NCBI RefSeq assembly: GCF_019029495.1
Contig: NZ_JAERQM010000006.1
Coordinates: forward strand, 201,115-265,114
Reading direction: 5' to 3'
Source of the DNA: Falsiroseomonas oleicola
GTDB taxonomy: Bacteria; Pseudomonadota; Alphaproteobacteria; Acetobacterales; Acetobacteraceae
DNA length: 64,000 nt
Positions 1 to 64,000 of this stretch are shown here, piece by piece. Positions within the stretch are counted from its first letter, which is position 1. Each line of letters begins with the position of its first letter. The notes beneath the pieces were generated by a model. The model was not told where the DNA came from. It worked only from the letters and a program-made list of their open reading frames with translations, and searched no databases. Both the position numbers and the translations under genes were made by a program.

Positions 1-1
1 G

Positions 2-1297
2 CTGGCCATGCCGGAACACTGCCTGGACCTGACCGTGCGGCTCTATGCCCGCTGGTTCGCCGCGCTGTCGCTGCATGCGGATGGCATCCTGGCCAATTCG
101 CAGGCGACCATCGGCGACCATGCCCGCTTCGCCGCGCCGCTCGGCCCGGTGGCGCCGGCGGGGCTGATCCGGCTGGCGGCCGAATCCGGTGCCTCCCCCC
201 AGGCGGCGGCCCAGGCGGCGGCCGCCCTGCCCCATCCGCGCCCCGACGAGCGCTTCGTGCTGTTCGTCGCCACGCTGGAATCGCGCAAGAACCACCTGAT
301 GGTTTTCCAGGCCTGGCTGGAGCTGATCCGCCAGCTCGGCGCCGCCAATGTCCCGCGCCTGATCTGCGTCGGCCGCCCCGGCTGGCGGGCGGAGGCGGCG
401 CTGGCGTTGCTGGAGGGCTCGCCCGATCTGCGGCGCAAGATCTCGGTGGTCTCGGGCGTGTCCGACCTTGCCCTGGCGGGGCTGTATGGGCGCTGCCTGT
501 TCACCGTCTACAACTCCTTCCATGAGGGCTGGGGCCTGCCGGTCAGCGAGAGCCTGGCGGCCGGCAAGCTGGCCCTGGTACCGGCGCATTCCGGATTGCT
601 GGAGGCCGGCGCGCCCGGCGCCCTGTTCTTCGCCCCCGGCGACATGCCCGACCTGGTGGCGAAGCTGGAGATGCTGCTGACCGACCGGGCGCAGCGCGAG
701 CTCCTGGAATCCCGCATCGACCGCGCCGGCGCCCGCCGCGACTGGCCCGATGCGGCGCGGGAGGTTCTGGCAGCACTGACCAGCCCCGCCGAGGCGCCCC
801 AGGCACCGCCCTTTCTGCCGCTCGGCCGCCACCTGCCGATGGGCTGGCGCGGCGAGGGCCTGCCCTCCCGCGACATGGCCTGGGCCGAGCGAGTGCGGGA
901 GGGGCTGGCCTGGTGGTGGCAGGAGGACTGGGGCGTCTGGATGCGCGACGGCGTCGCCACCCTCGCTCTGCCCGCCGACCAGCCGGAGGGCACGCCGATG
1001 CGCCTGGTTCTGGAACTGCGCGGCCCGCCCGCCCCGCTGGCCCTGCGGCTGCGCGCCCGGGGCCGGCGCGTGGAGGCCTGGCGCGGCGTGACGCTCGCGC
1101 CCGGGGAGACGCTGCGCTGCGTGCTGCGGGCGGAGGCCGGACCCGGCGGCATCGCGGTCGACCTCGACAATGGCGATGGCGTGCCGCTCGGCGACCGTTT
1201 CAAGCGGATCGTCGGCGCCGGGCTCACCGGCGTGATGCTCTGCCGGGAGGATGACCTGGCCGCTCGTCTATCCGCCTTGGAGCGGGCCGAGGGCTGA
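2..1297 (+). CDS. Glycosyltransferase, GT4/group 1 type (5' end missing)
   Basis: The frame is open to the left edge of the window, so the N-terminal part of the protein lies outside and the Met at base 8 is probably internal. The visible part carries the donor-binding half of a GT-B glycosyltransferase: a domain opening at FVATLESRKNH (about residue 84 counted from base 8) and the nucleotide-sugar motif EGWGLPVSESLAAG, which has the E-x7-E pattern typical of GT4 enzymes near residues 173 and 181. About 150 Trp-rich residues follow the catalytic domain; I do not recognise them as a known module. Such enzymes transfer a sugar from a nucleotide donor, usually for exopolysaccharide or O-antigen synthesis. 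The acceptor cannot be told. Neighbouring genes give no help, because the rest of its operon would lie to the left. Confidence 0.8.
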   Translation: MAMPEHCLDLTVRLYARWFAALSLHADGILANSQATIGDHARFAAPLGPVAPAGLIRLAAESGASPQAAAQAAAALPHPRPDERFVLFVATLESRKNHLMVFQAWLELIRQLGAANVPRLICVGRPGWRAEAALALLEGSPDLRRKISVVSGVSDLALAGLYGRCLFTVYNSFHEGWGLPVSESLAAGKLALVPAHSGLLEAGAPGALFFAPGDMPDLVAKLEMLLTDRAQRELLESRIDRAGARRDWPDAAREVLAALTSPAEAPQAPPFLPLGRHLPMGWRGEGLPSRDMAWAERVREGLAWWWQEDWGVWMRDGVATLALPADQPEGTPMRLVLELRGPPAPLALRLRARGRRVEAWRGVTLAPGETLRCVLRAEAGPGGIAVDLDNGDGVPLGDRFKRIVGAGLTGVMLCREDDLAARLSALERAEG

Positions 1298-1349
1298 GGA
1301 TCGGGAGGCGCGTGCGGGGCGTCCCCGCATGGCCTATTCTGCACCGCGA

Positions 1350-1366
1350 ATCGGCAAAATGCCGAT
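1350..1366. promoter_or_regulatory. Perfect inverted repeat directly before the kinase start codon
   Basis: ATCGGCA and TGCCGAT flank an AAA spacer, forming a perfect 7-bp inverted repeat whose last base touches the ATG at 1367. It could be a regulator-binding site or a hairpin that limits ribosome access. No Shine-Dalgarno sequence is visible before this ATG. Function is inferred from position only. Confidence 0.4.
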
Positions 1367-3475
1367 ATGTCGCCAGGCTTCACGGCATTTCACCCTCGGC
1401 GAAAGGGTTCCTCCATCACGCGCGACCGGCAGCCCCTCGCGGCGCGACCAGGCGCCCACCGCCCCGGCCGCGCCGCCCTGCTGGGCGGGACGCTGGCGAT
1501 AGGGCTTGCCTGGACCGGCGCGGCCTGGTTTGCGCAGCAGCGGCAGGACGCTGCTGCGGAAGCGGCGCTGGCCAGCGCCAGCCATGCGCTGGAGGCGGGG
1601 CGACGCCTGATCGCCCCACCGCTGGAGGCCGCCGCGACCGCGCTGGAGGCCGCCGCCCAGCGCCCGCCGGATGCCGCCATGGCGCAGGCCCTGGCCGGAC
1701 GGCTCGGCCGGGATGGCGTGCAGTTCGGCGCGTTCACCGATGCGGCCGGGCGCATCCTCTGGGCCAGCCATGCCTCGCTGGTTGGCCAATCCCTGGCCGG
1801 GCAGGACATCTTCGGCCAGCAACGCGCTGGCACGCCCGCGCCCCTGCTCAGCCCCGCATTGCTGGCCCTGCCCGGCGGCCCGCGCAGCCTGCTGGCGAGC
1901 CGCGCTCTGGCCGATGCGCGCGGGCAGTTCGCCGGCATCGCCGTGGTGGCGATCGATCCGCGCCGGCTGGACCAGGCCCTGGCCGATGCGGCGCCGCTGC
2001 CCGGCATGCGGCTGGCGCTGCTGCGCCGCGATGGCACGCCCCTGGCCGCCAGCGCCAGCTTCCCGGGCGGCGCGCCATGGCCCGCCCCACCCGCCGGACC
2101 CCAGGCGCTGCTGCGCCCGGCGGAGGCCGCCCTGCCAGCCCTGGCCCTGGCATCCGGCGCCCTGGCGCCGGACCTGGTGCTGCTGGCGGCCTATGACCGT
2201 GAACCGGCCGCCCGGGATGCGACGCTGGCGGGCTGGCTCGGCTATCTGGCGGCGCTGCTGGCCAGCCTGCTGGCCGTGGCCCTGGTCTTCCTGCGCCGCC
2301 CCCTGCCCCAGCCAGGCGGCGCGATGGAGGCGGCGCTGCCGGGCGTCGTCTATCGCGGCATCATCGACAATGGCGGCGCCCTGCGGCTGACCGAGATCGG
2401 CGCGAGCATCGAGCGGCTGACCGGCTGGGCGGCGGAGGCCGCGTTGCGCCCCGGCTGGCGGCAGCGCGGCATCGACGCGACAACCCTGCCGCTCGGCCCC
2501 GACCTGGAGGACCGGCTGCGGCGGGAGGCGGTGGCCAGCGCCGAATTCCGCTTCCGCCGCGCCGATGGCGCCTGGATGTGGCTGCGCGAGACCCTGCGCG
2601 CCACCAGCCGCAACCCCGATGGGATCGAGGTGGCGGGAACGCTGGAGGATATCTCCGCGGAGCGCGAACTCGCATTGCAGGCTGCAACCTCGGCAAAGTT
2701 CGCGACGCTGGGGGAGATGGCGGCGGGCCTGGCGCATGAGCTGAACCAGCCCATCGCCATCATGTCCCTGGCCGCCGAGAACGCCGCGGAGGCGCTGGAG
2801 GCCGGCGAGGATGGGGTGGAGGAAGCGCTGACCCGGCTGCGCCGGATCATGGCCCAGGCCGACCGCGCAAAAGCGATTGTGACGCAGTTGCGCGCCTTCT
2901 CCCGCGTCGATGTGGCGGCGCTGGAGCCGGTGGATCTCGGCGCGGCGGTGCAGGGCATGATGGTGCTGGCCGGCCAGGCGCTGCGCGATGCAGGCATCCA
3001 GGTGCAGATCCGCCTGCCGGACCTGCTGCCGCCGGTGGTCGGCCAGATCATCCTGGTGGAACAGGTGCTGCTGAACCTGGTGCTGAACGCCCGCGACGCG
3101 CTGCTGGAACGCCCGCCCGACCGCCGCCGCCTGCGCATCGACGCCGAGGCGCCGTCCCGCACGGATGCGGAGGTGGTGACGCTGCGGGTGACCGATACCG
3201 GTCCCGGGCTGAGCAGCGAGGTGCTGGAGAAGCTGTTCGAGCCCTTCTACACGACCAAGCCGCCCGGCCTGGGCACCGGCCTTGGCCTGTCCATCTCGCG
3301 CACCATCATGCGCGGGCTGGGCGGCAGGATCGTCGCCTCGAATGCGCCGGGGGACAGCGAGATGGGGGCGGAGTTCACGCTGGTGTTCCGTCGCGCCAGC
3401 CTGGATCCGCTGCCCGAATCGGCGGCACGCCACGCCGCCCCGGCCCCCGCGCCACGCTGGCCGGCGGCCACCTGA
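1367..3475 (+). CDS. Membrane-bound sensor histidine kinase, DctB/NtrB-like
   Basis: This is a two-component sensor kinase of 702 residues. A first membrane helix lies near residues 35-55 and a second near 288-310, enclosing a roughly 230-residue periplasmic sensor region. A PAS-like segment occupies about 330-440. The phospho-acceptor is His457 in GLAHELNQP, a form of the H box typical of the NtrB/DctB class. The ATP-binding domain shows an N box (NLVLNARDAL), G1 (DTGPGLS), F (EPFYTTK) and G2 (GTGLGLS). No response regulator lies nearby, so its partner must be encoded elsewhere. The ligand is unknown; similar kinases sense C4-dicarboxylates, and two TRAP transporters occur in the window, but a link is only speculation. 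The ATG at 1367 is the only usable upstream start seen. Confidence 0.88.
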   Translation: MSPGFTAFHPRRKGSSITRDRQPLAARPGAHRPGRAALLGGTLAIGLAWTGAAWFAQQRQDAAAEAALASASHALEAGRRLIAPPLEAAATALEAAAQRPPDAAMAQALAGRLGRDGVQFGAFTDAAGRILWASHASLVGQSLAGQDIFGQQRAGTPAPLLSPALLALPGGPRSLLASRALADARGQFAGIAVVAIDPRRLDQALADAAPLPGMRLALLRRDGTPLAASASFPGGAPWPAPPAGPQALLRPAEAALPALALASGALAPDLVLLAAYDREPAARDATLAGWLGYLAALLASLLAVALVFLRRPLPQPGGAMEAALPGVVYRGIIDNGGALRLTEIGASIERLTGWAAEAALRPGWRQRGIDATTLPLGPDLEDRLRREAVASAEFRFRRADGAWMWLRETLRATSRNPDGIEVAGTLEDISAERELALQAATSAKFATLGEMAAGLAHELNQPIAIMSLAAENAAEALEAGEDGVEEALTRLRRIMAQADRAKAIVTQLRAFSRVDVAALEPVDLGAAVQGMMVLAGQALRDAGIQVQIRLPDLLPPVVGQIILVEQVLLNLVLNARDALLERPPDRRRLRIDAEAPSRTDAEVVTLRVTDTGPGLSSEVLEKLFEPFYTTKPPGLGTGLGLSISRTIMRGLGGRIVASNAPGDSEMGAEFTLVFRRASLDPLPESAARHAAPAPAPRWPAAT

Positions 3476-3525
3476 CGGTGAAGGGCACGCCCGGCACGAA
3501 GTCCGGGCAGCCCGCCCACCGTCAG
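3472..3525. terminator. Large bidirectional hairpin across two convergent stop codons
   Basis: CTGACGGTG (3472-3480) pairs perfectly with CACCGTCAG (3517-3525). Inside, GGGC pairs with GCCC and GCCCGG (3489-3494) pairs with CCGGGC (3503-3508) around an 8-base loop. The kinase stop codon and the stop codon of the opposite comB-like gene are both built into the outer arms. The position between converging genes suggests a shared terminator, although there is no clear T tract. Confidence 0.6.
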
Positions 3526-4229
3526 GCGGCGCGGTACGCGCCCTGGCTCAGAAGCGGTGCGACGTCGCTGGCTTCGATCTCCAGGGCGATATCGACGTCC
3601 CGGGCAAAGCCCCTGCCGACAAGTTCGCGCCCCGATGCCGAGTCACGGATCAATCCTGCAAGCTGGTCGCCCGCCGAAAGGAAGGCATCGCCTGCGACCC
3701 GCGCCTCGGGCGAGCAGGGAAGACCCAGATGGTGGATGATGGCGCCCGCGCCCAGCAGGTCTTCGATGGCCGGGCGCAGGCTGTCATCCGGCCAGCGCTC
3801 CCCGGCGGGGACCACGCCAATCGTGCCACCCCTGGCCATTGCACGGGCGACCCGCGCCACCGCGGCGGCATTGCGCAGGCAGCCGGTGAGAACCGGCGTC
3901 GCCCCGCCGGCCAGGGAAAGGCGCGAACCATTGGGCGACGGCAACATCAACACTGTTCCGGGCGCGACGGTCATCAGGCTTGCGGGCGACAGGCTGAACT
4001 GCCCGCCCGCGGCGCTCCTGGGGTGAACCAATGCGGCGCCCACCCGCCTCGCGGCGATCTCCGCGGCGTCGCGGTCTCCATGCGCGAAGGGAACCACCGC
4101 GGCGCCCCTGGACACCGCCACGTCGACCGCGGTGGAGAAGGACAGCACATCCACGATGACAAGCACCGAGACCTGCTCCCGCAGCGCCGCGACGCCGGCC
4201 ATTCCCCATTCCGTGTGAACCGACCTCAT
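3522..4229 (-). CDS. comB: ComB family 2-phosphosulfolactate phosphatase-like protein
   Basis: The 235-residue product matches the ComB family in length and in its conserved blocks: VIVDVLSFST near the N-terminus, LPSPNGS in the middle and VPAGERW around two thirds of the way along. ComB is a Mg-dependent phosphatase that removes phosphate from 2-phosphosulfolactate to give sulfolactate in coenzyme M biosynthesis. Many bacteria that do not make coenzyme M carry homologues whose substrate is not established, so the activity here is an inference. It follows the VOC gene on the same strand after 47 bases and may be the last gene of the urease transcription unit. No strong ribosome-binding site precedes the ATG. 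Confidence 0.72.
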   Translation of the reverse strand: MRSVHTEWGMAGVAALREQVSVLVIVDVLSFSTAVDVAVSRGAAVVPFAHGDRDAAEIAARRVGAALVHPRSAAGGQFSLSPASLMTVAPGTVLMLPSPNGSRLSLAGGATPVLTGCLRNAAAVARVARAMARGGTIGVVPAGERWPDDSLRPAIEDLLGAGAIIHHLGLPCSPEARVAGDAFLSAGDQLAGLIRDSASGRELVGRGFARDVDIALEIEASDVAPLLSQGAYRAA

Positions 4230-4276
4230 CCTGCATCACGTCCTGGCACTGCGGCGCACGGGCGAACGCCGCTGAC

Positions 4277-4690
4277 CTAGCAGGATTGCGAGAACCGCAG
4301 CAGATACCCATCCGGATCCTGCACGATGAACTGCCGCACCGTGACGGCGCCGCCTTCCACGCGATAAATCTTCTCCTCCGGCGCCAGATACAGGGGCCAG
4401 CCGGCCTGCTCCAGCGCCGTCAGGATCGGGTCGCAATCCGCCACCGCGACCTGGAAATTGATGCCGCGGCCGAAGGGCTTTTCCAGCCGGCCGGTGATCC
4501 AGCGGCGGCCGGGACCGGCCGCCTCCTCCAGCATCACCTGGGCGCCGTCGCGGTCGAGATAGGCGAAGCGGTCCTCCGGCCGGTCATAGGCGATGCGGAA
4601 GCCGCACAGCCCGCACCAGAAGCGCAGGCTGGCCGCCAGATCGCCGACCAGCAGTTCCGGAACCAGGACGGCCCGGCGAAGCTCGCTCAC
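4277..4690 (-). CDS. VOC (glyoxalase/bleomycin-resistance) family protein
   Basis: This 137-residue protein has the two-module VOC fold: an N-terminal half with LVPELLVGDLAASLRFWCGL and a C-terminal half ending FIVQDPDGYLLRF, where the final acidic and aromatic residues are typical of VOC metal-binding proteins. The GTG start at 4690 is inside a GTGA overlap with the stop codon of the HupE/UreJ gene, so the two are translationally coupled and the gene belongs to the urease transcription unit. A direct role in urea metabolism is not known for VOC proteins; the substrate cannot be predicted. The family includes lyases, isomerases, dioxygenases and drug-binding proteins. Confidence 0.8.
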   Translation of the reverse strand: MSELRRAVLVPELLVGDLAASLRFWCGLCGFRIAYDRPEDRFAYLDRDGAQVMLEEAAGPGRRWITGRLEKPFGRGINFQVAVADCDPILTALEQAGWPLYLAPEEKIYRVEGGAVTVRQFIVQDPDGYLLRFSQSC

Positions 4691-5246
4691 CCGAGACCCG
4701 CGACCACCAGCATCAGCGCCGCCATCGCGCCGCCCGCCACGCGCACCGCGATGCGGCTGGTGATGGCCTGCGCGCCGAAGACGCCCAGCGCATGCAGGGC
4801 GGCGGTGGCGATCAGGAAGCCGGCCGCATAGGGGAAGGCCCCTGCCCCGGCCAGCTCCGTGCCATGGGCATGGCCATGCAGCAGCCCGAACACCGCGACC
4901 AGCGGCACGGCCAGCATCAGGGAAAACCGCGCGGAGGCCGCGACCAGCGCGCCGAGGATGATGACGGAGGCGAGGATGCCCGCCTCCACCATCGGCAGCG
5001 CGACATCCGCCGCGCCCAGCCCGAAGCCCAGCGCCATGGCGCCGAGGAAGCCCGCCGGCAGCGCCCAGAGCGCCCGCCCGCCGAGCAGCCCGGCCCAGAG
5101 CCCCACCGCGACCATGGCGAGCACATGGTCCAGCCCGCCAACCGGGTGCAGGAAGCCCGCGGCGAAACCATGCACATGGTCGCCCGCGCCATGCGCGAAG
5201 GCGGGCATCGGTGCCAGCAGGGCAGCGAGGGTGAGAAGACGGCGCA

Positions 5247-5247
<1 letters not shown>
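4687..5247 (-). CDS. HupE/UreJ family membrane protein (nickel transport candidate)
   Basis: The protein has 186 residues. It opens with a signal-like segment ending AFAHGAGDHVHG, followed by about six membrane helices. Conserved HPVGGLDHVLAM and FGLLHGHAHG are the His-containing motifs of the HupE/UreJ family, which is linked to nickel (or cobalt) movement for urease and hydrogenase. Its ATG overlaps the ureG stop codon by one base and its own stop overlaps the next start, so it is an integral member of the urease operon. Supplying nickel to the urease active site is the likely role; this rests on family and context. Confidence 0.85.
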
Positions 5248-5851
<604 letters not shown>

Positions 5852-5855
<4 letters not shown>

Positions 5856-6556
5856 GAGCGGAATAGCCTTGTGTATTGCGTCTCGTGGCGCAGCGAGAAC
5901 AGGTCGATGATGGGCGACGCACTGCCGATGTCTTCCGCCGATGTCACCGCCAAAGCGGCATCGGTCGCGGCGGCGAGCGCGGGCAGCAAGGCGGCCGTGG
6001 CGATCTGGCCATCGGTCTGGCCGAGCGGCACCAGGCGCACCCCGGCGGAGACCAGGTTGGCGGCGAAGGCGGCGAGCCAGCCGAAACAGGATTCACGCAG
6101 CGGCATGCCATGGAAGCCGGCGGCGGCGCCGTAGGCCACCGCATGCGTCAGGCGCCCGGGATGGCGCAGGGTGAATGCGCGAAAATCCGCATGCGGCCAG
6201 GCGGCATTGGTGGCGATGGCGAAGGCGCCGCCGGGCTGCGTTGCCTCCAGCGCCAGCTCCGCCGTGCCGCGCAGCGCCGCGGCGAGTTCGGCGAGCTCGT
6301 CCAGCGTCGCGGCATCACCGGCCGCGGCAGCGCGCCAGGACAGCGCCAGCAGCCCGCCATCCACCGCCCCCGCGCCATGCGCCAGCGCGGCCTCGGCATA
6401 GGCGACCAGGCCGGCGCGGTCGGTCACCGCGCCTTCCTCCACCGCCATCTCCAGCCCATGGCTGTAGCTGAAGGCGCCGGTGGGATAGGCGGGCGACAGC
6501 CAGGCCAGCAGCCGCGCGAGCGCGCCGAGGTCAGTGCTCGTGGTGATGGTGGTCAT
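5852..6556 (-). CDS. ureF: Urease accessory protein UreF
   Basis: UreF joins UreD and UreG in the complex that activates urease. The N-terminal [18 protein letters not shown] segment is the family hallmark, and the protein is almost all alpha-helical. I place the start at the ATG at 6556, giving 234 residues, the usual family length; it reads [13 protein letters not shown]. Longer readings from 6577 or 6610 would only add residues encoded inside the His-rich tail of ureE. The chosen start overlaps the end of ureE by 26 bases, and the stop overlaps the ureG start by four bases. Confidence 0.93.
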
Positions 6557-7040
6557 GGTCGTGGCCGTGGTGACCATGCGGATGTGCCGGCAGGCGGTTG
6601 TGCTCGCCATAGGCGCCGCCTTCCGGATTGAAGGGCGCGCGCACTTTTTGCAGCGTGGCGCCTAAACCTTCGAGCATGCGGATGATGACGTGGTCGTGGC
6701 GGATCAGGATTCGGTCGCCATCCAGCTCCGTCGGCAGATGCCGGTTGCCGAGATGCCAGGCGAGGCGCAGCAGCAGAGCGGGCGTCGCCGCGGTGATGGC
6801 CACCAGATCCTCCGCCGCCGCGCGCAGCCGGATAAAGCCGCCGGATTCCAGTTCCAGCCCATCGCCCTCCCGCATCACAGTGGCCTCGGCGAGGTCGAGC
6901 AGGAAGCTGCCGCCGCCATCGGTCAGATAGACCTTGCGGCGGCGGAAACGGTCATCGAAATCGACCGTCACGCTGTCTTTCGCTTCAGCCTCCGGCCAGC
7001 TTCCGGCGGGGTGGACGGCAATGGCGCGGGCTTGCGGCAT
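6531..7040 (-). CDS. ureE: Urease nickel metallochaperone UreE
   Basis: UreE binds nickel and hands it to UreG during urease maturation. The 169-residue product has the UreE N-terminal beta domain and the ferredoxin-like metal-binding domain with LAWHLGNRHLPTEL. It ends in a His-rich tail in which about eleven of the last 17 residues are His, which should give extra nickel-binding or storage capacity. The gene starts eight bases after ureC. The DNA for the His tail also contains the beginning of ureF in another frame. Confidence 0.95.
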   Translation of the reverse strand: MPQARAIAVHPAGSWPEAEAKDSVTVDFDDRFRRRKVYLTDGGGSFLLDLAEATVMREGDGLELESGGFIRLRAAAEDLVAITAATPALLLRLAWHLGNRHLPTELDGDRILIRHDHVIIRMLEGLGATLQKVRAPFNPEGGAYGEHNRLPAHPHGHHGHDHDHHHHEH

Positions 7041-7048
7041 GGGCTCTC

Positions 7049-8758
7049 TCAGAACAGGAAGTAGCGCTGCGCCATCGGCAGCACGGTGGCGGGCTCGCAG
7101 ACCAGCAATTCGCCATCTGCGCGGACCTCATAGGTTTCCGCATCGACCTCGATTTTCGGGAGTGCATCGTTCAGCACCATGTCGCGCTTGCCGATCTGGC
7201 GGGTATTCGCCACGACCAGCATTGGACGCTGAAGGCCCAGCCGTTCGGCGATGCCGCCATCGAGCGCCGCCTGGCTGGTGAAGGTGACGGAGGACAGCGT
7301 ATTGGCGCGGCCATAGGCGCCGAACATCGGGCGGTAGTGGATCGGCTGCGGCGTCGGGATGGAGGCATTGGGATCGCCCATCGGCGCCATGGCGATGGTG
7401 CCGCATTTCAGCACGTAGTCCGGCTTCACGCCGAAGAAGGCGGGCGACCACAGCACGAGGTCCGCGAGCTTGCCGACGGCGATGCTGCCAACATGCGTCG
7501 CGATGCCCTGCGCGATGGCCGGGTTGATCGTGTACTTCGCGATGTAGCGCCGTACGCGCAGATTGTCGTTGTCACCCGTCTCACCGGGCAGCCGGCCGCG
7601 CTGCTGCTTCATCTTATGCGCGGTCTGCCATGTCCGGATGATGACCTCCCCCACCCGCCCCATCGCCTGGCTGTCGGAGGACATCATGCTGATGGCGCCG
7701 AGGTCGTGCAGGATGTCTTCCGCCGCGATCGTCTCCTTGCGGATGCGGCTTTCGGCGAAGGCGACGTCTTCCGGAATGCGCGGGTCGAGGTGATGACACA
7801 CCATGAGCATGTCGAGATGCTCATCCACCGTGTTGCGCGTATAGGGCATCGTCGGATTGGTCGAGGACGGCAGAAAATTCGGCTCGCCGATAACTCGTAA
7901 GATGTCGGGTGCGTGGCCGCCACCGGCGCCTTCCGTGTGAAAGGCCTGGATGGCGCGGCCGCCGATGGCGCGGATGGTGTCCTCGACGAAGCCGCTTTCG
8001 TTCAGCGTGTCGGAATGGATGGCAACCTGGATGTCGAAGGCATCGGCGACCTTCAGGCAGGTGTCGATCGCCTTGGGGGTGGTGCCCCAGTCCTCATGCA
8101 GTTTCAGGCCGCAGGCGCCGGCGCGGATCTGCTCCTGCAGCGCATCGGGCAATGCGGCATTGCCCTTGCCGAGGAAGCCGAGATTCATCGGAAAGGCCTC
8201 GGCCGCCTGGAGCATGCGGGCGAGGTGCCAGGGGCCGGGCGTCGCCGTGGTGGCGAGCGTGCCATGCGCCGGACCGGTGCCGCCGCCGAACATGGTGGTG
8301 ATGCCGGAGACCAGCGCCTCCTCGATCTGCTGCGGGCAGATGAAGTGGATATGCGGGTCGATGCCGCCCGCCGTCAGGATGCGCCCCTCACCCGCCAGCA
8401 CCTCGGTGCCCGGGCCGATGATGATGGTGACGCCCGGCTGCGTATCCGGATTGCCGGCCTTGCCGATGCTGTGGATCAGCCCGTCCTTCAGCCCCACATC
8501 GGCTTTGTAGATGCCGCTGTGGTCGAGGATCAGCGCATTGGTGATGACCGTGTCCACCGCGCCGTTGGCACGCGTGACCTGGGACTGGCCCATGCCATCG
8601 CGGATGACCTTGCCGCCCCCGAATTTCACTTCCTCGCCGTAGGTCGTCAGGTCGCGTTCCACCTCGATGATGAGGTCGGTATCGGCCAGACGCAGCCGGT
8701 CGCCGGTGGTCGGGCCATACATGCCGGCATAGGCGCGGCGAGAGAGTTTCGCGGGCAT
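7049..8758 (-). CDS. ureC: Urease alpha (catalytic) subunit UreC
   Basis: UreC hydrolyses urea to ammonia and carbamate at a two-nickel centre in the cytoplasm. All expected ligands are present in the 569 residues: His136 and His138 (DPHIHF), the carbamylated Lys219 (GLKLHEDWG), His248 (IHSD), His274 (AFHTEG) and Asp362 (SSDSQAMG). The mobile flap Cys321-His322 in MVCHHLD is also intact. Subunits alpha, beta and gamma are encoded as three separate genes, the usual bacterial arrangement. The start codon overlaps the ureB stop by one base. Confidence 0.98.
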
Positions 8759-9063
8759 CAGAGCTTCCCCTCCGTCTCGCCGCGAAAGCCGTGCACGATG
8801 CGCGCGCCGGCATAGGGCACCAGCCGCACGCTGCGCGACTGGCCCGGCTCGAAGCGCACGGCGGTGCCGGCGGGAATATCGAGGCGCTGGCCATGCGCCG
8901 CGGCGCGGTCGAAGCGCAGAGCGGGATTGGTCTCGGCGAAATGGTAGTGGCTGCCGACCTGGATCGGGCGGTCGCCAGTATTGGCAACCTCGATCTCTGT
9001 CGTGGGTCGGCCGACGTTCAACTCGATCTCGCCTGCGGCGGGGAACAGCTCGCCCGGGATCAT
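8758..9063 (-). CDS. ureB: Urease beta subunit UreB
   Basis: This 101-residue structural subunit starts with [16 protein letters not shown] and contains [14 protein letters not shown] and [17 protein letters not shown], all classic urease beta motifs. It packs with UreA and UreC to form the urease trimer of heterotrimers. It overlaps ureA upstream by four bases and ureC downstream by one base. Confidence 0.97.
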
Positions 9064-9362
9064 CGGATGGGCTCGTGGACGGTGACGAGCTTGGTGCCGT
9101 CCGGGAAGGTGGCTTCCACCTGGATCTCGTGAATCATTTCGGCGATGCCCTCCATGACCTGGTCGCGGGTGACCACCGTGGCGCCGTCACGCATCAGCTC
9201 GGCCACGCTGCGGCCGTCGCGGGCGCCTTCCACCACATAGTCGGTGATGAGGGCCACGGCCTCCGGATGGTTCAGCTTCACGCCACGCTCCAGCCGCCGT
9301 CGCGCGACGGTGGCCGCCATGGCGACCAGCAGCTTGTCCTTCTCACGCGGCGTCAGGTTCAT
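9060..9362 (-). CDS. ureA: Urease gamma subunit UreA
   Basis: The 100-residue product begins [17 protein letters not shown] and contains [13 protein letters not shown] and a C-terminal [16 protein letters not shown], which are diagnostic for the small structural subunit of urease. It is separated from ureD by 40 bases and coupled to ureB by an overlap. Confidence 0.97.
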
Positions 9363-9402
9363 GCGTCACCTCCGTCGAATTCCAAGCATGCCCTGTGCCA
9401 CA

Positions 9403-10278
9403 TCATGCGCGCCAGAGCCTCGGCAGCGCCGGCGGCAGGCCGAGGGCCGCTGCGCGCAGGGCACAGATGGCGGCGGCGAGGTTGGCGCGCACCGAACCGG
9501 CCTCCCCGAGCCAGCGTGCCACGAGCAGGCCGGGGGCCACCAGCCCGGCGCCACCGCCCGCCAGATCCCGCGCCAGGTCGCGATGCGCCGCGGCCTCCGG
9601 CATGGCGAGCACCAGCGTTGCCATGGCGCCAGCGCCATCCAGGGTGAAGCGGTGCGACAGGGCGGCGGCATCCAGCTTCAGGGCCTCGACCCAAAGCAGC
9701 TTCCCCCCACGCCGGATGCGCCAGCGATCCGCCAGCGCGCCGGCGGCAAAGACCTCGCCCCGCGCGGCGCGGCCGAAGACCAGCATCTCCGCCGCCAGAA
9801 GATGGCTGCCGGGCGCCAGGGCGATGTCCAGGCTGCGGGTCAGCCGGGCGTCGTTGAACAGGATGGTCTCCTGCGGCAGCCATTCGCAGACGGCGCCTTC
9901 CGCGACATCGAGGATTCCCGCGATTTCCGTCTGCGGACCGAGGCTGCGGTAGATTTTTTCGGCCGCCGGGGTCGTGGCGGTCAGCCGCGCCGCGGCATCG
10001 AGCCGCAGCGACACGTCCAGCCGGTCCCCACCCGCCAGGCCGCCGGCGACATTCACCATCGCCACCTGCTTCGGCTCGCTGGGGTCCGCATCCGGGAACA
10101 GCATGCGCAGCGGGGCGGATTGGAACAGGTGGAGGATGCGCGCGCCGCCGGGTGCGGCGGCCAGGCGCAGTTCGGCACGCCCGCGGGCACGTTGGTGGCG
10201 AGTCTCGGGATTCATCGCCATGACGATGGCATGGCCCGGCTCAGGCGGCCAGACTTCGGTCATCTGCCCAATCCGCAT
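9403..10278 (-). CDS. ureD: Urease accessory protein UreD
   Basis: UreD (UreH) is the scaffold that binds apo-urease and through which nickel is thought to pass during activation. The 291-residue protein shows the conserved VNVAGGLAGGDRLDV and the segment TTPAAEKIYRS. It is the first gene of the urease operon, running away from urtA. Two starts are possible: the ATG at 10278 used here has no visible Shine-Dalgarno sequence, while an in-frame ATG at 10263 is preceded by the purine-rich GGATTGGG. Confidence 0.94.
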   Translation of the reverse strand: MRIGQMTEVWPPEPGHAIVMAMNPETRHQRARGRAELRLAAAPGGARILHLFQSAPLRMLFPDADPSEPKQVAMVNVAGGLAGGDRLDVSLRLDAAARLTATTPAAEKIYRSLGPQTEIAGILDVAEGAVCEWLPQETILFNDARLTRSLDIALAPGSHLLAAEMLVFGRAARGEVFAAGALADRWRIRRGGKLLWVEALKLDAAALSHRFTLDGAGAMATLVLAMPEAAAHRDLARDLAGGGAGLVAPGLLVARWLGEAGSVRANLAAAICALRAAALGLPPALPRLWRA

Positions 10279-10303
10279 GCGCCGCGAACAGGCGCTATGC
10301 AGA

Positions 10304-10315
10304 AATCGCGCGATT
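10304..10315. promoter_or_regulatory. Perfect 12-bp palindrome between ureD and urtA
   Basis: AATCGCGCGATT lies in the 184-base gap between the divergent urease and urea-transporter operons, 26 bases upstream of the ureD start. It may be an operator for a regulator of urea use. I see no NtrC-type site in this gap. Confidence 0.35.
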
Positions 10316-10385
10316 CGCAGGCATCCACGAAAGCGGCATTTGCGGAAACGGAAGGAATGCGCGGAGCGGATCGTATGCGATGCCG

Positions 10386-10401
10386 TGGCACATATCTCGC
10401 A
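10386..10401 (+). promoter_or_regulatory. Sigma-54 (RpoN) promoter of the urt operon
   Basis: TGGCACATATCTCGCA contains the invariant GG (10387-10388) and GC (10399-10400) separated by exactly ten bases, and it matches the -24/-12 consensus TGGCAC-N5-TTGCA with a single mismatch in the -12 half. Transcription would begin near 10412, about 50 bases before urtA. Urea transport is commonly under nitrogen control through NtrC and RpoN, so the context agrees. Confidence 0.72.
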
Positions 10402-10462
10402 ATGAGCGCCCCGGGGCGGCCCAGCGCCGCCGCTTCATGCACCCCGAGGAGGCTTCAAAAAA

Positions 10463-11707
10463 ATGATCCATCGCCTGCCCATCACGCGGCGCGCTGCCCT
10501 GGCCGGCTTCGGCGCCGCCCTGGCTGCCCCTGCCATCCGCCCCTCCTTCGCCCAGTCCGCGCCGATCAAGGTTGGCGTCCTGCACTCCCTCTCCGGCACC
10601 ATGGCGATCAGCGAGACCGCGCTGCGCGACACGGTGCTGATGATGGTCGAGGCGCAGAACGCGGCCGGCGGCATTTTGGGGCGCCGCCTGGAAGCGGTTG
10701 TGGTGGACCCGGCTTCCAACTGGCCGCTGTTCGCGGAGAAGGCGCGCGAACTGCTCGCCGTCTCCAAGGTCGATGTGACCTTCGGCTGCTGGACCAGCGT
10801 GTCCCGCAAATCCGTCCTGCCGGTGTTCGAGGAGTTGAACGGCCTGCTGTTCTATCCCGTCCAGTACGAGGGCGAGGAGGAGAGCAAGAACATCTTCTAC
10901 ACCGGCGCCGCGCCGAACCAGCAGGCGATCCCGGCCGTCGAATATCTGATGGGCCCCGATGGTGGCGAGGCCAAGCGCATCGCGCTGCTCGGCACGGACT
11001 ATGTGTACCCGCGCACCACCAACCGCATCCTGCGCGCCTTCCTGAACAGCAAGGGCATCCCGGATTCCGACATCCTCGAGGAATACACGCCCTTCGGCCA
11101 CAGCGACTGGCAGGGCATCGTCAGCCGCGTGAAGCGCTTCGCGGGCGAGGGCAAGCGCACCGCCATCGTCTCCACCATCAATGGCGACGCCAACGTGCCG
11201 TTCTATCGCGAGCTGGGCAACCAGGGCATCAAGGCGGAAGACATCCCCTCCGTCGCCTTCAGCGTCGGTGAGGAGGAGTTGGCCGGCATCGATGCGCGGC
11301 CGCTGGTGGGCCATCTGGCGGCCTGGAACTACTTCATGTCCGTCGACAGCCCGGCGAACACGCAGTTCAAGGCGATGTGGCAGGCCTATATCAAGAACCC
11401 GCGCCGCGTGACCAACGACCCGATGGAGGCCACCTTCACCGGCTTCAAGATGTGGGCGCAGGCCGTGGCCAAGGCCGGCACCACCGCCGTCGACCCGGTG
11501 CGCACCGCGATGATCGGCCAGAAGGTGGACGCCCCCTGCGGCTACACCGAGGAAATGCACGCCAACCATCACCTGTCGAAGCCGGTGATGATCGGCGAGA
11601 TCCAGGCGGATGGGCAGTTCAACATCGTCTGGAAGACGCCGAACGCGATTCCGGCCGAGAACTGGTCGCCCTTCATCCCGGAGAATGCGAACCGGCGCCG
11701 CGGCTGA
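10463..11707 (+). CDS. urtA: Urea ABC transporter substrate-binding protein UrtA
   Basis: UrtA captures urea (or short amides) in the periplasm for the UrtBCDE transporter. The 414-residue precursor has a twin-arginine-like leader (ITRRAALAGFG) ending at an alanine-rich cleavage region near residue 30. The mature part is a type I periplasmic-binding fold of the amide/urea group, with GVLHSLSGTMAISE at its N-terminus and FGCWTSVSRKSVLPVFE characteristic of UrtA/FmdD proteins. GAGGAGG is a strong ribosome-binding site ahead of the ATG. It is the first gene of urtABCDE, back to back with the urease operon. Confidence 0.95.
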   Translation: MIHRLPITRRAALAGFGAALAAPAIRPSFAQSAPIKVGVLHSLSGTMAISETALRDTVLMMVEAQNAAGGILGRRLEAVVVDPASNWPLFAEKARELLAVSKVDVTFGCWTSVSRKSVLPVFEELNGLLFYPVQYEGEEESKNIFYTGAAPNQQAIPAVEYLMGPDGGEAKRIALLGTDYVYPRTTNRILRAFLNSKGIPDSDILEEYTPFGHSDWQGIVSRVKRFAGEGKRTAIVSTINGDANVPFYRELGNQGIKAEDIPSVAFSVGEEELAGIDARPLVGHLAAWNYFMSVDSPANTQFKAMWQAYIKNPRRVTNDPMEATFTGFKMWAQAVAKAGTTAVDPVRTAMIGQKVDAPCGYTEEMHANHHLSKPVMIGEIQADGQFNIVWKTPNAIPAENWSPFIPENANRRRG

Positions 11708-11713
11708 GAATCA

Positions 11714-11736
11714 GGGGGCGGCCTGGCGCCGCCCCC
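11714..11736 (+). terminator. Strong intercistronic hairpin between urtA and urtB
   Basis: GGGGGCGGC and GCCGCCCCC form a perfect nine-base-pair GC stem around the loop CTGGC, seven bases after the urtA stop codon. There is no T tract, so it may act as a partial terminator or a block to 3' decay, keeping the binding protein more abundant than the membrane components. Confidence 0.6.
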
Positions 11737-11747
11737 GCCTGATCCAC

Positions 11748-13316
11748 ATGAAGCATCCCGTCCTCATCTTCCTGTTGCTGTTCGCATTGGCTCTGCCGGC
11801 GCGCGCGCAGGACGCCTTCACCGCGGGGCTCACAGGGCTCGGCACCGGCTTCAACCAGACGGCGGAGTCCGTGGACCGGCTCGGCGCCAGCGGCGACCCG
11901 CGGGCCCTGCCCCTGCTGCGCGCGCTGAATGATGGGCGACTGCTGCGCCGGGCGGATGGAGCGCTGCTGATTCGCGACGGGGCCGGCGCGACCGATGCGC
12001 TGACCGGTGCGGCAGCCGATGCCACCGGGGCCGAGGTCGTGCGCCTGAACAACCGCGTGCGCGTGGCGCTGCGCGGCGCGCTCGGCCGGCTGCAGCTGGT
12101 CTCGCCCGATCCCGCCGAACGCCAGGCCGCGGCTGAGGCGGTGTTCCGCAGCCGCTCCGCCGAGAATGTGCCGCTGCTCGACACGGCTTTGGCGCGGGAG
12201 ACGGTGCCGGCGATCCGCGCGCGCATCGCCCTGGCGCTGGCCGCGTCGCGGCTGATGGCGAATGATCCGGAGAATAAGCTGCTGGGCGTGACGGCGCTGG
12301 GCGCCACCGCCTCGCCCGAGGCCCGTGCGGTGCTGCTGGAAGCGCGCGCCACGAACCCCGCCATCGCCGCGCAGATCGAGGAAGCGGTGGCCGCGATCGA
12401 CCAGCGCCTGGCGGTGCGCCGCGCGGCCGAAACACTGTTCCAGGGCCTGTCGCTCGGCTCCGTGCTGCTGCTGGCGGCGCTGGGGCTGGCCGTGACCTTT
12501 GGCGTCATGGGCGTGATCAACATGGCGCATGGCGAGTTCGTCATGCTCGGCGCCTACACCACCTTCATCGTGCAGGAAGCGCTGCGCGGCATTCCCATGC
12601 TGCAGCCCTGGTCGCTGCCGCTGGCCGTGCCCGCCGCCTTCCTGGTGACCGCGGCCTGCGGCGCGGCGATGGAGCGCGGGCTGATCCGCCACCTCTATGG
12701 CCGGCCGCTGGAGACGCTGCTGATGACCTTCGGCGTCGGCATGATGATCCAGCAATCGGTACGCCTCGCCTTCGGCGCGCAGAACCGCGAAATCATCAGC
12801 CCGGCCTGGATGCAGGGCACGCTGATGCTGCCGGGCGACATCGCGGTGACGCAGAACCGGCTGTGGATCCTGGTCTTCTCCCTGGTGATCCTGGGCCTGA
12901 CGGTCGCCGCCATCCGCTTCACCCGCTTCGGGCTGGAGATGCGGGCGGTGACGCAGAAGCGCGCCATCGCGTCCTCCATGGGCATCCGCACGGGGCGCGT
13001 CGATGCGCTGACCTTCGCCTTCGGATCGGGCATCGCCGGTATCGCCGGCGTGGCGCTGAGCCAGATCGACAACGTCTCTCCCAACCTCGGCACCGGCTAC
13101 ATCATCGACAGCTTTTTGGTCGTTGTCTTCGGTGGCGTTGGCTCACTGGCCGGGACGCTGGTCGGCGCCTTCGGGCTTGGCACCATCAACAAGATACTTG
13201 AGCCGTGGGCGGGTGCCGTGCTCGCAAAAGTCTTCGTGCTGGTGGCGGCGATGCTGTTCATCCAGCGCAAGCCGCGCGGGCTGTTTGCCCAGAAAGGGAG
13301 GGCGGCGGACGCATGA
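11748..13316 (+). CDS. urtB: Urea ABC transporter permease UrtB
   Basis: UrtB is one of two inner-membrane subunits of the urea importer. From the ATG at 11748 the product has 522 residues: a signal peptide (residues 1-20), about 200 periplasmic residues with HEAT-like helical repeats, which is normal for UrtB and absent from ordinary LivH, and then a LivH-type membrane domain of eight or so helices with VMGVINMAHGEFVMLGAY. The longer open frame beginning upstream overlaps urtA and is not credible. The last codon overlaps the urtC start (ATGA). Confidence 0.94.
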   Translation: MKHPVLIFLLLFALALPARAQDAFTAGLTGLGTGFNQTAESVDRLGASGDPRALPLLRALNDGRLLRRADGALLIRDGAGATDALTGAAADATGAEVVRLNNRVRVALRGALGRLQLVSPDPAERQAAAEAVFRSRSAENVPLLDTALARETVPAIRARIALALAASRLMANDPENKLLGVTALGATASPEARAVLLEARATNPAIAAQIEEAVAAIDQRLAVRRAAETLFQGLSLGSVLLLAALGLAVTFGVMGVINMAHGEFVMLGAYTTFIVQEALRGIPMLQPWSLPLAVPAAFLVTAACGAAMERGLIRHLYGRPLETLLMTFGVGMMIQQSVRLAFGAQNREIISPAWMQGTLMLPGDIAVTQNRLWILVFSLVILGLTVAAIRFTRFGLEMRAVTQKRAIASSMGIRTGRVDALTFAFGSGIAGIAGVALSQIDNVSPNLGTGYIIDSFLVVVFGGVGSLAGTLVGAFGLGTINKILEPWAGAVLAKVFVLVAAMLFIQRKPRGLFAQKGRAADA

Positions 13317-14407
13317 GCCTCGCCATGTCACCCATCGCCGCCGATGCGCGGCTGCGGCTCGGCCTGCGGGCAGGGCTTGCCATCTTCGTGCTGCTGCTCG
13401 GCATCATGCCGCTGCTGAACCTGCTGCCGGTGACGAACCCGCTGCATGTCTCGGACTTCCTCGTCTCCATCACGGGCAAATGGATCTGCTACGCGATCCT
13501 GGCGCTGTCGCTGGATCTCGCCTGGGGCTATGCGGGGATTCTCTCGCTGGGCCACGGCGCCTTCTTCGCGCTGGGTGGCTATGCGATGGGCATGCACCTG
13601 ATGCGGATGATCGGGCCGCGCGGGGTCTATGGTCACCCGGTGTTGCCGGACTTCATGGTCTTCCTCGGCTACCAGGAACTACCCTGGTACTGGCTGGGCT
13701 TCGGCAGTTTCCCCTTCGCCATGCTGATGGTGGTGCTGGTGCCGGGCGCGCTGGCGCTGATCGTCGGCTTCCTGTCCTTCCGCAGCCGCATCACCGGCGT
13801 CTATCTCTCGATCCTGACGCAGGCGATGACCTTCGCGCTGATGCTCGCCTTCTTCCGCAACGACATGGGATTCGGCGGCAATAACGGCTTCACGGATTTC
13901 AAGGAGCTGCTGGGTTTTGCCCTCAATACCTCCGGCGCACGGGCGGGGCTGTTCTACGCCTCGCTGATCGCGCTGGTGCTGTCCTTCCTGATCTGCCTGC
14001 GGCTGACGCGCAGCAAGTACGGCCGCGTGCTCACGGCGATCCGCGATGCCGAGAGCCGCGTGCGCTTCCTCGGCTACAACACCACCAGCCACAAGCTGTT
14101 TGCCTTCGTGCTGTCCGCCATGCTCGCGGGTGTCGCCGGCGCGCTCTACGTGCCGCAGGTCGGCATCATCAATCCGGGCGAGTTCAGCCCCGCCAATTCG
14201 ATCGAGGCGGTGATCTGGGTGGCGGTCGGCGGGCGCGGCACGCTGGTCGGCGCGGTGCTCGGCGCCTTCACGGTGAACGGCTTGAAGACCTGGCTGACCA
14301 GCGCGGCACCGGATCTTTGGCTGTTCGTGCTGGGTGGGCTGTTCGTGGCGGTGACGCTGTTCCTGCCGAAGGGATTGATCGGGTTGATCAAGGGGCGCGG
14401 CCGATGA
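13313..14407 (+). CDS. urtC: Urea ABC transporter permease UrtC
   Basis: UrtC is the LivM-type second permease of the urea importer. The ATG at 13313 overlaps the urtB stop and gives 364 residues with about nine membrane helices. The segments YAGILSLGHGAFFALGGY and RNDMGFGGNNGFTDF are typical of UrtC. The stop codon overlaps the urtD start by four bases. Confidence 0.94.
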   Translation: MSLAMSPIAADARLRLGLRAGLAIFVLLLGIMPLLNLLPVTNPLHVSDFLVSITGKWICYAILALSLDLAWGYAGILSLGHGAFFALGGYAMGMHLMRMIGPRGVYGHPVLPDFMVFLGYQELPWYWLGFGSFPFAMLMVVLVPGALALIVGFLSFRSRITGVYLSILTQAMTFALMLAFFRNDMGFGGNNGFTDFKELLGFALNTSGARAGLFYASLIALVLSFLICLRLTRSKYGRVLTAIRDAESRVRFLGYNTTSHKLFAFVLSAMLAGVAGALYVPQVGIINPGEFSPANSIEAVIWVAVGGRGTLVGAVLGAFTVNGLKTWLTSAAPDLWLFVLGGLFVAVTLFLPKGLIGLIKGRGR

Positions 14408-15144
14408 GCGAAGGGCGCCGCCTGTATCTCGATGGCGTCTCGGTGGTCTTCGACGGCTTCCGGGCGCTGAACAATCTCTCGCTGATCGTGGAGCCTGGCG
14501 AGCTGCGCTCCGTCATCGGCCCCAATGGCGCGGGCAAGACGACGATGATGGACGTCATCACCGGCAAGACCCGCCCCACCGCCGGCAAGGTGCTGTTCGG
14601 CGAGACCGACCTGACGCGGATGGACGAGGCCGGGATCGCCAATCTCGGCATCGGCCGGAAGTTCCAGAAGCCCACCATGTTCGACGCGCTGACCGTGTTC
14701 GAGAATCTCGAACTTGCGCTGAAGGCACCGCGCGGCCCCATCGCCTGCCTGCGCTGGAAGCTGAACGGCGAGGCCCGCACGCGCATCGAGCAGACCATGG
14801 CCGAGATCGGCCTGACCGAGCGCGCGCAGGACCTGGCCGGCATCCTCAGCCACGGCCAAAGGCAGTGGCTCGAGATCGGCATGCTGCTGATGCAGGACCC
14901 GGAGCTGCTGCTGGTCGACGAGCCCGTCGCCGGCATGACAGATTCCGAGACCGAGCACACCGCCGCCCTGCTGGTCCGCATCGCCGGCAAGCGCAGCGTG
15001 GTGGTGGTGGAGCATGACCTGGAATTCGTCCGCGCCCTCGGCCGCCGCGTGACAGTGCTGTGCGACGGCAGCGTGTTGTCGGAGGGGTCGATCGATCATG
15101 TGCAGAACGACCAGCGCGTGATCGAAGTGTATCTGGGGCGCTGA
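14404..15144 (+). CDS. urtD: Urea ABC transporter ATP-binding protein UrtD
   Basis: This cytoplasmic ATPase of 246 residues powers urea uptake with UrtE. It shows Walker A (GPNGAGKTT), the signature LSHGQRQWLEIG and Walker B (LLLVDEPVAG). The HGQ form of the signature and the C-terminal SIDHVQNDQRVIEVYLGR are typical of UrtD. The start at 14404 overlaps the urtC stop. Confidence 0.95.
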   Translation: MSEGRRLYLDGVSVVFDGFRALNNLSLIVEPGELRSVIGPNGAGKTTMMDVITGKTRPTAGKVLFGETDLTRMDEAGIANLGIGRKFQKPTMFDALTVFENLELALKAPRGPIACLRWKLNGEARTRIEQTMAEIGLTERAQDLAGILSHGQRQWLEIGMLLMQDPELLLVDEPVAGMTDSETEHTAALLVRIAGKRSVVVVEHDLEFVRALGRRVTVLCDGSVLSEGSIDHVQNDQRVIEVYLGR

Positions 15145-15145
15145 G

Positions 15146-15838
15146 ATGCTGACGGTATCCTCGATCGACCTGTCCTACGGCGCCAGCCTGTGCCTGCGCG
15201 GCGTCTCGCTGGAAGCGCAGCCGGGCAAGGTCACCGCCGTGCTCGGCCGCAACGGCGTCGGCAAATCCTCCCTCCTGCGGGCCATCATGGGGCTGGAGAA
15301 GGTGCGCGCCGGCAGCATCACCTGGGAAGGCCGCGACGTGACGCGGCTGGGCCCGGCGGAACGCGCCCGCGCCGGCATCGGCTATGTGCCGCAGGGGCGG
15401 GAGATCTTTCCCTTCCTGACGGTGCAGGAAAACCTGGAAACCGCGCTGGCCGCCGCGCCGCGTGGATCGGGGGTGGATTCGGAGGTCTTCGACCTGTTCC
15501 CGATCCTGCGGCAATTCCTGCGCCGGCGGGGCGGCGATCTTTCGGGCGGGCAGCAGCAGCAGCTCGCCATCGGTCGCGCCCTCTGCGCCCGGCCGCGGCT
15601 GCTGATCCTCGATGAGCCGACGGAAGGCATCCAGCCCTCCGTCATCAAGGACATCGCCCGCGTCATCCGCCACCTGGCGAAGGATCGCGGCATGGCCGTG
15701 ATCCTGGTGGAGCAGTACTACGACTTCGCCCGTGAGCTGGCCGATTCCATCGCGGTGATGGTGCGCGGCGAGGTCGCGCTGGGCGGCCCGGCCGGCACAC
15801 TCGATGAGGTGGCGGTGCGCAAGCTGCTGACGGTGTAG
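15146..15838 (+). CDS. urtE: Urea ABC transporter ATP-binding protein UrtE
   Basis: The second ATPase of the urea importer has 230 residues with Walker A (GRNGVGKSS), signature LSGGQQQQLAIG and Walker B (LLILDEPTEG), followed by IQPSVIKDIARVIRHL, which is characteristic of UrtE. It starts one base after the urtD stop and closes the operon. Its stop codon lies directly against the stop codon of the opposite TRAP permease gene with no space for a terminator. Confidence 0.95.
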   Translation: MLTVSSIDLSYGASLCLRGVSLEAQPGKVTAVLGRNGVGKSSLLRAIMGLEKVRAGSITWEGRDVTRLGPAERARAGIGYVPQGREIFPFLTVQENLETALAAAPRGSGVDSEVFDLFPILRQFLRRRGGDLSGGQQQQLAIGRALCARPRLLILDEPTEGIQPSVIKDIARVIRHLAKDRGMAVILVEQYYDFARELADSIAVMVRGEVALGGPAGTLDEVAVRKLLTV

Positions 15839-17155
15839 CTACCAGAGCCCCGGCAGCCACAGCGACAGCGCCGGGAACAGCAGCAGAATGGCGATGCGCA
15901 GGATATCCGCGATGCAGAAGGGCAGCACGCCGCGATAGGTCTCCCCCATCGGAATGTCCTTCGCCATGGCATTGATGACGAAGAGGTTCATGCCGAAGGG
16001 TGGCGAGATCATCCCCACCTCCACGCTCATCAGCACCAATATGCCGAACCAGACCAGCACCTGATTGCGGTCCATGCCGAAATCCAGGCCGAGCATCAGC
16101 GGGATGAAGATGGGCAGCGTCAGCAGCACCATCGCCATGCTTTCCATGAAGCAGCCGAGGATGAAGTAGACCACCAGGATCGCCGCCAGGATCACCAGCG
16201 GCGGCACCGGCAGCGCCGCCACCATGGCCGACAGTTCCGAGGGCAGATGCGACAGCGCCAGCGCCGCGCTGAACAACTCCGCCCCCAGCAGCACCAGGAA
16301 GATCAGGCCGGTGGTCTCGGCGGTGGAGAGCAGGCTCTCCTTCAGACCCTGCCAGCGCATGCCACCCAGCGCCACGGCGATGATGCCGGTGGCCGCGGCG
16401 CCGATGGCGGCGCCCTCCGTCGCACTGAACCAGCCGCCATAGATGCCGGTGACGACCGTGATGAAGACCAGCATCACCGGCCAGACCTCCCCGGTCGCGC
16501 GGATGCGCTCGCGCCAGGGCATCCGCTCCGCAGCCGGCGCGGCGCCGGGCACGAGGCGGCTGTAGAGATTGACCACCAGCATGTAGCCGATGGTGGCGAT
16601 CAGGCCGGGGATCACGGCGGCGATGAACAGCGCGCCGATGCTCATCTCGGTATAGATCGCGTAGATCACCAGGATGACGCTGGGAGGGATGAGGATACCG
16701 AGCGTGCCGCCGGCGGCCAGCGTGCCGGTGGCGAGCGCCGGCGAATAGCCATGCCGCCGCATCTCCGGCAGCGCCACCTGCGACATGGTGGCGGCGGTGG
16801 CGAGGGAGGAGCCGCAGATGGCGCCGAAGGCCGCGCAGCCGCCGATGCTGGCCACCGCCAGCCCGCCGCGCCAATGCCCCATCCAGGCGCGCGCGCAGCG
16901 GAACAGGGCGCGGTTCATGCCGCCCTTGGTGGCGAAGTCGCCCATCAGCAGGAACAGCGGAATGACGGAGAGCGTATAGGCGGAGAAGCGGCTGAAGGTC
17001 AGCGTGTTCAGCGTGGCGAACAGCCGGTCCCAGCCGGACAGCTCCGCATAGCCAAGCCCGCCCACCAGCAGCATGGCGATGCCGACCGGCATGCGCAGCG
17101 CGATCAACGCCAGCGCGCCGCCGAACATCGTCAACCCAATGGCGAAGTTGCTCAT
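15839..17155 (-). CDS. TRAP transporter large permease (DctM type)
   Basis: This is the ion-coupled translocation subunit of a TRAP importer for organic acids. The start at 17155 (ATGA overlap with the small permease) gives 438 residues, the normal DctM length, with about a dozen membrane helices. Conserved blocks include IPLFLLMGDF, GGCAAFGAICGSSLATAATM, the hairpin LGILIPPSVILVIYAI and MISPPFGMNLFV. A longer open frame upstream would overlap the small permease gene completely. The substrate is not predictable. Confidence 0.92.
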   Translation of the reverse strand: MSNFAIGLTMFGGALALIALRMPVGIAMLLVGGLGYAELSGWDRLFATLNTLTFSRFSAYTLSVIPLFLLMGDFATKGGMNRALFRCARAWMGHWRGGLAVASIGGCAAFGAICGSSLATAATMSQVALPEMRRHGYSPALATGTLAAGGTLGILIPPSVILVIYAIYTEMSIGALFIAAVIPGLIATIGYMLVVNLYSRLVPGAAPAAERMPWRERIRATGEVWPVMLVFITVVTGIYGGWFSATEGAAIGAAATGIIAVALGGMRWQGLKESLLSTAETTGLIFLVLLGAELFSAALALSHLPSELSAMVAALPVPPLVILAAILVVYFILGCFMESMAMVLLTLPIFIPLMLGLDFGMDRNQVLVWFGILVLMSVEVGMISPPFGMNLFVINAMAKDIPMGETYRGVLPFCIADILRIAILLLFPALSLWLPGLW

Positions 17156-17646
17156 GCCGCGCGGCGCGGCCGCAACAGCCCCTCGATCGCGACAAAGCCG
17201 GCGCAGAGGCTCCAGGCCATCATGCCGAGCGCTGCCGCCGCATAGCCCCACCAGAAGGGCAGTTGCAGGAACATCGTGTCCCTTTCGCGATCCCACATAT
17301 TGTAGCCGCCAATGGCCAGCCGCCAGGCCAGCACCGCAACCACCAGCGCGGCGATGGCACGCATCACCGCGTCCAGCCCGGCAATGCCGCGCGCGGGCAG
17401 TTTCTGGGTGAAAAAATCCACCACCACATGCGCGCCCTTCATCTCGCAGAGCGGCATGCACAAGGCGATAGCCACGCCCAGCAGCATCTCGACAATCTCG
17501 CTGTCACCCAGGATTGGCCGGCCAAAGGCACCGCGCAGGACGGAAGCGGTAGTGACCGCCACGGCCGCCAACAGGAGAAAGCCCGCCAGGATGGCGCAGC
17601 CTACCGCGAGCCGGGTGAAACCGGCCCGCAGCGAGTCCAGACTCAT
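17152..17646 (-). CDS. TRAP transporter small permease (DctQ type)
   Basis: The 164-residue protein has four predicted membrane helices and the family segment GDSEIVEMLLGVAIALCMPLCEMKGAHVVV. It partners the large permease, whose start overlaps its stop. Its own start overlaps the end of the binding-protein gene by four bases. Confidence 0.88.
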   Translation of the reverse strand: MSLDSLRAGFTRLAVGCAILAGFLLLAAVAVTTASVLRGAFGRPILGDSEIVEMLLGVAIALCMPLCEMKGAHVVVDFFTQKLPARGIAGLDAVMRAIAALVVAVLAWRLAIGGYNMWDRERDTMFLQLPFWWGYAAAALGMMAWSLCAGFVAIEGLLRPRRAA

Positions 17647-18689
17647 GCGCGGCCGTGCTTGGCGGTGATGGCCTGAAGATCCTCGAACATCGCGCGACCG
17701 TTGCGGCCACGGCGGGTCATCTCCGCGATCCAGGCGTCGTAGGCGGGTTGCACGGCGGTGCGCCAGCGGGCCTTCTCGGCATCGCCGATGGCGATGATCT
17801 CGTTGCCGGCAGCAAGGGTCGCGTCGACGGCGGGCTTGGTCTGCGTGTCCCAGATGGCGCCGCGATTGGCAGCGAGCGCGGGGCCGGAATTGGCGTCGAT
17901 CACCGCCTTCAGATCGGGCGGCAGGCGGTTGTAGCTGCGGCCGTTCATCAAGGTGAGGATCATGCCCTGGAACAGGCCGACGCCCGGCGGCTCGCTGTGG
18001 AATTTCGCGACCTCATACAGGCGGAAGGGATGCGTGATGGCCCAGTTGATGAGGAAGCCGTCCACTTGGTTACGCGCCGTCGCCTCATAGACGCCGCCGA
18101 GCGGGATGCCGACGGGCGTGCCGCCGAGCGCCGTGACAGCCTCCCCAATGAAACGGCCGGCGACGCGCAGCTTGAGGCCGCGGAAATCCTCCATGGTTCG
18201 GATCGGCTTGCGGGAGGTGTGGACCAGCGCGCGGTCCGTCGCATGGACGGCGATGATCTTGATGCCGCGATATTCGGTATCGGCCAGGTGCTTGGCGATG
18301 AACTCCATCGCCGCCGGGCTTTCGGTGGCCGACAGGCCGGTGTTCAGGAAGGGCAGTTCCAGCCCCTCCGTCCCCATGAAGCGGCCGGGGGTGAAGCCGG
18401 GGACGGTCCAGATCATATCGACCACGCCGTCTTCCAACTGCTGCACCAGGTCGCGCGGCTGGCCGCCGAGCTGCATGGCGGGGAAGACGTCGATCTTGAT
18501 GCGCCCGCCGGATTCCTGCGCCACCTTCGCCGCCCAGGGGTCGAGATGCAGCGTGTGGTCCAGCGCGGTGGGGGAGGAGAAGCTGTGCAGCCGGAAGGTG
18601 AAGGTGGTCTGCGCCCGCAGCGTGGCCGGCGCGGCCAGCGCCAGGCCGGTGGTCACGCCAGCGCCCAGCAGGTGACGACGATTCAACAT
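17643..18689 (-). CDS. TRAP transporter solute-binding protein (DctP family)
   Basis: This periplasmic receptor delivers an organic acid to the DctQM permease. The mature region shows WAAKVAQESGGRIKIDVFPAMQLGG and DFRGLKLRVAGR, the latter containing the Arg that usually clamps the substrate carboxylate. I choose the ATG at 18689 (348 residues) because AGGAG lies seven bases before it; an ATG at 18695 would leave only one base. The leader MLNRRHLLGAG has a twin-arginine-like start. The gene follows the desaturase gene closely. Confidence 0.9.
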   Translation of the reverse strand: MLNRRHLLGAGVTTGLALAAPATLRAQTTFTFRLHSFSSPTALDHTLHLDPWAAKVAQESGGRIKIDVFPAMQLGGQPRDLVQQLEDGVVDMIWTVPGFTPGRFMGTEGLELPFLNTGLSATESPAAMEFIAKHLADTEYRGIKIIAVHATDRALVHTSRKPIRTMEDFRGLKLRVAGRFIGEAVTALGGTPVGIPLGGVYEATARNQVDGFLINWAITHPFRLYEVAKFHSEPPGVGLFQGMILTLMNGRSYNRLPPDLKAVIDANSGPALAANRGAIWDTQTKPAVDATLAAGNEIIAIGDAEKARWRTAVQPAYDAWIAEMTRRGRNGRAMFEDLQAITAKHGRA

Positions 18690-18703
18690 GTGCATGCTCC
18701 TGT

Positions 18704-19639
18704 TCAGCGCGCGGGATGCGCGGGCACGAAGACCGGCTTCAGCAGCCAGCGACGCGCGATGTCGAAATAGCCGGGGAAGACGTAGTGGCCGTTATGTTCC
18801 AGCAGCTTCTCGCGATGGCGGCGCCAGAAGCCGGGAATCTCGAACCAGGCCATCTGCGGGTACAGATGGTGGACGATGTGCAGGTTGTTCCACAGGAACA
18901 GCAGGCCGAAGACCCAGTTGGATTCGACGCTGGCCGTGCGCTCGCCGGGCGTGGGGCCCCAGCGATGCTCGATGAAGGCGCGCAGCAGGCCAAGGCTCAG
19001 CCCGGGCAGGACGAAGACCAGGTAGTAGTGCCAGACCGGCATGCCGGCGACACCGGAGACGAACCACAGCACCACCGCGAGGCCCGCGAAGAAACGCAGC
19101 CAGACCGGCACATCCCGGAAATCCCCGGCGCGCAGCTTGGCCCATTCGGTCAGCACCAGCTTGCGCAGCCGCAGCACCGGCCCGATCGTCAGCCGGCCGA
19201 GCAAAGTCTGGTTGAACAGCAGCACCATGCGCCAGGGGCGTGAATAGCCGGACCAGTCGTCCTGGCGGTGATAGACGCTTTCGGTGTCCTCCCCGGGATA
19301 GGTCAGCACCGTGTTGCGATGATGCGCGGTGTGGCTGCGCTTGTAGAGTTCGAAGGGAAACCAGCCGCCGATGGGCGGCCAGACCATCGCCGTGCGCAGC
19401 CAGCGGGGAATGCTGCGCCAGCCATGGATCGCCTCATGCTGAAGCGAGAAGTGCCAGGCCAGCACATAGGCCCCGCCCAGCACCTGCAGCGGCCAGGGAA
19501 TGCTGGTATGGAACCAGACCAGGGCGAACCAGGCGGCATAGATGGCGAAGGCCACGCCCCAGGTCGGCACTTCCCATCGCCGCCACCAGATCGGTGAGGG
19601 CGCGAGTGCGGCCGATCGGGGAAGGGCTTTCTCCTGCAT
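18704..19639 (-). CDS. Membrane fatty acid desaturase/hydroxylase family protein
   Basis: The 311-residue integral membrane protein has the three His boxes of the diiron desaturase family: HEAIHG near residue 77, HTAHH near residue 113 and HIVHH near residue 260, set between hydrophobic helices. The family covers acyl desaturases, carotenoid ketolases and alkane hydroxylases, and the exact reaction cannot be fixed. I use the ATG at 19639; a TTG at 19675 is possible. The stop is about 14 bases before the TRAP binding-protein start, so all four genes may be one operon, which is an odd combination. Confidence 0.82.
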   Translation of the reverse strand: MQEKALPRSAALAPSPIWWRRWEVPTWGVAFAIYAAWFALVWFHTSIPWPLQVLGGAYVLAWHFSLQHEAIHGWRSIPRWLRTAMVWPPIGGWFPFELYKRSHTAHHRNTVLTYPGEDTESVYHRQDDWSGYSRPWRMVLLFNQTLLGRLTIGPVLRLRKLVLTEWAKLRAGDFRDVPVWLRFFAGLAVVLWFVSGVAGMPVWHYYLVFVLPGLSLGLLRAFIEHRWGPTPGERTASVESNWVFGLLFLWNNLHIVHHLYPQMAWFEIPGFWRRHREKLLEHNGHYVFPGYFDIARRWLLKPVFVPAHPAR

Positions 19640-19741
19640 GGCCGCAGCGTGGCAACAAACAATGGTGGCTGACAAGCGGGATCGCGCGACTCAAACCACG
19701 CCGCCGCGCCGCGTTGCGTGGAGGGCAAGCAGGCGATGCCG

Positions 19742-19769
19742 GTATACGCAGCAATGCAACACTGCATAC
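19742..19769. promoter_or_regulatory. Imperfect inverted repeat in the divergent desaturase/monooxygenase promoter region
   Basis: GTATACGCAG (19742-19751) and CTGCATAC (19762-19769) face each other around a 10-base spacer, with two extra bases in the left arm. The site sits in the 207-base gap between the divergent desaturase and flavin monooxygenase genes. It may be a shared operator; nothing else is recognised in this gap. Confidence 0.3.
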
Positions 19770-19846
19770 GATTTCCGCATCCATCACGGGGCTGGAAGCG
19801 GCGCGAAATCCGACCATTCTCGAGGACCCATCAGGAGCGATTCGCC

Positions 19847-21271
19847 TTGCCCGCACCCCGCAGCCTTGCGGCCCTGGAACACGACGCGCGGCGCGACCTG
19901 GACCTGATCGCGCATCCGCGCATGGACTGGCTGCAACCCAAGACCAGCGGCGGCCGGCCCGTGCTGGATGTGCTGGTGGTGGGCGGCGGGCAATGCGGCG
20001 TGGTCACCGCCTTCGCCCTGATGCGCGACCGCGTGCGCAACCTGCTGGTGCTGGACCGCGCGGCCTATGGGCAGGAGGGACCGTGGCAGACCTATGCGCG
20101 GATGCACAATCTGCGGTCCTGGAAGGACCAGAGCGGCCCCGATCTCGGCGTGCCCTCCCTCACCTACCAGGCCTGGCATGAGGCGCAGTTCGGCACCGCG
20201 GATTGGGCGGCGCTGCGCTACATCCCCAAGGAGTTCTGGAACGACTATCTGCTGTGGCTGCGCCGCGTGGTCGGCGTGCCGGTGCGCAACGGGGTGAATG
20301 CCGGGCGCATCTCGCCCGCCCGGACGGATGACGGGCTGCCCTGCCTTTCCGTCGAGACCAGCGACGGCCCGATGCTCGCGCGCAAGGTGGTGCTGGCGAC
20401 GGGGCAGGAAGGTGCCGGCGTCTGGTGGATGCCGGATTTCGTCACCGCCCTGCCCCGTCCTCTGCGCGCCCATAGCGCCGACCCGATCGACTTCGCGGCG
20501 CTGCGCGGCAAGGTGGTGGCCGTGCTCGGCGCCGGGGCCTCGGCCTTCGACAATGCGGCGATGGCGCTGGAGGCCGGGGCGGCGGCGGTGCATCTGTTCT
20601 GCCGCCGGGCGGAGCCGATGGTGGTGCAGCCCTATCGCTGGCTCACCTTCGCCGGCTTCATGCGCCACATCCATGAGATGCCGGATGAATGGCGCTGGCG
20701 CTTCATGGCGCATGTGCTGGGGCTGCGGGAGGGTTTTCCGCCCGACACCTATGCGCGCGTCCTGCATTTTCCCAACTTCGCAATGCATGTCGGCCGTGCC
20801 TGGACCGATGCGCGGAGCGATGGCGCGCGCGTGACGCTGACCACACCTCGCGGCGACTTCGAAGCCGACTTCCTGATCTGCGGCACCGGCGTGCGGATGG
20901 ACCCGACTTTGGTGCCGGAACTCGCCGGCTGCGCCCACAACATCGCCCGCTGGTCGGACCGCTACACACCGCCGGCGGAGGAAGCCAATCCGCGCCTCGG
21001 CGAATTCCCCTACCTGGCCGACGACTACAGCTTCATCGAGCGCGTGCCGGGCGAGACCCCCTGGATGCGCGACATCCATCTGTTCGGCATCGGCACCACC
21101 CTGTCCTTCGGCCCCGCCGGCGCCTCCATCAACGCCATGGGCATCGCCGTGCCGCGCCTGGCCGCGGGCATCACCCGCGGCCTGTTTGCCGCCGAACTGC
21201 CGCGCTACTACGCGGAGCTGCGCGCCTATGACGTGAAGCAGGTGGAGATCGACCCGAGCCGGATCAGTTGA
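19847..21271 (+). CDS. FAD/NAD(P)-binding monooxygenase-like protein
   Basis: The protein resembles flavin-containing monooxygenases and related FAD/NAD(P) oxidoreductases. A dinucleotide-binding motif (VLVVGGGQCG) lies near residue 40, and a second (VAVLGAGASAFD) near residue 225 should bind NADPH. The final third holds the usual FAD-contact segment (FGIGTTLSFGPAGASINAMG). I start at the TTG at 19847 because AGGAG lies seven bases upstream, giving 474 residues; Met codons further upstream lack such a site. The substrate is unknown. Its stop overlaps the opposite M20 gene by eight bases. Confidence 0.82.
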   Translation: MPAPRSLAALEHDARRDLDLIAHPRMDWLQPKTSGGRPVLDVLVVGGGQCGVVTAFALMRDRVRNLLVLDRAAYGQEGPWQTYARMHNLRSWKDQSGPDLGVPSLTYQAWHEAQFGTADWAALRYIPKEFWNDYLLWLRRVVGVPVRNGVNAGRISPARTDDGLPCLSVETSDGPMLARKVVLATGQEGAGVWWMPDFVTALPRPLRAHSADPIDFAALRGKVVAVLGAGASAFDNAAMALEAGAAAVHLFCRRAEPMVVQPYRWLTFAGFMRHIHEMPDEWRWRFMAHVLGLREGFPPDTYARVLHFPNFAMHVGRAWTDARSDGARVTLTTPRGDFEADFLICGTGVRMDPTLVPELAGCAHNIARWSDRYTPPAEEANPRLGEFPYLADDYSFIERVPGETPWMRDIHLFGIGTTLSFGPAGASINAMGIAVPRLAAGITRGLFAAELPRYYAELRAYDVKQVEIDPSRIS

Positions 21272-22379
21272 GGGTTTCCATCAACCGCCGCAGCAGCAGC
21301 GCGCGGGGCACCAGGCTTTCCAGATAGATCTGCTCGAAATCCGTATGCCCGCCCTTGCCATCGGCGCCCAGCCCATCGAGCACCGGCGCGAGATCGGCGC
21401 AGAAATTGCCGTCGCTGCCGCCACCTGTCTTCAGGTCCTGCAACTCGAAGCCGATCTCGGCCGCCAGCGCCTTGGCATGGTCGAACAGCGCGGCGATGGC
21501 AGGTGTCTTCTCATAGGGCGGACGGTTCAACCCGCCGGTCAGCATCAGCGTCACATCCGGGCCATGCGGACGCAGCGCCTGCATGCGCGCCAGCATCTCC
21601 TCCGCGATCGCTGGCGTCGGCAGGCGCATGTCGACGGCGGCGCGGGCTTCTTCCGCCACCACATTCGCCCGCGTGCCGCCAGCGACGACGCCGACATTCA
21701 CGGTGACGCCGCGCTCGTAATCCGTCATCGCATGCAGGTCGATGATCTGCCGTGCCAGCTCGCCAATGGCGCTGCGGCCGTCCTGGTGCCGGCTGCCGGA
21801 ATGCGCGGCGCGGCCCTTCACCACAAGGTCGAAACGCGCGGCGCCCTTGCGGGCCGTGACAATCTTGCCACCCTCCCGCGCCGGCTCCGTCACCAGCACA
21901 TACCTGGCCTTACCGCCGAGGTCGCGGATCAGGTCCTTGCTGGTCGGGCTGCCCACCTCCTCATCCGCATTGAACAGATAGGTGATGGGCAGCGGCGTCG
22001 GCGTGCCGGCGCGCAGGAAGGAGAGGAAGGCCTCGAAGGCCAGCCGCGCGCCGGCCTTCATGTCGTAGATGCCGGGGCCGTAGGCGATGCCGTCCTGCAC
22101 CCGGAAGGGCATGCGCGCCAGCATGCCCATGGGATGCACCGTATCCAGATGCGACAGCACCAGGATGCCCGGCGCATCGCCGCCCCAGGGCGAGCGCAGC
22201 AACACATGGTCGCCCATGCCGTCGCGGCCCGGGATGATTTCCACATGCGCGCCCGCCTCGCCGGCCTCCGCGGCGACCTTCGCCATCAGGGCGGAGACGG
22301 CATCGGGCGCATCGGTCGGCGTTTCATGCTCCACCCAGGGGCGGATGCTGGCGAGCAGCGCATCGGTGGTGAAGGTCAT
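21264..22379 (-). CDS. M20 family metallopeptidase, carboxypeptidase G2-like
   Basis: This 371-residue zinc hydrolase shows the M20 metal-site series: LSHLDTVHP (His and catalytic Asp), GIYDMKAG (bridging Asp), ADEEVGSPTS (general-base Glu) and a C-terminal GGHTDFEQIY (last His). The dimerisation domain contains GRAAHSGSRHQDGRSA. The arrangement matches glutamate carboxypeptidase and related M20A enzymes that cleave N-acyl amino acids or C-terminal Glu. Its start overlaps the stop of the MmgE/PrpD gene upstream (ATGA), so the two should be co-translated. Confidence 0.88.
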   Translation of the reverse strand: MTFTTDALLASIRPWVEHETPTDAPDAVSALMAKVAAEAGEAGAHVEIIPGRDGMGDHVLLRSPWGGDAPGILVLSHLDTVHPMGMLARMPFRVQDGIAYGPGIYDMKAGARLAFEAFLSFLRAGTPTPLPITYLFNADEEVGSPTSKDLIRDLGGKARYVLVTEPAREGGKIVTARKGAARFDLVVKGRAAHSGSRHQDGRSAIGELARQIIDLHAMTDYERGVTVNVGVVAGGTRANVVAEEARAAVDMRLPTPAIAEEMLARMQALRPHGPDVTLMLTGGLNRPPYEKTPAIAALFDHAKALAAEIGFELQDLKTGGGSDGNFCADLAPVLDGLGADGKGGHTDFEQIYLESLVPRALLLRRLMETLN

Positions 22380-23722
22380 GTGGAGGGCACCAGTTTCGTC
22401 ACGAGGGTTGCGGCATCACCGCCCTCCGCCAGCGCGGCGATGGCGGACAGGGCGTCTTCGGTCGCTCTGGGGCTGAGCACGCGCGCCGCGCAATCGCGGA
22501 ATTTCGCCAGATGCTCCGCCTCGGTCATCGGGTTCCCGGCCGCGCCGCGGCGGATGCTGCGTGTTTCGCTCAGCGTGCCGCCATCGCGCAGATGCAGAGT
22601 CACCTGCGTCGGCGGGCGCGGGTCGGCATCCGGCAGCGCGCGCATCGTGATGCGCGGCATCAAGGCGCGGATGGAGGCGCGGTGGATCGCATCCCCCTCG
22701 AAATCCGCCAGCGCCACCTGTCCCTGTAGTGCCGCCGTCGCCAGGCAATACTCCATGCTGAAGCGTGCCTGCATCCCCGTGCGCGGATCGGGATGGATCA
22801 GGTTGCCGGCGAGCACCGCGGGCAGGGCCGTCTCGATCGCGGCGATCTCGGCAGGCGGCACCTTCATCGCCAGCAGCGCGTCCAGCGACAGGTGCGTGGC
22901 CGCGCAGGTGGGATAGGGTTTGTAGCTGATGCCCAAGGCCTCAATGGCCAGCGGCGCATTGTCGCCGGGCGGGTCCATCGCCCCCTCCGCTACTTCGGCG
23001 CCCGCGAACATCTCGACGAAGCGCCAACGGCCGGCCAGCGCCTCCGCCGCGCCATCGATGCCCTGCTCCGCGAGGATCGCCGCCAGCAGGCCCGATTTCG
23101 CGGCGAGGCCGGCATGCACGGACTTGGCCATGGCGCCGAGCTGCATGCGGCTGCCGCTGGCCATGCTGGTGGCGAGGCTGAGCGCATGCCCCGCCTGCCC
23201 GGCATCCAGCCCCAGCAGCCGCGCGCAGGCCGCCGCCGCGCCGATCGTGCCAATGGTGGAGGTGGCGTGCCAGCCCAGCCCGTAATGGCGCGGATTCACG
23301 CCGCGGCCGATGCAGGCCATCACTTCCAGACCGACGACCAACGCATCCAGCAGCGCGGGGCCCGCGGCCTGGCGCTCCTCGCCCAAAGCGAGGATGGCGG
23401 GCACCAGCACGGCGGTGGCGTGGCCATGCAGCGGGTTGAAGGTGTCGTCGTAATCCAGCACATGCGCCGCCGCGCCATTCACCAGCGCGGCCCAGGGTGC
23501 GGCCAGGGCGATTCGCGTCCCCAGCAGGCGCGAACCGCCGGCACCCCAGCGCGCAGCGGTCGCGGCGACGCGACGCGGTGTTTCCTCCACCGATCCGGCG
23601 AGCATCACGCCGATGGCGTCGCGCAGACCGGCGATGGCCAGCGGCGCCACGGCGGCCGTGCGGTCGACCGGCAGATCGGCGATCCATTCCGCCAGTCGCT
23701 GCGTCGGCCCCGCCATCCTCAT
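22376..23722 (-). CDS. MmgE/PrpD family protein
   Basis: The 448-residue protein belongs to the MmgE/PrpD fold, which includes 2-methylcitrate dehydratase, cis-aconitate decarboxylase and some epimerases. Typical segments are VNGAAAHVLDYDDTFNPLHGH (about residues 81-101) and GWHATSTIGTIGAAAACARLLGL. The combination with an M20 hydrolase in one two-gene unit is not one of the described PrpD pathways, so the substrate is unknown. A second, divergent member of the family lies at 58746. Confidence 0.88.
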   Translation of the reverse strand: MRMAGPTQRLAEWIADLPVDRTAAVAPLAIAGLRDAIGVMLAGSVEETPRRVAATAARWGAGGSRLLGTRIALAAPWAALVNGAAAHVLDYDDTFNPLHGHATAVLVPAILALGEERQAAGPALLDALVVGLEVMACIGRGVNPRHYGLGWHATSTIGTIGAAAACARLLGLDAGQAGHALSLATSMASGSRMQLGAMAKSVHAGLAAKSGLLAAILAEQGIDGAAEALAGRWRFVEMFAGAEVAEGAMDPPGDNAPLAIEALGISYKPYPTCAATHLSLDALLAMKVPPAEIAAIETALPAVLAGNLIHPDPRTGMQARFSMEYCLATAALQGQVALADFEGDAIHRASIRALMPRITMRALPDADPRPPTQVTLHLRDGGTLSETRSIRRGAAGNPMTEAEHLAKFRDCAARVLSPRATEDALSAIAALAEGGDAATLVTKLVPST

Positions 23723-23843
23723 CCCTTCCCGCCTGACGGGCGCAGCCTCGCGCGCCGCATGCCGCCGGGCAACCCCCGCCCGTCTTCACGCCGTCGCCGA
23801 TGCCTGCGAAGCTTGCGGCCGAAGATGGGTGGAGAAGGCTGGA

Positions 23844-25256
23844 ATGACCGGGACCAGGGCTGGAGCGATCGCGCGCGCGGAACGCTGCTTTGACGATGGC
23901 GCATATCTGGCGGCGCTGCGGAAGCTGGTCGCGGTCCCGACCGAAAGCCAGCTTCCGGACAGCCTGCCGGCGCTGACCCGCTACTGCACCGAAACGCTCG
24001 CCGATCTGATGCGCGACATGCCCTTCGAGCAGACCGTGCTGCCGAACCCGCGGGAGGGCCGCGGCCCGGTCTTCGTCGCGACCCGCATCGAGGACCCGTC
24101 CTTGCCGACCGTGCTGGTCTATGGCCATGGCGATGTGGTGCGCGGCCTGGCGCCGAAATGGAGCGAGGGGCTCGACCCCTGGCAGGTCACCGTGCGCGGC
24201 GACAAGTGGTACGGCCGCGGCACGGTGGACAACAAGGGCCAGCACCTGATCGCCATCGAGGCACTGCGCGCGGTGATGGCGGAACGCGGCGGCACGCTGG
24301 GCTTCAACGCCAAGGTGCTGGTGGAGACCGGCGAGGAACAGGGCTCCCCCGGCCTGCGCGCGATGCTGCAACAGCATCGGGAGATGCTGGCGGCGGATGT
24401 GTTCATCGGCCTCGACGGGCCGCGCCAGACCACCTTCATGCCGGAGATGAAGCTCGGCGCGCGCGGCGGCGTCGCCTTCGACCTGGTGGTGAAGCTGCGC
24501 GACCATGCGCATCATTCCGGCCATTGGGGCGGCGTGCTGACGGACCCCGGCTTCGTGCTGGCGCATGCGCTGTCCACCATCCTCGACCGCAATGGCCGCA
24601 TTCTTGTGGAGGGCTGGTCGCCGGCGGCCATCCCGCCCGCCGTCAAGCGCGCCATCGGCGAACTGGTGTTCGAGGACATCCCCGGCCTGCCCGAAGGCGA
24701 TCCCAGCTGGGGCGAGCCCGGCCTGACGAAAGCCGAAAAAATCTTCGGCTGGACCAGCGTCATCATGCTGGCGCAGATCACCGGCCATCCGGATGCGCCT
24801 ACCAATGCCGTGCAGGGCGAGGCCCGCGCGCGGTTGCAGATCCGCCACACGGTGGACGTGCCCGGCGCCGCCTTCGTGCCGGCGCTGCGCAAGCATCTGG
24901 ATGCCAGGGGCTTCCCGGAGGTCGAGATCATCCCGATGATGGAGCGCGACATGTTCGGCGCCGCGCGCACCGATCCGGACGATCCCTGGGTCGGCATGGT
25001 GGCCAACTCCATGGCGCGCACCAGCAACCGCGCGCCGAACATCGTGCCCAGCTCCTCCGGCTCCAACCCCTCCGACATGTTCCTGGAGGAGCTGGATGCG
25101 CCGGTGATCTGGATTCCGAACAGCTATGCCGGCTGCAACCAGCATGGTCCCGACGAACACGCGCTGGCGCCGCTGCTGCGTGAGGGTCTGGGGCTGATGG
25201 CCGGCATCTGGTGGGATATCGGCGAGGGCAAGGTCCCCCAGAGGAAGCGGTCATGA
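23844..25256 (+). CDS. M20 family metallopeptidase (dipeptidase/ArgE-like)
   Basis: The ATG at 23844 follows a good ribosome-binding region (GGAGAAGGCTGG) and gives 470 residues. Metal and catalytic motifs are VYGHGDVV, GRGTVDNKGQH, ETGEEQGSPGL and a C-terminal NQHGPDEHA, the order expected for M20 peptidases of the CNDP/dipeptidase branch. The dimerisation domain is inserted in the middle. Its stop overlaps the M28 gene start. Two further metallohydrolases follow, pointing to breakdown of a peptide-like or N-acylated compound. Confidence 0.88.
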   Translation: MTGTRAGAIARAERCFDDGAYLAALRKLVAVPTESQLPDSLPALTRYCTETLADLMRDMPFEQTVLPNPREGRGPVFVATRIEDPSLPTVLVYGHGDVVRGLAPKWSEGLDPWQVTVRGDKWYGRGTVDNKGQHLIAIEALRAVMAERGGTLGFNAKVLVETGEEQGSPGLRAMLQQHREMLAADVFIGLDGPRQTTFMPEMKLGARGGVAFDLVVKLRDHAHHSGHWGGVLTDPGFVLAHALSTILDRNGRILVEGWSPAAIPPAVKRAIGELVFEDIPGLPEGDPSWGEPGLTKAEKIFGWTSVIMLAQITGHPDAPTNAVQGEARARLQIRHTVDVPGAAFVPALRKHLDARGFPEVEIIPMMERDMFGAARTDPDDPWVGMVANSMARTSNRAPNIVPSSSGSNPSDMFLEELDAPVIWIPNSYAGCNQHGPDEHALAPLLREGLGLMAGIWWDIGEGKVPQRKRS

Positions 25257-26938
25257 CGGATGCCCTGCCCGCCGCGCTGATCGACCAGGTCAGCGGCAAG
25301 GAGATGATGGACAACCTGCGGGAGATCGCCCGCTGGGTGAAGCTGAGCGGCGCGGCGGAGGAGCTGGAATCGCTCGGCTTCCTGCAGCAGCGGATGAAGG
25401 CCTACGGCTTCCGCACGCAGATCCTGCTGCACGACGCCTATATCAGCCTGCCGGGCAAGGCCGCCGTCACCGTCGACGGCAAGGCGCTGCGCTGCATCAC
25501 GCAGTCCTTCTCCCGCCCCGGCCGCGTCTCCGGCGTGCCGGTCTATCTCGGCCATGGGCACGATGCCGACTTCGCGGGCAAGGACCTGGCCGGCCGCATC
25601 CTGCTGTTCGAGGGCATGGCGACGCCGGCCGTGGCGCAGCGCGCCTCACATGCCGGCGCGGCGGGGCAACTGCATATCAGCCATCACGAGCATATCCACG
25701 AGATGTGCATCTCCCCCGTCTGGGGCAGCCCGGGCGCGAGCACGCTGGCGGAGCTGCCGACCACGGTGGTGTGCAGCGTCGACAATGCCGAGGGCGGCGC
25801 CATCCGCGACGCGCTGGCCGCCGGTGCGCAGCCTGTGGTGACGCTGGAGGCGGAGGTGGATACCGGCTGGCGCAAGACGCCGATCCTGGTGGCGGAGATG
25901 GAGGCGCCGCATGGCGGGGCGGAGGCGCCCTTCATCCTGCTCTCCGGCCATCAGGACACTTGGTATCATGGCGTGATGGACAATGGCTCCGCCAATGCCG
26001 GCATGATGGAGGCGGCGCGGCTTTGCGCGCTGCATCACGCCAAGTGGCAGCGCGGGCTGCGGCTGTGCTTCTGGTCGGGCCATTCGCATGGGCGCTATTC
26101 CGGCTCCGCCTGGTATGCCGACACGCATTGGGAGGAACTGGACCGCCGCTGCGCCGCGCATGTGAATGTGGACAGCCTCGGCGGCGCCGGCGCGACGGTG
26201 CTGGAGAATGCGGCGGCGATGACGGAGCTTCGCCATCTGGCGGCGGAGGCCGTGCAGGCGCAGACCGACCAGACCTACAAGGGCAAGCGCAAGGCGCGGA
26301 ACAGCGACGAGAGCTTCGTCGGCATCGGCATTCCCTCCATGCTCGGCTCCATCAGCGAACAGCCGGCGCGGCATGCGCAGGCGCGCAATGCGCTGGGCTG
26401 GTGGTGGCACACGCCGCATGACCTGATCGACAAGGTCGATGAGGCCAATCTGGTGCGCGACACGCGCGTGCTGACGCAGGTGGTGTGGAAGCTGCTGGCG
26501 GAGCCGGTGCTGCCGCTGGACCACGCGGCGACCGCCGCCTCCCTGGTGCAGGAACTGGCCGGGCTTTCGGGCAGGCTGGCGGGCCGGTTCGAGATGGAGG
26601 GCCTGGTCACCGCGGCGACGCGGCTGCGCGACAGCGCGGCGCGCATCGCCGGACGGACGGCGAAGGATGCCGCGGCCGCCAATGCGGCGCTGATGCGGGC
26701 GTCCCGCGCCCTGGTGCCGGTCGACTACACGCCGGGCGACCGCTTCGGCCATGCCGCCGCCCTGCCCCTGCCCGCCTGGGCCACGTTGCAGCCGATCCGC
26801 GATCTGGCGGCGACGGAAGCGGGTACGGACGCCGAGAAATTCGCCACCGTGGACGCGACCCGCGCCCGCAACCGCCTGGCCTTCGCGCTGCGCGAGGCCC
26901 AGGCCGCGCTTGATGCCGCCGATGCGGCGCTGAACTGA
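25253..26938 (+). CDS. M28 family metallopeptidase with PA-type insert
   Basis: The ATG at 25253 overlaps the previous stop and gives 561 residues. A protease-associated (PA) type region occupies about residues 100-190. The catalytic part holds LSGHQDTWYHGVMDNGSANAG, in which His, Asp and Asp are the expected zinc-site residues, then VNVDSLGG and a late WWWHTPHDLIDKVD with the last His. Homologues are aminopeptidases or carboxypeptidases such as glutamate carboxypeptidase II. No signal peptide is seen, so it is probably cytoplasmic, unlike many M28 enzymes. Confidence 0.82.
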   Translation: MTDALPAALIDQVSGKEMMDNLREIARWVKLSGAAEELESLGFLQQRMKAYGFRTQILLHDAYISLPGKAAVTVDGKALRCITQSFSRPGRVSGVPVYLGHGHDADFAGKDLAGRILLFEGMATPAVAQRASHAGAAGQLHISHHEHIHEMCISPVWGSPGASTLAELPTTVVCSVDNAEGGAIRDALAAGAQPVVTLEAEVDTGWRKTPILVAEMEAPHGGAEAPFILLSGHQDTWYHGVMDNGSANAGMMEAARLCALHHAKWQRGLRLCFWSGHSHGRYSGSAWYADTHWEELDRRCAAHVNVDSLGGAGATVLENAAAMTELRHLAAEAVQAQTDQTYKGKRKARNSDESFVGIGIPSMLGSISEQPARHAQARNALGWWWHTPHDLIDKVDEANLVRDTRVLTQVVWKLLAEPVLPLDHAATAASLVQELAGLSGRLAGRFEMEGLVTAATRLRDSAARIAGRTAKDAAAANAALMRASRALVPVDYTPGDRFGHAAALPLPAWATLQPIRDLAATEAGTDAEKFATVDATRARNRLAFALREAQAALDAADAALN

Positions 26939-26952
26939 AGGAAGAAGCCATC

Positions 26953-28377
26953 ATGCGGAACGACGAACAGGTCTGGCGCAGCGTCGATGAGCGCAAGGAG
27001 ACCTATGCGGAACTCAGCGACCGCATCTGGGGCATGCCAGAGCTTTGCTACAACGAGCATCGCAGCGTCGCCGAACATATCGCGATGCTGCAGGCCGAGG
27101 GTTTTGCCATCACCCGTGACGTCGCGGGCATCCCAACCGCGGTGATGGGCGAGGCGGGCGAAGGCGGGCCGGTGATCGCCATCCTCGGCGAGTACGACGC
27201 GCTGCCGGGCCTGTCGCAGGAGGCGGGCGTGGCGGAACACAAGCCGCTGCCGGGCGATGGCTACGGCCATGGCTGCGGCCACAACGTGCTGGGCTCGGCC
27301 AGCCTGCTCGCCGCCGCGGCGGTGAAGGACTTTTTGAAAGCCAACAACCTGCCGGGGCGGGTGCGCTACTACGGCTGCCCGGCGGAGGAAGGCGGCGCGG
27401 CCAAGGGCTTCATGGTGCGCGAAGGCGCCTTCGACGATGTGGACATCGCCATCTCCTGGCACCCGGCCAGCTTCTCCGGCGTGAATGACGCGATCTCGCT
27501 GGCCAATACCCGCATCGATTTTTCCTTCACCGGCCGCGCCGCCCATGCCGCATCCTCCCCGCATCTGGGCCGCTCCGCGCTGGATGCGATCGAGCTGATG
27601 AATGTCGGCGTGAACTACATGCGCGAGCACATGCCGAGCGATGCCCGCATCCACTACGCCTATCTGAATGCCGGCGGCATCGCGCCCAATGTCGTGCAAT
27701 CCCAGACCAAGGTCCGCTACCTGATCCGCGCGCGGAACCTGCTCGAATTGAACGCCCTGGTGGCGCGCGTGCGCAAGATCGCCGACGGCGCGGCACTGAT
27801 GACGGAGACCACCGTCTCCACCCAGGTGATCTCGGCCGTCTCGAACCTGCTCGGCAATTCGCCGCTGGAGCAGTTGATGTACGACAACTTCCAGCGCCTC
27901 GGCCCGCCGCAATTCACCGATGAGGACAAGGCCTATGCGGCCGAGATCCAGAAGACGCTGAGCGACGAGGACATCCTGTCCGGCTATCGCCGCCAGGGCG
28001 TCACGCCGGATACCGGCAAGGCGCTGTGCGAGCTGATCGTGCCGCTGGATGCCAAGGGCGCGGGCATGAACGGCTCCACCGATGTGGGCGACGTCTCCTG
28101 GAAGGTGCCGACGGTGCAGGCGCGTGGCGCGACCTATGCCATCGGCACGCCGGGCCATAGCTGGCAGGTTGTGGCGCAGGGCAAGGCGCCGGCGGCGCAT
28201 ACCGGCATGGTGCATGTGGCGAAGGTGATGGCCGGCACGGCGGTGGATGCGCTGCGCAATCCGGACATCATCGCCAAGGCCAAGGCCGATCATCAGGCGC
28301 GCACCGGCGGCAAGCCCTATGCCAGCCCGCTGCCGGCCGATGCGAAGCCGGCACTCGGCATGTCCCTCGCCGAGTGA
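26953..28377 (+). CDS. Amidohydrolase, M20D type, AbgB-like
   Basis: The 474-residue protein matches the large AbgB-like amidohydrolases: GEYDALPG, the metal-binding GHGCGHNVLG, CPAEEGGAAKG and HAASSPHLGRSALDA. AbgB is one subunit of p-aminobenzoyl-glutamate hydrolase, but most homologues act alone on N-acyl amino acids. AGGAAGAAG is the ribosome-binding site, 14 bases after the M28 stop codon. With the two genes before it, it forms a three-gene hydrolase operon. Confidence 0.87.
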   Translation: MRNDEQVWRSVDERKETYAELSDRIWGMPELCYNEHRSVAEHIAMLQAEGFAITRDVAGIPTAVMGEAGEGGPVIAILGEYDALPGLSQEAGVAEHKPLPGDGYGHGCGHNVLGSASLLAAAAVKDFLKANNLPGRVRYYGCPAEEGGAAKGFMVREGAFDDVDIAISWHPASFSGVNDAISLANTRIDFSFTGRAAHAASSPHLGRSALDAIELMNVGVNYMREHMPSDARIHYAYLNAGGIAPNVVQSQTKVRYLIRARNLLELNALVARVRKIADGAALMTETTVSTQVISAVSNLLGNSPLEQLMYDNFQRLGPPQFTDEDKAYAAEIQKTLSDEDILSGYRRQGVTPDTGKALCELIVPLDAKGAGMNGSTDVGDVSWKVPTVQARGATYAIGTPGHSWQVVAQGKAPAAHTGMVHVAKVMAGTAVDALRNPDIIAKAKADHQARTGGKPYASPLPADAKPALGMSLAE

Positions 28378-28391
28378 TCTAACCCGGACAA

Positions 28392-28430
28392 CCCCGTGAT
28401 CGCCGCGAGACTGCTTGCGGCGTTGCGGGG
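28392..28430 (+). terminator. Interrupted GC hairpin after the hydrolase operon
   Basis: CCCCG pairs with CGGGG and, inside, CGCCGC pairs with GCGGCG around a 10-base loop. It lies 14 bases after the amidohydrolase stop and before the next gene. There is no T tract, so termination is only possible, not shown. Confidence 0.35.
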
Positions 28431-28469
28431 ATGGCGGCAGCCTTCCGCTTTCTGCGGGAGGTTCTGGCC

Positions 28470-29819
28470 ATGGCGCGGCGTCAGATGAAGCTCGGTGTTT
28501 CGATGATCGGGCTTGGCTATCACATGGCGGCCTGGCGCCATCCGGATATCGATCCGGCCGGCAATATGAAGCTGTCGCACTACGTCGATATCACGCGCAT
28601 CGCCGAGCGCGGCAGGCTGGATCTGGTGTTCCTGGCGGATGGCGTCGGCATTCGCGCGCAGGATGAACCGAAGGGGGCGCTGGCCCGCTCCTCCAAGAAC
28701 GTGGTGTTCGAGCCGCTGACACTGCTCTCGGCGCTGGCCATGGTCAGCGAGAATGTCGGCCTCGTCGCCACCGCCTCCACCACCTATAACGAGCCCTATC
28801 ACGTCGCCCGCAAATTCGCCTCGCTGGACCATATCAGCGGCGGCCGCGCGGCTTGGAACGTCGTGTCCTCCTTCACCGATACCGAGGCGCGGAATTTCGG
28901 CTTCGAGAAGGCGCCGGACTACGACAGGCGCTATGACCGCGCCGCCGAATTCGTCGAGGTGGTGCGCGGGTTGTGGGAGAGCTGGGAGGATGACGCCTTC
29001 GTCCGCGACAAGGCATCCGGCGTCAACTACGACGAATCCAAGCTGCATGTTCTGAACCACAAGGGCGAGCATTTCCGCGTCGCCGGCCCGTTGAATGTGG
29101 CGCGCACGCCGCAGGGCCATCCCGTCATCTTCCAGGCCGGTGCCTCCGATGCCGGGCGCGAGTTGGCGGCGGCGACGGCGGACGGGCTCTATGCCGCGTC
29201 GCAGGAATTGTCCGTCGCCCAGGCCTATTACAGCGACGTGAAGGGCCGCATGGCGCGCTATGGGCGCGAGCCCGATCACCTGAAGATCATGCCCGGCATC
29301 CTCGCCGTGCCCGGCCGCACGCGGCAGGAAGCGCAGGACAAGCATGAGCAGGTGCAGTCGCTGCTCGACCCGCTGCTCGGGCTCAACCAGCTGTCCCGCG
29401 TCATGGGCGACCTCTCGGCCTATGACGTGGATGGCCCGGTGCCGGATGCGATCGACCCACGCATGCGCAGCCGCGCGCAGATTTTTCTCGACCTGGCCAA
29501 GCGCGACAACCTGACCATCCGCCAGCTCTACACGCTGGTCGCTGCCGGCAATGGCCATCGCACTGTGGTCGGCACGCCCGCCGATATCGCCGACGCCATG
29601 CAGGAATGGTTCGAGCAGGGCGCGGCGGATGGCTACAATATCCTGCCGCCCTGGCTGCCCGGCGGCCTCGCCGACGTCGTGGACCTCGTGGTCCCGGAAT
29701 TGCAAAGGCGTGGCCTGTTCCGCACGGAATATGAGGGCACGACGCTGCGCGAAAATCTTGGCGTGCCCTACCCCACCCACCGCCGTGCCGCCCTCGCCCG
29801 CGGCCTGGCCGCCGAATGA
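28470..29819 (+). CDS. LLM-class flavin-dependent monooxygenase, NtaA/SnaA/DszA family
   Basis: The start at 28470 is set by GGGAGG eight bases upstream and gives 449 residues. The sequence has the TIM-barrel luciferase-like layout of the NtaA/SnaA/DszA branch: ERGRLDLVFLADG near residue 45, TTYNEPYHVARKFASLDHIS, RAAWNVVSS and a late HPVIFQAGASDAGRELAA. Such enzymes use FMNH2 from a separate reductase to oxidise aminopolycarboxylates, sulfur heterocycles or other xenobiotics. No flavin reductase is next to it. The following two genes are close and may be co-transcribed. Confidence 0.88.
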   Translation: MARRQMKLGVSMIGLGYHMAAWRHPDIDPAGNMKLSHYVDITRIAERGRLDLVFLADGVGIRAQDEPKGALARSSKNVVFEPLTLLSALAMVSENVGLVATASTTYNEPYHVARKFASLDHISGGRAAWNVVSSFTDTEARNFGFEKAPDYDRRYDRAAEFVEVVRGLWESWEDDAFVRDKASGVNYDESKLHVLNHKGEHFRVAGPLNVARTPQGHPVIFQAGASDAGRELAAATADGLYAASQELSVAQAYYSDVKGRMARYGREPDHLKIMPGILAVPGRTRQEAQDKHEQVQSLLDPLLGLNQLSRVMGDLSAYDVDGPVPDAIDPRMRSRAQIFLDLAKRDNLTIRQLYTLVAAGNGHRTVVGTPADIADAMQEWFEQGAADGYNILPPWLPGGLADVVDLVVPELQRRGLFRTEYEGTTLRENLGVPYPTHRRAALARGLAAE

Positions 29820-29836
29820 TGTCGGGAGACGCCACC

Positions 29837-31411
29837 ATGCGCCTGCTCCGCCCGCTGCTGATGACGGCAGCCCTGCTCACCGCCCTGCCAGCCGCCGCCC
29901 AGGAATTGCGCATCGGCTTCAAGGCCGCGGTCGATGGCAGCGACCCGCACCAGAACTACACGCCGAACCGCAATGTCCAGTTGCACGTCTACGAACCGCT
30001 GGTGTTCCAGGACCCCTTCATGCGCCCCCTGCCCGGCGCGGCGTCGTCCTGGCGGCAGATCAGCGACGAGGCCTGGGAATTCACGCTGCGCGAGGGCCTG
30101 ACCTTCCACGACGGCACGCCGGTGACGGCGGATGACGTCGTGTTCTCGATCAAGCGGGCGCGGGAGATCACCGGCCTGCGCACCTTCGTCGGCCAGACCC
30201 GCAGCATCGCCTCGGCCGAGGCGAAGGATGCGCGCACCGTCATCATCCGTACCCGCGGCCTGTCCACGCTGTTGCCGAACCAGATGGCGGTCATCGCCAT
30301 CGTCTCCCGCCGGCTGGCGGAGGGCGCGGTGGAGGCGGATTTCAATGGCGGCCGCGCCGCCATCGGCACCGGCCCCTATCGCTGGGTCCGCCTGTCGCAG
30401 GGGCAGGATGTGGTGCTGGAACGGGCCGAGCGGCATTGGCGGGAGCCGGAGCCCTGGCAGCGCGTGACCTTCCGCTTCATCGGCAATGACAGCGCCCGCG
30501 TCGCCGCGCTGCTGGCCGGCGATGTGGATGTGATCGACAATGTGCCAGCCGCGCTCTACGGCCGCGTGCGCGACAGCGACCGGTCCCAGCTCATCACCGG
30601 CACGGGTCTGTTCACGCTGTACATGTATCTCGACCATTTCCGCGACCAGGTGGTCTATGCCACCGGCCCTGATGGCCAGCCCCTGGCGCGCAACCCGATC
30701 CGCGACCCGCGTGTGCGGCAGGCGATGAACCTGGCGCTGAACCGCGCCGCCCTGGCGGAACGCGCGATGGAAGGCTCCGCCGATCCGATCGGGCAGTTCG
30801 CCGGGCCGGGCTTCATCGGCCATGATCCCTCCCTGCCGGTGCCGGCGCAGGATATCGCCCAGGCACGCCGGCTGCTGGCCGAAGCCGGCTATCCGGACGG
30901 CTTCGGCCTGACCATCCACTGCACCAACAACCGCTTCGCCGGGGATTCCCGCACCTGCCAGGTGGTCGGCCAGATGCTGACCTCGGTTGGCATCCGCGTG
31001 ACGGTGGATGCGCTGCCGACGGCGGTGTTTTTCCGCCGCGCCAATGGCGGCCAGGGGCTGGACCCCGAATTCACCGCCTTCATGGCGATCTTCGCCTCCT
31101 CCACCGGCGTGGCCAGCGAGACGATGAGCAGCATCCTGCGCACCCGCAACGCGGCCCTGGGCCAGGGTCCGCTGAACCGGGGCCGCTATTCCAACCCCGC
31201 CATGGATGCGGCGCTGGACCGCGTGGACCGCACGCTGGACGATGCGGAGCGGGAGCGGGCGATGGGCGCCGCCGCGCGCATCGCCATCGAGGACAATGCC
31301 ATCCTGCCGATCTTCTCGCTCCGCGCCTCCTACGGTGTGCGGCGCGGCCTGACCCTGACGCCGCGCGGCGACCAGTACACCATGGCGACGGGCATCCGCA
31401 CCGCGCCATGA
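29837..31411 (+). CDS. ABC transporter substrate-binding protein, family 5 (peptide/opine type)
   Basis: The start at 29837 follows GGGAGA at good spacing and gives 524 residues with a clear signal peptide (MRLLRPLLMTAALLTALPAA, then AAQ). The mature protein shows the family 5 pattern: YEPLVFQD, WEFTLREGLTFHDGTPVTADDVVFSI and DPRVRQAMNLALNR. Family 5 receptors bind oligopeptides, opines, nickel or sugars. No permease or ATPase genes are adjacent, so this is an orphan receptor that must share a transporter or act as a sensor. Confidence 0.9.
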   Translation: MRLLRPLLMTAALLTALPAAAQELRIGFKAAVDGSDPHQNYTPNRNVQLHVYEPLVFQDPFMRPLPGAASSWRQISDEAWEFTLREGLTFHDGTPVTADDVVFSIKRAREITGLRTFVGQTRSIASAEAKDARTVIIRTRGLSTLLPNQMAVIAIVSRRLAEGAVEADFNGGRAAIGTGPYRWVRLSQGQDVVLERAERHWREPEPWQRVTFRFIGNDSARVAALLAGDVDVIDNVPAALYGRVRDSDRSQLITGTGLFTLYMYLDHFRDQVVYATGPDGQPLARNPIRDPRVRQAMNLALNRAALAERAMEGSADPIGQFAGPGFIGHDPSLPVPAQDIAQARRLLAEAGYPDGFGLTIHCTNNRFAGDSRTCQVVGQMLTSVGIRVTVDALPTAVFFRRANGGQGLDPEFTAFMAIFASSTGVASETMSSILRTRNAALGQGPLNRGRYSNPAMDAALDRVDRTLDDAERERAMGAAARIAIEDNAILPIFSLRASYGVRRGLTLTPRGDQYTMATGIRTAP

Positions 31412-32439
31412 CCCGCCCGCGCATCCTGGTCATCGACCCGCAGGGCGAGGACCAGGACATCGAGAGGGCAGTGGCCGGCGAGGATGCGGAGCTGGTGTTC
31501 CGCCGCTCCAGCGGCGGGCGCCTGCCCGATCCGGCGGACTATGCCAGCGCCGATGCGGTGCTGAACTGCCGGTCCATGCACCTGCTCGGCGCCGATGCCA
31601 TCGCGCTGTTCGAACGCTGCCGGGTGATCGTGCAGGGCGGCGTCGGCTTCGCGCATATCGACATCGCCGCCGCCGCCGCGCGCGGGATTCCGGTGCTCAC
31701 CACGCCGGATTACGGCACGACGGAAGTCGCGGATCATGCGGTGGCGCTGGCGCTCGGCCTGCTGCGGGGGCTGCAGGGCTATGACCGGCGGCTGCGACGC
31801 GGCAATGCGGCCTGGGATGCGCGGCAGATGAAGCAGGTGCGGCGGCTCGGCACGCTGCGCCTCGGCATATTGGGGCTTGGACGCATCGGCACGGCGGCGG
31901 CTTTGCGCTTCCAGGCCTTCGGCATGAAGGTGGGCTTCCACGACCCGCATCTGCCGGTGGGCCACCAACTCGCCTTCGGCTGGGAACGCTTCGACACGCC
32001 GGAGGCGCTGCTGGCGCGCAGCGATGTGCTCAGCATCCATGCGCCGCTGGACGCCTCCAGCCAGGGCTTGCTGGATGCGCGCCGGCTGGCGCTGCTGCCG
32101 CCGGGTGCCGTGGTGGTGAACACCGCGCGCGGCGGCATCATCGATCTCGATGCGCTGCACGTGGCACTGCGCACGGGGCATCTGGCGGGCGCCGGGCTGG
32201 ATGTCTTCGTCACGGAGCCGCTGGACCGCGCGCATCCGCTGATCGCTGCCTGGGCAGCCGGGGAGGCCTGGCTGGACGACCGGCTGGTGCTGACGCCGCA
32301 CGCCGCCTTCTATTCCACCGCCAGCATCCGCGACATCCGCCGCCTGTCGATGCAGTACATGATGGATTTCCTGCGGACGGGCGCGCGGCCCACCTGCGTG
32401 AATGCGGCTTTGCTTTCTACAACGGCCAGAACAGCATGA
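31408..32439 (+). CDS. D-isomer-specific 2-hydroxyacid dehydrogenase (CtBP-like)
   Basis: The 343-residue NAD(P)-dependent oxidoreductase has the cofactor motif GLGRIGTAAALRFQAFG near residue 154 and the catalytic triad expected for the family: Arg in NTARGGIID, Glu in DVFVTEP and His in LTPHAAFYS. The layout is closest to the CtBP-like branch. The start overlaps the binding-protein stop (ATGA). It probably interconverts a 2-keto acid and a D-2-hydroxy acid, perhaps the last step of the hydrolase pathway upstream. The tail overlaps the opposite transporter gene by 23 bases. Confidence 0.88.
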   Translation: MTRPRILVIDPQGEDQDIERAVAGEDAELVFRRSSGGRLPDPADYASADAVLNCRSMHLLGADAIALFERCRVIVQGGVGFAHIDIAAAAARGIPVLTTPDYGTTEVADHAVALALGLLRGLQGYDRRLRRGNAAWDARQMKQVRRLGTLRLGILGLGRIGTAAALRFQAFGMKVGFHDPHLPVGHQLAFGWERFDTPEALLARSDVLSIHAPLDASSQGLLDARRLALLPPGAVVVNTARGGIIDLDALHVALRTGHLAGAGLDVFVTEPLDRAHPLIAAWAAGEAWLDDRLVLTPHAAFYSTASIRDIRRLSMQYMMDFLRTGARPTCVNAALLSTTARTA

Positions 32440-34231
32440 GCGCCGGCACCGCCACCAGCACCACCAGCACCTCCAGCGGCAGGCCGAGCCGCCAGTAGTC
32501 GCCGAAGCCGAAGCCGCCCGGCCCCAGGATCAGCGTGTTGTTCTGGTGTCCGATCGGCGTCAGGAAGGCGCAGGAGGCGCCGATGGCCACCGCCATCAGG
32601 AAGGGATCGCTGGCGACGCCGAGCTGGCTCGCCGTGCCAAGCGCCACCGGGCACATCACGGCCGCCGTGCCGGCATTGTTCATGAAGTCGGACAGCGTCA
32701 TCGTCACCACCAGCACCAGGGCCAGCGCCGCCACCGGGCCGAAGGGCGCGATGGGCGCCAGCAGCGTCTGCGCCACCACATCCGCCGCCCCCGTGGTCGC
32801 CATCGCCTCCGCCACCGGAATCAGCGCCGCCAGCAGCACGACCACCGGCCAGTCCACCGCATCATACAGTCGCCGCACTGCCATCTGGCCCAGCAGCACC
32901 ACCGCCAGCACACCCGCGGCAAAGGCGATGGCGGCCGGCACCAGGCCGAAGGCGGCGGCGCCGATGGCGGCCAGCATCACCCCACCCACCATGGCCGCGC
33001 GCCGCCCATCCGGCAGGCGCAGCGTCCGCTGCGCCAGCGGCACCAGCCCGAAAAGCTGGGCGAATTCCGCCAGGGTCTCCGGCGATCCCTGCATCAGCAG
33101 CATGTCGCCCTCCCGCAGGGCCATGCTGTTGAGCCGCGCCGTGGCGTGCACGCCACGGCGCGAGATGGCGAGAAGATTGACGCCGTGCTGGTGGCGCAGG
33201 CGGATGCCCCGGGCGGACAGCCCGGCGATGGCCGCATGCGGCGGCACCACGAACTCGGCCAGCACCACCTCGGGCGACTGCAGGGCGGCGGCGGGGCTCT
33301 GCGATTCGGAGGCCGCATCCTTCTCCTCCGCATCGTCGCGCACATCCTCCTCCAGCTTCAGGCCGAGATCGGCCAGGGCGGAGGTCAGTGCCTCCGGCTC
33401 CGCCTCGATCACCAGGATGTCACCGGCATGCACCTCCCGCGACAGATGCGGTGCCGCGATCCGGCGTTCATGCCGCACCAGGCCGAGCACCTGGGCCTCG
33501 CTGGCCTTCAGCGCCTCCTCGATCGCGCGCAGCGACATGCCGGCGGCCTTGGCCCCCTCGGGCACACGCGCTTCGGTGAGATAGGCGCCGGCGCCAAAGC
33601 CCTCCGCGCCGCTGACCTTGCGCGCCGGCACCAGGCGCCAGGCGAGCGCCAGGAAGGCCAGGCCGGAAAGGGCAACGGCGACGCCCACCGGGGCGAAGTC
33701 GAACATGGCGAAGCTCTGCCCGCCCTCACTCTGGGCGCGGAAGCCGGAGACGATGAGATTGGGCGGCGTGCCGATCAGGGTCGTCATGCCGCCGAGGATC
33801 GAGCCGAAGGCGAGTGGCATCAGCAGCCGCCCCGGCGGCAGTTCCAGCCGCCGGGCGACCTGGATCGCGACGGGCATCAGCAGCGCCAGCGCGCCCACAT
33901 TGTTCATGAAGGCGGAGAGCAGCGCCGCCAGCCCGGCCAGCGCCGTGATGGTCACGGTGGGTCCGGCCTTGCGCGGCACGGCGACGGCGGAAAGCCAGTC
34001 CACCGCGCCGCTGGCCTGCAGGGCGGCGCTGAGGATCAGGATGCAGGCGACGGTGACCACCGCCGGATGGCCCAGGCCGGCAAAGGCCGTCTCCGGCGCC
34101 ACGATGCCGGCGGCCACGGCGGCCAGCAGCGCCGCGATCGCCACCACGTCATGCCGCCAGCGGCCCCAGATGAACAGGATGATGGTCGCCGCGAGGATGG
34201 CGAGCAGGGTGATCTGGGCGGTGGTCATCAA
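32417..34231 (-). CDS. SLC13/DASS-type anion transporter with two RCK (TrkA-C) domains
   Basis: The 604-residue membrane protein has two homologous transport halves, with the repeated signatures SAFMNNVGALALLMPVA and LSDFMNNAGTAAVMCPVA, and the hairpin GTPPNLI in the first half. Between them lie two TrkA-C/RCK modules (about residues 215-290 and 320-405), whose likely role is to regulate transport by a bound ligand. The family moves dicarboxylates, sulfate or related anions with sodium. It is 72 bases downstream of the phthalate-type genes on the same strand, so import of phthalate or another dicarboxylate is a reasonable guess. Confidence 0.85.
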   Translation of the reverse strand: MMTTAQITLLAILAATIILFIWGRWRHDVVAIAALLAAVAAGIVAPETAFAGLGHPAVVTVACILILSAALQASGAVDWLSAVAVPRKAGPTVTITALAGLAALLSAFMNNVGALALLMPVAIQVARRLELPPGRLLMPLAFGSILGGMTTLIGTPPNLIVSGFRAQSEGGQSFAMFDFAPVGVAVALSGLAFLALAWRLVPARKVSGAEGFGAGAYLTEARVPEGAKAAGMSLRAIEEALKASEAQVLGLVRHERRIAAPHLSREVHAGDILVIEAEPEALTSALADLGLKLEEDVRDDAEEKDAASESQSPAAALQSPEVVLAEFVVPPHAAIAGLSARGIRLRHQHGVNLLAISRRGVHATARLNSMALREGDMLLMQGSPETLAEFAQLFGLVPLAQRTLRLPDGRRAAMVGGVMLAAIGAAAFGLVPAAIAFAAGVLAVVLLGQMAVRRLYDAVDWPVVVLLAALIPVAEAMATTGAADVVAQTLLAPIAPFGPVAALALVLVVTMTLSDFMNNAGTAAVMCPVALGTASQLGVASDPFLMAVAIGASCAFLTPIGHQNNTLILGPGGFGFGDYWRLGLPLEVLVVLVAVPALMLFWPL

Positions 34232-34303
34232 TCTGGCCTTGGCAGCGACAACCTCCCATAGCAGGCATCACGCGGCCGGGTTGCACCAGGGCGGACCAAA
34301 TCC

Positions 34304-35296
34304 TCAGATCTTGTGCGATTCCAGCGTGCTGGGGTGGAACAGCTCCTCCGGCGCCAGCAAGCGGCTGGACAGACCCTGGGCATGGTGGTGGCGCAGGAAC
34401 CAGTCGAAGACATGGCGGTTGGCGGCCAGGCCGTAGGAGAAGAAGTCGTCCCCCATCAGACGGCGGGCGGCGCGCAGGTTCTCCTCGACGAAGGGCAGCG
34501 TGACCTTGGTGGCGGAGGTATCGGCCAGTTTTGCAAGCGCCACCGCCTTGGATTTCTCGAAGGCTTTTTGGGCGGCCGCCGGCAGCCAGGGATGCTTCTC
34601 GGCCAGCGTCTTCCGGATCCCCAGCACATGCATCACGGGAAAGATGCGCGTCTTGCGGAACCAGGCCTGGGCAGCGGCTGTCGGGTCCGGGAAGAGCCAT
34701 TCGATGTTGGGGTCGCCGCGTTCGAAGCAGGAGGGCGCGCGCGGTCCCATCACCCCGTCCAGCTCGCCGGCGGCCAGCATGCCGGAGATGGTGGCACCCT
34801 CCGGCGCGTTCTCGATCACCACGCCCGGCGGCAGGTTGAGGGAGATTTTCTCGACGCGGCCGGGCGTGTCGTAGCCACCGCGCACCCAGGTGACCTCGGC
34901 GGGGGTGACGCCGTACTCCTCCTCCAGGATCGCCCGCGCCCAGACATTGGCGGTGAGCTGGTATTCCGGGATGCCGATGCGCTTCCCGCGCAGGTCCGAA
35001 GGCTTCGCAATGCCGCGATCCGTCCGCACCACGATGCAGGTGTGCCGGAAGGCGCGGGAGGGAAAGACCGGCACAGCAACATAAGGCGCGTCCCCTTTGG
35101 CGACGCGCACGGCGTAGGAGGACAGCGACAATTCGCAGATGTCAAAGGCCTCATGCCGGAAGGCGCGGAAGAAGATCTCCTCCGGCTCCAGCAGCATGAA
35201 TTGCGGATCGACGGCATCGATCTGCACCTCCCCATCCACCAGGGGGCGCATGCGGTCATAGGGGCCGATGGCGATGGAAAGCTGCAATTTCGACAT
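34304..35296 (-). CDS. 4,5-dihydroxyphthalate decarboxylase-like protein (Pht5-like)
   Basis: The 330-residue protein starts KLQLSIAIGPYDRMRPL without a signal peptide and has a periplasmic-binding-protein-like fold (DLRGKRIGIPEY, NAPEGATISGMLAAGELDG). This combination is characteristic of 4,5-dihydroxyphthalate decarboxylase, which yields protocatechuate. Automatic annotation often calls it an ABC receptor, but the missing signal peptide and the neighbouring dioxygenase argue for the enzyme. It lies three bases after the oxygenase gene. Confidence is high for the family and moderate for the substrate. Confidence 0.8.
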   Translation of the reverse strand: MSKLQLSIAIGPYDRMRPLVDGEVQIDAVDPQFMLLEPEEIFFRAFRHEAFDICELSLSSYAVRVAKGDAPYVAVPVFPSRAFRHTCIVVRTDRGIAKPSDLRGKRIGIPEYQLTANVWARAILEEEYGVTPAEVTWVRGGYDTPGRVEKISLNLPPGVVIENAPEGATISGMLAAGELDGVMGPRAPSCFERGDPNIEWLFPDPTAAAQAWFRKTRIFPVMHVLGIRKTLAEKHPWLPAAAQKAFEKSKAVALAKLADTSATKVTLPFVEENLRAARRLMGDDFFSYGLAANRHVFDWFLRHHHAQGLSSRLLAPEELFHPSTLESHKI

Positions 35297-35299
35297 GCG

Positions 35300-36613
35300 T
35301 TATTCCGCCGCGATGGAGGACGGGGCGCTGACGAAAAGCTCGCGCTCCATCTCCGTCGTGCCGAAGCTGCGCCAATCCGTGGTCTTCGGCACCACGCCCT
35401 CGAAACTGGCGATGTCCTTCAGCGGCACGCGCGGTTCGGTGCGGCCCAGCGCCGGAGCGCCCTCGGCGAGCGCCCGCGCCGCCTCGATCATCAGCCGGCG
35501 CCATTGCACGATGGCGACGTCGCTGGCGCCGAGGCGTTCGCTGGTGCGGTCGGCGATGGGGCCCATGCTTTCCCACATCGCCATGTCCTGGGCCGGGATG
35601 CCCTTGATGCCGGTGAAATTGCCGAGCGCCATCAACCGGCGATCCTGCCCGTAGTCATTCTCCCGCACCCGGGTCTTCTGCCAATCGGCATCCACGTCGA
35701 TGCCGGGCTGGAGTGCCAGGAACTTGCGCCAGTCCTCGGTGGAGGGGACTTCCGGCCCCTCCCCCCAGGCCATGAAGTAGAACCAGCTATGGGTGTCGTC
35801 GATCGGCACCGTCACCTGCGCCACATTGTAGCTGGCATTGGGCGGGATCAGGCAGGTCAGCGGCGCGACGAAGGTGGTGATGCGCACATAGTCATGCGTC
35901 GCTGCCTGGGTGATCGGCCGGCGGATCGCGGCATAGCGGAAGCCATAGGAGGTGAGTTGCACCTGAAGCCGCGGCGCCTTGTCGGTGGAAGGGCGCGTCC
36001 AGCTTTTCGCGCTCGCCCCGGCGCGGCCGACGCGGGCCGGCACCATGTCGGAGGAGTGGAGCGAGGAGGAATGGGCGCTGTCGATCTGGCCCTCGACGAT
36101 CTGCGCCCAGTTGCAGGGCACCATGGTCTTGCCGATGGACACGCGCGTGGCCGGCGTCGGGGCAAAAGGCGGCGGTTCGAATTCCGGCATGTCGGCACGG
36201 TCACCGAGAAAGGCCCAGACGAAGCCGCCGGCCTCCTCCACCGGAAAGCTCGGATGCTTGAACTTGGCGGCGGCGCAGGCCTCCGGCGGTTCGCTCGGCA
36301 TTTCGAGGACATTGCCCTCCACGTCGACTTTCCAGCCGTGATAGAGGCAGCGCAGCCCGCCCTCCTCGTTCCGCCCGTAATAGAGCGAGGCCTTGCGGTG
36401 CGGGCAGGCCTCCCCCACCAGGCCGAGGCGGCCGTCGCTGTCGCGGAAGGCGACCAGCTTCTCGCCCAGCACCTGGACGCGGACGGGCTTGCCATCCGCC
36501 TCCTCCACCTCCTCCGACAGGCAGACGGGCAGCCAATGGCTGCGCAGCAGGCGGCCCATGGGGGCGTCGCCGGTGACGCGGCACAGCAGCTCGTTCTCGG
36601 CCTGGGTGAGCAT
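35300..36613 (-). CDS. Rieske ring-hydroxylating oxygenase alpha subunit, phthalate 4,5-dioxygenase type
   Basis: The 437-residue terminal oxygenase binds its Rieske cluster through Cys70-x-His72 and Cys89-x2-His92 (CPHR, CLYHGW). The mononuclear iron site is Asp178-x2-His181-x4-His186. There is no beta-subunit gene, as expected for the phthalate/vanillate class of oxygenases. GGGAGGA is a strong ribosome-binding site. The reductase is encoded divergently at 36737, and both promoters share a small regulatory region with two MarR-like boxes. Attack at carbons 4 and 5 of phthalate is inferred from the rest of the cluster; an analogue such as a methoxylated or substituted benzoate is possible. 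Confidence 0.85.
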   Translation of the reverse strand: MLTQAENELLCRVTGDAPMGRLLRSHWLPVCLSEEVEEADGKPVRVQVLGEKLVAFRDSDGRLGLVGEACPHRKASLYYGRNEEGGLRCLYHGWKVDVEGNVLEMPSEPPEACAAAKFKHPSFPVEEAGGFVWAFLGDRADMPEFEPPPFAPTPATRVSIGKTMVPCNWAQIVEGQIDSAHSSSLHSSDMVPARVGRAGASAKSWTRPSTDKAPRLQVQLTSYGFRYAAIRRPITQAATHDYVRITTFVAPLTCLIPPNASYNVAQVTVPIDDTHSWFYFMAWGEGPEVPSTEDWRKFLALQPGIDVDADWQKTRVRENDYGQDRRLMALGNFTGIKGIPAQDMAMWESMGPIADRTSERLGASDVAIVQWRRLMIEAARALAEGAPALGRTEPRVPLKDIASFEGVVPKTTDWRSFGTTEMERELFVSAPSSIAAE

Positions 36614-36632
36614 GGCGGTTCCTCCCGATATG

Positions 36633-36646
36633 CTTAGGTGACTAAG
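36633..36646. promoter_or_regulatory. MarR-like operator box 1
   Basis: CTTAG-GTGA-CTAAG is a perfect inverted repeat with a four-base spacer, placed just upstream of the oxygenase ribosome-binding site and touching the candidate -10 element of the leftward promoter. A second copy lies 62 bp away. The MarR regulator at 39114 is the likely binder. Confidence 0.65.
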
Positions 36647-36674
36647 ATATGCGGCCCGCCTTTCGCACTGTCCA
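36646..36674 (-). promoter_or_regulatory. Candidate leftward promoter of the oxygenase operon
   Basis: On the minus strand TGGACA (36669-36674) and CATATC (36646-36651) are 17 bases apart, a fair sigma-70-type pair. Operator box 1 begins where the -10 element ends. Confidence 0.45.
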
Positions 36675-36681
36675 GGGGGTG

Positions 36682-36710
36682 TTGACGGTAGATAGTTAGA
36701 TTTCTAAGTG
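36682..36710 (+). promoter_or_regulatory. Candidate rightward promoter of the reductase operon
   Basis: TTGACG (36682-36687) is a good -35 element; TAAGTG 17 bases later is a weak -10. Operator box 2 occupies the spacer, a placement that would allow repression. Confidence 0.45.
36695..36708. promoter_or_regulatory. MarR-like operator box 2
   Basis: GTTAG-ATTT-CTAAG repeats the layout of box 1 (TTAG-N4-CTAA core) in front of the reductase gene. Confidence 0.62.
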
Positions 36711-36736
36711 AATGGAAAGACGCGGAGGCAGGCAGG

Positions 36737-37696
36737 ATGACGGAGGCGGCGTTTCGGCCCCTGCGGGTGATGGCGGCGGCGGAAATCGCCAGCGGCATTT
36801 TCCGGTTCGACCTGGCGCATCCCGAAGGCGAGCCGCTGCCGCCCTTCACCGCGGGCGCGCATCTGCGGGTGCAGGTGCCGGGCGGGCTGGTGCGGCGCTA
36901 TTCGCTCTGCTCCGACCCGGAGGATGTCACCGCCTGGTCCATCGCTGTGAAGCGCGACGCGGCCGGCCAGGGCGGCTCCGTTGCCCTGTGCGACGGGGTG
37001 AAGCCCGGGGACCTGCTGCCCTGCGGCGAACCCCGGAACGACTTCCCGCTGGAGGGACGGCCGGTCGGGCGGGTCTTCATCGCCGGCGGCATCGGCATCA
37101 CCCCGATCATGTCCATGATCCGGCATCTGGAGGGCTCCGGCGGGCCGCCCTGGAAGCTGTACTACCTCACCCGCTCCCCGGCCGAGACCGCCTTCCGGGA
37201 GGAGCTTTCCGCCTTTCGCGGCAAGGTGGTGATCCATCATGATGGCGGCGATCCGGACCGCGCCTTCGACCTCTGGCCCATCCTGGAACAGCCGAAGGGC
37301 CGCCACATCCATTGCTGCGGGCCGCGCGGGCTGATGCAGGCGGTGCGGGACATGACCGGCCACTGGTCCTCCGCCGCCGTGCATTTCGAGGATTTTGGCG
37401 CGGCTTCCGGCCAGACGCGCGCGGAGGATACGGCCTTCACCGTGGGCCTGGCGCGATCTGGCGGTGAGGTGACCGTGCCGGCCGGCACCACCTTGCTCGC
37501 GGCGCTGCATGCGGCGGGGCATGCCGTGCCATTCTCCTGCGAGAGTGGCACCTGCGGGTCCTGCCGCACCGGCCTGATCGCCGGCGCGGTGGACCATCGC
37601 GACCTGGTGCTGATGGAGCATGAGAAGGCCATGGCGATCATGCCCTGCGTGTCCCGCGCCGCCCCCGGCTGCGACCATCTGGTGCTCGACCTGTGA
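36737..37696 (+). CDS. Phthalate dioxygenase reductase-like protein (PDR/VanB family)
   Basis: The 319-residue iron-sulfur flavoprotein passes electrons from NADH to the oxygenase encoded divergently. It has an FMN domain with RRYSLCSDPED, an NAD domain with GGIGITPIMSMIRHL, and a C-terminal plant-type ferredoxin domain with CESGTCGSC and a later fourth Cys (MPCVSRA). This order (flavin, NAD, ferredoxin) is the phthalate dioxygenase reductase layout. GGAGG lies eight bases before the ATG. Its stop overlaps the GTG start of the next gene. Confidence 0.9.
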   Translation: MTEAAFRPLRVMAAAEIASGIFRFDLAHPEGEPLPPFTAGAHLRVQVPGGLVRRYSLCSDPEDVTAWSIAVKRDAAGQGGSVALCDGVKPGDLLPCGEPRNDFPLEGRPVGRVFIAGGIGITPIMSMIRHLEGSGGPPWKLYYLTRSPAETAFREELSAFRGKVVIHHDGGDPDRAFDLWPILEQPKGRHIHCCGPRGLMQAVRDMTGHWSSAAVHFEDFGAASGQTRAEDTAFTVGLARSGGEVTVPAGTTLLAALHAAGHAVPFSCESGTCGSCRTGLIAGAVDHRDLVLMEHEKAMAIMPCVSRAAPGCDHLVLDL

Positions 37697-38925
37697 CCAG
37701 CACGCCCGAGCCGGAGCTGGACCTGCGGCCGCCGCGCCGGCTGAAGCTGGGCGTAGCCGGGCTGGGCCGGGCCTTCATGCTGATGCTGCCGGGGCTGGCG
37801 CATCATCCGCGCATCCAGCTTGTGGCCTGCGCCGATCCGCGGCCGGAGGCGCGCATCCGCTTCACCGCCGATTTCGACGCACCCTCCTACGCCGAATTCG
37901 GCGAGCTCTGCGACGATCCGAATGTCGAGGCGATCTACCTCGCCACGCCGCACCAGTTCCACGCCGCCCAGGTCGCCCGCGCCGCCGAGGCCCGCAAGCA
38001 CATCCTGGTGGAAAAGCCGCTGGCGGTGACGCTGGCGGAGGCGGCCTCCATGGTCGAGCGTGCGCGGGCGGCCGGGGTGCATCTGATGGTCGGCCACAGC
38101 CATGCGCAGGATGGGCCGGTGCTGGCCGCAAGGCGGTTGATCGCCAGCGGGGAGGTCGGCGCGCCGCGCCTGATGACCGCGCTGAACTACACCGATTTCC
38201 TGTACCGCCCGCGGCGGGCGGAGGAGTTGGACACAAGCCAGGGCGGCGGCGTGGTGTTCAGCCAGGGGGCGCATCAGGTGGATGTGGTGCGGCTGCTGGG
38301 CGGCGGGCTGGTGCGCTCCGTCCGGGCCATGACCGGCGCCTGGGACCCGGCGCGGCCGACCGAGGGCGCCTATGCCGCCTTCCTGACCTTCGCGGATGGC
38401 GCGGCGGCCAGCCTGACCTATTCCGGCTATGGCCGCTTCGACAGCGACGTCTTCCTCGACTGGGTGGGGGAGATGGGCCAGCGCAAGGATCCCGGGCGCC
38501 ATGGCCTGGCCCGCGCGGCGCTCGCCGGGCTGCCGGATGCGGCGGCCGAGGCGGCGCTGAAGGCCAGCCGGACCTATGGCGCGCCCGGCCAGCCGCCCGG
38601 CCTGCCGCCGCTGGAACCCCCCGAATTCCACAACCAGTTCGGCCTGGTCATCGCCAGTTGCGAACAGGCCGACCTGCGGCTGACCGCCCAGGGGGTGGAG
38701 GTGCATGGCGATGCCGCGCGCCGCCTCCGCAAGGCCCCCCTGCCCGCCGTGCCGCGCGGCGAGGTCTGGGATGCATTGTGCACTGCGGTGCTGGATGGCA
38801 TTCCCCCGCTGCAGGATGGTGCCTGGGGCATGGCCACGCTGGAGGTCTGCCTCGCCATCCTGCAATCCGCCCGCGAGGGGCGGGAGATCGCGCTGCATCA
38901 CCAGGTGGCGCCGAAAGGACCTTGA
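37693..38925 (+). CDS. Gfo/Idh/MocA oxidoreductase, phthalate dihydrodiol dehydrogenase-like (Pht4-like)
   Basis: The 410-residue NAD(P)-binding protein has the N-terminal motif LGVAGLGRAFMLMLPGLA and the family motif EKPLAVT with its conserved Lys near residue 110, followed by a C-terminal alpha/beta domain. In known phthalate pathways a member of this family oxidises the cis-4,5-dihydrodiol to 4,5-dihydroxyphthalate, which is the missing step between oxygenase and decarboxylase here. The GTG start at 37693 sits in a GTGA overlap with the reductase gene. Confidence 0.82.
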   Translation: MTSTPEPELDLRPPRRLKLGVAGLGRAFMLMLPGLAHHPRIQLVACADPRPEARIRFTADFDAPSYAEFGELCDDPNVEAIYLATPHQFHAAQVARAAEARKHILVEKPLAVTLAEAASMVERARAAGVHLMVGHSHAQDGPVLAARRLIASGEVGAPRLMTALNYTDFLYRPRRAEELDTSQGGGVVFSQGAHQVDVVRLLGGGLVRSVRAMTGAWDPARPTEGAYAAFLTFADGAAASLTYSGYGRFDSDVFLDWVGEMGQRKDPGRHGLARAALAGLPDAAAEAALKASRTYGAPGQPPGLPPLEPPEFHNQFGLVIASCEQADLRLTAQGVEVHGDAARRLRKAPLPAVPRGEVWDALCTAVLDGIPPLQDGAWGMATLEVCLAILQSAREGREIALHHQVAPKGP

Positions 38926-38928
38926 GAC

Positions 38929-39117
38929 ATGCCGACGCTCCGCATTGAGGCGCAGCAGGATGCCGCCAGCGGGTTGTTTTTCCTGGAAGTCTTTCTGCCG
39001 GCTGAGTCCCCGACCCCCTTCGTCAGCACCGCGCCGCGCTACAGCAGCGCAGCGGCGGCCGAGCAGGACATGATCGCCACCCTGACGGCGGCGGCGAATC
39101 GACCGCGTAAGTCATGA
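38929..39117 (+). CDS. Small hypothetical protein in the phthalate-type operon (62 aa)
   Basis: This short reading frame begins three bases after the dehydrogenase stop and ends in an ATGA overlap with the MarR gene, so coupling supports it as a real gene. The 62-residue product starts MPTLRIEAQQDAASGLFFLE and has no signal peptide, membrane helix or motif I recognise. A role in oxygenase function or regulation is only a guess. Confidence 0.62.
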   Translation: MPTLRIEAQQDAASGLFFLEVFLPAESPTPFVSTAPRYSSAAAAEQDMIATLTAAANRPRKS

Positions 39118-39635
39118 ACGATCGTGAGTCGGCTTTGCCCTTCGAGCAAAGCCTCGGCTTCCTGGTGCGCGACCTGAACCGGGCCATCCAGCGCAACCTG
39201 CAGGCGCGTATCCAGCCCAGCGGTGCGACGCTCGGCGCCTGGTACTTCCTGCGCGTGCTCTGGGAGGAGGACAGCCTGACCCAGCGGGAGCTGGCGCAGC
39301 GCATCGGCATGCAGGAACCCACCGCCGTCATCGCCCTGCGCGGGATGGAGGAGGCAGGCTGGATCGTCCGGGAACGCAGCGAGACCGATCGCCGCAAGGT
39401 GCATATCCACCTGACCGACACCGGCCGCGCCCTGCGGGAAGCGCTGCTGCCCGAGGCCAAGGCGGTGATCGCGGAGGCGCTGGTCGGCATGGAGGAGGCG
39501 GAGGTGGACACCCTGCTCAGCCTGCTGCGCCGCGCCCGCGCCAACCTGGCCGAGCCCGCCCCCGCTACCCCGCCCCATGCTACCCCGGCGGCGAAAGCCC
39601 GAGCCGCCGCGCGGCGGCTGCCACGCAGCGGCTGA
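39114..39635 (+). CDS. MarR family transcriptional regulator
   Basis: The 173-residue protein has a MarR winged helix: SLTQRELAQRIGMQEPTAVIALRGMEEAGWIVRE is the recognition region, and ERSETDRRKVHIHLTDTGR the wing. The basic, Ala/Pro-rich tail is unusual and overlaps the opposite gene over 56 bases. Last in the reductase operon, it is the obvious candidate to bind the two TTAG-N4-CTAA boxes at 36633 and 36695 and to respond to phthalate or a pathway intermediate, by analogy with other MarR proteins of aromatic catabolism. Confidence 0.88.
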   Translation: MNDRESALPFEQSLGFLVRDLNRAIQRNLQARIQPSGATLGAWYFLRVLWEEDSLTQRELAQRIGMQEPTAVIALRGMEEAGWIVRERSETDRRKVHIHLTDTGRALREALLPEAKAVIAEALVGMEEAEVDTLLSLLRRARANLAEPAPATPPHATPAAKARAAARRLPRSG

Positions 39636-40146
39636 ACACCTCCAACGCATCGAAGGGCAGGTCCTGGCCGGCTTCGGGCAGGAAGACCGGCAGTCCGCCG
39701 GCCTGTTCCACCGCGCCGGGGATCATCAGATTGTCCGGCAGGCCGAAGCCGCCCACCGTCAGCCCCGACATCGGGTCCGGCACCGCCGCGAGCAGCGCGG
39801 CGCTGCGGGCGGCGAAGGGTGTGGCGCTGTTGGAATAGGCGAAGATCGGCCGCCCCCGGCCGAGGAACCAGCCCAGTTCCACCAGCGTGCCGGCATCGGC
39901 CGAGGCGCCGCGGAAGGGGGTGAGGTTGGCGATCACCAGATCGGCGCGTTCCATCATCGCCAGGTCCTTGGCGAAGATGACGCGCCAGGCCTCGGCCTCC
40001 GCCATGCTGGCCAGGGAGGCCACATCCTCGTTCAGCGGCGGCAAGGCGGTGATGCCGTGGCGGGCGCAGATCGCCGATTTGCGGGCGGCCTGGGCCGGCG
40101 CATCGGGCAGGAAGACATCGGGTCCGGCGAGATAGGCGAGTGGCAT
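39580..40146 (-). CDS. Nucleoside 2-deoxyribosyltransferase family protein
   Basis: The 188-residue product starts MPLAYLAGPDVFLPDA and contains ADLVIANLTPFRGASADAGTLVELGW, whose Asp and Glu correspond to substrate-binding and nucleophile residues of the family. These enzymes swap or hydrolyse the bond between deoxyribose and a nucleobase. The gene is divergent from the molybdenum hydroxylase operon, which fits a role in releasing a base that the neighbouring enzymes degrade. The longer open frame upstream would run across that operon's promoter, so I use the ATG at 40146. Confidence 0.82.
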   Translation of the reverse strand: MPLAYLAGPDVFLPDAPAQAARKSAICARHGITALPPLNEDVASLASMAEAEAWRVIFAKDLAMMERADLVIANLTPFRGASADAGTLVELGWFLGRGRPIFAYSNSATPFAARSAALLAAVPDPMSGLTVGGFGLPDNLMIPGAVEQAGGLPVFLPEAGQDLPFDALEVFSRCVAAAARRLGLSPPG

Positions 40147-40165
40147 GGACGAAGCTGACCATGCG

Positions 40166-40180
40166 GCGCGCACAGCGCGC
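40166..40180. promoter_or_regulatory. Inverted repeat between the deoxyribosyltransferase and hydroxylase genes
   Basis: GCGCGC-ACA-GCGCGC lies in the 136-base divergent gap. It may be an operator, but GC-rich palindromes arise easily by chance in this DNA. Confidence 0.25.
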
Positions 40181-40282
40181 AAGCGTTGGGCAGTCCCGCG
40201 CCGGGATGGCGGGCCGTGGCGGAAAAGGCCTCTGGCCCGGTCACGGGGGCTTCTGGCAGGCTTGAGGCATGAGAATCTCCGC

Positions 40283-41152
40283 GTGAAGCCGGGCCCCTTC
40301 GAATGGCAGGCGCCCGACAGCCTGGAGGCGGCGCTGGCGCTGAAGGCCCGGCATGGGGAGGCCGCGCGCTTCCTGGCCGGGGGGCAGTCCCTGGTGCCGG
40401 CGATGAATTTCCGGGTGGCACAGCCGGCCGTGCTGGTGGATCTCAACCGGGTGGCCGCGCTGGATTTTTGCCAGTTCGACGCAGATGGCACGCTGCGCAT
40501 CGGCGCCATGGCGCGCTACCGGCGAATCGAGCGGGATGCGGCGGTGGCGGCGCGGGTGCCGATCCTGGTGGAGGCGCTGGCGGAGGTGGCGCATCCGCAG
40601 ATCCGCACGCGCGGGACGCTGGGCGGCAACCTCTCCCATGCCGATCCGGCCAGCGAGATGCCGGCGGTGATGCTGGCGCTGGATGCGCGGTTCCGGCTGC
40701 GACGAGCAGGCGGGGAAAGGGTCGTGGCGGCAGCGGATTTCTTTCTGGGGCCGCTGGCGACGGTGTTGGCGGAGGATGAGATGCTGGCCGAGGTCATCAT
40801 CCCGCCTTTGCCGTCCGGCAGCGGGACTGCCTTCCTGGAAGTGGCGCGGCGGCGCGGCGACTACGCCATGATGGGCGTTGCGGCGGTGCTGCGGCGCGGG
40901 CCGGATGGGCGCTGCGCCGAAGCGCGGATCGCGCTGTGCAGCGCAGGTCCGACGCCTATGGCGGCCCCGCGGGCCTCCGAAGCCCTGATCGGGCGGGGGC
41001 TAAATGCCGAAAGCTTTGCAGAGGCGGCCGCCCTGGCGGTGACGGAGATCGCGCCGATGGGCAGCGTCCAGGCCTCCCCCACCTATCAGCGCCATCTTGC
41101 GGGCGTGCTGGTCGGCCGTGCCCTGAGTCTGGCGGCGGAGCGTGCGGCATGA
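40283..41152 (+). CDS. Molybdenum hydroxylase FAD subunit (CoxM/XdhB type)
   Basis: This 289-residue medium subunit of a xanthine-dehydrogenase-family enzyme binds FAD through AGGQSLVPAMNFR near residue 33 and TRGTLGGNLSHADPASE near residue 110, both diagnostic. I use the GTG at 40283, where the protein begins PGPFEWQAPDSLEAALAL like its relatives; an ATG at 40145 would add a poorly conserved extension. The stop codon overlaps the small-subunit start. Confidence 0.9.
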   Translation: MKPGPFEWQAPDSLEAALALKARHGEAARFLAGGQSLVPAMNFRVAQPAVLVDLNRVAALDFCQFDADGTLRIGAMARYRRIERDAAVAARVPILVEALAEVAHPQIRTRGTLGGNLSHADPASEMPAVMLALDARFRLRRAGGERVVAAADFFLGPLATVLAEDEMLAEVIIPPLPSGSGTAFLEVARRRGDYAMMGVAAVLRRGPDGRCAEARIALCSAGPTPMAAPRASEALIGRGLNAESFAEAAALAVTEIAPMGSVQASPTYQRHLAGVLVGRALSLAAERAA

Positions 41153-41607
41153 AGATCACCATCCGGGTGAACGGCGTGGGCTACACACGGGATGTCGAGC
41201 CGCGTTTGCTGCTCAGCGACTTCCTGCGCCATGAGATCGGCCTGACCGGCACCCATGTCGGCTGCGAGCACGGCGTCTGCGGCGCCTGCACCATCCTGTG
41301 GGATGGCGAGCCGGCGCGATCCTGTCTCGCCTTCGCGGTGCAGGCGGAGGGGCATGAGATCAGCACGGTCGAAGGCCTGGCGCCGGGACCCGGCAAGCTC
41401 AACCCGCTGCAGCAGGCGTTTCAGGACGCGCATGGCCTGCAATGCGGCTATTGCACGCCGGGGATGCTGATGACGCTGACGGCCTTCCTGGCCGAGAACC
41501 CCCATCCGGACGAGGCGCAGATCCGGGAAGCACTGTCGGGCAATCTGTGCCGCTGCACCGGCTACCAACACATCGTCGATGCGGTGCTGCGGGTCGCCGC
41601 GGCATGA
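41149..41607 (+). CDS. Molybdenum hydroxylase [2Fe-2S] subunit (CoxS/XdhA type)
   Basis: The 152-residue small subunit has the two expected iron-sulfur sites: the plant-type ferredoxin motif CEHGVCGACTILWDG and the helical-domain motif CGYCTPGMLM with a later CRC. It relays electrons from the molybdenum centre to FAD. The start overlaps the preceding stop, and its stop overlaps the large-subunit start. Confidence 0.95.
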   Translation: MKITIRVNGVGYTRDVEPRLLLSDFLRHEIGLTGTHVGCEHGVCGACTILWDGEPARSCLAFAVQAEGHEISTVEGLAPGPGKLNPLQQAFQDAHGLQCGYCTPGMLMTLTAFLAENPHPDEAQIREALSGNLCRCTGYQHIVDAVLRVAAA

Positions 41608-43937
41608 CCAGCTTCGGTCGCCCGCTGACCCGCAACGAGGACCCTCGCCTGCTGCGGGGCGAGGCGCTGTTCGTCGATGATGTGGAGCTGCCCGGGCTGC
41701 TGCATGTCGCCTTCTTCCGCAGCCCGCATGCCCATGCCCGGCTTCTGTCCATCGATGTGGAGGCGGCCAAGGCCCGCCCTGGCGTGGTGGCGGTGGTGAC
41801 GGCGGCCGATCTCGGCGAGTACTGGCAGCCCGGCCCGCTGCTGGTGCCGCCACCGCCCGTGCCGGGCATGGTGTTCCACCAGCGCTGCCAGGTGCCGCTG
41901 GTGCGCGACACGGCGCGGCATGTCGGCGAGCCGGTGGTGATGGTGCTGGCCGAAAGCCGCTATATCGCGGAGGACGCCGTCGGCGACATCCTGGTGGAAT
42001 GGGAGACGCTGCCGGCGGTCGGCGATCTGGAAGCCGCGCTCCAGCCCGATGCGCCGCTGGTGCATGACGATCTGGACAGCAACATCGCCGCCCGCGTGCA
42101 TCAGGCGCGCGGCGACTACGCGGCGGCGGCGCGCGCGGCGCATCTCGTCCTGAAGCGGCGCTTCATCTACGACCGCGGCGCCTCCATCCCGATGGAGACA
42201 CGCGGCGTGGTGGCGAGCTGGGACCCGCGCGCGGACCGGTTGACGGTGTGGGACACCACCCAGGCGCCTGTCGTCATCCGCAATGGCCTCGCTGCCATGC
42301 TCGGACTCTCCGAGCGCCAGGTGCGCGTGGTCGCGCCGAATATCGGCGGCGGCTTCGGGCCGAAGATGATGATGTTCTATCCGGAGGAGGTGCTGATCCC
42401 CTGGGCCGCCATGCGCCTCGGCCGGCCGGTGAAGTGGATCGAGGACCGGCTGGAGCATTTCTTCGCGACGACCCACGAACGCAGCCAGATCCACGACGCG
42501 GAAATTGCGCTGGATGCGGAAGGGAAGATCCTCGGCGTGCGGGACGTCTTCCTGCACGACACCGGCGCCTATGACCCCTATGGGCTGACGGTGCCGCTGA
42601 ACAGCCAATGCACCCTGCTCGGCTGCTATGTGGTGCCGGCCTATGACAGCTTGTTCACCGCAGTCTTCACCAACCGCACGCTGGTCACGCCCTATCGCGG
42701 CGCCGGACGCCAGCACGGCGTCTTCGTAATGGAACGGCTGCTGGACATGGCGGCGCGGGCGCTGGGGCTGGATCGCGCGGAGATACGCCGGCGCAACTTC
42801 ATCGCGCCCGATGCCTTCCCCTTCGACCAGGACGTGATCTACCAGGATTTTTCCCGGCTGAGCTACGACAGCGGCAATTACGAACCGATCCTCGACAAGG
42901 CGCTGCACGCCATCGGCTATGACGACTTCCTGGCGCGCGTGCAGCCGGCGGCACGTGCCGAGGGCCGCGCGCTCGGCATCGGCCTGGTCTGCTATGTGGA
43001 GGGCACCGGCATCGGCCCCTATGAGGGTGCGCGGGTGCAGGTGCAGGGGTCCGGCAAGGTCAGCCTCGTCACCGGCATCGGCAGCCAGGGCCAGGGCCAT
43101 GCCACCGCCTTCGCCCAGGTCGTCGCCGAACAGCTCGGCGTCGATATCCGCGATGTGGAGGTGGTGACGGGCGACACCGACCAGTTCCAATGGGGCGTCG
43201 GCACCTTTGCCAGTCGCGGCGCCGTCGTCGCCGGCAGCGCGGCGCATGAGGCGGCGAAGGTGGTGCGCCAGAAAGTCCTGAAGACCGCGGCAGCGCATTT
43301 CGAATGCGCGGAGGAGGATCTGGTTCTCGCCGATGGCAAGGTGCATGTCGCCGGCGTTCCGGACCACGCCATCACCCTCGGCAAACTCGCGGGCCTGGCG
43401 AACCCGATGCGCGGGGCGGTGACGCCGGGCACTGAGCCGGGGCTGGAGGCCACCAGCTATTTCGGCCCCGCCAGCGGCGCCACGGCCAGCGGCGTGCATG
43501 CGATGCTCGTGGAAATCGACCGCGCCACGCTGAAGCCCACCATCCTGGACTATGTGGTGGTGCATGACTGCGGCACGGTCATCAACCCGCTGATCCTGGC
43601 CGGGCAGATTCACGGCGGCGTTGCCCAGGGCATCGGCAATGCCTTCTTCGAGAAGCTGGAATGGGACTCCGAAGGCCAGTTGCTGAATGCGAGCCTCGCC
43701 GACTACCTGATCCCCACCGCGCTCGACGTGCCGCGCATGCGGCTGGACCACACGGTCACCCCCTCCCCGCTCAACCCGCTCGGTGTGAAGGGCGCGGGCG
43801 AGGCCGGCGCGATTCCCGTCGGCGCGCTGTTCGCCCAGGCGATCGAGGACGCGCTGGACCTGCCGGCGCAGGGCATCGAAATCCGCGAAATGCCGCTGGG
43901 ACCCTCGCGGCTTTGGGAGATCACCCAGGGTGGCTGA
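41604..43937 (+). CDS. Molybdenum hydroxylase large catalytic subunit (form II)
   Basis: The 777-residue subunit binds the molybdenum cofactor. NIGGGFGPKMM, TPYRGAGRQHGVFVMERLLD and GSQGQGHATAFAQV are cofactor-binding segments, and GVKGAGEAG carries the catalytic Glu near the C-terminus. The active-site loop lacks the AYxCSFR sequence of true CO dehydrogenase, so it is a form II enzyme that hydroxylates an aldehyde or an N-heterocycle. Its neighbours (deoxyribosyltransferase, pyrimidine-precursor-type importer, ring-opening amidohydrolase) suggest a pyrimidine or similar ring as substrate. Confidence 0.9.
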   Translation: MTSFGRPLTRNEDPRLLRGEALFVDDVELPGLLHVAFFRSPHAHARLLSIDVEAAKARPGVVAVVTAADLGEYWQPGPLLVPPPPVPGMVFHQRCQVPLVRDTARHVGEPVVMVLAESRYIAEDAVGDILVEWETLPAVGDLEAALQPDAPLVHDDLDSNIAARVHQARGDYAAAARAAHLVLKRRFIYDRGASIPMETRGVVASWDPRADRLTVWDTTQAPVVIRNGLAAMLGLSERQVRVVAPNIGGGFGPKMMMFYPEEVLIPWAAMRLGRPVKWIEDRLEHFFATTHERSQIHDAEIALDAEGKILGVRDVFLHDTGAYDPYGLTVPLNSQCTLLGCYVVPAYDSLFTAVFTNRTLVTPYRGAGRQHGVFVMERLLDMAARALGLDRAEIRRRNFIAPDAFPFDQDVIYQDFSRLSYDSGNYEPILDKALHAIGYDDFLARVQPAARAEGRALGIGLVCYVEGTGIGPYEGARVQVQGSGKVSLVTGIGSQGQGHATAFAQVVAEQLGVDIRDVEVVTGDTDQFQWGVGTFASRGAVVAGSAAHEAAKVVRQKVLKTAAAHFECAEEDLVLADGKVHVAGVPDHAITLGKLAGLANPMRGAVTPGTEPGLEATSYFGPASGATASGVHAMLVEIDRATLKPTILDYVVVHDCGTVINPLILAGQIHGGVAQGIGNAFFEKLEWDSEGQLLNASLADYLIPTALDVPRMRLDHTVTPSPLNPLGVKGAGEAGAIPVGALFAQAIEDALDLPAQGIEIREMPLGPSRLWEITQGG

Positions 43938-44712
43938 ATCCGTCATCGCCGCGCGCGACCTCTCCCTGGTTTTCCAGACGCGCGACGGGCCGGTACATGC
44001 GCTGTCCAGCGTTGATCTCGACATCGCGCCGGGCGAGTTCATCTCGCTGATCGGCCCCTCCGGCTGCGGCAAGACCACACTTTTGCGAGTTATCGCCGAC
44101 CTTGAGCGCGCCACGTCCGGCAGCATCGCGGTGAATGGCCGCAGTCCGGCGCAGGCACGGTTGGCGCGGGACTATGGCTATGTCTTCCAGGCGCCGGCGC
44201 TCTATCCCTGGCGGACCATCCTGGGCAACGTCATGCTGCCGCTGGAGATCATGGGCGTGCCGCGCGCCGAACGTGCGGCGCGGGCGAAGGCGCAACTCGA
44301 CCTGGTGAATCTCGGCGGCTTCGAGCGCAAATTTCCCTGGCAGCTTTCGGGTGGCATGCAGCAACGCGCCTCCATCGCGCGCGCCTTGGCCATCGAGCCC
44401 AAACTGCTGCTGATGGACGAGCCCTTCGGCGCGCTGGACGAGATTGTCCGCGATCATCTGAACGAACAGCTTCTCAAGCTGTGGGCGGCGACCCGGAAGA
44501 CGGTGGTCTTCGTGACGCATTCGATTCCGGAAGCGGTCTTCCTCTCCACCCGCATCGTGGTGATGTCGCCTCGGCCGGGTCGGATCACGGATATCGTGCC
44601 CTGCGACCTCGGCCCGGACCGGCCGTTGGAAATCCGCGAGACGCCGGAATTCCTGCGCATCGCGCAGCGCGTGCGGGATGGGTTGCGGGCGGGCCATGCC
44701 TATGATGTCTAG
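43930..44712 (+). CDS. ABC transporter ATP-binding protein (NitT/TauT, pyrimidine-type)
   Basis: The 260-residue ATPase has Walker A (GPSGCGKTT), signature LSGGMQQRASIA and Walker B (LLLMDEPFGALD), in the nitrate/taurine/pyrimidine subgroup. The GTG start lies eight bases inside the end of the hydroxylase gene, tying transporter and enzyme into one transcription unit. It powers the two permeases that follow. Confidence 0.92.
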   Translation: MAESVIAARDLSLVFQTRDGPVHALSSVDLDIAPGEFISLIGPSGCGKTTLLRVIADLERATSGSIAVNGRSPAQARLARDYGYVFQAPALYPWRTILGNVMLPLEIMGVPRAERAARAKAQLDLVNLGGFERKFPWQLSGGMQQRASIARALAIEPKLLLMDEPFGALDEIVRDHLNEQLLKLWAATRKTVVFVTHSIPEAVFLSTRIVVMSPRPGRITDIVPCDLGPDRPLEIRETPEFLRIAQRVRDGLRAGHAYDV

Positions 44713-45571
44713 GTCCGTCCTGCCGGTGCTGACGGTCTGCGCGGCGCTGGTCGTGCTTTGGTATCTCGGCGCGGTCTGGATGAACTGGCAGTTGGTGGCG
44801 GATGCCCAGGCGCGGGCCGGCGCCACGCCGGACCTCACCGAGATGATCCGGCTGACCCTGGCGCAGCCGCGCCCGCTGCTGCCGGCGCCGCACCAGATCA
44901 TCGGGGAACTGTGGCGCACGACGGTGACGCTGCCCGTCACATCCCGCCGCAGCCTGGTGCATCATGCCTGGGTCACGCTCTCCGCCGCGCTCACCGGCTT
45001 CGGCATGGGTGTTGGCTTTGGCGTGGTGCTGGCGGTGGCCATCGTGCATCTGCGGGCGCTGGAACGCAGCGTGATGCCCTGGATCGTCGCCTCCCAGGCC
45101 GTGCCGGTGCTGGCGCTGGCGCCGATCGTCATTGTCGCCCTGGGCACGCTGGGGCTGGAGGGGCTGCTGCCCAAGGCGATCATCGCCGCCTATCTCTGCT
45201 TCTTCCCCGTCACCATCGGCATGGTGAAGGGCTTCCGGGCGCCGGACGCCATGGCGCTGGACCTGATGCGCACCTGGTCGGCCAGCCGGGCGCAAGTCTT
45301 CTGGAAGCTGCGCCTGCCGGCCTCCCTGCCCTATCTCTTCGCCGGGCTGAAAGTGGCCATGGCCGCCGCCGTGGTCGGCGCCATCGTCGCGGAACTGCCG
45401 GCGGGCGCGCAGGCGGGGCTGGGCGCGCGGTTGCTGGCGGGGTCCTATTTCGGCCAGACGCTGCAGATCTGGTCCGCCCTGGCCATGGCCGCGCTGGTCT
45501 CCGCCACGCTGGTCGGATTTCTGGGAATTGCGGAGCGTGCTGTGGCGCGCCGCATGGGCGTGCAGGCATGA
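44702..45571 (+). CDS. ABC transporter permease 1 of the N-heterocycle importer
   Basis: The permease has about 289 residues (start at 44702 or the adjacent ATG at 44705), roughly six membrane helices and the cytoplasmic EAA-like loop LMRTWSASRAQVFWKLRLPASLPYLFAGLK. The start is inside the end of the ATPase gene and the stop overlaps the next permease start. Confidence 0.9.
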   Translation: MMSRSVLPVLTVCAALVVLWYLGAVWMNWQLVADAQARAGATPDLTEMIRLTLAQPRPLLPAPHQIIGELWRTTVTLPVTSRRSLVHHAWVTLSAALTGFGMGVGFGVVLAVAIVHLRALERSVMPWIVASQAVPVLALAPIVIVALGTLGLEGLLPKAIIAAYLCFFPVTIGMVKGFRAPDAMALDLMRTWSASRAQVFWKLRLPASLPYLFAGLKVAMAAAVVGAIVAELPAGAQAGLGARLLAGSYFGQTLQIWSALAMAALVSATLVGFLGIAERAVARRMGVQA

Positions 45572-46485
45572 GGACCGGCCTGCTGGCCGTGGTCGTCGCC
45601 GCCGGCTTCGCGGGGCTGATGGTGGCGGCGCATGCGGGCGCTGCCGGCATCGGTCTGGGGGCTGGCGCCATGGCGCTGCTGGCCGCTTGGCTGGTGCAGC
45701 GGCTCGGTGATGCGCCCGGCGAGGGGCTTGCGGGCCTCGCCGCCCCGCTTGTCTTCGGCGCGAGCGCCCTGGCCCTGTGGGAAGTGCTGGTCGTCGGCTT
45801 CGGCGTGCCGATGGTGCTGCTGCCGGCGCCTTCGGCCATCGCCGCGCGCATGGCGGTCTCCGCCCCGCTGCTCTGGCAGGATTTCGGGCAGACCTTCCTG
45901 AAGGCGGTGCTGGCCGGCTATGCGATCGGCTGCGGCGCCGGTTTCGCACTGGCGCTGCTGGCGGACCGGGTGGATTTCCTGCGCCGCGGGCTGCTGCCGC
46001 TCGGCAGCTTCGTCGCGGCGCTGCCGGTGGTGGGCATCGCGCCCATCATGGTCATGTGGTTCGGCTTCGACTGGCAGTCCAAGGCCGCCGTCGTCGTCGC
46101 CATGACCTTCTTCCCCATGCTGGTAAACAGCGTGGCCGGGCTGGCCGCCGCCGGGGCGCTGGAGCGCGACCTGATGCGCAGCTACGCCGCCAGCGCGGGG
46201 CAAACACTTTGGCTGCTGAAGCTGCCGGCCGCTTTGCCCTTCATCTTCACCGCGCTGAAGGTCAACGCCCCGCTGGCGCTGATCGGCGCCATCGTCGCGG
46301 AATTCTTCGGCAGCCCGACCATGGGCATGGGCTTCCGGATCACGACGGAGGCCGCGAAGCTGGCGCTCGACCTGGTCTGGGCGGAAATCATTGTCGCCGC
46401 GGTGGCGGGTTCGGCATTCTACGGGCTGGTCGCGCTGGCGGAGCGCGCCGCCACCTTCTGGCACCCCAGTGTGCGCAACGGATAG
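45568..46485 (+). CDS. ABC transporter permease 2 of the N-heterocycle importer
   Basis: The second membrane subunit (305 residues from the ATG at 45568) has an extra pair of N-terminal helices and the EAA-like loop RDLMRSYAASAGQTLWLLKLPAALPFIFTALK. Two different permeases with one ATPase and one receptor match the set-up found for putative pyrimidine importers beside pyrimidine-degradation genes in other Alphaproteobacteria. Confidence 0.9.
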   Translation: MRTGLLAVVVAAGFAGLMVAAHAGAAGIGLGAGAMALLAAWLVQRLGDAPGEGLAGLAAPLVFGASALALWEVLVVGFGVPMVLLPAPSAIAARMAVSAPLLWQDFGQTFLKAVLAGYAIGCGAGFALALLADRVDFLRRGLLPLGSFVAALPVVGIAPIMVMWFGFDWQSKAAVVVAMTFFPMLVNSVAGLAAAGALERDLMRSYAASAGQTLWLLKLPAALPFIFTALKVNAPLALIGAIVAEFFGSPTMGMGFRITTEAAKLALDLVWAEIIVAAVAGSAFYGLVALAERAATFWHPSVRNG

Positions 46486-46499
46486 CAGGAGAGAACGGG

Positions 46500-47507
46500 A
46501 TGCGACGGACGATACTGGCGGGGCTGGTCGGGCTCGGCCTGCTGGCGGGCAGCGCGACGACGCAGGCGCAAGCCCAGGGGTTGGAGCGTGTGACGCTGCA
46601 ATTGAAATGGGTCACCCAGGCGCAGTTCGCCGGCTATTACGTGGCGCAGGCGCGCGGCATGTACCGCGCGGCCGGCCTCGATGTGCGGATCAATCCGGGC
46701 GGACCGGACATCGCCCCGCCCCAGGTCATCGCCGGCAATCGCGCCGATGTGGTGGTGGAATGGATGCCGGCGGCCCTCGCCAGCCGGGAACGCGGCGTGC
46801 CGCTGGTGAACATTGCCCAGCCCTTCAAGCAATCCGGCCTGATGCTGACCTGCCGGGCGGAGACGGGCATCCGCACCCCGGCCGATCTTCGCGGGCGCAC
46901 GCTCGGCGTCTGGTTCTCGGGCAACGAATATCCCTTCCTCGCCTGGATGGCGCGGCTGAACCTGCCGACCAATGGCACGCCGCAGGGTGTGCGGGTGCTG
47001 CGCCAAGGCTTCAACGTGGACCCGCTGCTGCAGCGCCAGGCGGATTGCGTCTCCACCATGACCTACAACGAATACTGGCAGGTCATCGATGGCGGCTTCC
47101 GGCCCGACCAGCTCACCGTCTTCCGCTATGCCGACCAGGGCGTCGCGACGCTGGAGGATGGGCTCTATGTGCTGGAAAGCCGCCTGACCGACGCGGCCTT
47201 CGTGGCGCGCATGGGCCGCTTCGTCCGCGCTTCCATGCAGGGCTGGGACTGGGCGCGGCAGAACCCGGATGCGGCGGCGGCGATCGTGCTGGACAATGAT
47301 GCCTCCGGCGCCCAGACGGAGGCGCATCAGCGCCGGATGATGGGCGAGATCGCCAAGCTGCTGGACACGACGGCCGGTGGGCGCCTGGACCCCGCGGATT
47401 ATGAGCGCACGGTGCAGACCCTGCTCTCCTCCGGCGGTGAATCCCCGGTCATCACCCGTGCGCCGACCGGCGCCTGGAGCCATGCGGTGGTGGACGCCGC
47501 GCGGTAG
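46500..47507 (+). CDS. ABC transporter substrate-binding protein, THI5/NMT1-like (pyrimidine-type)
   Basis: The 335-residue precursor has a signal peptide ending TTQAQAQG, and the mature part begins LERVTLQLKWVTQAQFAGYY, the hallmark of receptors for pyrimidine-like compounds (THI5/NMT1-like fold). Segments NPGGPDIAPPQVIAG and GVWFSGNEYPFLAWM follow. AGGAGAG is the ribosome-binding site. The ligand is probably a flat N-heterocycle such as a pyrimidine; this rests on family resemblance and context. Confidence 0.88.
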   Translation: MRRTILAGLVGLGLLAGSATTQAQAQGLERVTLQLKWVTQAQFAGYYVAQARGMYRAAGLDVRINPGGPDIAPPQVIAGNRADVVVEWMPAALASRERGVPLVNIAQPFKQSGLMLTCRAETGIRTPADLRGRTLGVWFSGNEYPFLAWMARLNLPTNGTPQGVRVLRQGFNVDPLLQRQADCVSTMTYNEYWQVIDGGFRPDQLTVFRYADQGVATLEDGLYVLESRLTDAAFVARMGRFVRASMQGWDWARQNPDAAAAIVLDNDASGAQTEAHQRRMMGEIAKLLDTTAGGRLDPADYERTVQTLLSSGGESPVITRAPTGAWSHAVVDAAR

Positions 47508-47510
47508 TTT

Positions 47511-48575
47511 TCAGCCCCGGGCAAAAACGCAGACGAGGCCGCCACCCGGCGGCCCCTGATGCTCCGCCCCGCCGCTGACAAAAACCTGCCCGTCCCCGGC
47601 CACGCTGGCGACGATGGCGCCCAGCGCGCCGCGCAGGTGCCGCTGCGCATCGAGGTCGGTGTCGCCCAGCATGGTGTGGCGGGCGCCGCGGATATGCCCG
47701 GCCTTCTCCGGCTCGCCCTTGGCGATCACGCCCAGCACGCGATGGCGCTGGTCGGCGGGCACGGAGGGATCGGCGGGCAGCCCGGCCGCACGGAAGGCGG
47801 CGACCACGCCCGGCAGGTCCAGAAGGTCCGCCATCGGCGCGACGCCGGCGGTCAGGCCGGGCGCCCAGCCTTCGGCATAACCGAAGACCACCACCTCATT
47901 CGCCACCACCTCGATGCCGGAGGAGATGCTGGCACGGTTGGAATATTTGGTCAGATCGCGCAGAAGGTCGCCCTCCCCGGCCTCCGCCACATCACCCAGC
48001 GCCAACGCCACGCCAAGCGCGGCGGCGGCACGGGACAAGGCCATCAGCAGGCGCGGGTCACTGCTGCGGGCCTCCGCGCCGGGGGCCTGGGCGCAGGGCG
48101 CCTTCACCTGCACCAGCGCGACATCCTCCGCCCGCGTGATTCCGGCATCGGCCATGGCATCGCGCACCGCCTGGGTCACGGCGGCGATCTGCGCATCGCG
48201 TCCGATCTCGCTGGCGGGAGTCGGCGGGCTGAAGGCCGTGCCGAGCGCCAGGCCGCGCGGACCAGCTACAGCGCGATCCACAGCGAAGACCAGGTAATGT
48301 GGCGAGAGCGCCCCCTCCGTCCCGCCCGACAGGACGCAGGGAATCCGCGCGGTGAGCGTCGCCACGGACTCCCCCGTCTCGCGCGCCAGAAGCAGCATCA
48401 GCGACTGGGTGAAGAAGCCGCGCGTGAAATCGTTCAGCCCGCCATTGCCCTCGGTCTTGCCGATCACCGCGCGAACATCCCCCGCCCGCAGGGTCCCGGC
48501 CGCAATCAGCGCGGCAACTGCCGACATATCACCCGGATGGGCCATGGGCAGGCGGTGGATGGCGAGGCTGGGCAT
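47511..48575 (-). CDS. Ring-opening amidohydrolase (barbiturase/cyanuric acid hydrolase family)
   Basis: This rare family opens barbiturate or cyanurate rings using three Ser-Lys pairs in a threefold repeat. All three pairs are visible in the 354 residues: Lys40 (IGKTEGNGGLNDFTR) with Ser83 (VLSGGTEG), Lys158 (VQVKAPC) with Ser218/219 (SNRASISSG), and Lys286 (VIAKGEP) with Ser334 (SGGAEHQGPPGG); RHTMLGDTD is also present. The stretch after Lys158 (APCAQAP) differs from the CPLLT form I recall for most members. It ends three bases from the importer operon, on the opposite strand. Barbiturase activity would fit a pyrimidine route; cyanuric acid hydrolase cannot be excluded. Confidence 0.9.
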   Translation of the reverse strand: MPSLAIHRLPMAHPGDMSAVAALIAAGTLRAGDVRAVIGKTEGNGGLNDFTRGFFTQSLMLLLARETGESVATLTARIPCVLSGGTEGALSPHYLVFAVDRAVAGPRGLALGTAFSPPTPASEIGRDAQIAAVTQAVRDAMADAGITRAEDVALVQVKAPCAQAPGAEARSSDPRLLMALSRAAAALGVALALGDVAEAGEGDLLRDLTKYSNRASISSGIEVVANEVVVFGYAEGWAPGLTAGVAPMADLLDLPGVVAAFRAAGLPADPSVPADQRHRVLGVIAKGEPEKAGHIRGARHTMLGDTDLDAQRHLRGALGAIVASVAGDGQVFVSGGAEHQGPPGGGLVCVFARG

Positions 48576-48639
48576 GGCGGGAGCATAATGCCCTGGCGCG
48601 GCGATTGCACCGCCTCGCGGGGATCACGGGACAGACTTC

Positions 48640-49782
48640 ATGCGCATCGGCATCATCGGCACCGGCGTCGCGGGCAGCCTTCTGGCGGAGGGGCTCGCCG
48701 GCTTCGACGTCACCGCCTTCGAGCGTGTGGCGCCGGGCGACCAGGCGGAGGCCGGCACAGGGCTGAATATCGGCCCGAACGCCCTGAAGGCGCTGCGGCT
48801 GCACATGCCGGCGCGCCATGCGGCGTTGCGCGAGGCCTCCCTGCCCTGGCACCGCTGGTTCGTGGACCTGACCGATGGCACGCGGCTGTTCGACCTCGAC
48901 ATGCGGGATGTCGCGGAGGAGCCGGGGCTGCGCATCCGCTGGTCCGAGCTCTACCGGCTGTTGCGCGCCCCCGTGGCAGGCTGCACGCGCAATGGGCACG
49001 CGCTGGAAGCGCTGGAGGAGGATGCCGCCGGCCGCATGGTGCCGGTGTTCCGCACCGCCGAGGGTCTGCGGCGCGAGGGCGGCTTCGACCTGCTGGTCGG
49101 GGCCGATGGCCGCTACAGCCGGCTCCGTGCCTTGGCGGCCGGGGAGCCGGAGGGCACGCTGCTCGGCGTCTGCATCTGGCGATTGCTGGTGACCGATGCG
49201 GCGGATTGCCCCTATGACGATTACGGGCAGTGGTTCAACGGCAATGCCCGTCTGCTGTCCTTCCGGGTGCCGGGCGGCGCCGTCTATATCGCCGGCACCT
49301 TTCCCCTGCCCGTTGAGGGGCAAATCCCGGAGGCGATGAAGACCGCCGAGGCGCAGCGGGCGCTGTTCACGCCGGCGGAGGGCGCGCCCTGCCCGGCCGT
49401 GGCCTGGATGCTGGACAGGATCGCGGCGCATCTGCCGGATATCCATTGGGCGCGTTCGGCCACCGTGCCGGTGCTGCGCCATGCGCTGGGTGGCCGCGCG
49501 CTGTTCCTCGGCGATGCGGCGCAGGCCATGGTGCCGACGCTCGGCCAGGGCGCGACCCAGGCGGTGGAATGCGGCGTGGTGGCGGCGCGCGTGCTGCGCG
49601 CGGGCGGCGATGCCGCGGCTGTGGCGGCGGCGCGTGATGCGCGGGTCGATTTCGTGCGGGACTTTTCGCTCGCCGCCTCCGACACGCTGCTGCCGCCGGC
49701 CGATGTGGTGGCCGGCACGCGGAAGAAGATGGGGCCGGAGTTTCTGGGGAGGCTGCGGCGGCTCTACACGGAGGTCGATTAG
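48640..49782 (+). CDS. FAD-dependent aromatic monooxygenase
   Basis: The 380-residue single-component flavin hydroxylase has the N-terminal Rossmann motif GIIGTGVAGSLLAEGL, the NAD(P)H/FAD DG motif near GFDLLVGADGRYSRLR and the GD motif LFLGDAAQAMVPTLGQGATQ. TGLNIGPNALKAL recalls hydroxylases of salicylate and 6-hydroxynicotinate. It is divergent from the ring-opening amidohydrolase gene with only 64 bases between them, so joint control is likely. Hydroxylation of an aromatic N-heterocycle is a reasonable but unproven role. Confidence 0.85.
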   Translation: MRIGIIGTGVAGSLLAEGLAGFDVTAFERVAPGDQAEAGTGLNIGPNALKALRLHMPARHAALREASLPWHRWFVDLTDGTRLFDLDMRDVAEEPGLRIRWSELYRLLRAPVAGCTRNGHALEALEEDAAGRMVPVFRTAEGLRREGGFDLLVGADGRYSRLRALAAGEPEGTLLGVCIWRLLVTDAADCPYDDYGQWFNGNARLLSFRVPGGAVYIAGTFPLPVEGQIPEAMKTAEAQRALFTPAEGAPCPAVAWMLDRIAAHLPDIHWARSATVPVLRHALGGRALFLGDAAQAMVPTLGQGATQAVECGVVAARVLRAGGDAAAVAAARDARVDFVRDFSLAASDTLLPPADVVAGTRKKMGPEFLGRLRRLYTEVD

Positions 49783-50528
49783 CGGCCGGACCAATGCACG
49801 AAGCGCTTTTCGATCAACAGAAAAGCGAGGTTCAGCAGGTAGCCGAGGGCGCCAGCCACGAAGATCACGCCATACATCAGCCCGCTCTCGAACAGCATCT
49901 GCGCATTGATGACGCGATGGCCGAGGCCGTCGGTGGAGCCGATGAACATCTCCGCCACCACCACGATGACCAGCGCCAGCGAAATGCCGCTGCGCATGCC
50001 GACCAGGATCTGCGGCAGCGCCTCCCAGATCAGCACATCCACCAGGATGCGCGGACCGGAGGCGCCCATGATGCGCGCGGCCAGCACGCGGGTGCGCCGC
50101 GCATTGATGACGCCATAGGCGGCGTTGAACAGGATGACGAGCGCCGCGCCAAAGGCCGCGACCGCGATCTTCGTGCCCTCCCCCGGTCCGAACAGGATCA
50201 GGAACAGCGGGAACAGGGCGGAGGCCGGGGTGGAGCGGAAGAAATCGACGATGAACTCCACGCCGCGATACAGCTTCTCCTGCGCCCCCAGCGCCACCCC
50301 CAGCGGCACGCCGATCGCGGTCGCGATCAGGAAGGCCAGCCCGGTGCGCTGCACGGTCCGCCAGGTGTCATGCGCCAGCGTGCCACTCGCAAAGCCGCGC
50401 CAGGTCTCGGAGAAGGCCTCGGCGGGTGGCGGCAGCAGGATCGGGTCGGCGACGCGCAGCCAGACCGCCACCTGCCACAGCAGCACGAAGCCGATGGCGC
50501 CGAGCACCGGCGCGGTCAGCGCCCTCAT
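49779..50528 (-). CDS. ABC transporter permease (NitT/TauT family)
   Basis: The 249-residue protein has about six membrane helices and the EAA-like loop LAARIMGASGPRILVDVLIWEALPQILVGMR. It is the membrane part of a three-gene importer with the ATPase and receptor genes upstream. The ATG overlaps the ATPase stop codon, and its end overlaps the monooxygenase gene by four bases. Confidence 0.9.
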   Translation of the reverse strand: MRALTAPVLGAIGFVLLWQVAVWLRVADPILLPPPAEAFSETWRGFASGTLAHDTWRTVQRTGLAFLIATAIGVPLGVALGAQEKLYRGVEFIVDFFRSTPASALFPLFLILFGPGEGTKIAVAAFGAALVILFNAAYGVINARRTRVLAARIMGASGPRILVDVLIWEALPQILVGMRSGISLALVIVVVAEMFIGSTDGLGHRVINAQMLFESGLMYGVIFVAGALGYLLNLAFLLIEKRFVHWSGR

Positions 50529-51295
50529 GCCGCCACCGCGCGCTGGAACACATCCAGGCAGCGCGCCTTCAGCGCCATGAAGTCGGGCGCGGCCAGTGAT
50601 TCCGCCTGCCTCGGCCAGGGCAGCGTGATGGGCACGTCATCGGCCACCGTGGTCGGCCGGCGGGTCAGCATCAGCAGCCGGTCGGCGAGCACGATGGATT
50701 CCTCCAGGTCGTGCGAGACCAGGATGGTGGTGACACCGAGATCCTTCAGCACGCGTTGCAGCAGGTCTCGCAGGGACAGGGTGGTTTCGAAATCCAGCGC
50801 GGAGAAGGGCTCGTCCAGGAACAGCACCTCCGGCTCCACCGCCAGGGCCCGCATGATGGAGACGAGCTGCTGCTGCCCGCCCGAGAGCTCATAGGGGTAG
50901 CGGTTCAGGTCGAAGCGCACCCGGAAGCGCTCCGCCAGCGATTGCAGGCGGGATTCCACCTGGGCGGGGGCCAGCCCCATCCGTCGCATCGGGTAGCGGA
51001 TATTGTCGGCGGCGCGGCGCCAGGGGAACAGCGCCTCGCGATAGTTCTGGAAGACGTAGCCGACGCGGATCTCCGAAACCTCGCGCCCGTCATACAGGAT
51101 ATCCCCGCCATCCTTCGGCAGCAGCCCCGCCGCCATGTTGATGAGCGTGGACTTGCCGCAGCCATTCGGGCCGAAGATGGCAAGGATATCGCCGCGTCTC
51201 ACATCCAGGTCGAAGCCCGAATAGACCGGCTGCCCGCCAAAGGCCTTGCGCAGGCCGCGGATGGTGATGGCGGTCTCCCGCGGCGTCAGGCTCAC
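50525..51295 (-). CDS. ABC transporter ATP-binding protein (NitT/TauT family)
   Basis: The 256-residue ATPase shows Walker A (GPNGCGKST), signature LSGGQQQLVSIM and Walker B (VLFLDEPFSALD). The GTG start is coupled to the receptor gene stop (GTGA). It energises the permease encoded next. Confidence 0.92.
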   Translation of the reverse strand: MSLTPRETAITIRGLRKAFGGQPVYSGFDLDVRRGDILAIFGPNGCGKSTLINMAAGLLPKDGGDILYDGREVSEIRVGYVFQNYREALFPWRRAADNIRYPMRRMGLAPAQVESRLQSLAERFRVRFDLNRYPYELSGGQQQLVSIMRALAVEPEVLFLDEPFSALDFETTLSLRDLLQRVLKDLGVTTILVSHDLEESIVLADRLLMLTRRPTTVADDVPITLPWPRQAESLAAPDFMALKARCLDVFQRAVAA

Positions 51296-52257
51296 AACGC
51301 GCGCAGGAAGCTGCCGACCGGGATGGCGTTGCGCACCACGCCCTGCGCCACGGCGAGATCCACGAACTTCTGGAAATCGGCAAGGTCCTGCGGCGAGAGG
51401 TCGCGCACCATGACGAAGTTCACCAGGGGCACCGTCGGCGCCAACTCCGCCGAGGTCTGCATATGCTGCACCAGCAGCGGCCGCACGCTGGCGGCATCCG
51501 AGGTGATCAGCGCGCAGGCCTTCGACCAGGCGCTGGCGAAGCGGCGCGCCACATCCGGCTTCTCCTGAAGGAATTTGCCGGTGAGCGCAGCGCCGGCGGC
51601 GAAGGCCTGTGCCTCCGCCCGGCCTAGCAGATGCGTGGCGATCACACCCGCCTCCAGCCGTCGCGCGGCACCTGCGCGTTCGGCGATGGTGGCGACCGGC
51701 TCCAGCGTATAGGCCGCGTCGAAGGTGCCGGCGGCCAGGGCACCGACATGCACGCCCATCTGCTGTTCCTGGATCGTGTAGTCGCGCCCCTCCTGCAAGC
51801 CATTTGCCGCGAGCACGGCGCGTGCGGCGGAGAGATTGGCCGGGCCGGGGGCGGAGAGGATGCGCGCGCCCTTCAGGTCGCGGAGACTCTGCGCCGTGGA
51901 TTGTGGGCGGACGATGAACTGCTCCATCTGGTAGCGCGCATTCTGGCCGTTCAGCGCGATGTAGACGGCGGTATTGGCGCGCCGGCTGTTGATATTGGCG
52001 CCTTCCAGCGTCACCAGGTTCGACGCGGCCTCGACATCGCCGGAGACCATGGCCTGCACGATCAGCGGCGCCGCCTGCAAGGGCACGGCGCTGGCCTCGA
52101 TGCCCTCTGCCGCGAAGAACCCGCGCTCGACCGCCACATAATAGGGCAGCGCGGAGGAGACGTTGAAGACCGCGACCCGGACACGGTCGGCCGCCTGGGC
52201 CTGCGCGATCGCAGGCGTGGCGAGGGCGGCGAGCAGCAGCTTGCGGCGGCGGATCAT
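51292..52257 (-). CDS. ABC transporter substrate-binding protein (NitT/TauT family)
   Basis: The start at 52257 is supported by GAGGA seven bases upstream and gives a 321-residue precursor with signal peptide MIRRRKLLLAALATPAIAQA. The mature protein has the SsuA/TauA-type sequence LPYYVAVERGFFAAEGIEA and GARILSAPGPANLSAARAVL. The substrate class is sulfonates, nitrate or small aromatics; I cannot choose. It directly follows a VOC gene. Confidence 0.88.
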   Translation of the reverse strand: MIRRRKLLLAALATPAIAQAQAADRVRVAVFNVSSALPYYVAVERGFFAAEGIEASAVPLQAAPLIVQAMVSGDVEAASNLVTLEGANINSRRANTAVYIALNGQNARYQMEQFIVRPQSTAQSLRDLKGARILSAPGPANLSAARAVLAANGLQEGRDYTIQEQQMGVHVGALAAGTFDAAYTLEPVATIAERAGAARRLEAGVIATHLLGRAEAQAFAAGAALTGKFLQEKPDVARRFASAWSKACALITSDAASVRPLLVQHMQTSAELAPTVPLVNFVMVRDLSPQDLADFQKFVDLAVAQGVVRNAIPVGSFLRAL

Positions 52258-52267
52258 GGGCGCATCC

Positions 52268-52780
52268 TCAGGACAAGGTGGGATAGGCGGCGGGGTCATG
52301 GAAGCTGGCGCCGGCGACGTAGCGTCGGCCCTCGGACATGTCCGGTGGCGCGCCGTGTTCCGCCGCGCCGTCGAAGGTCAGTTCCAGCTGCAGGCCGGAA
52401 GGGTCGTGGACGAAGAGCTGCCAGAGCTGCGTGCCGGGCACGAGGAATTCCCGCCAGTCCAGTCCTGCCGCGCGGAACCGCGCGACGTAGGCGTGATATC
52501 CGTGGCAGCTCAGCGAGACATGGTCGATGGCACCGGTGCCGGTCGGTGCCCGTCCCTCCGGCCCCAGGGCCGGGCCGCCCGCATAGATGTGCAGGATGGC
52601 GGCCCCGCCCGGCAGCGGCACGGCGAGCCAGGCGCCGGGATAGCCGAAATCCGGCCGCGCCACCGGGCGCAGCCCGATGACGCGCGTGTAGAAGGCAGTC
52701 GTGGCGGCCAGGTCGTTCGTCTTCACGGCCACGTGGAACAGGCCGGCGGTGACTGCCGCATTGTCCGAAGGCTCCGTCAT
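52268..52780 (-). CDS. VOC family protein, extradiol-dioxygenase/glyoxalase-like
   Basis: The 170-residue protein has one VOC unit: GLFHVAVKTNDLAATTAFYTRVIGL at the N-terminus, GAIDHVSLSCHGY in the middle and LWQLFVHDPSGLQLELTF near the end, with His, His and Glu placed as metal ligands. I use the ATG at 52780, because a longer frame upstream lacks family similarity and runs over the GntR-type site. It heads the VOC-ABC transporter unit and may act on the imported compound. Confidence 0.83.
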   Translation of the reverse strand: MTEPSDNAAVTAGLFHVAVKTNDLAATTAFYTRVIGLRPVARPDFGYPGAWLAVPLPGGAAILHIYAGGPALGPEGRAPTGTGAIDHVSLSCHGYHAYVARFRAAGLDWREFLVPGTQLWQLFVHDPSGLQLELTFDGAAEHGAPPDMSEGRRYVAGASFHDPAAYPTLS

Positions 52781-53265
52781 CGCCGCTCCGGCTGAGATGC
52801 GGGGAATTTTCAAGCAACTGTCGTGCCACTTCGACCGGCATGAGGACCCGACCGAAAATACGTCGCCTCCGGCGGGGGCTGACCACAGCCTGGGCATGGT
52901 CATCCCCGCAACTGGCGCGGGACGCAGCAGATTTGTCCGGACGACCACATGCGACCGTCAGATTGACGATTGCGAACTGCGCCAGCTTCGTCATCATCCC
53001 AATCTCGCGAGAGGGATTGAAGCCGCATGCCCGACGCCCTGCCGCCCGCCGCCGAGACCCATTCGTGGATGTCTCCGCCGCGCGCCGGCTCGCGCGTGAT
53101 GGATAAATGACAGGACATACATCATCGGCCGCCCACGGCTTCACGGCACACCCGCGGCTTGCCATCGCCGGCATGCCGGGGCGCGATGCTGGTGACGTGT
53201 CTGCACAACAGCCAACGCGTCGCGCCATCTCGCGCGGCGACCAGGAACAGGGAACGAGGGACATC
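52781..53265. other. Long non-coding divergent region before the TRAP operon
   Basis: These 485 bases separate the VOC gene from the TRAP binding-protein gene. The region holds the one-mismatch copy of the GntR-type operator at 52933. Short open frames in it lack ribosome-binding sites and family resemblance. I cannot identify a convincing promoter; the operator is 321 bases from the TRAP start, so a long leader is possible. Confidence 0.5.
52933..52944. promoter_or_regulatory. GntR-type operator, variant copy
   Basis: TTGTCCGGACGA differs from the perfect palindrome TTGTCCGGACAA by one base. It shares the preceding AT with the copies at 57839 and 60153, giving ATTTGTCCGGAC in all three. It lies in the divergent region in front of the TRAP operon. 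Confidence 0.6.
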
Positions 53266-54339
53266 ATGACAAAGCGGACGACATGGGCGCGCGCCTTGCT
53301 CGGCGCGACGATGGGCGCGGCACTGTTCGCCGGCGCGGCCTCGGCACAGGCGCCGATCAATCTGCAGGCGGTGACGCAGCCGAACCCGCAGCAGCCGCAA
53401 TATACCCGCGTCGATGTGCCCCTGCTGCGCGATGCCCTGCAGCAGCGCAGCAACGGCCGCTTCCGCGTCACCATCGCCACATGGCCCGAGCGCAACCTGA
53501 ACGGGCCGGAGTTGATCCGCCTGACCCGTTCCGGCCAGATCGAGATCGGCGCGGCGCCCCTGAACACGGTGGCCGGCGACGTGCCGCTGCTCGACATGGC
53601 CGATCTTGCAGGGCTGAACCCGACGATCCAGCAGGCGCGCCAGATCGGGGAGGCGCTGCTGCCCGACATGAACCGGGCGCTGGAACGCTTCGGCGTGCGG
53701 CTGCTGGGCGTCGCCCCCTACCCCGCCCAGGTGCTGTTCTGCCGTGAGAAGGCGGAGAGCCTGGCGGCGCTGCGCGGTCGCCGAATCCGCACCGGCGGCG
53801 GCAGCATCAACGACTTCGTCAGCGCCATCGGCGGCCAGGCCGTCGGCATCGGCTTCCCGGAGGTCTATCCCTCCCTGGAACGCGGCGTGGTGGATTGCGC
53901 CATCACCGGCACGGGCTCGGGCAATGCGGCCCGCTGGTACGAGGTGACGACGCATATGTATGCGTTGCCAGTAGCCTGGTCGACCTACGGCTACTTCGTC
54001 AACCTCGCCTGGTACAACCGCCTGGATGCGCCGGCGCGGGAGCTGCTGACGCAGGTCATGGCCGAAGTCGTCGATGCGCAGTGGAAGCTGGGTGACGAAG
54101 CCTCAGAGGACGGCATCGCCTGCAACGTCGGCCAGCGCGCCAACTGCTCCATCGGCCGGCTTGTGGAGGCGCGCCCGATGACGGTGACACGCCCGACGCC
54201 GGAGGATCTGGTGACACTGCGCAATGTGCTGACCAACAACGTGCTGCCCGCCTTCGTGCGGCGCTGCGGCGCCGCCTGTGGCGAGACCTACAATCGCGTC
54301 GTCGCGCCGATCTCCGGCGTTCGCTACACGGCGCAATAG
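53266..54339 (+). CDS. TRAP transporter solute-binding protein (DctP family)
   Basis: The start at 53266, after GAGGGAC, gives a 357-residue precursor with a signal peptide ending GAASAQA. The mature domain has the DctP layout with LRGRRIRTGGGSINDFVSAIGG, in which the Arg normally binds the substrate carboxylate, and GFPEVYPSLERGVVDCAITGTGS. It also has Cys pairs in the C-terminal part (GIACNVGQRANCS, RRCGAAC) that could form disulfides and are not usual for the family. It opens the TRAP-DUF2848 operon. Confidence 0.88.
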   Translation: MTKRTTWARALLGATMGAALFAGAASAQAPINLQAVTQPNPQQPQYTRVDVPLLRDALQQRSNGRFRVTIATWPERNLNGPELIRLTRSGQIEIGAAPLNTVAGDVPLLDMADLAGLNPTIQQARQIGEALLPDMNRALERFGVRLLGVAPYPAQVLFCREKAESLAALRGRRIRTGGGSINDFVSAIGGQAVGIGFPEVYPSLERGVVDCAITGTGSGNAARWYEVTTHMYALPVAWSTYGYFVNLAWYNRLDAPARELLTQVMAEVVDAQWKLGDEASEDGIACNVGQRANCSIGRLVEARPMTVTRPTPEDLVTLRNVLTNNVLPAFVRRCGAACGETYNRVVAPISGVRYTAQ

Positions 54340-54342
54340 GGC

Positions 54343-54942
54343 ATGCTGCACGTCGCCACCCGCCTGCGGCGCGCCGTTGGCGCGCTGTCCTCGCTGATGG
54401 GCCTCGCCGCCGGCTGGGGCTTCGTGCTCTGCGCCTTCTTCATCACCTTCGAGGTGCTGGCACGGTCGATCTTCCGCTTCAGCACCCAGTCCACCACGGA
54501 GATCACGGGCTATATGCTGGCCTTCGGCCTGTCCTGGGGCCTGGGCCACGCGCTGAACACGCGCAGCCATGTCCGCATCGACATGCTGGTCAACCGGATG
54601 CCCCAGCCGATGCGCATCTGGCTGCATCTTCTGTCCCTTCTGCTTCTGGGCATCATGATGGCCTTCGTCGCCAAGGGGGCCTGGGACCTGGTGGATGAGT
54701 CGCTGTTGTTCGGCGCCACGGACATCAGCCTGTTGCGCACCCCGCTGGCCATCCCGCAGGGTCTCTGGGCCTTCGGCCTGATCGTCTTCCTGGTGCAGAT
54801 CGCCACCATGCTGTTCGAGAACCTGCTGCTGGCCCTGTCCGGCCAGGCGTCCCAGCTTGAACGCAACCTGTCTTCCCGCGGCTATGTGGAGGAAGCACAG
54901 GAAGCGCTCGATGCCCTGGCCGAGGTGGAGGCGCGCCGATGA
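54343..54942 (+). CDS. TRAP transporter small permease (DctQ type)
   Basis: The 199-residue protein has four membrane helices and the segment STQSTTEITGYMLAFGLSW, followed by HVRIDMLVNRMP. A hydrophilic tail rich in Glu and Ala ends the protein. It begins three bases after the binding-protein stop and overlaps the large permease start. Confidence 0.88.
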   Translation: MLHVATRLRRAVGALSSLMGLAAGWGFVLCAFFITFEVLARSIFRFSTQSTTEITGYMLAFGLSWGLGHALNTRSHVRIDMLVNRMPQPMRIWLHLLSLLLLGIMMAFVAKGAWDLVDESLLFGATDISLLRTPLAIPQGLWAFGLIVFLVQIATMLFENLLLALSGQASQLERNLSSRGYVEEAQEALDALAEVEARR

Positions 54943-56312
54943 TCGCCGTTGTCTTCATCGTCGTCCTGATCGGCGTCTTCCTTGTTCTGTCGATGACGGG
55001 CGTCAGCCAGGGGCCGGAGATTCCCTGGACCGGCGTGCTGCTGCTGCTGGGTGTCTTCATCACCTTCTTCGCGGCCGGCATCTATGTCGGCGCGGCGCTC
55101 GGCGTGCTGGGCCTGCTGGCCGGCTTCGCCTTCTCCGACCGTCCCTTCTGGACCTTCCTCGGCCAGACCATCTGGGGACCCTCCTCCTCCTTCGTCCTGG
55201 TCGCCGTACCGCTGTTCCTGCTGATGGGGGAGATCCTGCTGCGGGCCGGGCTGTCGGAACGGCTGTATCGCTCGCTGAACCTGTGGCTGGACCGCATGCC
55301 GGGCGGGCTGCTGCACACCAATATCGTCGCCTCCGGCGTCTTCTCCGCCATCTCCGGCTCCTCCGTTGCCACCGCGGCGACGATGGGCTCCGTCGCCATG
55401 CCCTTCTTCCAGGGCAAGGGGTATGATCCGAAGATGGTGATGGGGTCGTTGGCGGCGGGTGGCGCGCTGGGCAACCTGATTCCGCCGGGTATCACCTTCA
55501 TCATCTATGCGCTGATCACCGAAACCTCGGTCGGCGCGCTGTATCTGGCGGCGGTGGGGCCCAGCATCCTGGTGATGCTGGCCTTCATCGGCGTCATCCT
55601 GCTGAACCGCAAAAGCGCGCCACCGCCGGGGGAGCGCATTCCGCTCGACGTCAAACTGCGCGGGCTGGTGGACCTGCTGCCGACCATCATCCTCATCCTG
55701 ATCGTGCTGGGCACCATCTATGCCGGGCTCGCCACGCCCACGGAATCGGCGGCCCTCGGCGTGGTGGCGGCCATCGTCATCGCCATCGTGGAGCGCCGCT
55801 TCTCCTTCCGCATGCTGCATGCCTGCGCCGAGGCGACGGCGCGCAACACGGCGATGATCGGGCTGATCCTGCTCGGCGCCTATGTGCTGAACTACATCAT
55901 CACCCTGCTCGGCGTGCCACAGATGATGTCGGCGCTCGTCTCCGGCCTGCCGCTGCCGGCCTGGGTCATCATGGCGCTGATCATCGGCTTCTACCTGGCG
56001 CTCGGCACCTTCATGGAGGGCTTCTCCATGATCATCACCACCATCCCGGTGATCTTTCCCGTGGTGGTGGCGCTGGGCTACGACCCGATCTGGTTCGGCG
56101 TCGTCGTCACCATGCTGGTGGAGATCGCGCTCATCAGCCCGCCGGATGGCACGGTGTTGTATGTGCTTCAGGGGCTGCGGAAGGATGGGCGGGGCATCGG
56201 CGATGTCTTCGTCGGCGTGCTGCCCTTCGTCGGAGTCTATATCCTGGCCATCGCTTTGCTGATGGTCATGCCGGGCATCGCGCTCTGGCTGCCCGGCGCG
56301 GTCGGGCCATGA
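54939..56312 (+). CDS. TRAP transporter large permease (DctM type)
   Basis: The 457-residue ion-coupled permease carries VPLFLLMGEILLRAG, SGVFSAISGSSVATAATMGSVA, LGNLIPPGITFIIYALI and ALISPPDGTVLYV. With the two genes before it, it forms a complete TRAP importer, presumably for the carboxylic acid broken down by the CoA-pathway enzymes downstream. Confidence 0.93.
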   Translation: MIAVVFIVVLIGVFLVLSMTGVSQGPEIPWTGVLLLLGVFITFFAAGIYVGAALGVLGLLAGFAFSDRPFWTFLGQTIWGPSSSFVLVAVPLFLLMGEILLRAGLSERLYRSLNLWLDRMPGGLLHTNIVASGVFSAISGSSVATAATMGSVAMPFFQGKGYDPKMVMGSLAAGGALGNLIPPGITFIIYALITETSVGALYLAAVGPSILVMLAFIGVILLNRKSAPPPGERIPLDVKLRGLVDLLPTIILILIVLGTIYAGLATPTESAALGVVAAIVIAIVERRFSFRMLHACAEATARNTAMIGLILLGAYVLNYIITLLGVPQMMSALVSGLPLPAWVIMALIIGFYLALGTFMEGFSMIITTIPVIFPVVVALGYDPIWFGVVVTMLVEIALISPPDGTVLYVLQGLRKDGRGIGDVFVGVLPFVGVYILAIALLMVMPGIALWLPGAVGP

Positions 56313-56992
56313 GGCTCAGCTTCACCCGCCACAGCATGGCCGGCAGCGACCGCATATCGCTCACCCCCGACGCCCTGGTCATCGCCGGCTGGGCGGCGCG
56401 GGATGAGGCCGCGGTGCGGCACCATATCGAGGAGCTGGCGGCGATCGGCGTGCCGCCGCCCTCCTCCGTCCCGGTCTACTACCGCGCCGCGGCGGCCAAT
56501 CTGACTCAGGCCGAGGTGCTGGAGGTGCTGGGGCCGGATTCCTCCGGCGAGGTGGAACCGGTGCTGCTCTCCCTCGCCGACGGGCTCTGGGTCGGGCTTG
56601 GCTCCGACCATACGGACCGAAAGGCGGAGGCCATCGGCATCGCGCTGTCGAAGCAGATGTGCGGCAAGCCGGTGGGCCGCGATCTCTGGCGGCTGGAGGA
56701 GGTGGAGCCGCATTGGGATTCCCTGATCCTGCGCGCCACCGCGACCATCGATGGCGAGGCCGTGCTGTACCAGGAGGGCAGCCTGGCCGCGCTGCGCCAT
56801 CCGCGCGACCTGCTGGCGCGGCGCCCCGGCGGCCCCGGCCTGCCGCCCGGCACCCTGATGTTCTGCGGCACGCTGGGCGCCATTGGCGGCATCCGGCCCT
56901 CCAGCCATTTCGCCATGGAACTGCACGACCCGGTGCTGGGCCGCAGCCTGCGCCACGCCTACCGGGTGGCGGAACTTCCTGTCATCGCCTGA
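56309..56992 (+). CDS. DUF2848 family protein
   Basis: The 227-residue protein matches the DUF2848 family in its conserved pieces: ALVIAGWAARDEAAVRHHIEEL, PSSVPVYYR, DSSGEVEPVLLS, GLGSDHTDRKAEAIGIA and the central PHWDSLILR. The late GTLMFCGTLGAIGG recalls fumarylacetoacetate-hydrolase-type proteins, so a hydrolase or decarboxylase role is possible. The function is not known. It overlaps the TRAP permease gene by four bases and is the last gene before the regulator. Confidence 0.82.
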   Translation: MRLSFTRHSMAGSDRISLTPDALVIAGWAARDEAAVRHHIEELAAIGVPPPSSVPVYYRAAAANLTQAEVLEVLGPDSSGEVEPVLLSLADGLWVGLGSDHTDRKAEAIGIALSKQMCGKPVGRDLWRLEEVEPHWDSLILRATATIDGEAVLYQEGSLAALRHPRDLLARRPGGPGLPPGTLMFCGTLGAIGGIRPSSHFAMELHDPVLGRSLRHAYRVAELPVIA

Positions 56993-57004
56993 TCCCCTGC
57001 CCGG

Positions 57005-57016
57005 TTGTCCGGACAA
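57005..57016. promoter_or_regulatory. GntR-type operator in front of its own regulator gene
   Basis: TTGTCCGGACAA is a perfect 12-bp palindrome 12 bases after the DUF2848 stop and upstream of the GntR gene, suggesting autoregulation. The left half could double as a weak -35 element (TTGTCC). Confidence 0.72.
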
Positions 57017-57054
57017 GGCGGAAGGTCTAGCCTTCCGCCACAGGGCGGAAGGAG
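57017..57054 (+). promoter_or_regulatory. Three-unit leader able to form two exclusive hairpins over a ribosome-binding site
   Basis: GGCGGAAGG (57017-57025), CCTTCCGCC (57031-57039) and GGCGGAAGG (57044-57052) are perfect copies and complements. The middle unit can pair with the first (loop TCTAG) or with the third (loop ACAG). The third contains the Shine-Dalgarno sequence of the upstream ORF at 57061. One fold would open that site and the other would hide it, a switch-like layout. Confidence 0.6.
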
Positions 57055-57060
57055 TGCATC

Positions 57061-57090
57061 ATGCGAACGGGCCAGGAGGCACGGCTCTGA
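57061..57090 (+). CDS. Nine-codon upstream ORF before the GntR gene
   Basis: An ATG with GGAAGGAG six bases upstream starts a reading frame that encodes MRTGQEARL and stops at a TGA that overlaps the CTG start of the GntR gene (CTGA). It looks like a leader peptide that couples translation to the regulator gene. A one-base sequencing error joining the two frames is the main alternative. Confidence 0.5.
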   Translation: MRTGQEARL

Positions 57091-57806
57091 GCCGCCCCCT
57101 CTACGCGCAGATCGAGCAGCAGCTTCGCGAGGCGATCGCCGAAGGCCAGTACCCGGTCGGTGCACTGCTGCCGACCGAGGCGGAGCTTTGCGACAGCCTT
57201 CGCGTCTCCCGCCACACGATCCGGGAGGCGCTGCGCCGCCTGGTGGAGGCCGGGCTGGTGGAACGCCGCCAGGGCGCCGGCACCATGGTGGTGGCGCGGG
57301 AAGCGCCGGGCGGCACGGTGCAGTCGCTGCGCAGCATCGAATCGCTCTTCCAATATGCCGCCGATACCCGGCTGGAAATCCGCGACCGCCGCATGGCGGC
57401 GCTGGGCGCGGAGGATGCGGCGCTGATCCCCGCCGAGGCGGGCGAGACCTGGCTGCATCTTCAGGGCCTGCGCATTGGCCAGGATGGCGGCGCCATCGCG
57501 ACGGCGGAGGTCTTCATCCATCCGCGCTTCGCCGCCATCGCCAATGCCCTGCCGGAACGCGGCGCCATCTACGCCATGATCGAGAGCCGCTTCGGGGTGG
57601 AGGTGGCGGAGGTGGTGCAGGAAATCAGCGCCGGCCCCCTGCCCAGCCGCATCGCCACCGCGCTGGGCCGCAAGAGGCGGGAGGTGGGGATGCGCTTCGT
57701 CCGCCGCTACCTCGGCACCGATGGCGCGACGCTGCTGCTGTCGCGAAGCTGGCATCCGGCAGAACGCTTCACCTATGCGATGCGGCTGCGGCGCGGCGAA
57801 GGTTGA
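57087..57806 (+). CDS. GntR family regulator, HutC/UTRA subfamily (probable CTG start)
   Basis: The winged-helix domain spans about residues 4-66 (PLYAQIEQQLREAIAEGQYP, then EAELCDSLRVSRHTIREALR and the wing ERRQGAGTMV); the rest is a UTRA ligand-binding domain. With the CTG at 57087, AGGAGG lies seven bases upstream and the protein begins at the usual point for the family (239 residues). The next in-frame candidate, GTG at 57054, abuts its purine tract and would add a His-rich tail of unlikely sequence. The protein is the obvious ligand-responsive repressor for the TTGTCCGGACAA sites. Confidence 0.85.
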   Translation: MSRPLYAQIEQQLREAIAEGQYPVGALLPTEAELCDSLRVSRHTIREALRRLVEAGLVERRQGAGTMVVAREAPGGTVQSLRSIESLFQYAADTRLEIRDRRMAALGAEDAALIPAEAGETWLHLQGLRIGQDGGAIATAEVFIHPRFAAIANALPERGAIYAMIESRFGVEVAEVVQEISAGPLPSRIATALGRKRREVGMRFVRRYLGTDGATLLLSRSWHPAERFTYAMRLRRGEG

Positions 57807-57810
57807 GGGG

Positions 57811-57838
57811 TTTACGCGCGGCGCTTCTGGTCTAGGAT
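57811..57838 (+). promoter_or_regulatory. Candidate promoter of the deacetylase-like gene
   Basis: TTTACG (57811-57816) and TAGGAT (57833-57838) are 16 bases apart. The operator follows immediately, so a bound repressor would cover the transcription start. Confidence 0.45.
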
Positions 57839-57850
57839 TTGTCCGGACAA
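57839..57850. promoter_or_regulatory. GntR-type operator before the deacetylase-like gene
   Basis: A second perfect TTGTCCGGACAA, 14 bases before the ATG at 57865 and directly after a candidate -10 element. It sits in the 58-base gap after the GntR gene. Confidence 0.75.
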
Positions 57851-57864
57851 CATAGGTGGACACG

Positions 57865-58749
57865 ATGCCCCTCTCGCCCTGGCCCCAGGATTCCCGCCTC
57901 GCCCTCTCCGTCGTGGTGAATGTCGAGGAAGGCGCCGAGATGTCGGTGCGGGACGGCGACAAGGGGCCGGAGCCGGTGGATGAGCTGGGCGTCGCCCTGA
58001 AGATCCCGATCCGCAACTATGCCAATGAGTCCAACTACCTCTACGGCATCCGCGCCGGCTGGCCACGGGTGGCGGCGCAGCTCGCCAAGCATGAGGTGAC
58101 GGCGACCTTCACCGCCGCTGCCCAGGCGCTGGAACGCGCACCGGAGATCGGCCAGGCCATCGCCGCCGGCGGGCATGAGGCCTGCAGCCATGGCTGGCGC
58201 TGGGTGCATCAGTTTTCCTATGACGAGGCGCGGGAACGCGACTTCGTACGCAAGGCGGTGGACAGCATCGCCCGCACCACCGGCACCCGCCCCGTGGGGT
58301 GGCTCTCCCGCTACCTGCATTCCCCGCGGCTGCGCACCACGCTGGCGGAGGAAGGCTTCCTCTATCACATGGACGATTTCTCCGACGACATGCCGCGCTG
58401 GGATGTGGTGGAGACGAAGGACGGGCCGCGCGCCATCCTCATCCTGCCCTATGCGCTGGACAGCAACGACATGAAGTTCTGGCTGGCGCCGGGCTACACG
58501 CCGCAGCAATGGCTGGACTATGCGATCGAGACCTTCGAGGTGCTGTATGAGGAAGGTGCGACGGCACCGCGCATGATGTCGCTCGGCGTGCATCTGCGCA
58601 TCATCGGCCGGCCTGGGCGCATCGGCGCCTTCGGCAGGTTCCTCCAGCATGCGCGCAGGAAGCCGGATGTGTGGATCGCCACGCGCGCGCAGATCGCCCG
58701 CGCCTTCGCCGCCCAGACCCCGCCACCCGTGGAGCCAGCCGCACGATGA
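57865..58749 (+). CDS. Polysaccharide deacetylase (NodB-homology) family protein
   Basis: I start at the ATG at 57865 because AGGTGG lies five bases upstream; a GTG at 57856 is possible. The 294-residue protein resembles the PuuE/HpPgdA-like branch of the NodB family: SVVVNVEEGAE near the N-terminus, TATFTAAAQALERAPEIGQA, GGHEACSHGWRWVHQF and GWLSRYLHSPRLRTTLAEEG. Members act on allantoin, cyclic imides or acetamido groups as metal hydrolases. The substrate is unknown; its place in a CoA-pathway operon makes sugar deacetylation unlikely. The stop overlaps the MmgE/PrpD start. Confidence 0.82.
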   Translation: MPLSPWPQDSRLALSVVVNVEEGAEMSVRDGDKGPEPVDELGVALKIPIRNYANESNYLYGIRAGWPRVAAQLAKHEVTATFTAAAQALERAPEIGQAIAAGGHEACSHGWRWVHQFSYDEARERDFVRKAVDSIARTTGTRPVGWLSRYLHSPRLRTTLAEEGFLYHMDDFSDDMPRWDVVETKDGPRAILILPYALDSNDMKFWLAPGYTPQQWLDYAIETFEVLYEEGATAPRMMSLGVHLRIIGRPGRIGAFGRFLQHARRKPDVWIATRAQIARAFAAQTPPPVEPAAR

Positions 58750-60128
58750 GCGACGATCTCGCCCAGGCCTTCGCCGAACATGCGGTGCGGGTGCGCCTTT
58801 CGGATCTGTCACCCGGCGTGGTGACGGCGGCGAAAACCTTCCTGCTGGACACGCTCGGCGTCGGCATCGCCGGCAGCAGCGGGGCGAATGTGCGGACGGT
58901 GCTGGACCTGGCGCAGCAATGGGGGCCGGGCGACGAGGCCACCGCCTGGCTCGGCGGGCGCCGCATGTCCGCCGGCTCGGCCGCCATCGTCAATGCCTAT
59001 CTGATCCACTGCCTGGAATTCGACTGCGTGCATGAACGCGCGGTGGTCCACCCCATGGCGACGCTGCTCTCCGCCATCTTCGCCTGGTCGGAGCGGGAGG
59101 CGGCGCAGGGCCGGCCGGTTTCCGGCGCGCGTTTCCTGACGGCCATGGCGGTGGGCGTCGATCTGGCGGGGCTGCTCGGCGTGGCGACGGATTCCGCGCT
59201 GCGCTTCTTCCGCCCCGCGACGGCGGGCGGCTTCGGTGCCACGGCGGCCATCGCGAACCTTGCCGGCTTCGATGTCGCCACCACGCGCAGCGCCTTCGGT
59301 CATATGTATGGGCAGACCAGCGGCAATCTCCAGGCGCATCTGGAAGGCTCGCCGCTGCTGGGACTTCAGATCGGCTTCAACGCCCGCGGCGCCATCGCCG
59401 CCTGCGACCTGGCGGCGGCCGGCATGCAGGGGCCGCTGGATGTCTTCACCGGCCGCTACGGCTATTTTTCCCTGATCGATCCGGATGTGCATCCGGAGCG
59501 GGTGACGGCGGCGCTGGGCCGCGAATGGCAGATCGAGAAACTGTCCCATAAACCCTTCCCCTCCGGCCGGCTGACCCATGGCGTGGTGCATGGGCTGCGC
59601 GACCTGATGGCGCAGCACGGCTTCACGGCGGATGAGGTGGCCGAGGTTGTGTGCCGGGCGCCGCCGCTGGTGCTGCGGCTGGTCGGACGGCCGAATGTGC
59701 CGGACCCGACCTCCAACTACGCCAAGCTCTGCCTGCCCTTCGTCGCCGGCGTCTTCCTCGCCAAGGGGCGGTGCGACGTGCCGGACTTCCGGGGCGCCGC
59801 GCTGCGCGATCCGGACGTACACCGCCATGCGGCCAAGGTGCGGCTGGAGCCGGATGGCAACACCGACGAAAACACGCTGGACCCGCAGGTCGTGGAAGTG
59901 CGCCTGGCCTCCGGCGCCCGCCACGCCATCACCCTGCCCCGCATCTACGGCCATCCGGAGATGGCGCTTTCCGCCGCCGACAACGAGGAAAAATTCTTCC
60001 GCTGCTGCCGCCACGCCGTGCCACCGGTGCCGGAGAGCCGCGCCGTGGCCCTGCGCGACCTGGTGGCGCGGATCGAGACGCTGCCGGATGTGGCGGCAAT
60101 CGTGGCCCTGCTGGCCGGAACCGATTGA
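58746..60128 (+). CDS. MmgE/PrpD family protein (second copy in the window)
   Basis: The 460-residue protein shares the family layout with the gene at 22376: DTLGVGIAGSSGANVRTVL, IVNAYLIHCLEFDCVHERAVVHPMA, RFFRPATAGGFGATAAIA and KPFPSGRLTHGVVHGL. Enzymes of this fold dehydrate, decarboxylate or epimerise small polycarboxylic acids. The ATG at 58746 is coupled to the preceding gene. A promoter for the next gene overlaps its stop codon. Confidence 0.88.
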   Translation: MSDDLAQAFAEHAVRVRLSDLSPGVVTAAKTFLLDTLGVGIAGSSGANVRTVLDLAQQWGPGDEATAWLGGRRMSAGSAAIVNAYLIHCLEFDCVHERAVVHPMATLLSAIFAWSEREAAQGRPVSGARFLTAMAVGVDLAGLLGVATDSALRFFRPATAGGFGATAAIANLAGFDVATTRSAFGHMYGQTSGNLQAHLEGSPLLGLQIGFNARGAIAACDLAAAGMQGPLDVFTGRYGYFSLIDPDVHPERVTAALGREWQIEKLSHKPFPSGRLTHGVVHGLRDLMAQHGFTADEVAEVVCRAPPLVLRLVGRPNVPDPTSNYAKLCLPFVAGVFLAKGRCDVPDFRGAALRDPDVHRHAAKVRLEPDGNTDENTLDPQVVEVRLASGARHAITLPRIYGHPEMALSAADNEEKFFRCCRHAVPPVPESRAVALRDLVARIETLPDVAAIVALLAGTD

Positions 60129-60154
60129 CGACAGGCGGCATCGCCCCCTAATTT
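60125..60154 (+). promoter_or_regulatory. Internal promoter of the acyl-CoA dehydrogenase operon
   Basis: TTGACG (60125-60130) overlaps the MmgE/PrpD stop codon, and TAATTT (60149-60154) follows 18 bases later. This is the best sigma-70-type promoter seen in the window. The operator overlaps the end of the -10 element. Confidence 0.6.
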
Positions 60155-60164
60155 GTCCGGACAA
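60153..60164. promoter_or_regulatory. GntR-type operator before the acyl-CoA dehydrogenase gene
   Basis: A third perfect TTGTCCGGACAA, overlapping the -10 region and 22 bases before the start codon. Confidence 0.75.
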
Positions 60165-60186
60165 GTTTGGAAGGGAAGACGCCGCC

Positions 60187-61335
60187 ATGGATATGCATGA
60201 GGAAGAGGCCGCCCTTCTCGACAGCATCGCGAAGTGGCTGGACCGGGATGTGCGGCCGCATGTGCTGCGGCTGGAACATGCGGATGAATGGCCCGCCGAG
60301 ATGGTCGCGCAGATGACGGAGCTGGGCCTGTTCGGTGCCACCATCCCGGTGGAATATGGCGGGCTCGGCCTGTCGGCCACCGTCTATGCCAAGATCGTCG
60401 AGAAGATCGCGGAAGTCTGGATGTCGCTGAGCGGCATCTTCAACAGCCACCTCATCATGGCCGCCTGCGTGTCGCGCCTGGGGACGGAGGCGCAGAAGGC
60501 GGAATGGCTGCCGAAATTCGCCAGCGGCGAAATCCGTGGCGGGCTGGCGCTGACCGAGCCGGATTGCGGCACCGACCTCCAGGCCATCCGCACCCGCGCC
60601 GTGCGCGATGGCGACGACTACATCGTCAACGGCACCAAGACCTGGATCAGCAACGGCATCCATGGCTCCTGTTTCGCGCTGCTGGTGAAGACGGATAGCG
60701 AGGCCAAGCCGCGCCACAAGGGCATGTCCATGCTGCTGGCGCCGAAGGGCGAGGGTTTCACGGTTTCCAAGAAGCTCGAAAAACTCGGCTACAAGGGCAT
60801 CGACAGCGCCGAGCTGGTCTTCTCGGATTATCGCGTGCCCGCCGCCAATCTGATCGGCGGCATCGAGGGCCAGGGGTTGCAGACCGCGCTCGGCGGGCTG
60901 GAACTGGGCCGCATCAATGTCGCCGCACGCGGCTGCGGCCTCGCCTCCGCCGCGCTGATGGATTCCGTGCGCTACAGCCAGATCCGCAAGACGATGGGCA
61001 AGCCAATCTGCGAGCATCAGGCGATCCAGCTCAAGCTCGGGGAGATGGCGACGCGGGTGCAGGCGGCGCGGCTGCTGACCTATGACGCGGCGCGCATCTA
61101 CGATGCCGGCCAGCGCTGCGACATGGAGGCCGGCATGGCGAAATACTTCGCCAGCGAGGCCGCGGTGGAGAACAGCCTGGAGGCGCTGCGCATCCATGGC
61201 GGCTATGGCTATTCCAAGGAATACCATGTGGAGCGCTACTATCGCGACGCCCCGCTGATGTGCATCGGCGAGGGTACCAACGAGATCCAGCGCATCATCA
61301 TCGCCAAGCAGATGATCGAGCGGAATCCGGCGTGA
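60187..61335 (+). CDS. Acyl-CoA dehydrogenase
   Basis: The 382-residue flavoenzyme introduces a double bond into an acyl-CoA. It shows ALTEPDCGTDLQAIRT and GTKTWISNG in the middle domain, and RQT-type FAD contacts replaced by YSQIRKTMGKPICEHQAIQ in the C-terminal domain. The probable catalytic base is Glu362 in CIGEGTNEIQR. The CoA-transferases that follow would make its substrate from a free acid imported by the TRAP system. The exact chain type is not clear. Confidence 0.9.
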   Translation: MDMHEEEAALLDSIAKWLDRDVRPHVLRLEHADEWPAEMVAQMTELGLFGATIPVEYGGLGLSATVYAKIVEKIAEVWMSLSGIFNSHLIMAACVSRLGTEAQKAEWLPKFASGEIRGGLALTEPDCGTDLQAIRTRAVRDGDDYIVNGTKTWISNGIHGSCFALLVKTDSEAKPRHKGMSMLLAPKGEGFTVSKKLEKLGYKGIDSAELVFSDYRVPAANLIGGIEGQGLQTALGGLELGRINVAARGCGLASAALMDSVRYSQIRKTMGKPICEHQAIQLKLGEMATRVQAARLLTYDAARIYDAGQRCDMEAGMAKYFASEAAVENSLEALRIHGGYGYSKEYHVERYYRDAPLMCIGEGTNEIQRIIIAKQMIERNPA

Positions 61336-62594
61336 GCGGGTCCGATGACCGCAGCGGCGAAGGCCGCGAAGGTCTGAATCGGCCCCGCCAGGCGCCACTG
61401 CCATTGAAGGGCCTGCGGATCATCAGCTTCGAGCAGTTCGGCGCCGGCCCCTTCGCCACCATGAACCTCGCCGATCTGGGCGCGGAGGTGGTGAAGGTGG
61501 AACAGCCGGCGATCGAGGGCGAATTGCCCGGCGACATCGCACGCCACACCGGCGGCCATGCGCTGGGCGCGAATGACAGCCAGTACTTCCAGTCCTTCAA
61601 CCGCAACAAGCGCAGCCTGACGCTGGATCTCCGCAAGCCCGGCGCGCGGGATGTGCTGCACCGGCTGGTGCGGGATGCGGATGCGGTGCTGAACAATCTG
61701 CGCGGCGATCTGCCTGCGAAGCTCGGCCTCGACCATGCCGCACTGTCCCGGGTCAATCCCGCCGTCGTCTGTGTGCATCTCTCGGGCTATGGCCGCGACG
61801 GCCCGCGCGCCGCCTGGCCGGCCTATGACTACCTCGCCCAGGCCGAGGCCGGCTTCTGCGCCATGACCGGCGAGCCGGAGGCGCCGCCGGCCCGCGCCGG
61901 GCTTTCGCTGGTTGATTTCCTGTCAGGCCTGACCGCCGCCATGGCGCTGCTCGCCGGGGTGATGGGCGCGCGCGCCAGCGGGCGTGGCTGCGACCTGGAT
62001 GTATCGCTCTACGATGTGGCGATGCAGAACCTGACCTACCTCGCCACCTGGTATCTGAATGATGGCGTCGAGGTCGCCCGCCGGCCGCGTGGCGGCCACC
62101 CCTCCGTGGTGCCCTGCGAGATGTTGCCGACGGCGGATGGCCATGTCTTCGTCATGTGCATCAAGCCCGGCTTCTGGCGCGCCTTTTCCGAGCTGGCCGG
62201 CGCGCCCGCGCTGCTCACCGATCCGCGCTTCAAGGGGTTTGAGGCGCGGCTGGCGAATCGGGACGCGCTGATGGCGGAACTCGATCCCATCATGCGCGGC
62301 CGCAGCTCCGCCGAATGGGTGGCGTTGCTGGCGGGAAAGGTGCCGGTCGCGCCCGTGCTCGGGCTGGGCGCGGCGCTGGACAATCCGTATTTCCGCGACC
62401 GTGGCGGCGTGCTGGAACTGCCGCATCCGGCGCGGCCCGATCTCAAGGTCGTGGCCAATGCCATTCACCTGAACGGCCAGCGCCTGCCCGGCCGCGCAGG
62501 CCCCGGCCATGGCGCGGACAGCGCGGCGCTTCTGGCGGAAGCGGGCTATGATGCGGCGGAGATCGCGCAGTTGCGCGCATGGGGAGCGGTCTAG
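61332..62594 (+). CDS. CaiB/BaiF (family III) CoA-transferase 1
   Basis: The GTG at 61332 overlaps the dehydrogenase stop and gives 420 residues. The family features are GLRIISFEQFGAGPFATMNLADLGAEVVKVE near the N-terminus and FQSFNRNKRSLTLDLRKPGARDV. The active-site Asp is expected in GLSLVDFLSG. These enzymes move CoA between carboxylic acids, so this one probably activates the imported acid from another acyl-CoA. Confidence 0.9.
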   Translation: MSGSDDRSGEGREGLNRPRQAPLPLKGLRIISFEQFGAGPFATMNLADLGAEVVKVEQPAIEGELPGDIARHTGGHALGANDSQYFQSFNRNKRSLTLDLRKPGARDVLHRLVRDADAVLNNLRGDLPAKLGLDHAALSRVNPAVVCVHLSGYGRDGPRAAWPAYDYLAQAEAGFCAMTGEPEAPPARAGLSLVDFLSGLTAAMALLAGVMGARASGRGCDLDVSLYDVAMQNLTYLATWYLNDGVEVARRPRGGHPSVVPCEMLPTADGHVFVMCIKPGFWRAFSELAGAPALLTDPRFKGFEARLANRDALMAELDPIMRGRSSAEWVALLAGKVPVAPVLGLGAALDNPYFRDRGGVLELPHPARPDLKVVANAIHLNGQRLPGRAGPGHGADSAALLAEAGYDAAEIAQLRAWGAV

Positions 62595-62597
62595 GCG

Positions 62598-63725
62598 ATG
62601 AAGCTGCAAGGCATCCGGGTTCTCGACCTGTCGCTGTTCCTGCCGGGCCCCTACCTCACCACCATCCTCGCCGATCATGGGGCGGAGGTCATCAAGCTGG
62701 AGCCGCCCTCCGGCGAGCCGGTGCGCCAGATCGGCCAGCGCGCCGGCGACCACAGCGTGTGGTTCCGCAATATCGGGCGCGGCAAGAAATCCATCGTGCT
62801 GGATCTGAAGACGGCCGAGGGGCTCGATGCCTTTCGCGACATCGCGCGGAGCTGTGACGTGCTGGTGGAGGCCTTCCGGCCCGGCGTCGCCGATCGCCTC
62901 GGCATCGGCGCCACGGCGATGACGGCGCTGAATCCCCGGCTGGTCTATTGCTCCATCTCCGCCTTCGGCCAGGACGGGCCGGAGAGCCGCCGCCCCGCGC
63001 ATGACCTGGCGGTGGAAGCGCTGGCCGGCACGCTCGCCGTCAATCTCGGTCAGGACGGCAAGCCCACCCATCCGGGCATTCCGGTGGCGGATGTCACCGC
63101 CTCCCTGCTCGCCCTGTCCGGCATCCTGATGGCGCTGCTGCGACGGGAAAGCACCGGGCGCGGCGATGTGATCGACATGGCGATGTTCGACGCCACCCTG
63201 TCCTGGCTGCCCAATGCGACCGGCGCCGTCTTCGGCGAGGATCGCGCGCCTGTGGTGAAGCATGAACGGCAATGGGGCGGCGGCGCCTTCTACAACATCT
63301 ATCCGACCCGCGACGGCAGATGGGTGGTGCTGGGCGGCGCCGAGCACAAATTCGTCGAGACGCTGCTTCGGGCGCTGGATCGCCCCGATCTAATCCCCGG
63401 CGCCTCCGGTCCGCCCGGCCCCGGCCATGACGCCGCGCGGGAATTTCTGCGCGCCACCTTCGCCACGCGCACGCGCGACGAATGGGAAGCCTGGTTCAAC
63501 GGCCGCGACGTCTGCTTCGCGCCCGTCCTCGACCTCAAGGAAGCCTTCGACGGGCCGCAGGTCGCCGCCCGGAAGATGCTGGTGCGGGATGAGGAGGGCC
63601 ATCTGCATATCGGCCTGCCCATCAAGTTCCGCGACGAACCCGGCACGCTGAACCCGAAGCTGCCCGCGCTCGGCGAGCATACGGCGGAGGTGGTGGCGGA
63701 GGCGCGGCGCCGGCTGGCTACATAG
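62598..63725 (+). CDS. CaiB/BaiF (family III) CoA-transferase 2
   Basis: The 375-residue protein is a clear second family III CoA-transferase: IRVLDLSLFLPGPYLTTILADHGAEVIKLE, GRGKKSIVLDLKTAEG and the probable active-site Asp in HPGIPVADVTAS. It starts three bases after the first one. The two could form a heteromer or act on two different acids. Its stop overlaps the opposite gene by eight bases. Confidence 0.9.
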   Translation: MKLQGIRVLDLSLFLPGPYLTTILADHGAEVIKLEPPSGEPVRQIGQRAGDHSVWFRNIGRGKKSIVLDLKTAEGLDAFRDIARSCDVLVEAFRPGVADRLGIGATAMTALNPRLVYCSISAFGQDGPESRRPAHDLAVEALAGTLAVNLGQDGKPTHPGIPVADVTASLLALSGILMALLRRESTGRGDVIDMAMFDATLSWLPNATGAVFGEDRAPVVKHERQWGGGAFYNIYPTRDGRWVVLGGAEHKFVETLLRALDRPDLIPGASGPPGPGHDAAREFLRATFATRTRDEWEAWFNGRDVCFAPVLDLKEAFDGPQVAARKMLVRDEEGHLHIGLPIKFRDEPGTLNPKLPALGEHTAEVVAEARRRLAT

Positions 63726-64000
63726 CGCGCCGCATCGCCGCCCATTCCTCCGCGAGCCTGTCCCGGAACTGCGGCGCGGCGATCGCGATCAGCCGTTCTG
63801 CCCGCCGGTCGATATCCGCATGGCGCAGCTCCGCCACGCCATGTTCCGTCACCACGACATCGATGTCGGCTCGGGTGATGGACACCGGCGTGCCGGGCGC
63901 GAGGCGCGGCACGATGCGCGTGACCGTGCCGCCGCGGCCACTGGACAGCAGCGCGATCACCGCACGGCCGCCAGCGCTGCGCCGCGCGCCTCGCACGAAG
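63718..64000 (-). CDS. Acetyl-CoA hydrolase/transferase family protein (5' part outside the window)
   Basis: Only the C-terminal 90 or so residues are inside the window; the frame is open to the right edge. The visible TRIVPRLAPGTPVSITRADID and VVVTEHGVAELRHADIDRRAERLI are typical of the C-terminal domain of 4-hydroxybutyrate CoA-transferase and acetyl-CoA hydrolase proteins. It lies convergent to the CoA-transferase operon and may be a further CoA-handling enzyme of the same pathway. Confidence 0.8.
   Translation of the reverse strand, partial: FVRGARRSAGGRAVIALLSSGRGGTVTRIVPRLAPGTPVSITRADIDVVVTEHGVAELRHADIDRRAERLIAIAAPQFRDRLAEEWAAMRRAM

Follow-up and report, generated by a model that had tools for sequence, protein, structure and literature searches.

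Organization of the Locus

The window analyzed here, the whole 64-kb stretch of DNA, is contained in the 5.6-Mb genome of Falsiroseomonas oleicola and carries a gntR gene preceded by a short, densely packed leader (Table 1). The gntR product has an N-terminal GntR domain, beginning at residue 5 when numbered from the CTG at 57087, and a C-terminal UTRA domain (Pfam), which is the domain order of the HutC type. In a comparison of the protein with NCBIfam, none of the best 25 of the 28 matched NCBIfam models reached its own cut-off.

Table 1. Features of the gntR leader and its surroundings, as positions in the window.
Feature	Position	Strand	Remarks
TRAP transporter genes, then DUF2848 gene	56309-56992 (DUF2848)	+	Upstream of the leader
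Perfect palindrome TTGTCCGGACAA	57005..57016	.	Probable operator of GntR (UTRA type); left half doubles as -35 TTGTCC
Unit 1, GGCGGAAGG	57017..57025	+	Promoter spacer in the preferred reading; window only
Probable -10, TAGCCT	57028..57033	+	Separated from TTGTCC by 17 nt; RNA predicted to begin near 57040
Unit 2, CCTTCCGCC	57031..57039	+	Overlaps the inferred -10 and following bases; 5′ arm of hairpin 2, only in read-through RNA
Unit 3, GGCGGAAGG	57044..57052	+	3′ arm of hairpin 2; holds the first four bases of AAGGAG
uORF, MRTGQEARL	57061..57090	+	ATG 57061 to TGA 57090, nine codons; probable relic of an arylmalonate-decarboxylase/EutA-like cistron
AGGAGG	57074..57079	+	Putative ribosome-binding site for the CTG start, 7-nt spacer; duplex energy -10.3
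gntR	57087..57806	+	239 codons from CTG; GntR and UTRA domains; CTG overlaps the uORF TGA
Second perfect operator copy	57839..57850	.	Directly after TAGGAT; precedes the PuuE/polysaccharide-deacetylase-like gene
Third perfect operator copy	60153..60164	.	Overlaps TAATTT downstream of TTGACG; precedes the acyl-CoA dehydrogenase gene
PuuE/polysaccharide-deacetylase-like gene, MmgE/PrpD, acyl-CoA dehydrogenase and CoA-transferase genes		+	Downstream of gntR

A Recurrent Palindrome and a Conserved Predicted Promoter

Directly 5′ of unit 1 lies the 12-bp palindrome TTGTCCGGACAA, which the first-pass annotation had missed together with the conserved promoter spacing described below. Perfect copies are found at 57005, 57839 and 60153 and a copy with one mismatch at 52933; sites with at most two mismatches number five in the window, against 0.88 expected. 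Half of the six perfect sites of the whole genome fall in this window. Based on this recurrence, TTGTCCGGACAA is probably the operator bound by GntR, the palindromes recurring through the locus are likely to define a local regulon, and the sites at 57839 and 60153 both look like repressor positions. The three remaining perfect sites of the genome are at C1:1014921, C26:120793 and C27:275173. A search of open-licence PMC papers for the operator sequence returned a single match, an unrelated fly paper.

The arrangement of the promoter was compared in 11 operator-aligned leaders: the window, L037–L041, L043, G152, G204, L042 and G095. The comparison rests on this alignment, since in a separate seven-row alignment six rows had been extracted by fixed coordinates, five starting inside or after the operator. 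The spacing TTGTCC-17-TAGCCT is identical in 11/11 leaders, TTGTCCGGACAA is exact in ten (G095 has one mismatch) and TAGCCT in nine (L042 and G095 have one mismatch each). Agreement averages 10.9 of 11 over the operator columns and reaches 10–11 of 11 over CTAGCCT; it averages 6.6 over the 10-nt spacer and 6.0 over the 40 nt upstream, where no column reaches 10. A twelfth leader, that of G087, was checked separately and has TATACA at the same spacing, after an operator with one mismatch. Among 397 genomes of the family, a sample that holds neither G203 nor G205, the string operator-N10-CTAGCC occurs exactly in seven (G000, G152, G195, G200, G204, G209 and G210). No promoter was found at 56850–57200 by a generic consensus scan, which needs 9 of 12 consensus letters and of which TTGTCC/TAGCCT falls short, and no intrinsic terminator was found in the same interval. 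Because the promoter spacing is conserved, transcription would be expected to start near 57040, 3′ of units 1 and 2. Units 1 and 2 would then be promoter DNA, and only unit 3 would be present in the RNA.

Three 9-Base Units and a Proposed RNA Switch

The leader had first been singled out for three perfect 9-base units, and these are confirmed to the base. Unit 2 can pair with either neighbor, with loops of 5 and 4 bases, so that two mutually exclusive hairpins are possible, as had been noted: hairpin 1 (units 1 and 2) and hairpin 2 (units 2 and 3). The triple occurs once in the 64-kb window and never when the window is dinucleotide-shuffled (0/20) or when 57005–57090 is shuffled (0/20,000). 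Single 9-bp inverted repeats are about as frequent as in shuffled sequence (10 in the window, 3–12 in 20 shuffles).

The first-pass annotation interpreted the units as a translational control device, in which all three are carried on one RNA and the exclusive hairpins switch translation of the uORF and hence of GntR. The triple is not explained by chance from composition, and hairpin 1 is part of the best fold of the 91-nt RNA 57005–57095, but that fold is barely better than those of shuffled sequences (z -1.5; 20/200 as good). Moreover, GGCGGAAGG is present in 0/11 relatives’ leaders, so the exact units are not conserved, a result that had been named in advance as counting against the device. 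Hairpin 1, with 58.6% of cells paired, is found in the window alone; hairpin 2 keeps the majority of its pairs (87.5% of cells). Compensatory changes, which had been named as a check, were sought in both hairpins: covariation was seen in neither, and hairpin 2 has no two-sided changes. In L038, CCUCGCC can pair with GGCGGGG, which appears compensatory yet is not counted by the alignment. The device also depended on an RNA that begins upstream of unit 1, and the conserved promoter predicts a start downstream of it and of unit 2 as well. Given the unconserved units, the missing covariation and the predicted RNA start, the switch as first described is not supported, and we consider it very unlikely.

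Positions 57013–57025 (unit 1 and flank) and 57040–57052 (unit 3 and flank) match at 12 of 13 bases, a likeness private to the window for which a quasi-palindrome or template-switch event in the recent past might account.

The Nine-Codon ORF and the Probable CTG Start of gntR

Other elements described in the first-pass annotation are exact: a nine-codon ORF, a TGA (57088–57090) overlapping an in-frame CTG (57087–57089), and AGGAGG 7 nt before that CTG. The ATG of the ORF is preceded at 6 nt by AAGGAG (57049–57054). Taking the CTG as the start, stop and start form an NTGA overlap. The 26-nt distance from ATG to CTG, the overlap of TGA and CTG, and GGAGG before the CTG are repeated in F. tokyonensis and F. 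selenitidurans (L037 and L038), so that the nine-codon form is found in 3/7 species with the window type of leader. The recurrence of the CTGA layout speaks against the sequencing error that had been raised as an objection to the CTG start. A one-base assembly error, or a frameshift mutation in an ordinary ATG-started gntR, draws on the fact that an ATG lies in frame with gntR in three relatives, but the same phase is kept in two other species whose DNA between ATG and CTG differs, and 11 gntR matches within the genus have no internal stops (at the search threshold of 1e-60, 4 of the 15 genus genomes gave no match); such an error is highly improbable.

The Shine–Dalgarno (SD) sequences before the candidate starts of gntR were compared. 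Duplex energies, which were computed with standard anti-SD letters rather than letters read from this genome, are -10.3 before the CTG of the window and -9.5 and -11.1 in the other two nine-codon species, and lie between -2.7 and -6.1 before the gntR ATG or TTG of five relatives that carry the full-length cistron or the 28-codon remnant described below. The SD is thus strong before CTG in 3/3 and weak in 5/5 of these relatives; the value before the GTG of gntR in F. stagni is -9.4. Of 4,000 15-nt stretches drawn at random from the window, 3.75% reach -9.5.

An alternative is that gntR starts at the in-frame GTG at 57054 or another upstream codon and that the overlap with the uORF is accidental. 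This GTG has an SD energy of -6.4, and in F. tokyonensis an ATG likewise lies 7 nt before the uORF ATG, but AAGGAG runs into the GTG and leaves no spacer, F. selenitidurans has no start codon at that position, and GGAGG precedes the CTG in 3/3. We regard an upstream start as unlikely. F. tokyonensis has a rival in-frame ATG (SD -7.4) that precedes the domain by 63 nt, and F. selenitidurans a rival in-frame GTG (SD -3.1), and therefore the claim for CTG is firmest for the window, where alone it is the best start candidate without a close rival.

The uORF peptides (MRTGQEARL, MQSARRPWH and MLTGQGRRR) are poorly conserved. They share no run of control codons, and an attenuator peptide was rejected on this basis. 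Programmed frameshifting was also rejected: the stop/start overlap of the window resembles the RF2 frameshift motif, but the gntR frame could be reached only by a -1 step, and no slippery run is seen in the codons before the stop (CTC, CAC and CGC).

A Full-Length Cistron and Its Probable Remnants in Relatives

Behind the same promoter, G152 carries a gene for a 249-aa arylmalonate-decarboxylase-like protein (Pfam Amdase, 4.4e-15; the NCBIfam EutA and AMDase models stay below their cut-offs) and then gntR. Four relatives, G152, G202/L042 (F. oryziterrae), G095 and G087, have a full-length cistron at this place, the copy of G087 having been identified by eye; the G152 cistron is 90% identical to that of G202 and 92% identical to that of G095. 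Its stop is located 5, 1, 6 and 3 nt, respectively, before the start of gntR, taken as ATG except for TTG in L042. Copies of at least 90% identity are found in 3/15 genus genomes, counting the query genome G152, and in none of the window’s group of seven. All 15 genus genomes match the cistron at 1e-20 or better, mostly through more distant copies elsewhere.

An intermediate form is found in G204 (L036), which has between promoter and gntR a 28-codon ORF, MTDSLGWHRAFDVIAPSAQGFGALLERL, that consists of the start and the end of the cistron protein and whose stop is followed 8 nt later by the ATG of gntR. This ORF appears to be an internal deletion of the arylmalonate-decarboxylase-like gene that still lies beside gntR. 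G204 groups with G152 (support 100/99), away from the branch of the window; six of the ten inner branches of the relatives’ tree are open.

The window and the other six members of its group have no arylmalonate-decarboxylase-like gene between promoter and gntR. In its place, the window and two species, F. tokyonensis and F. selenitidurans, have the nine-codon ORF, ending in NNC-TGA as the full-length genes do. Against a relic stand the poor conservation of the uORF peptides and the limitation of this form to three of the seven species of the group: the leader ATG and gntR share a frame in F. algicola, R. ponticola and a pond MAG, and in F. stagni (L040) an ATG-started 19-codon ORF overlaps an in-frame gntR GTG by 8 nt, perhaps through a separate frameshift. 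The in-frame leader ATG of L039, L041 and L043 adds about 18 residues N-terminal to the GntR domain.

Relatives thus have both the complete gene at this position and, in G204, an intermediate, as a relic would lead one to expect. The region of the uORF stop shows some resemblance to the five gene ends. Ranked empirically among 2,789 TGA sites, the mean similarity score gives P 0.0004 for the window and otherwise 0.0025 and 0.020, and the best match gives P 0.002 for the window and otherwise 0.022 and 0.022, in tests that are not independent of each other. At the 5′ end, ATGACGGGCA of L041 was compared with ATGACGGACA of G152 by eye only, and GGCTCTGAGCCGCC is common to the window and G204. For the 30-nt ORF, the case for a relic origin, which we take as probable, is built on position and short matches, and G087, on a long branch, together with the remnant in G204 suggests that the enzyme gene was lost rather than gained.

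Proposed Coupling of a Probable Relic Cistron to an Autoregulated Repressor

What can be read directly from the DNA is the arrangement of the leader, how it recurs in other species, and the existence of full-length and 28-codon versions; we infer loss rather than gain of the enzyme gene, operator binding, the RNA start site, coupling and initiation at CTG. In our judgment, the leader probably consists of an autoregulated promoter and, behind it, a relic cistron that still feeds ribosomes to a CTG-started repressor. GntR would bind TTGTCCGGACAA, where the -35 of the gntR promoter is located, and the RNA would start inside the 4-base loop that separates units 2 and 3. Ribosomes recruited by AAGGAG would read the nine codons as far as TGA and, after termination there, would begin again at the overlapping CTG, aided by AGGAGG. 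The short uORF would be what remains of the arylmalonate-decarboxylase/EutA-like gene that relatives keep between promoter and gntR. The body of the enzyme would have been lost, and the start site and the stop/start junction would have been retained because translation of gntR depended on them.

Translational coupling by termination-reinitiation at NTGA overlaps is known, and short uORFs whose only role could be the delivery of ribosomes are mentioned in the review literature (excerpts of PMC12548453 and PMC6728339). The locus shares with these systems the commonest stop/start spacing (-4 nt) and an SD inside the upstream ORF, at least as the excerpts present them, but it differs in its CTG start and in that its uORF is apparently the remains of a real operon gene. 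As far as DNA comparison can tell, it appears to be a real variant of translational coupling. Start codons rarely change in this direction: the accessible part of one survey gives 2 switches to CUG among 61,358 ancestral AUG starts and reports stronger SDs with GUG and UUG starts, its results on compensation concerning those codons (PMC5622118). The present case is alike in joining a weak start codon to a stronger SD and different in that the codon is CTG at a coupled junction. Autoregulators of the HutC/GntR type with UTRA domains resemble it in domain order and in having a palindromic site at their own and neighboring promoters. Open-licence PMC papers yielded no GntR family member with a uORF and translational coupling or with a leader ORF, and none of the matches listed from them describes the relic of an operon gene retained as an ORF for coupling.

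The full-length, 28-codon, nine-codon and fused forms, all present in living relatives, suggest how a gene of an operon could turn into a regulatory uORF. If this is true, the origin of some bacterial uORFs and the persistence of a rare CTG start would be explained. The annotation of start sites in such genes may easily be wrong.

Hairpin 2 and Read-Through RNA

Hairpin 2 may have a role of its own: in RNA reading through from the upstream TRAP and DUF2848 genes it would hide the ribosome-binding site, and RNA from the gntR promoter, which has no 5′ arm, would be translated, so that gntR is insulated from its neighbors. We hold this as a tentative possibility. The upstream genes lie on the same strand, the DNA of the 5′ arm is overlapped by the -10, and the SD is all but closed in read-through RNA (unpaired at most 0.01) in 4/7 leaders of the group (window, L039, L040 and L043) and open (0.70–0.96) from the predicted start in 7/7. 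However, the SD is partly closed in L037, L038 and L041 (unpaired 0.29, 0.49 and 0.44), it is closed in 0/4 relatives of the other group (G152, G204, L042 and G095), covariation is absent, and read-through itself is hypothetical. As a speculative added layer, insulation is compatible with the relic cistron.

A comparable principle is known for phage T4 gene e, where, according to the portion of the source available, the ribosome-binding site is hidden in long transcripts and the 5′ part of the structure is missing from short ones (PMC3014915); the same is proposed here. Closure of the SD by hairpin 2 fits this principle without proving it; here the gene encodes a bacterial repressor, the case is known from sequence alone and conservation is partial. 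An operon in which one of two mRNAs allows both genes to be translated has also been described (PMC8896665, in part).

A fuller history, which we consider doubtful, would have the first gene of the operon lost at least twice independently, in the window’s group and in G204, leaving a minimal ORF that persists for ribosome delivery alone. The start of gntR would have drifted to CTG under coupling and a newly strengthened SD, and in the window’s group a hairpin with its 5′ arm embedded in the promoter would silence read-through copies, which would leave transcripts of the autoregulated promoter as the only source of repressor.

Folding of the stretch between the -10 and the SD was assessed by holding both fixed and comparing the middle with random fillings. 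P values are 0.000 for the window, 0.170 for L037, 0.028 for L038, 0.043 for L039, 0.006 for L040, 0.567 for L041 and 0.066 for L043, and in the other group 0.044 for G152, 0.171 for G204, 0.752 for L042 and 0.427 for G095. When the RNA starts 12 nt past the beginning of the -10, the SD is mostly open (0.55–0.96) in all 11 leaders.
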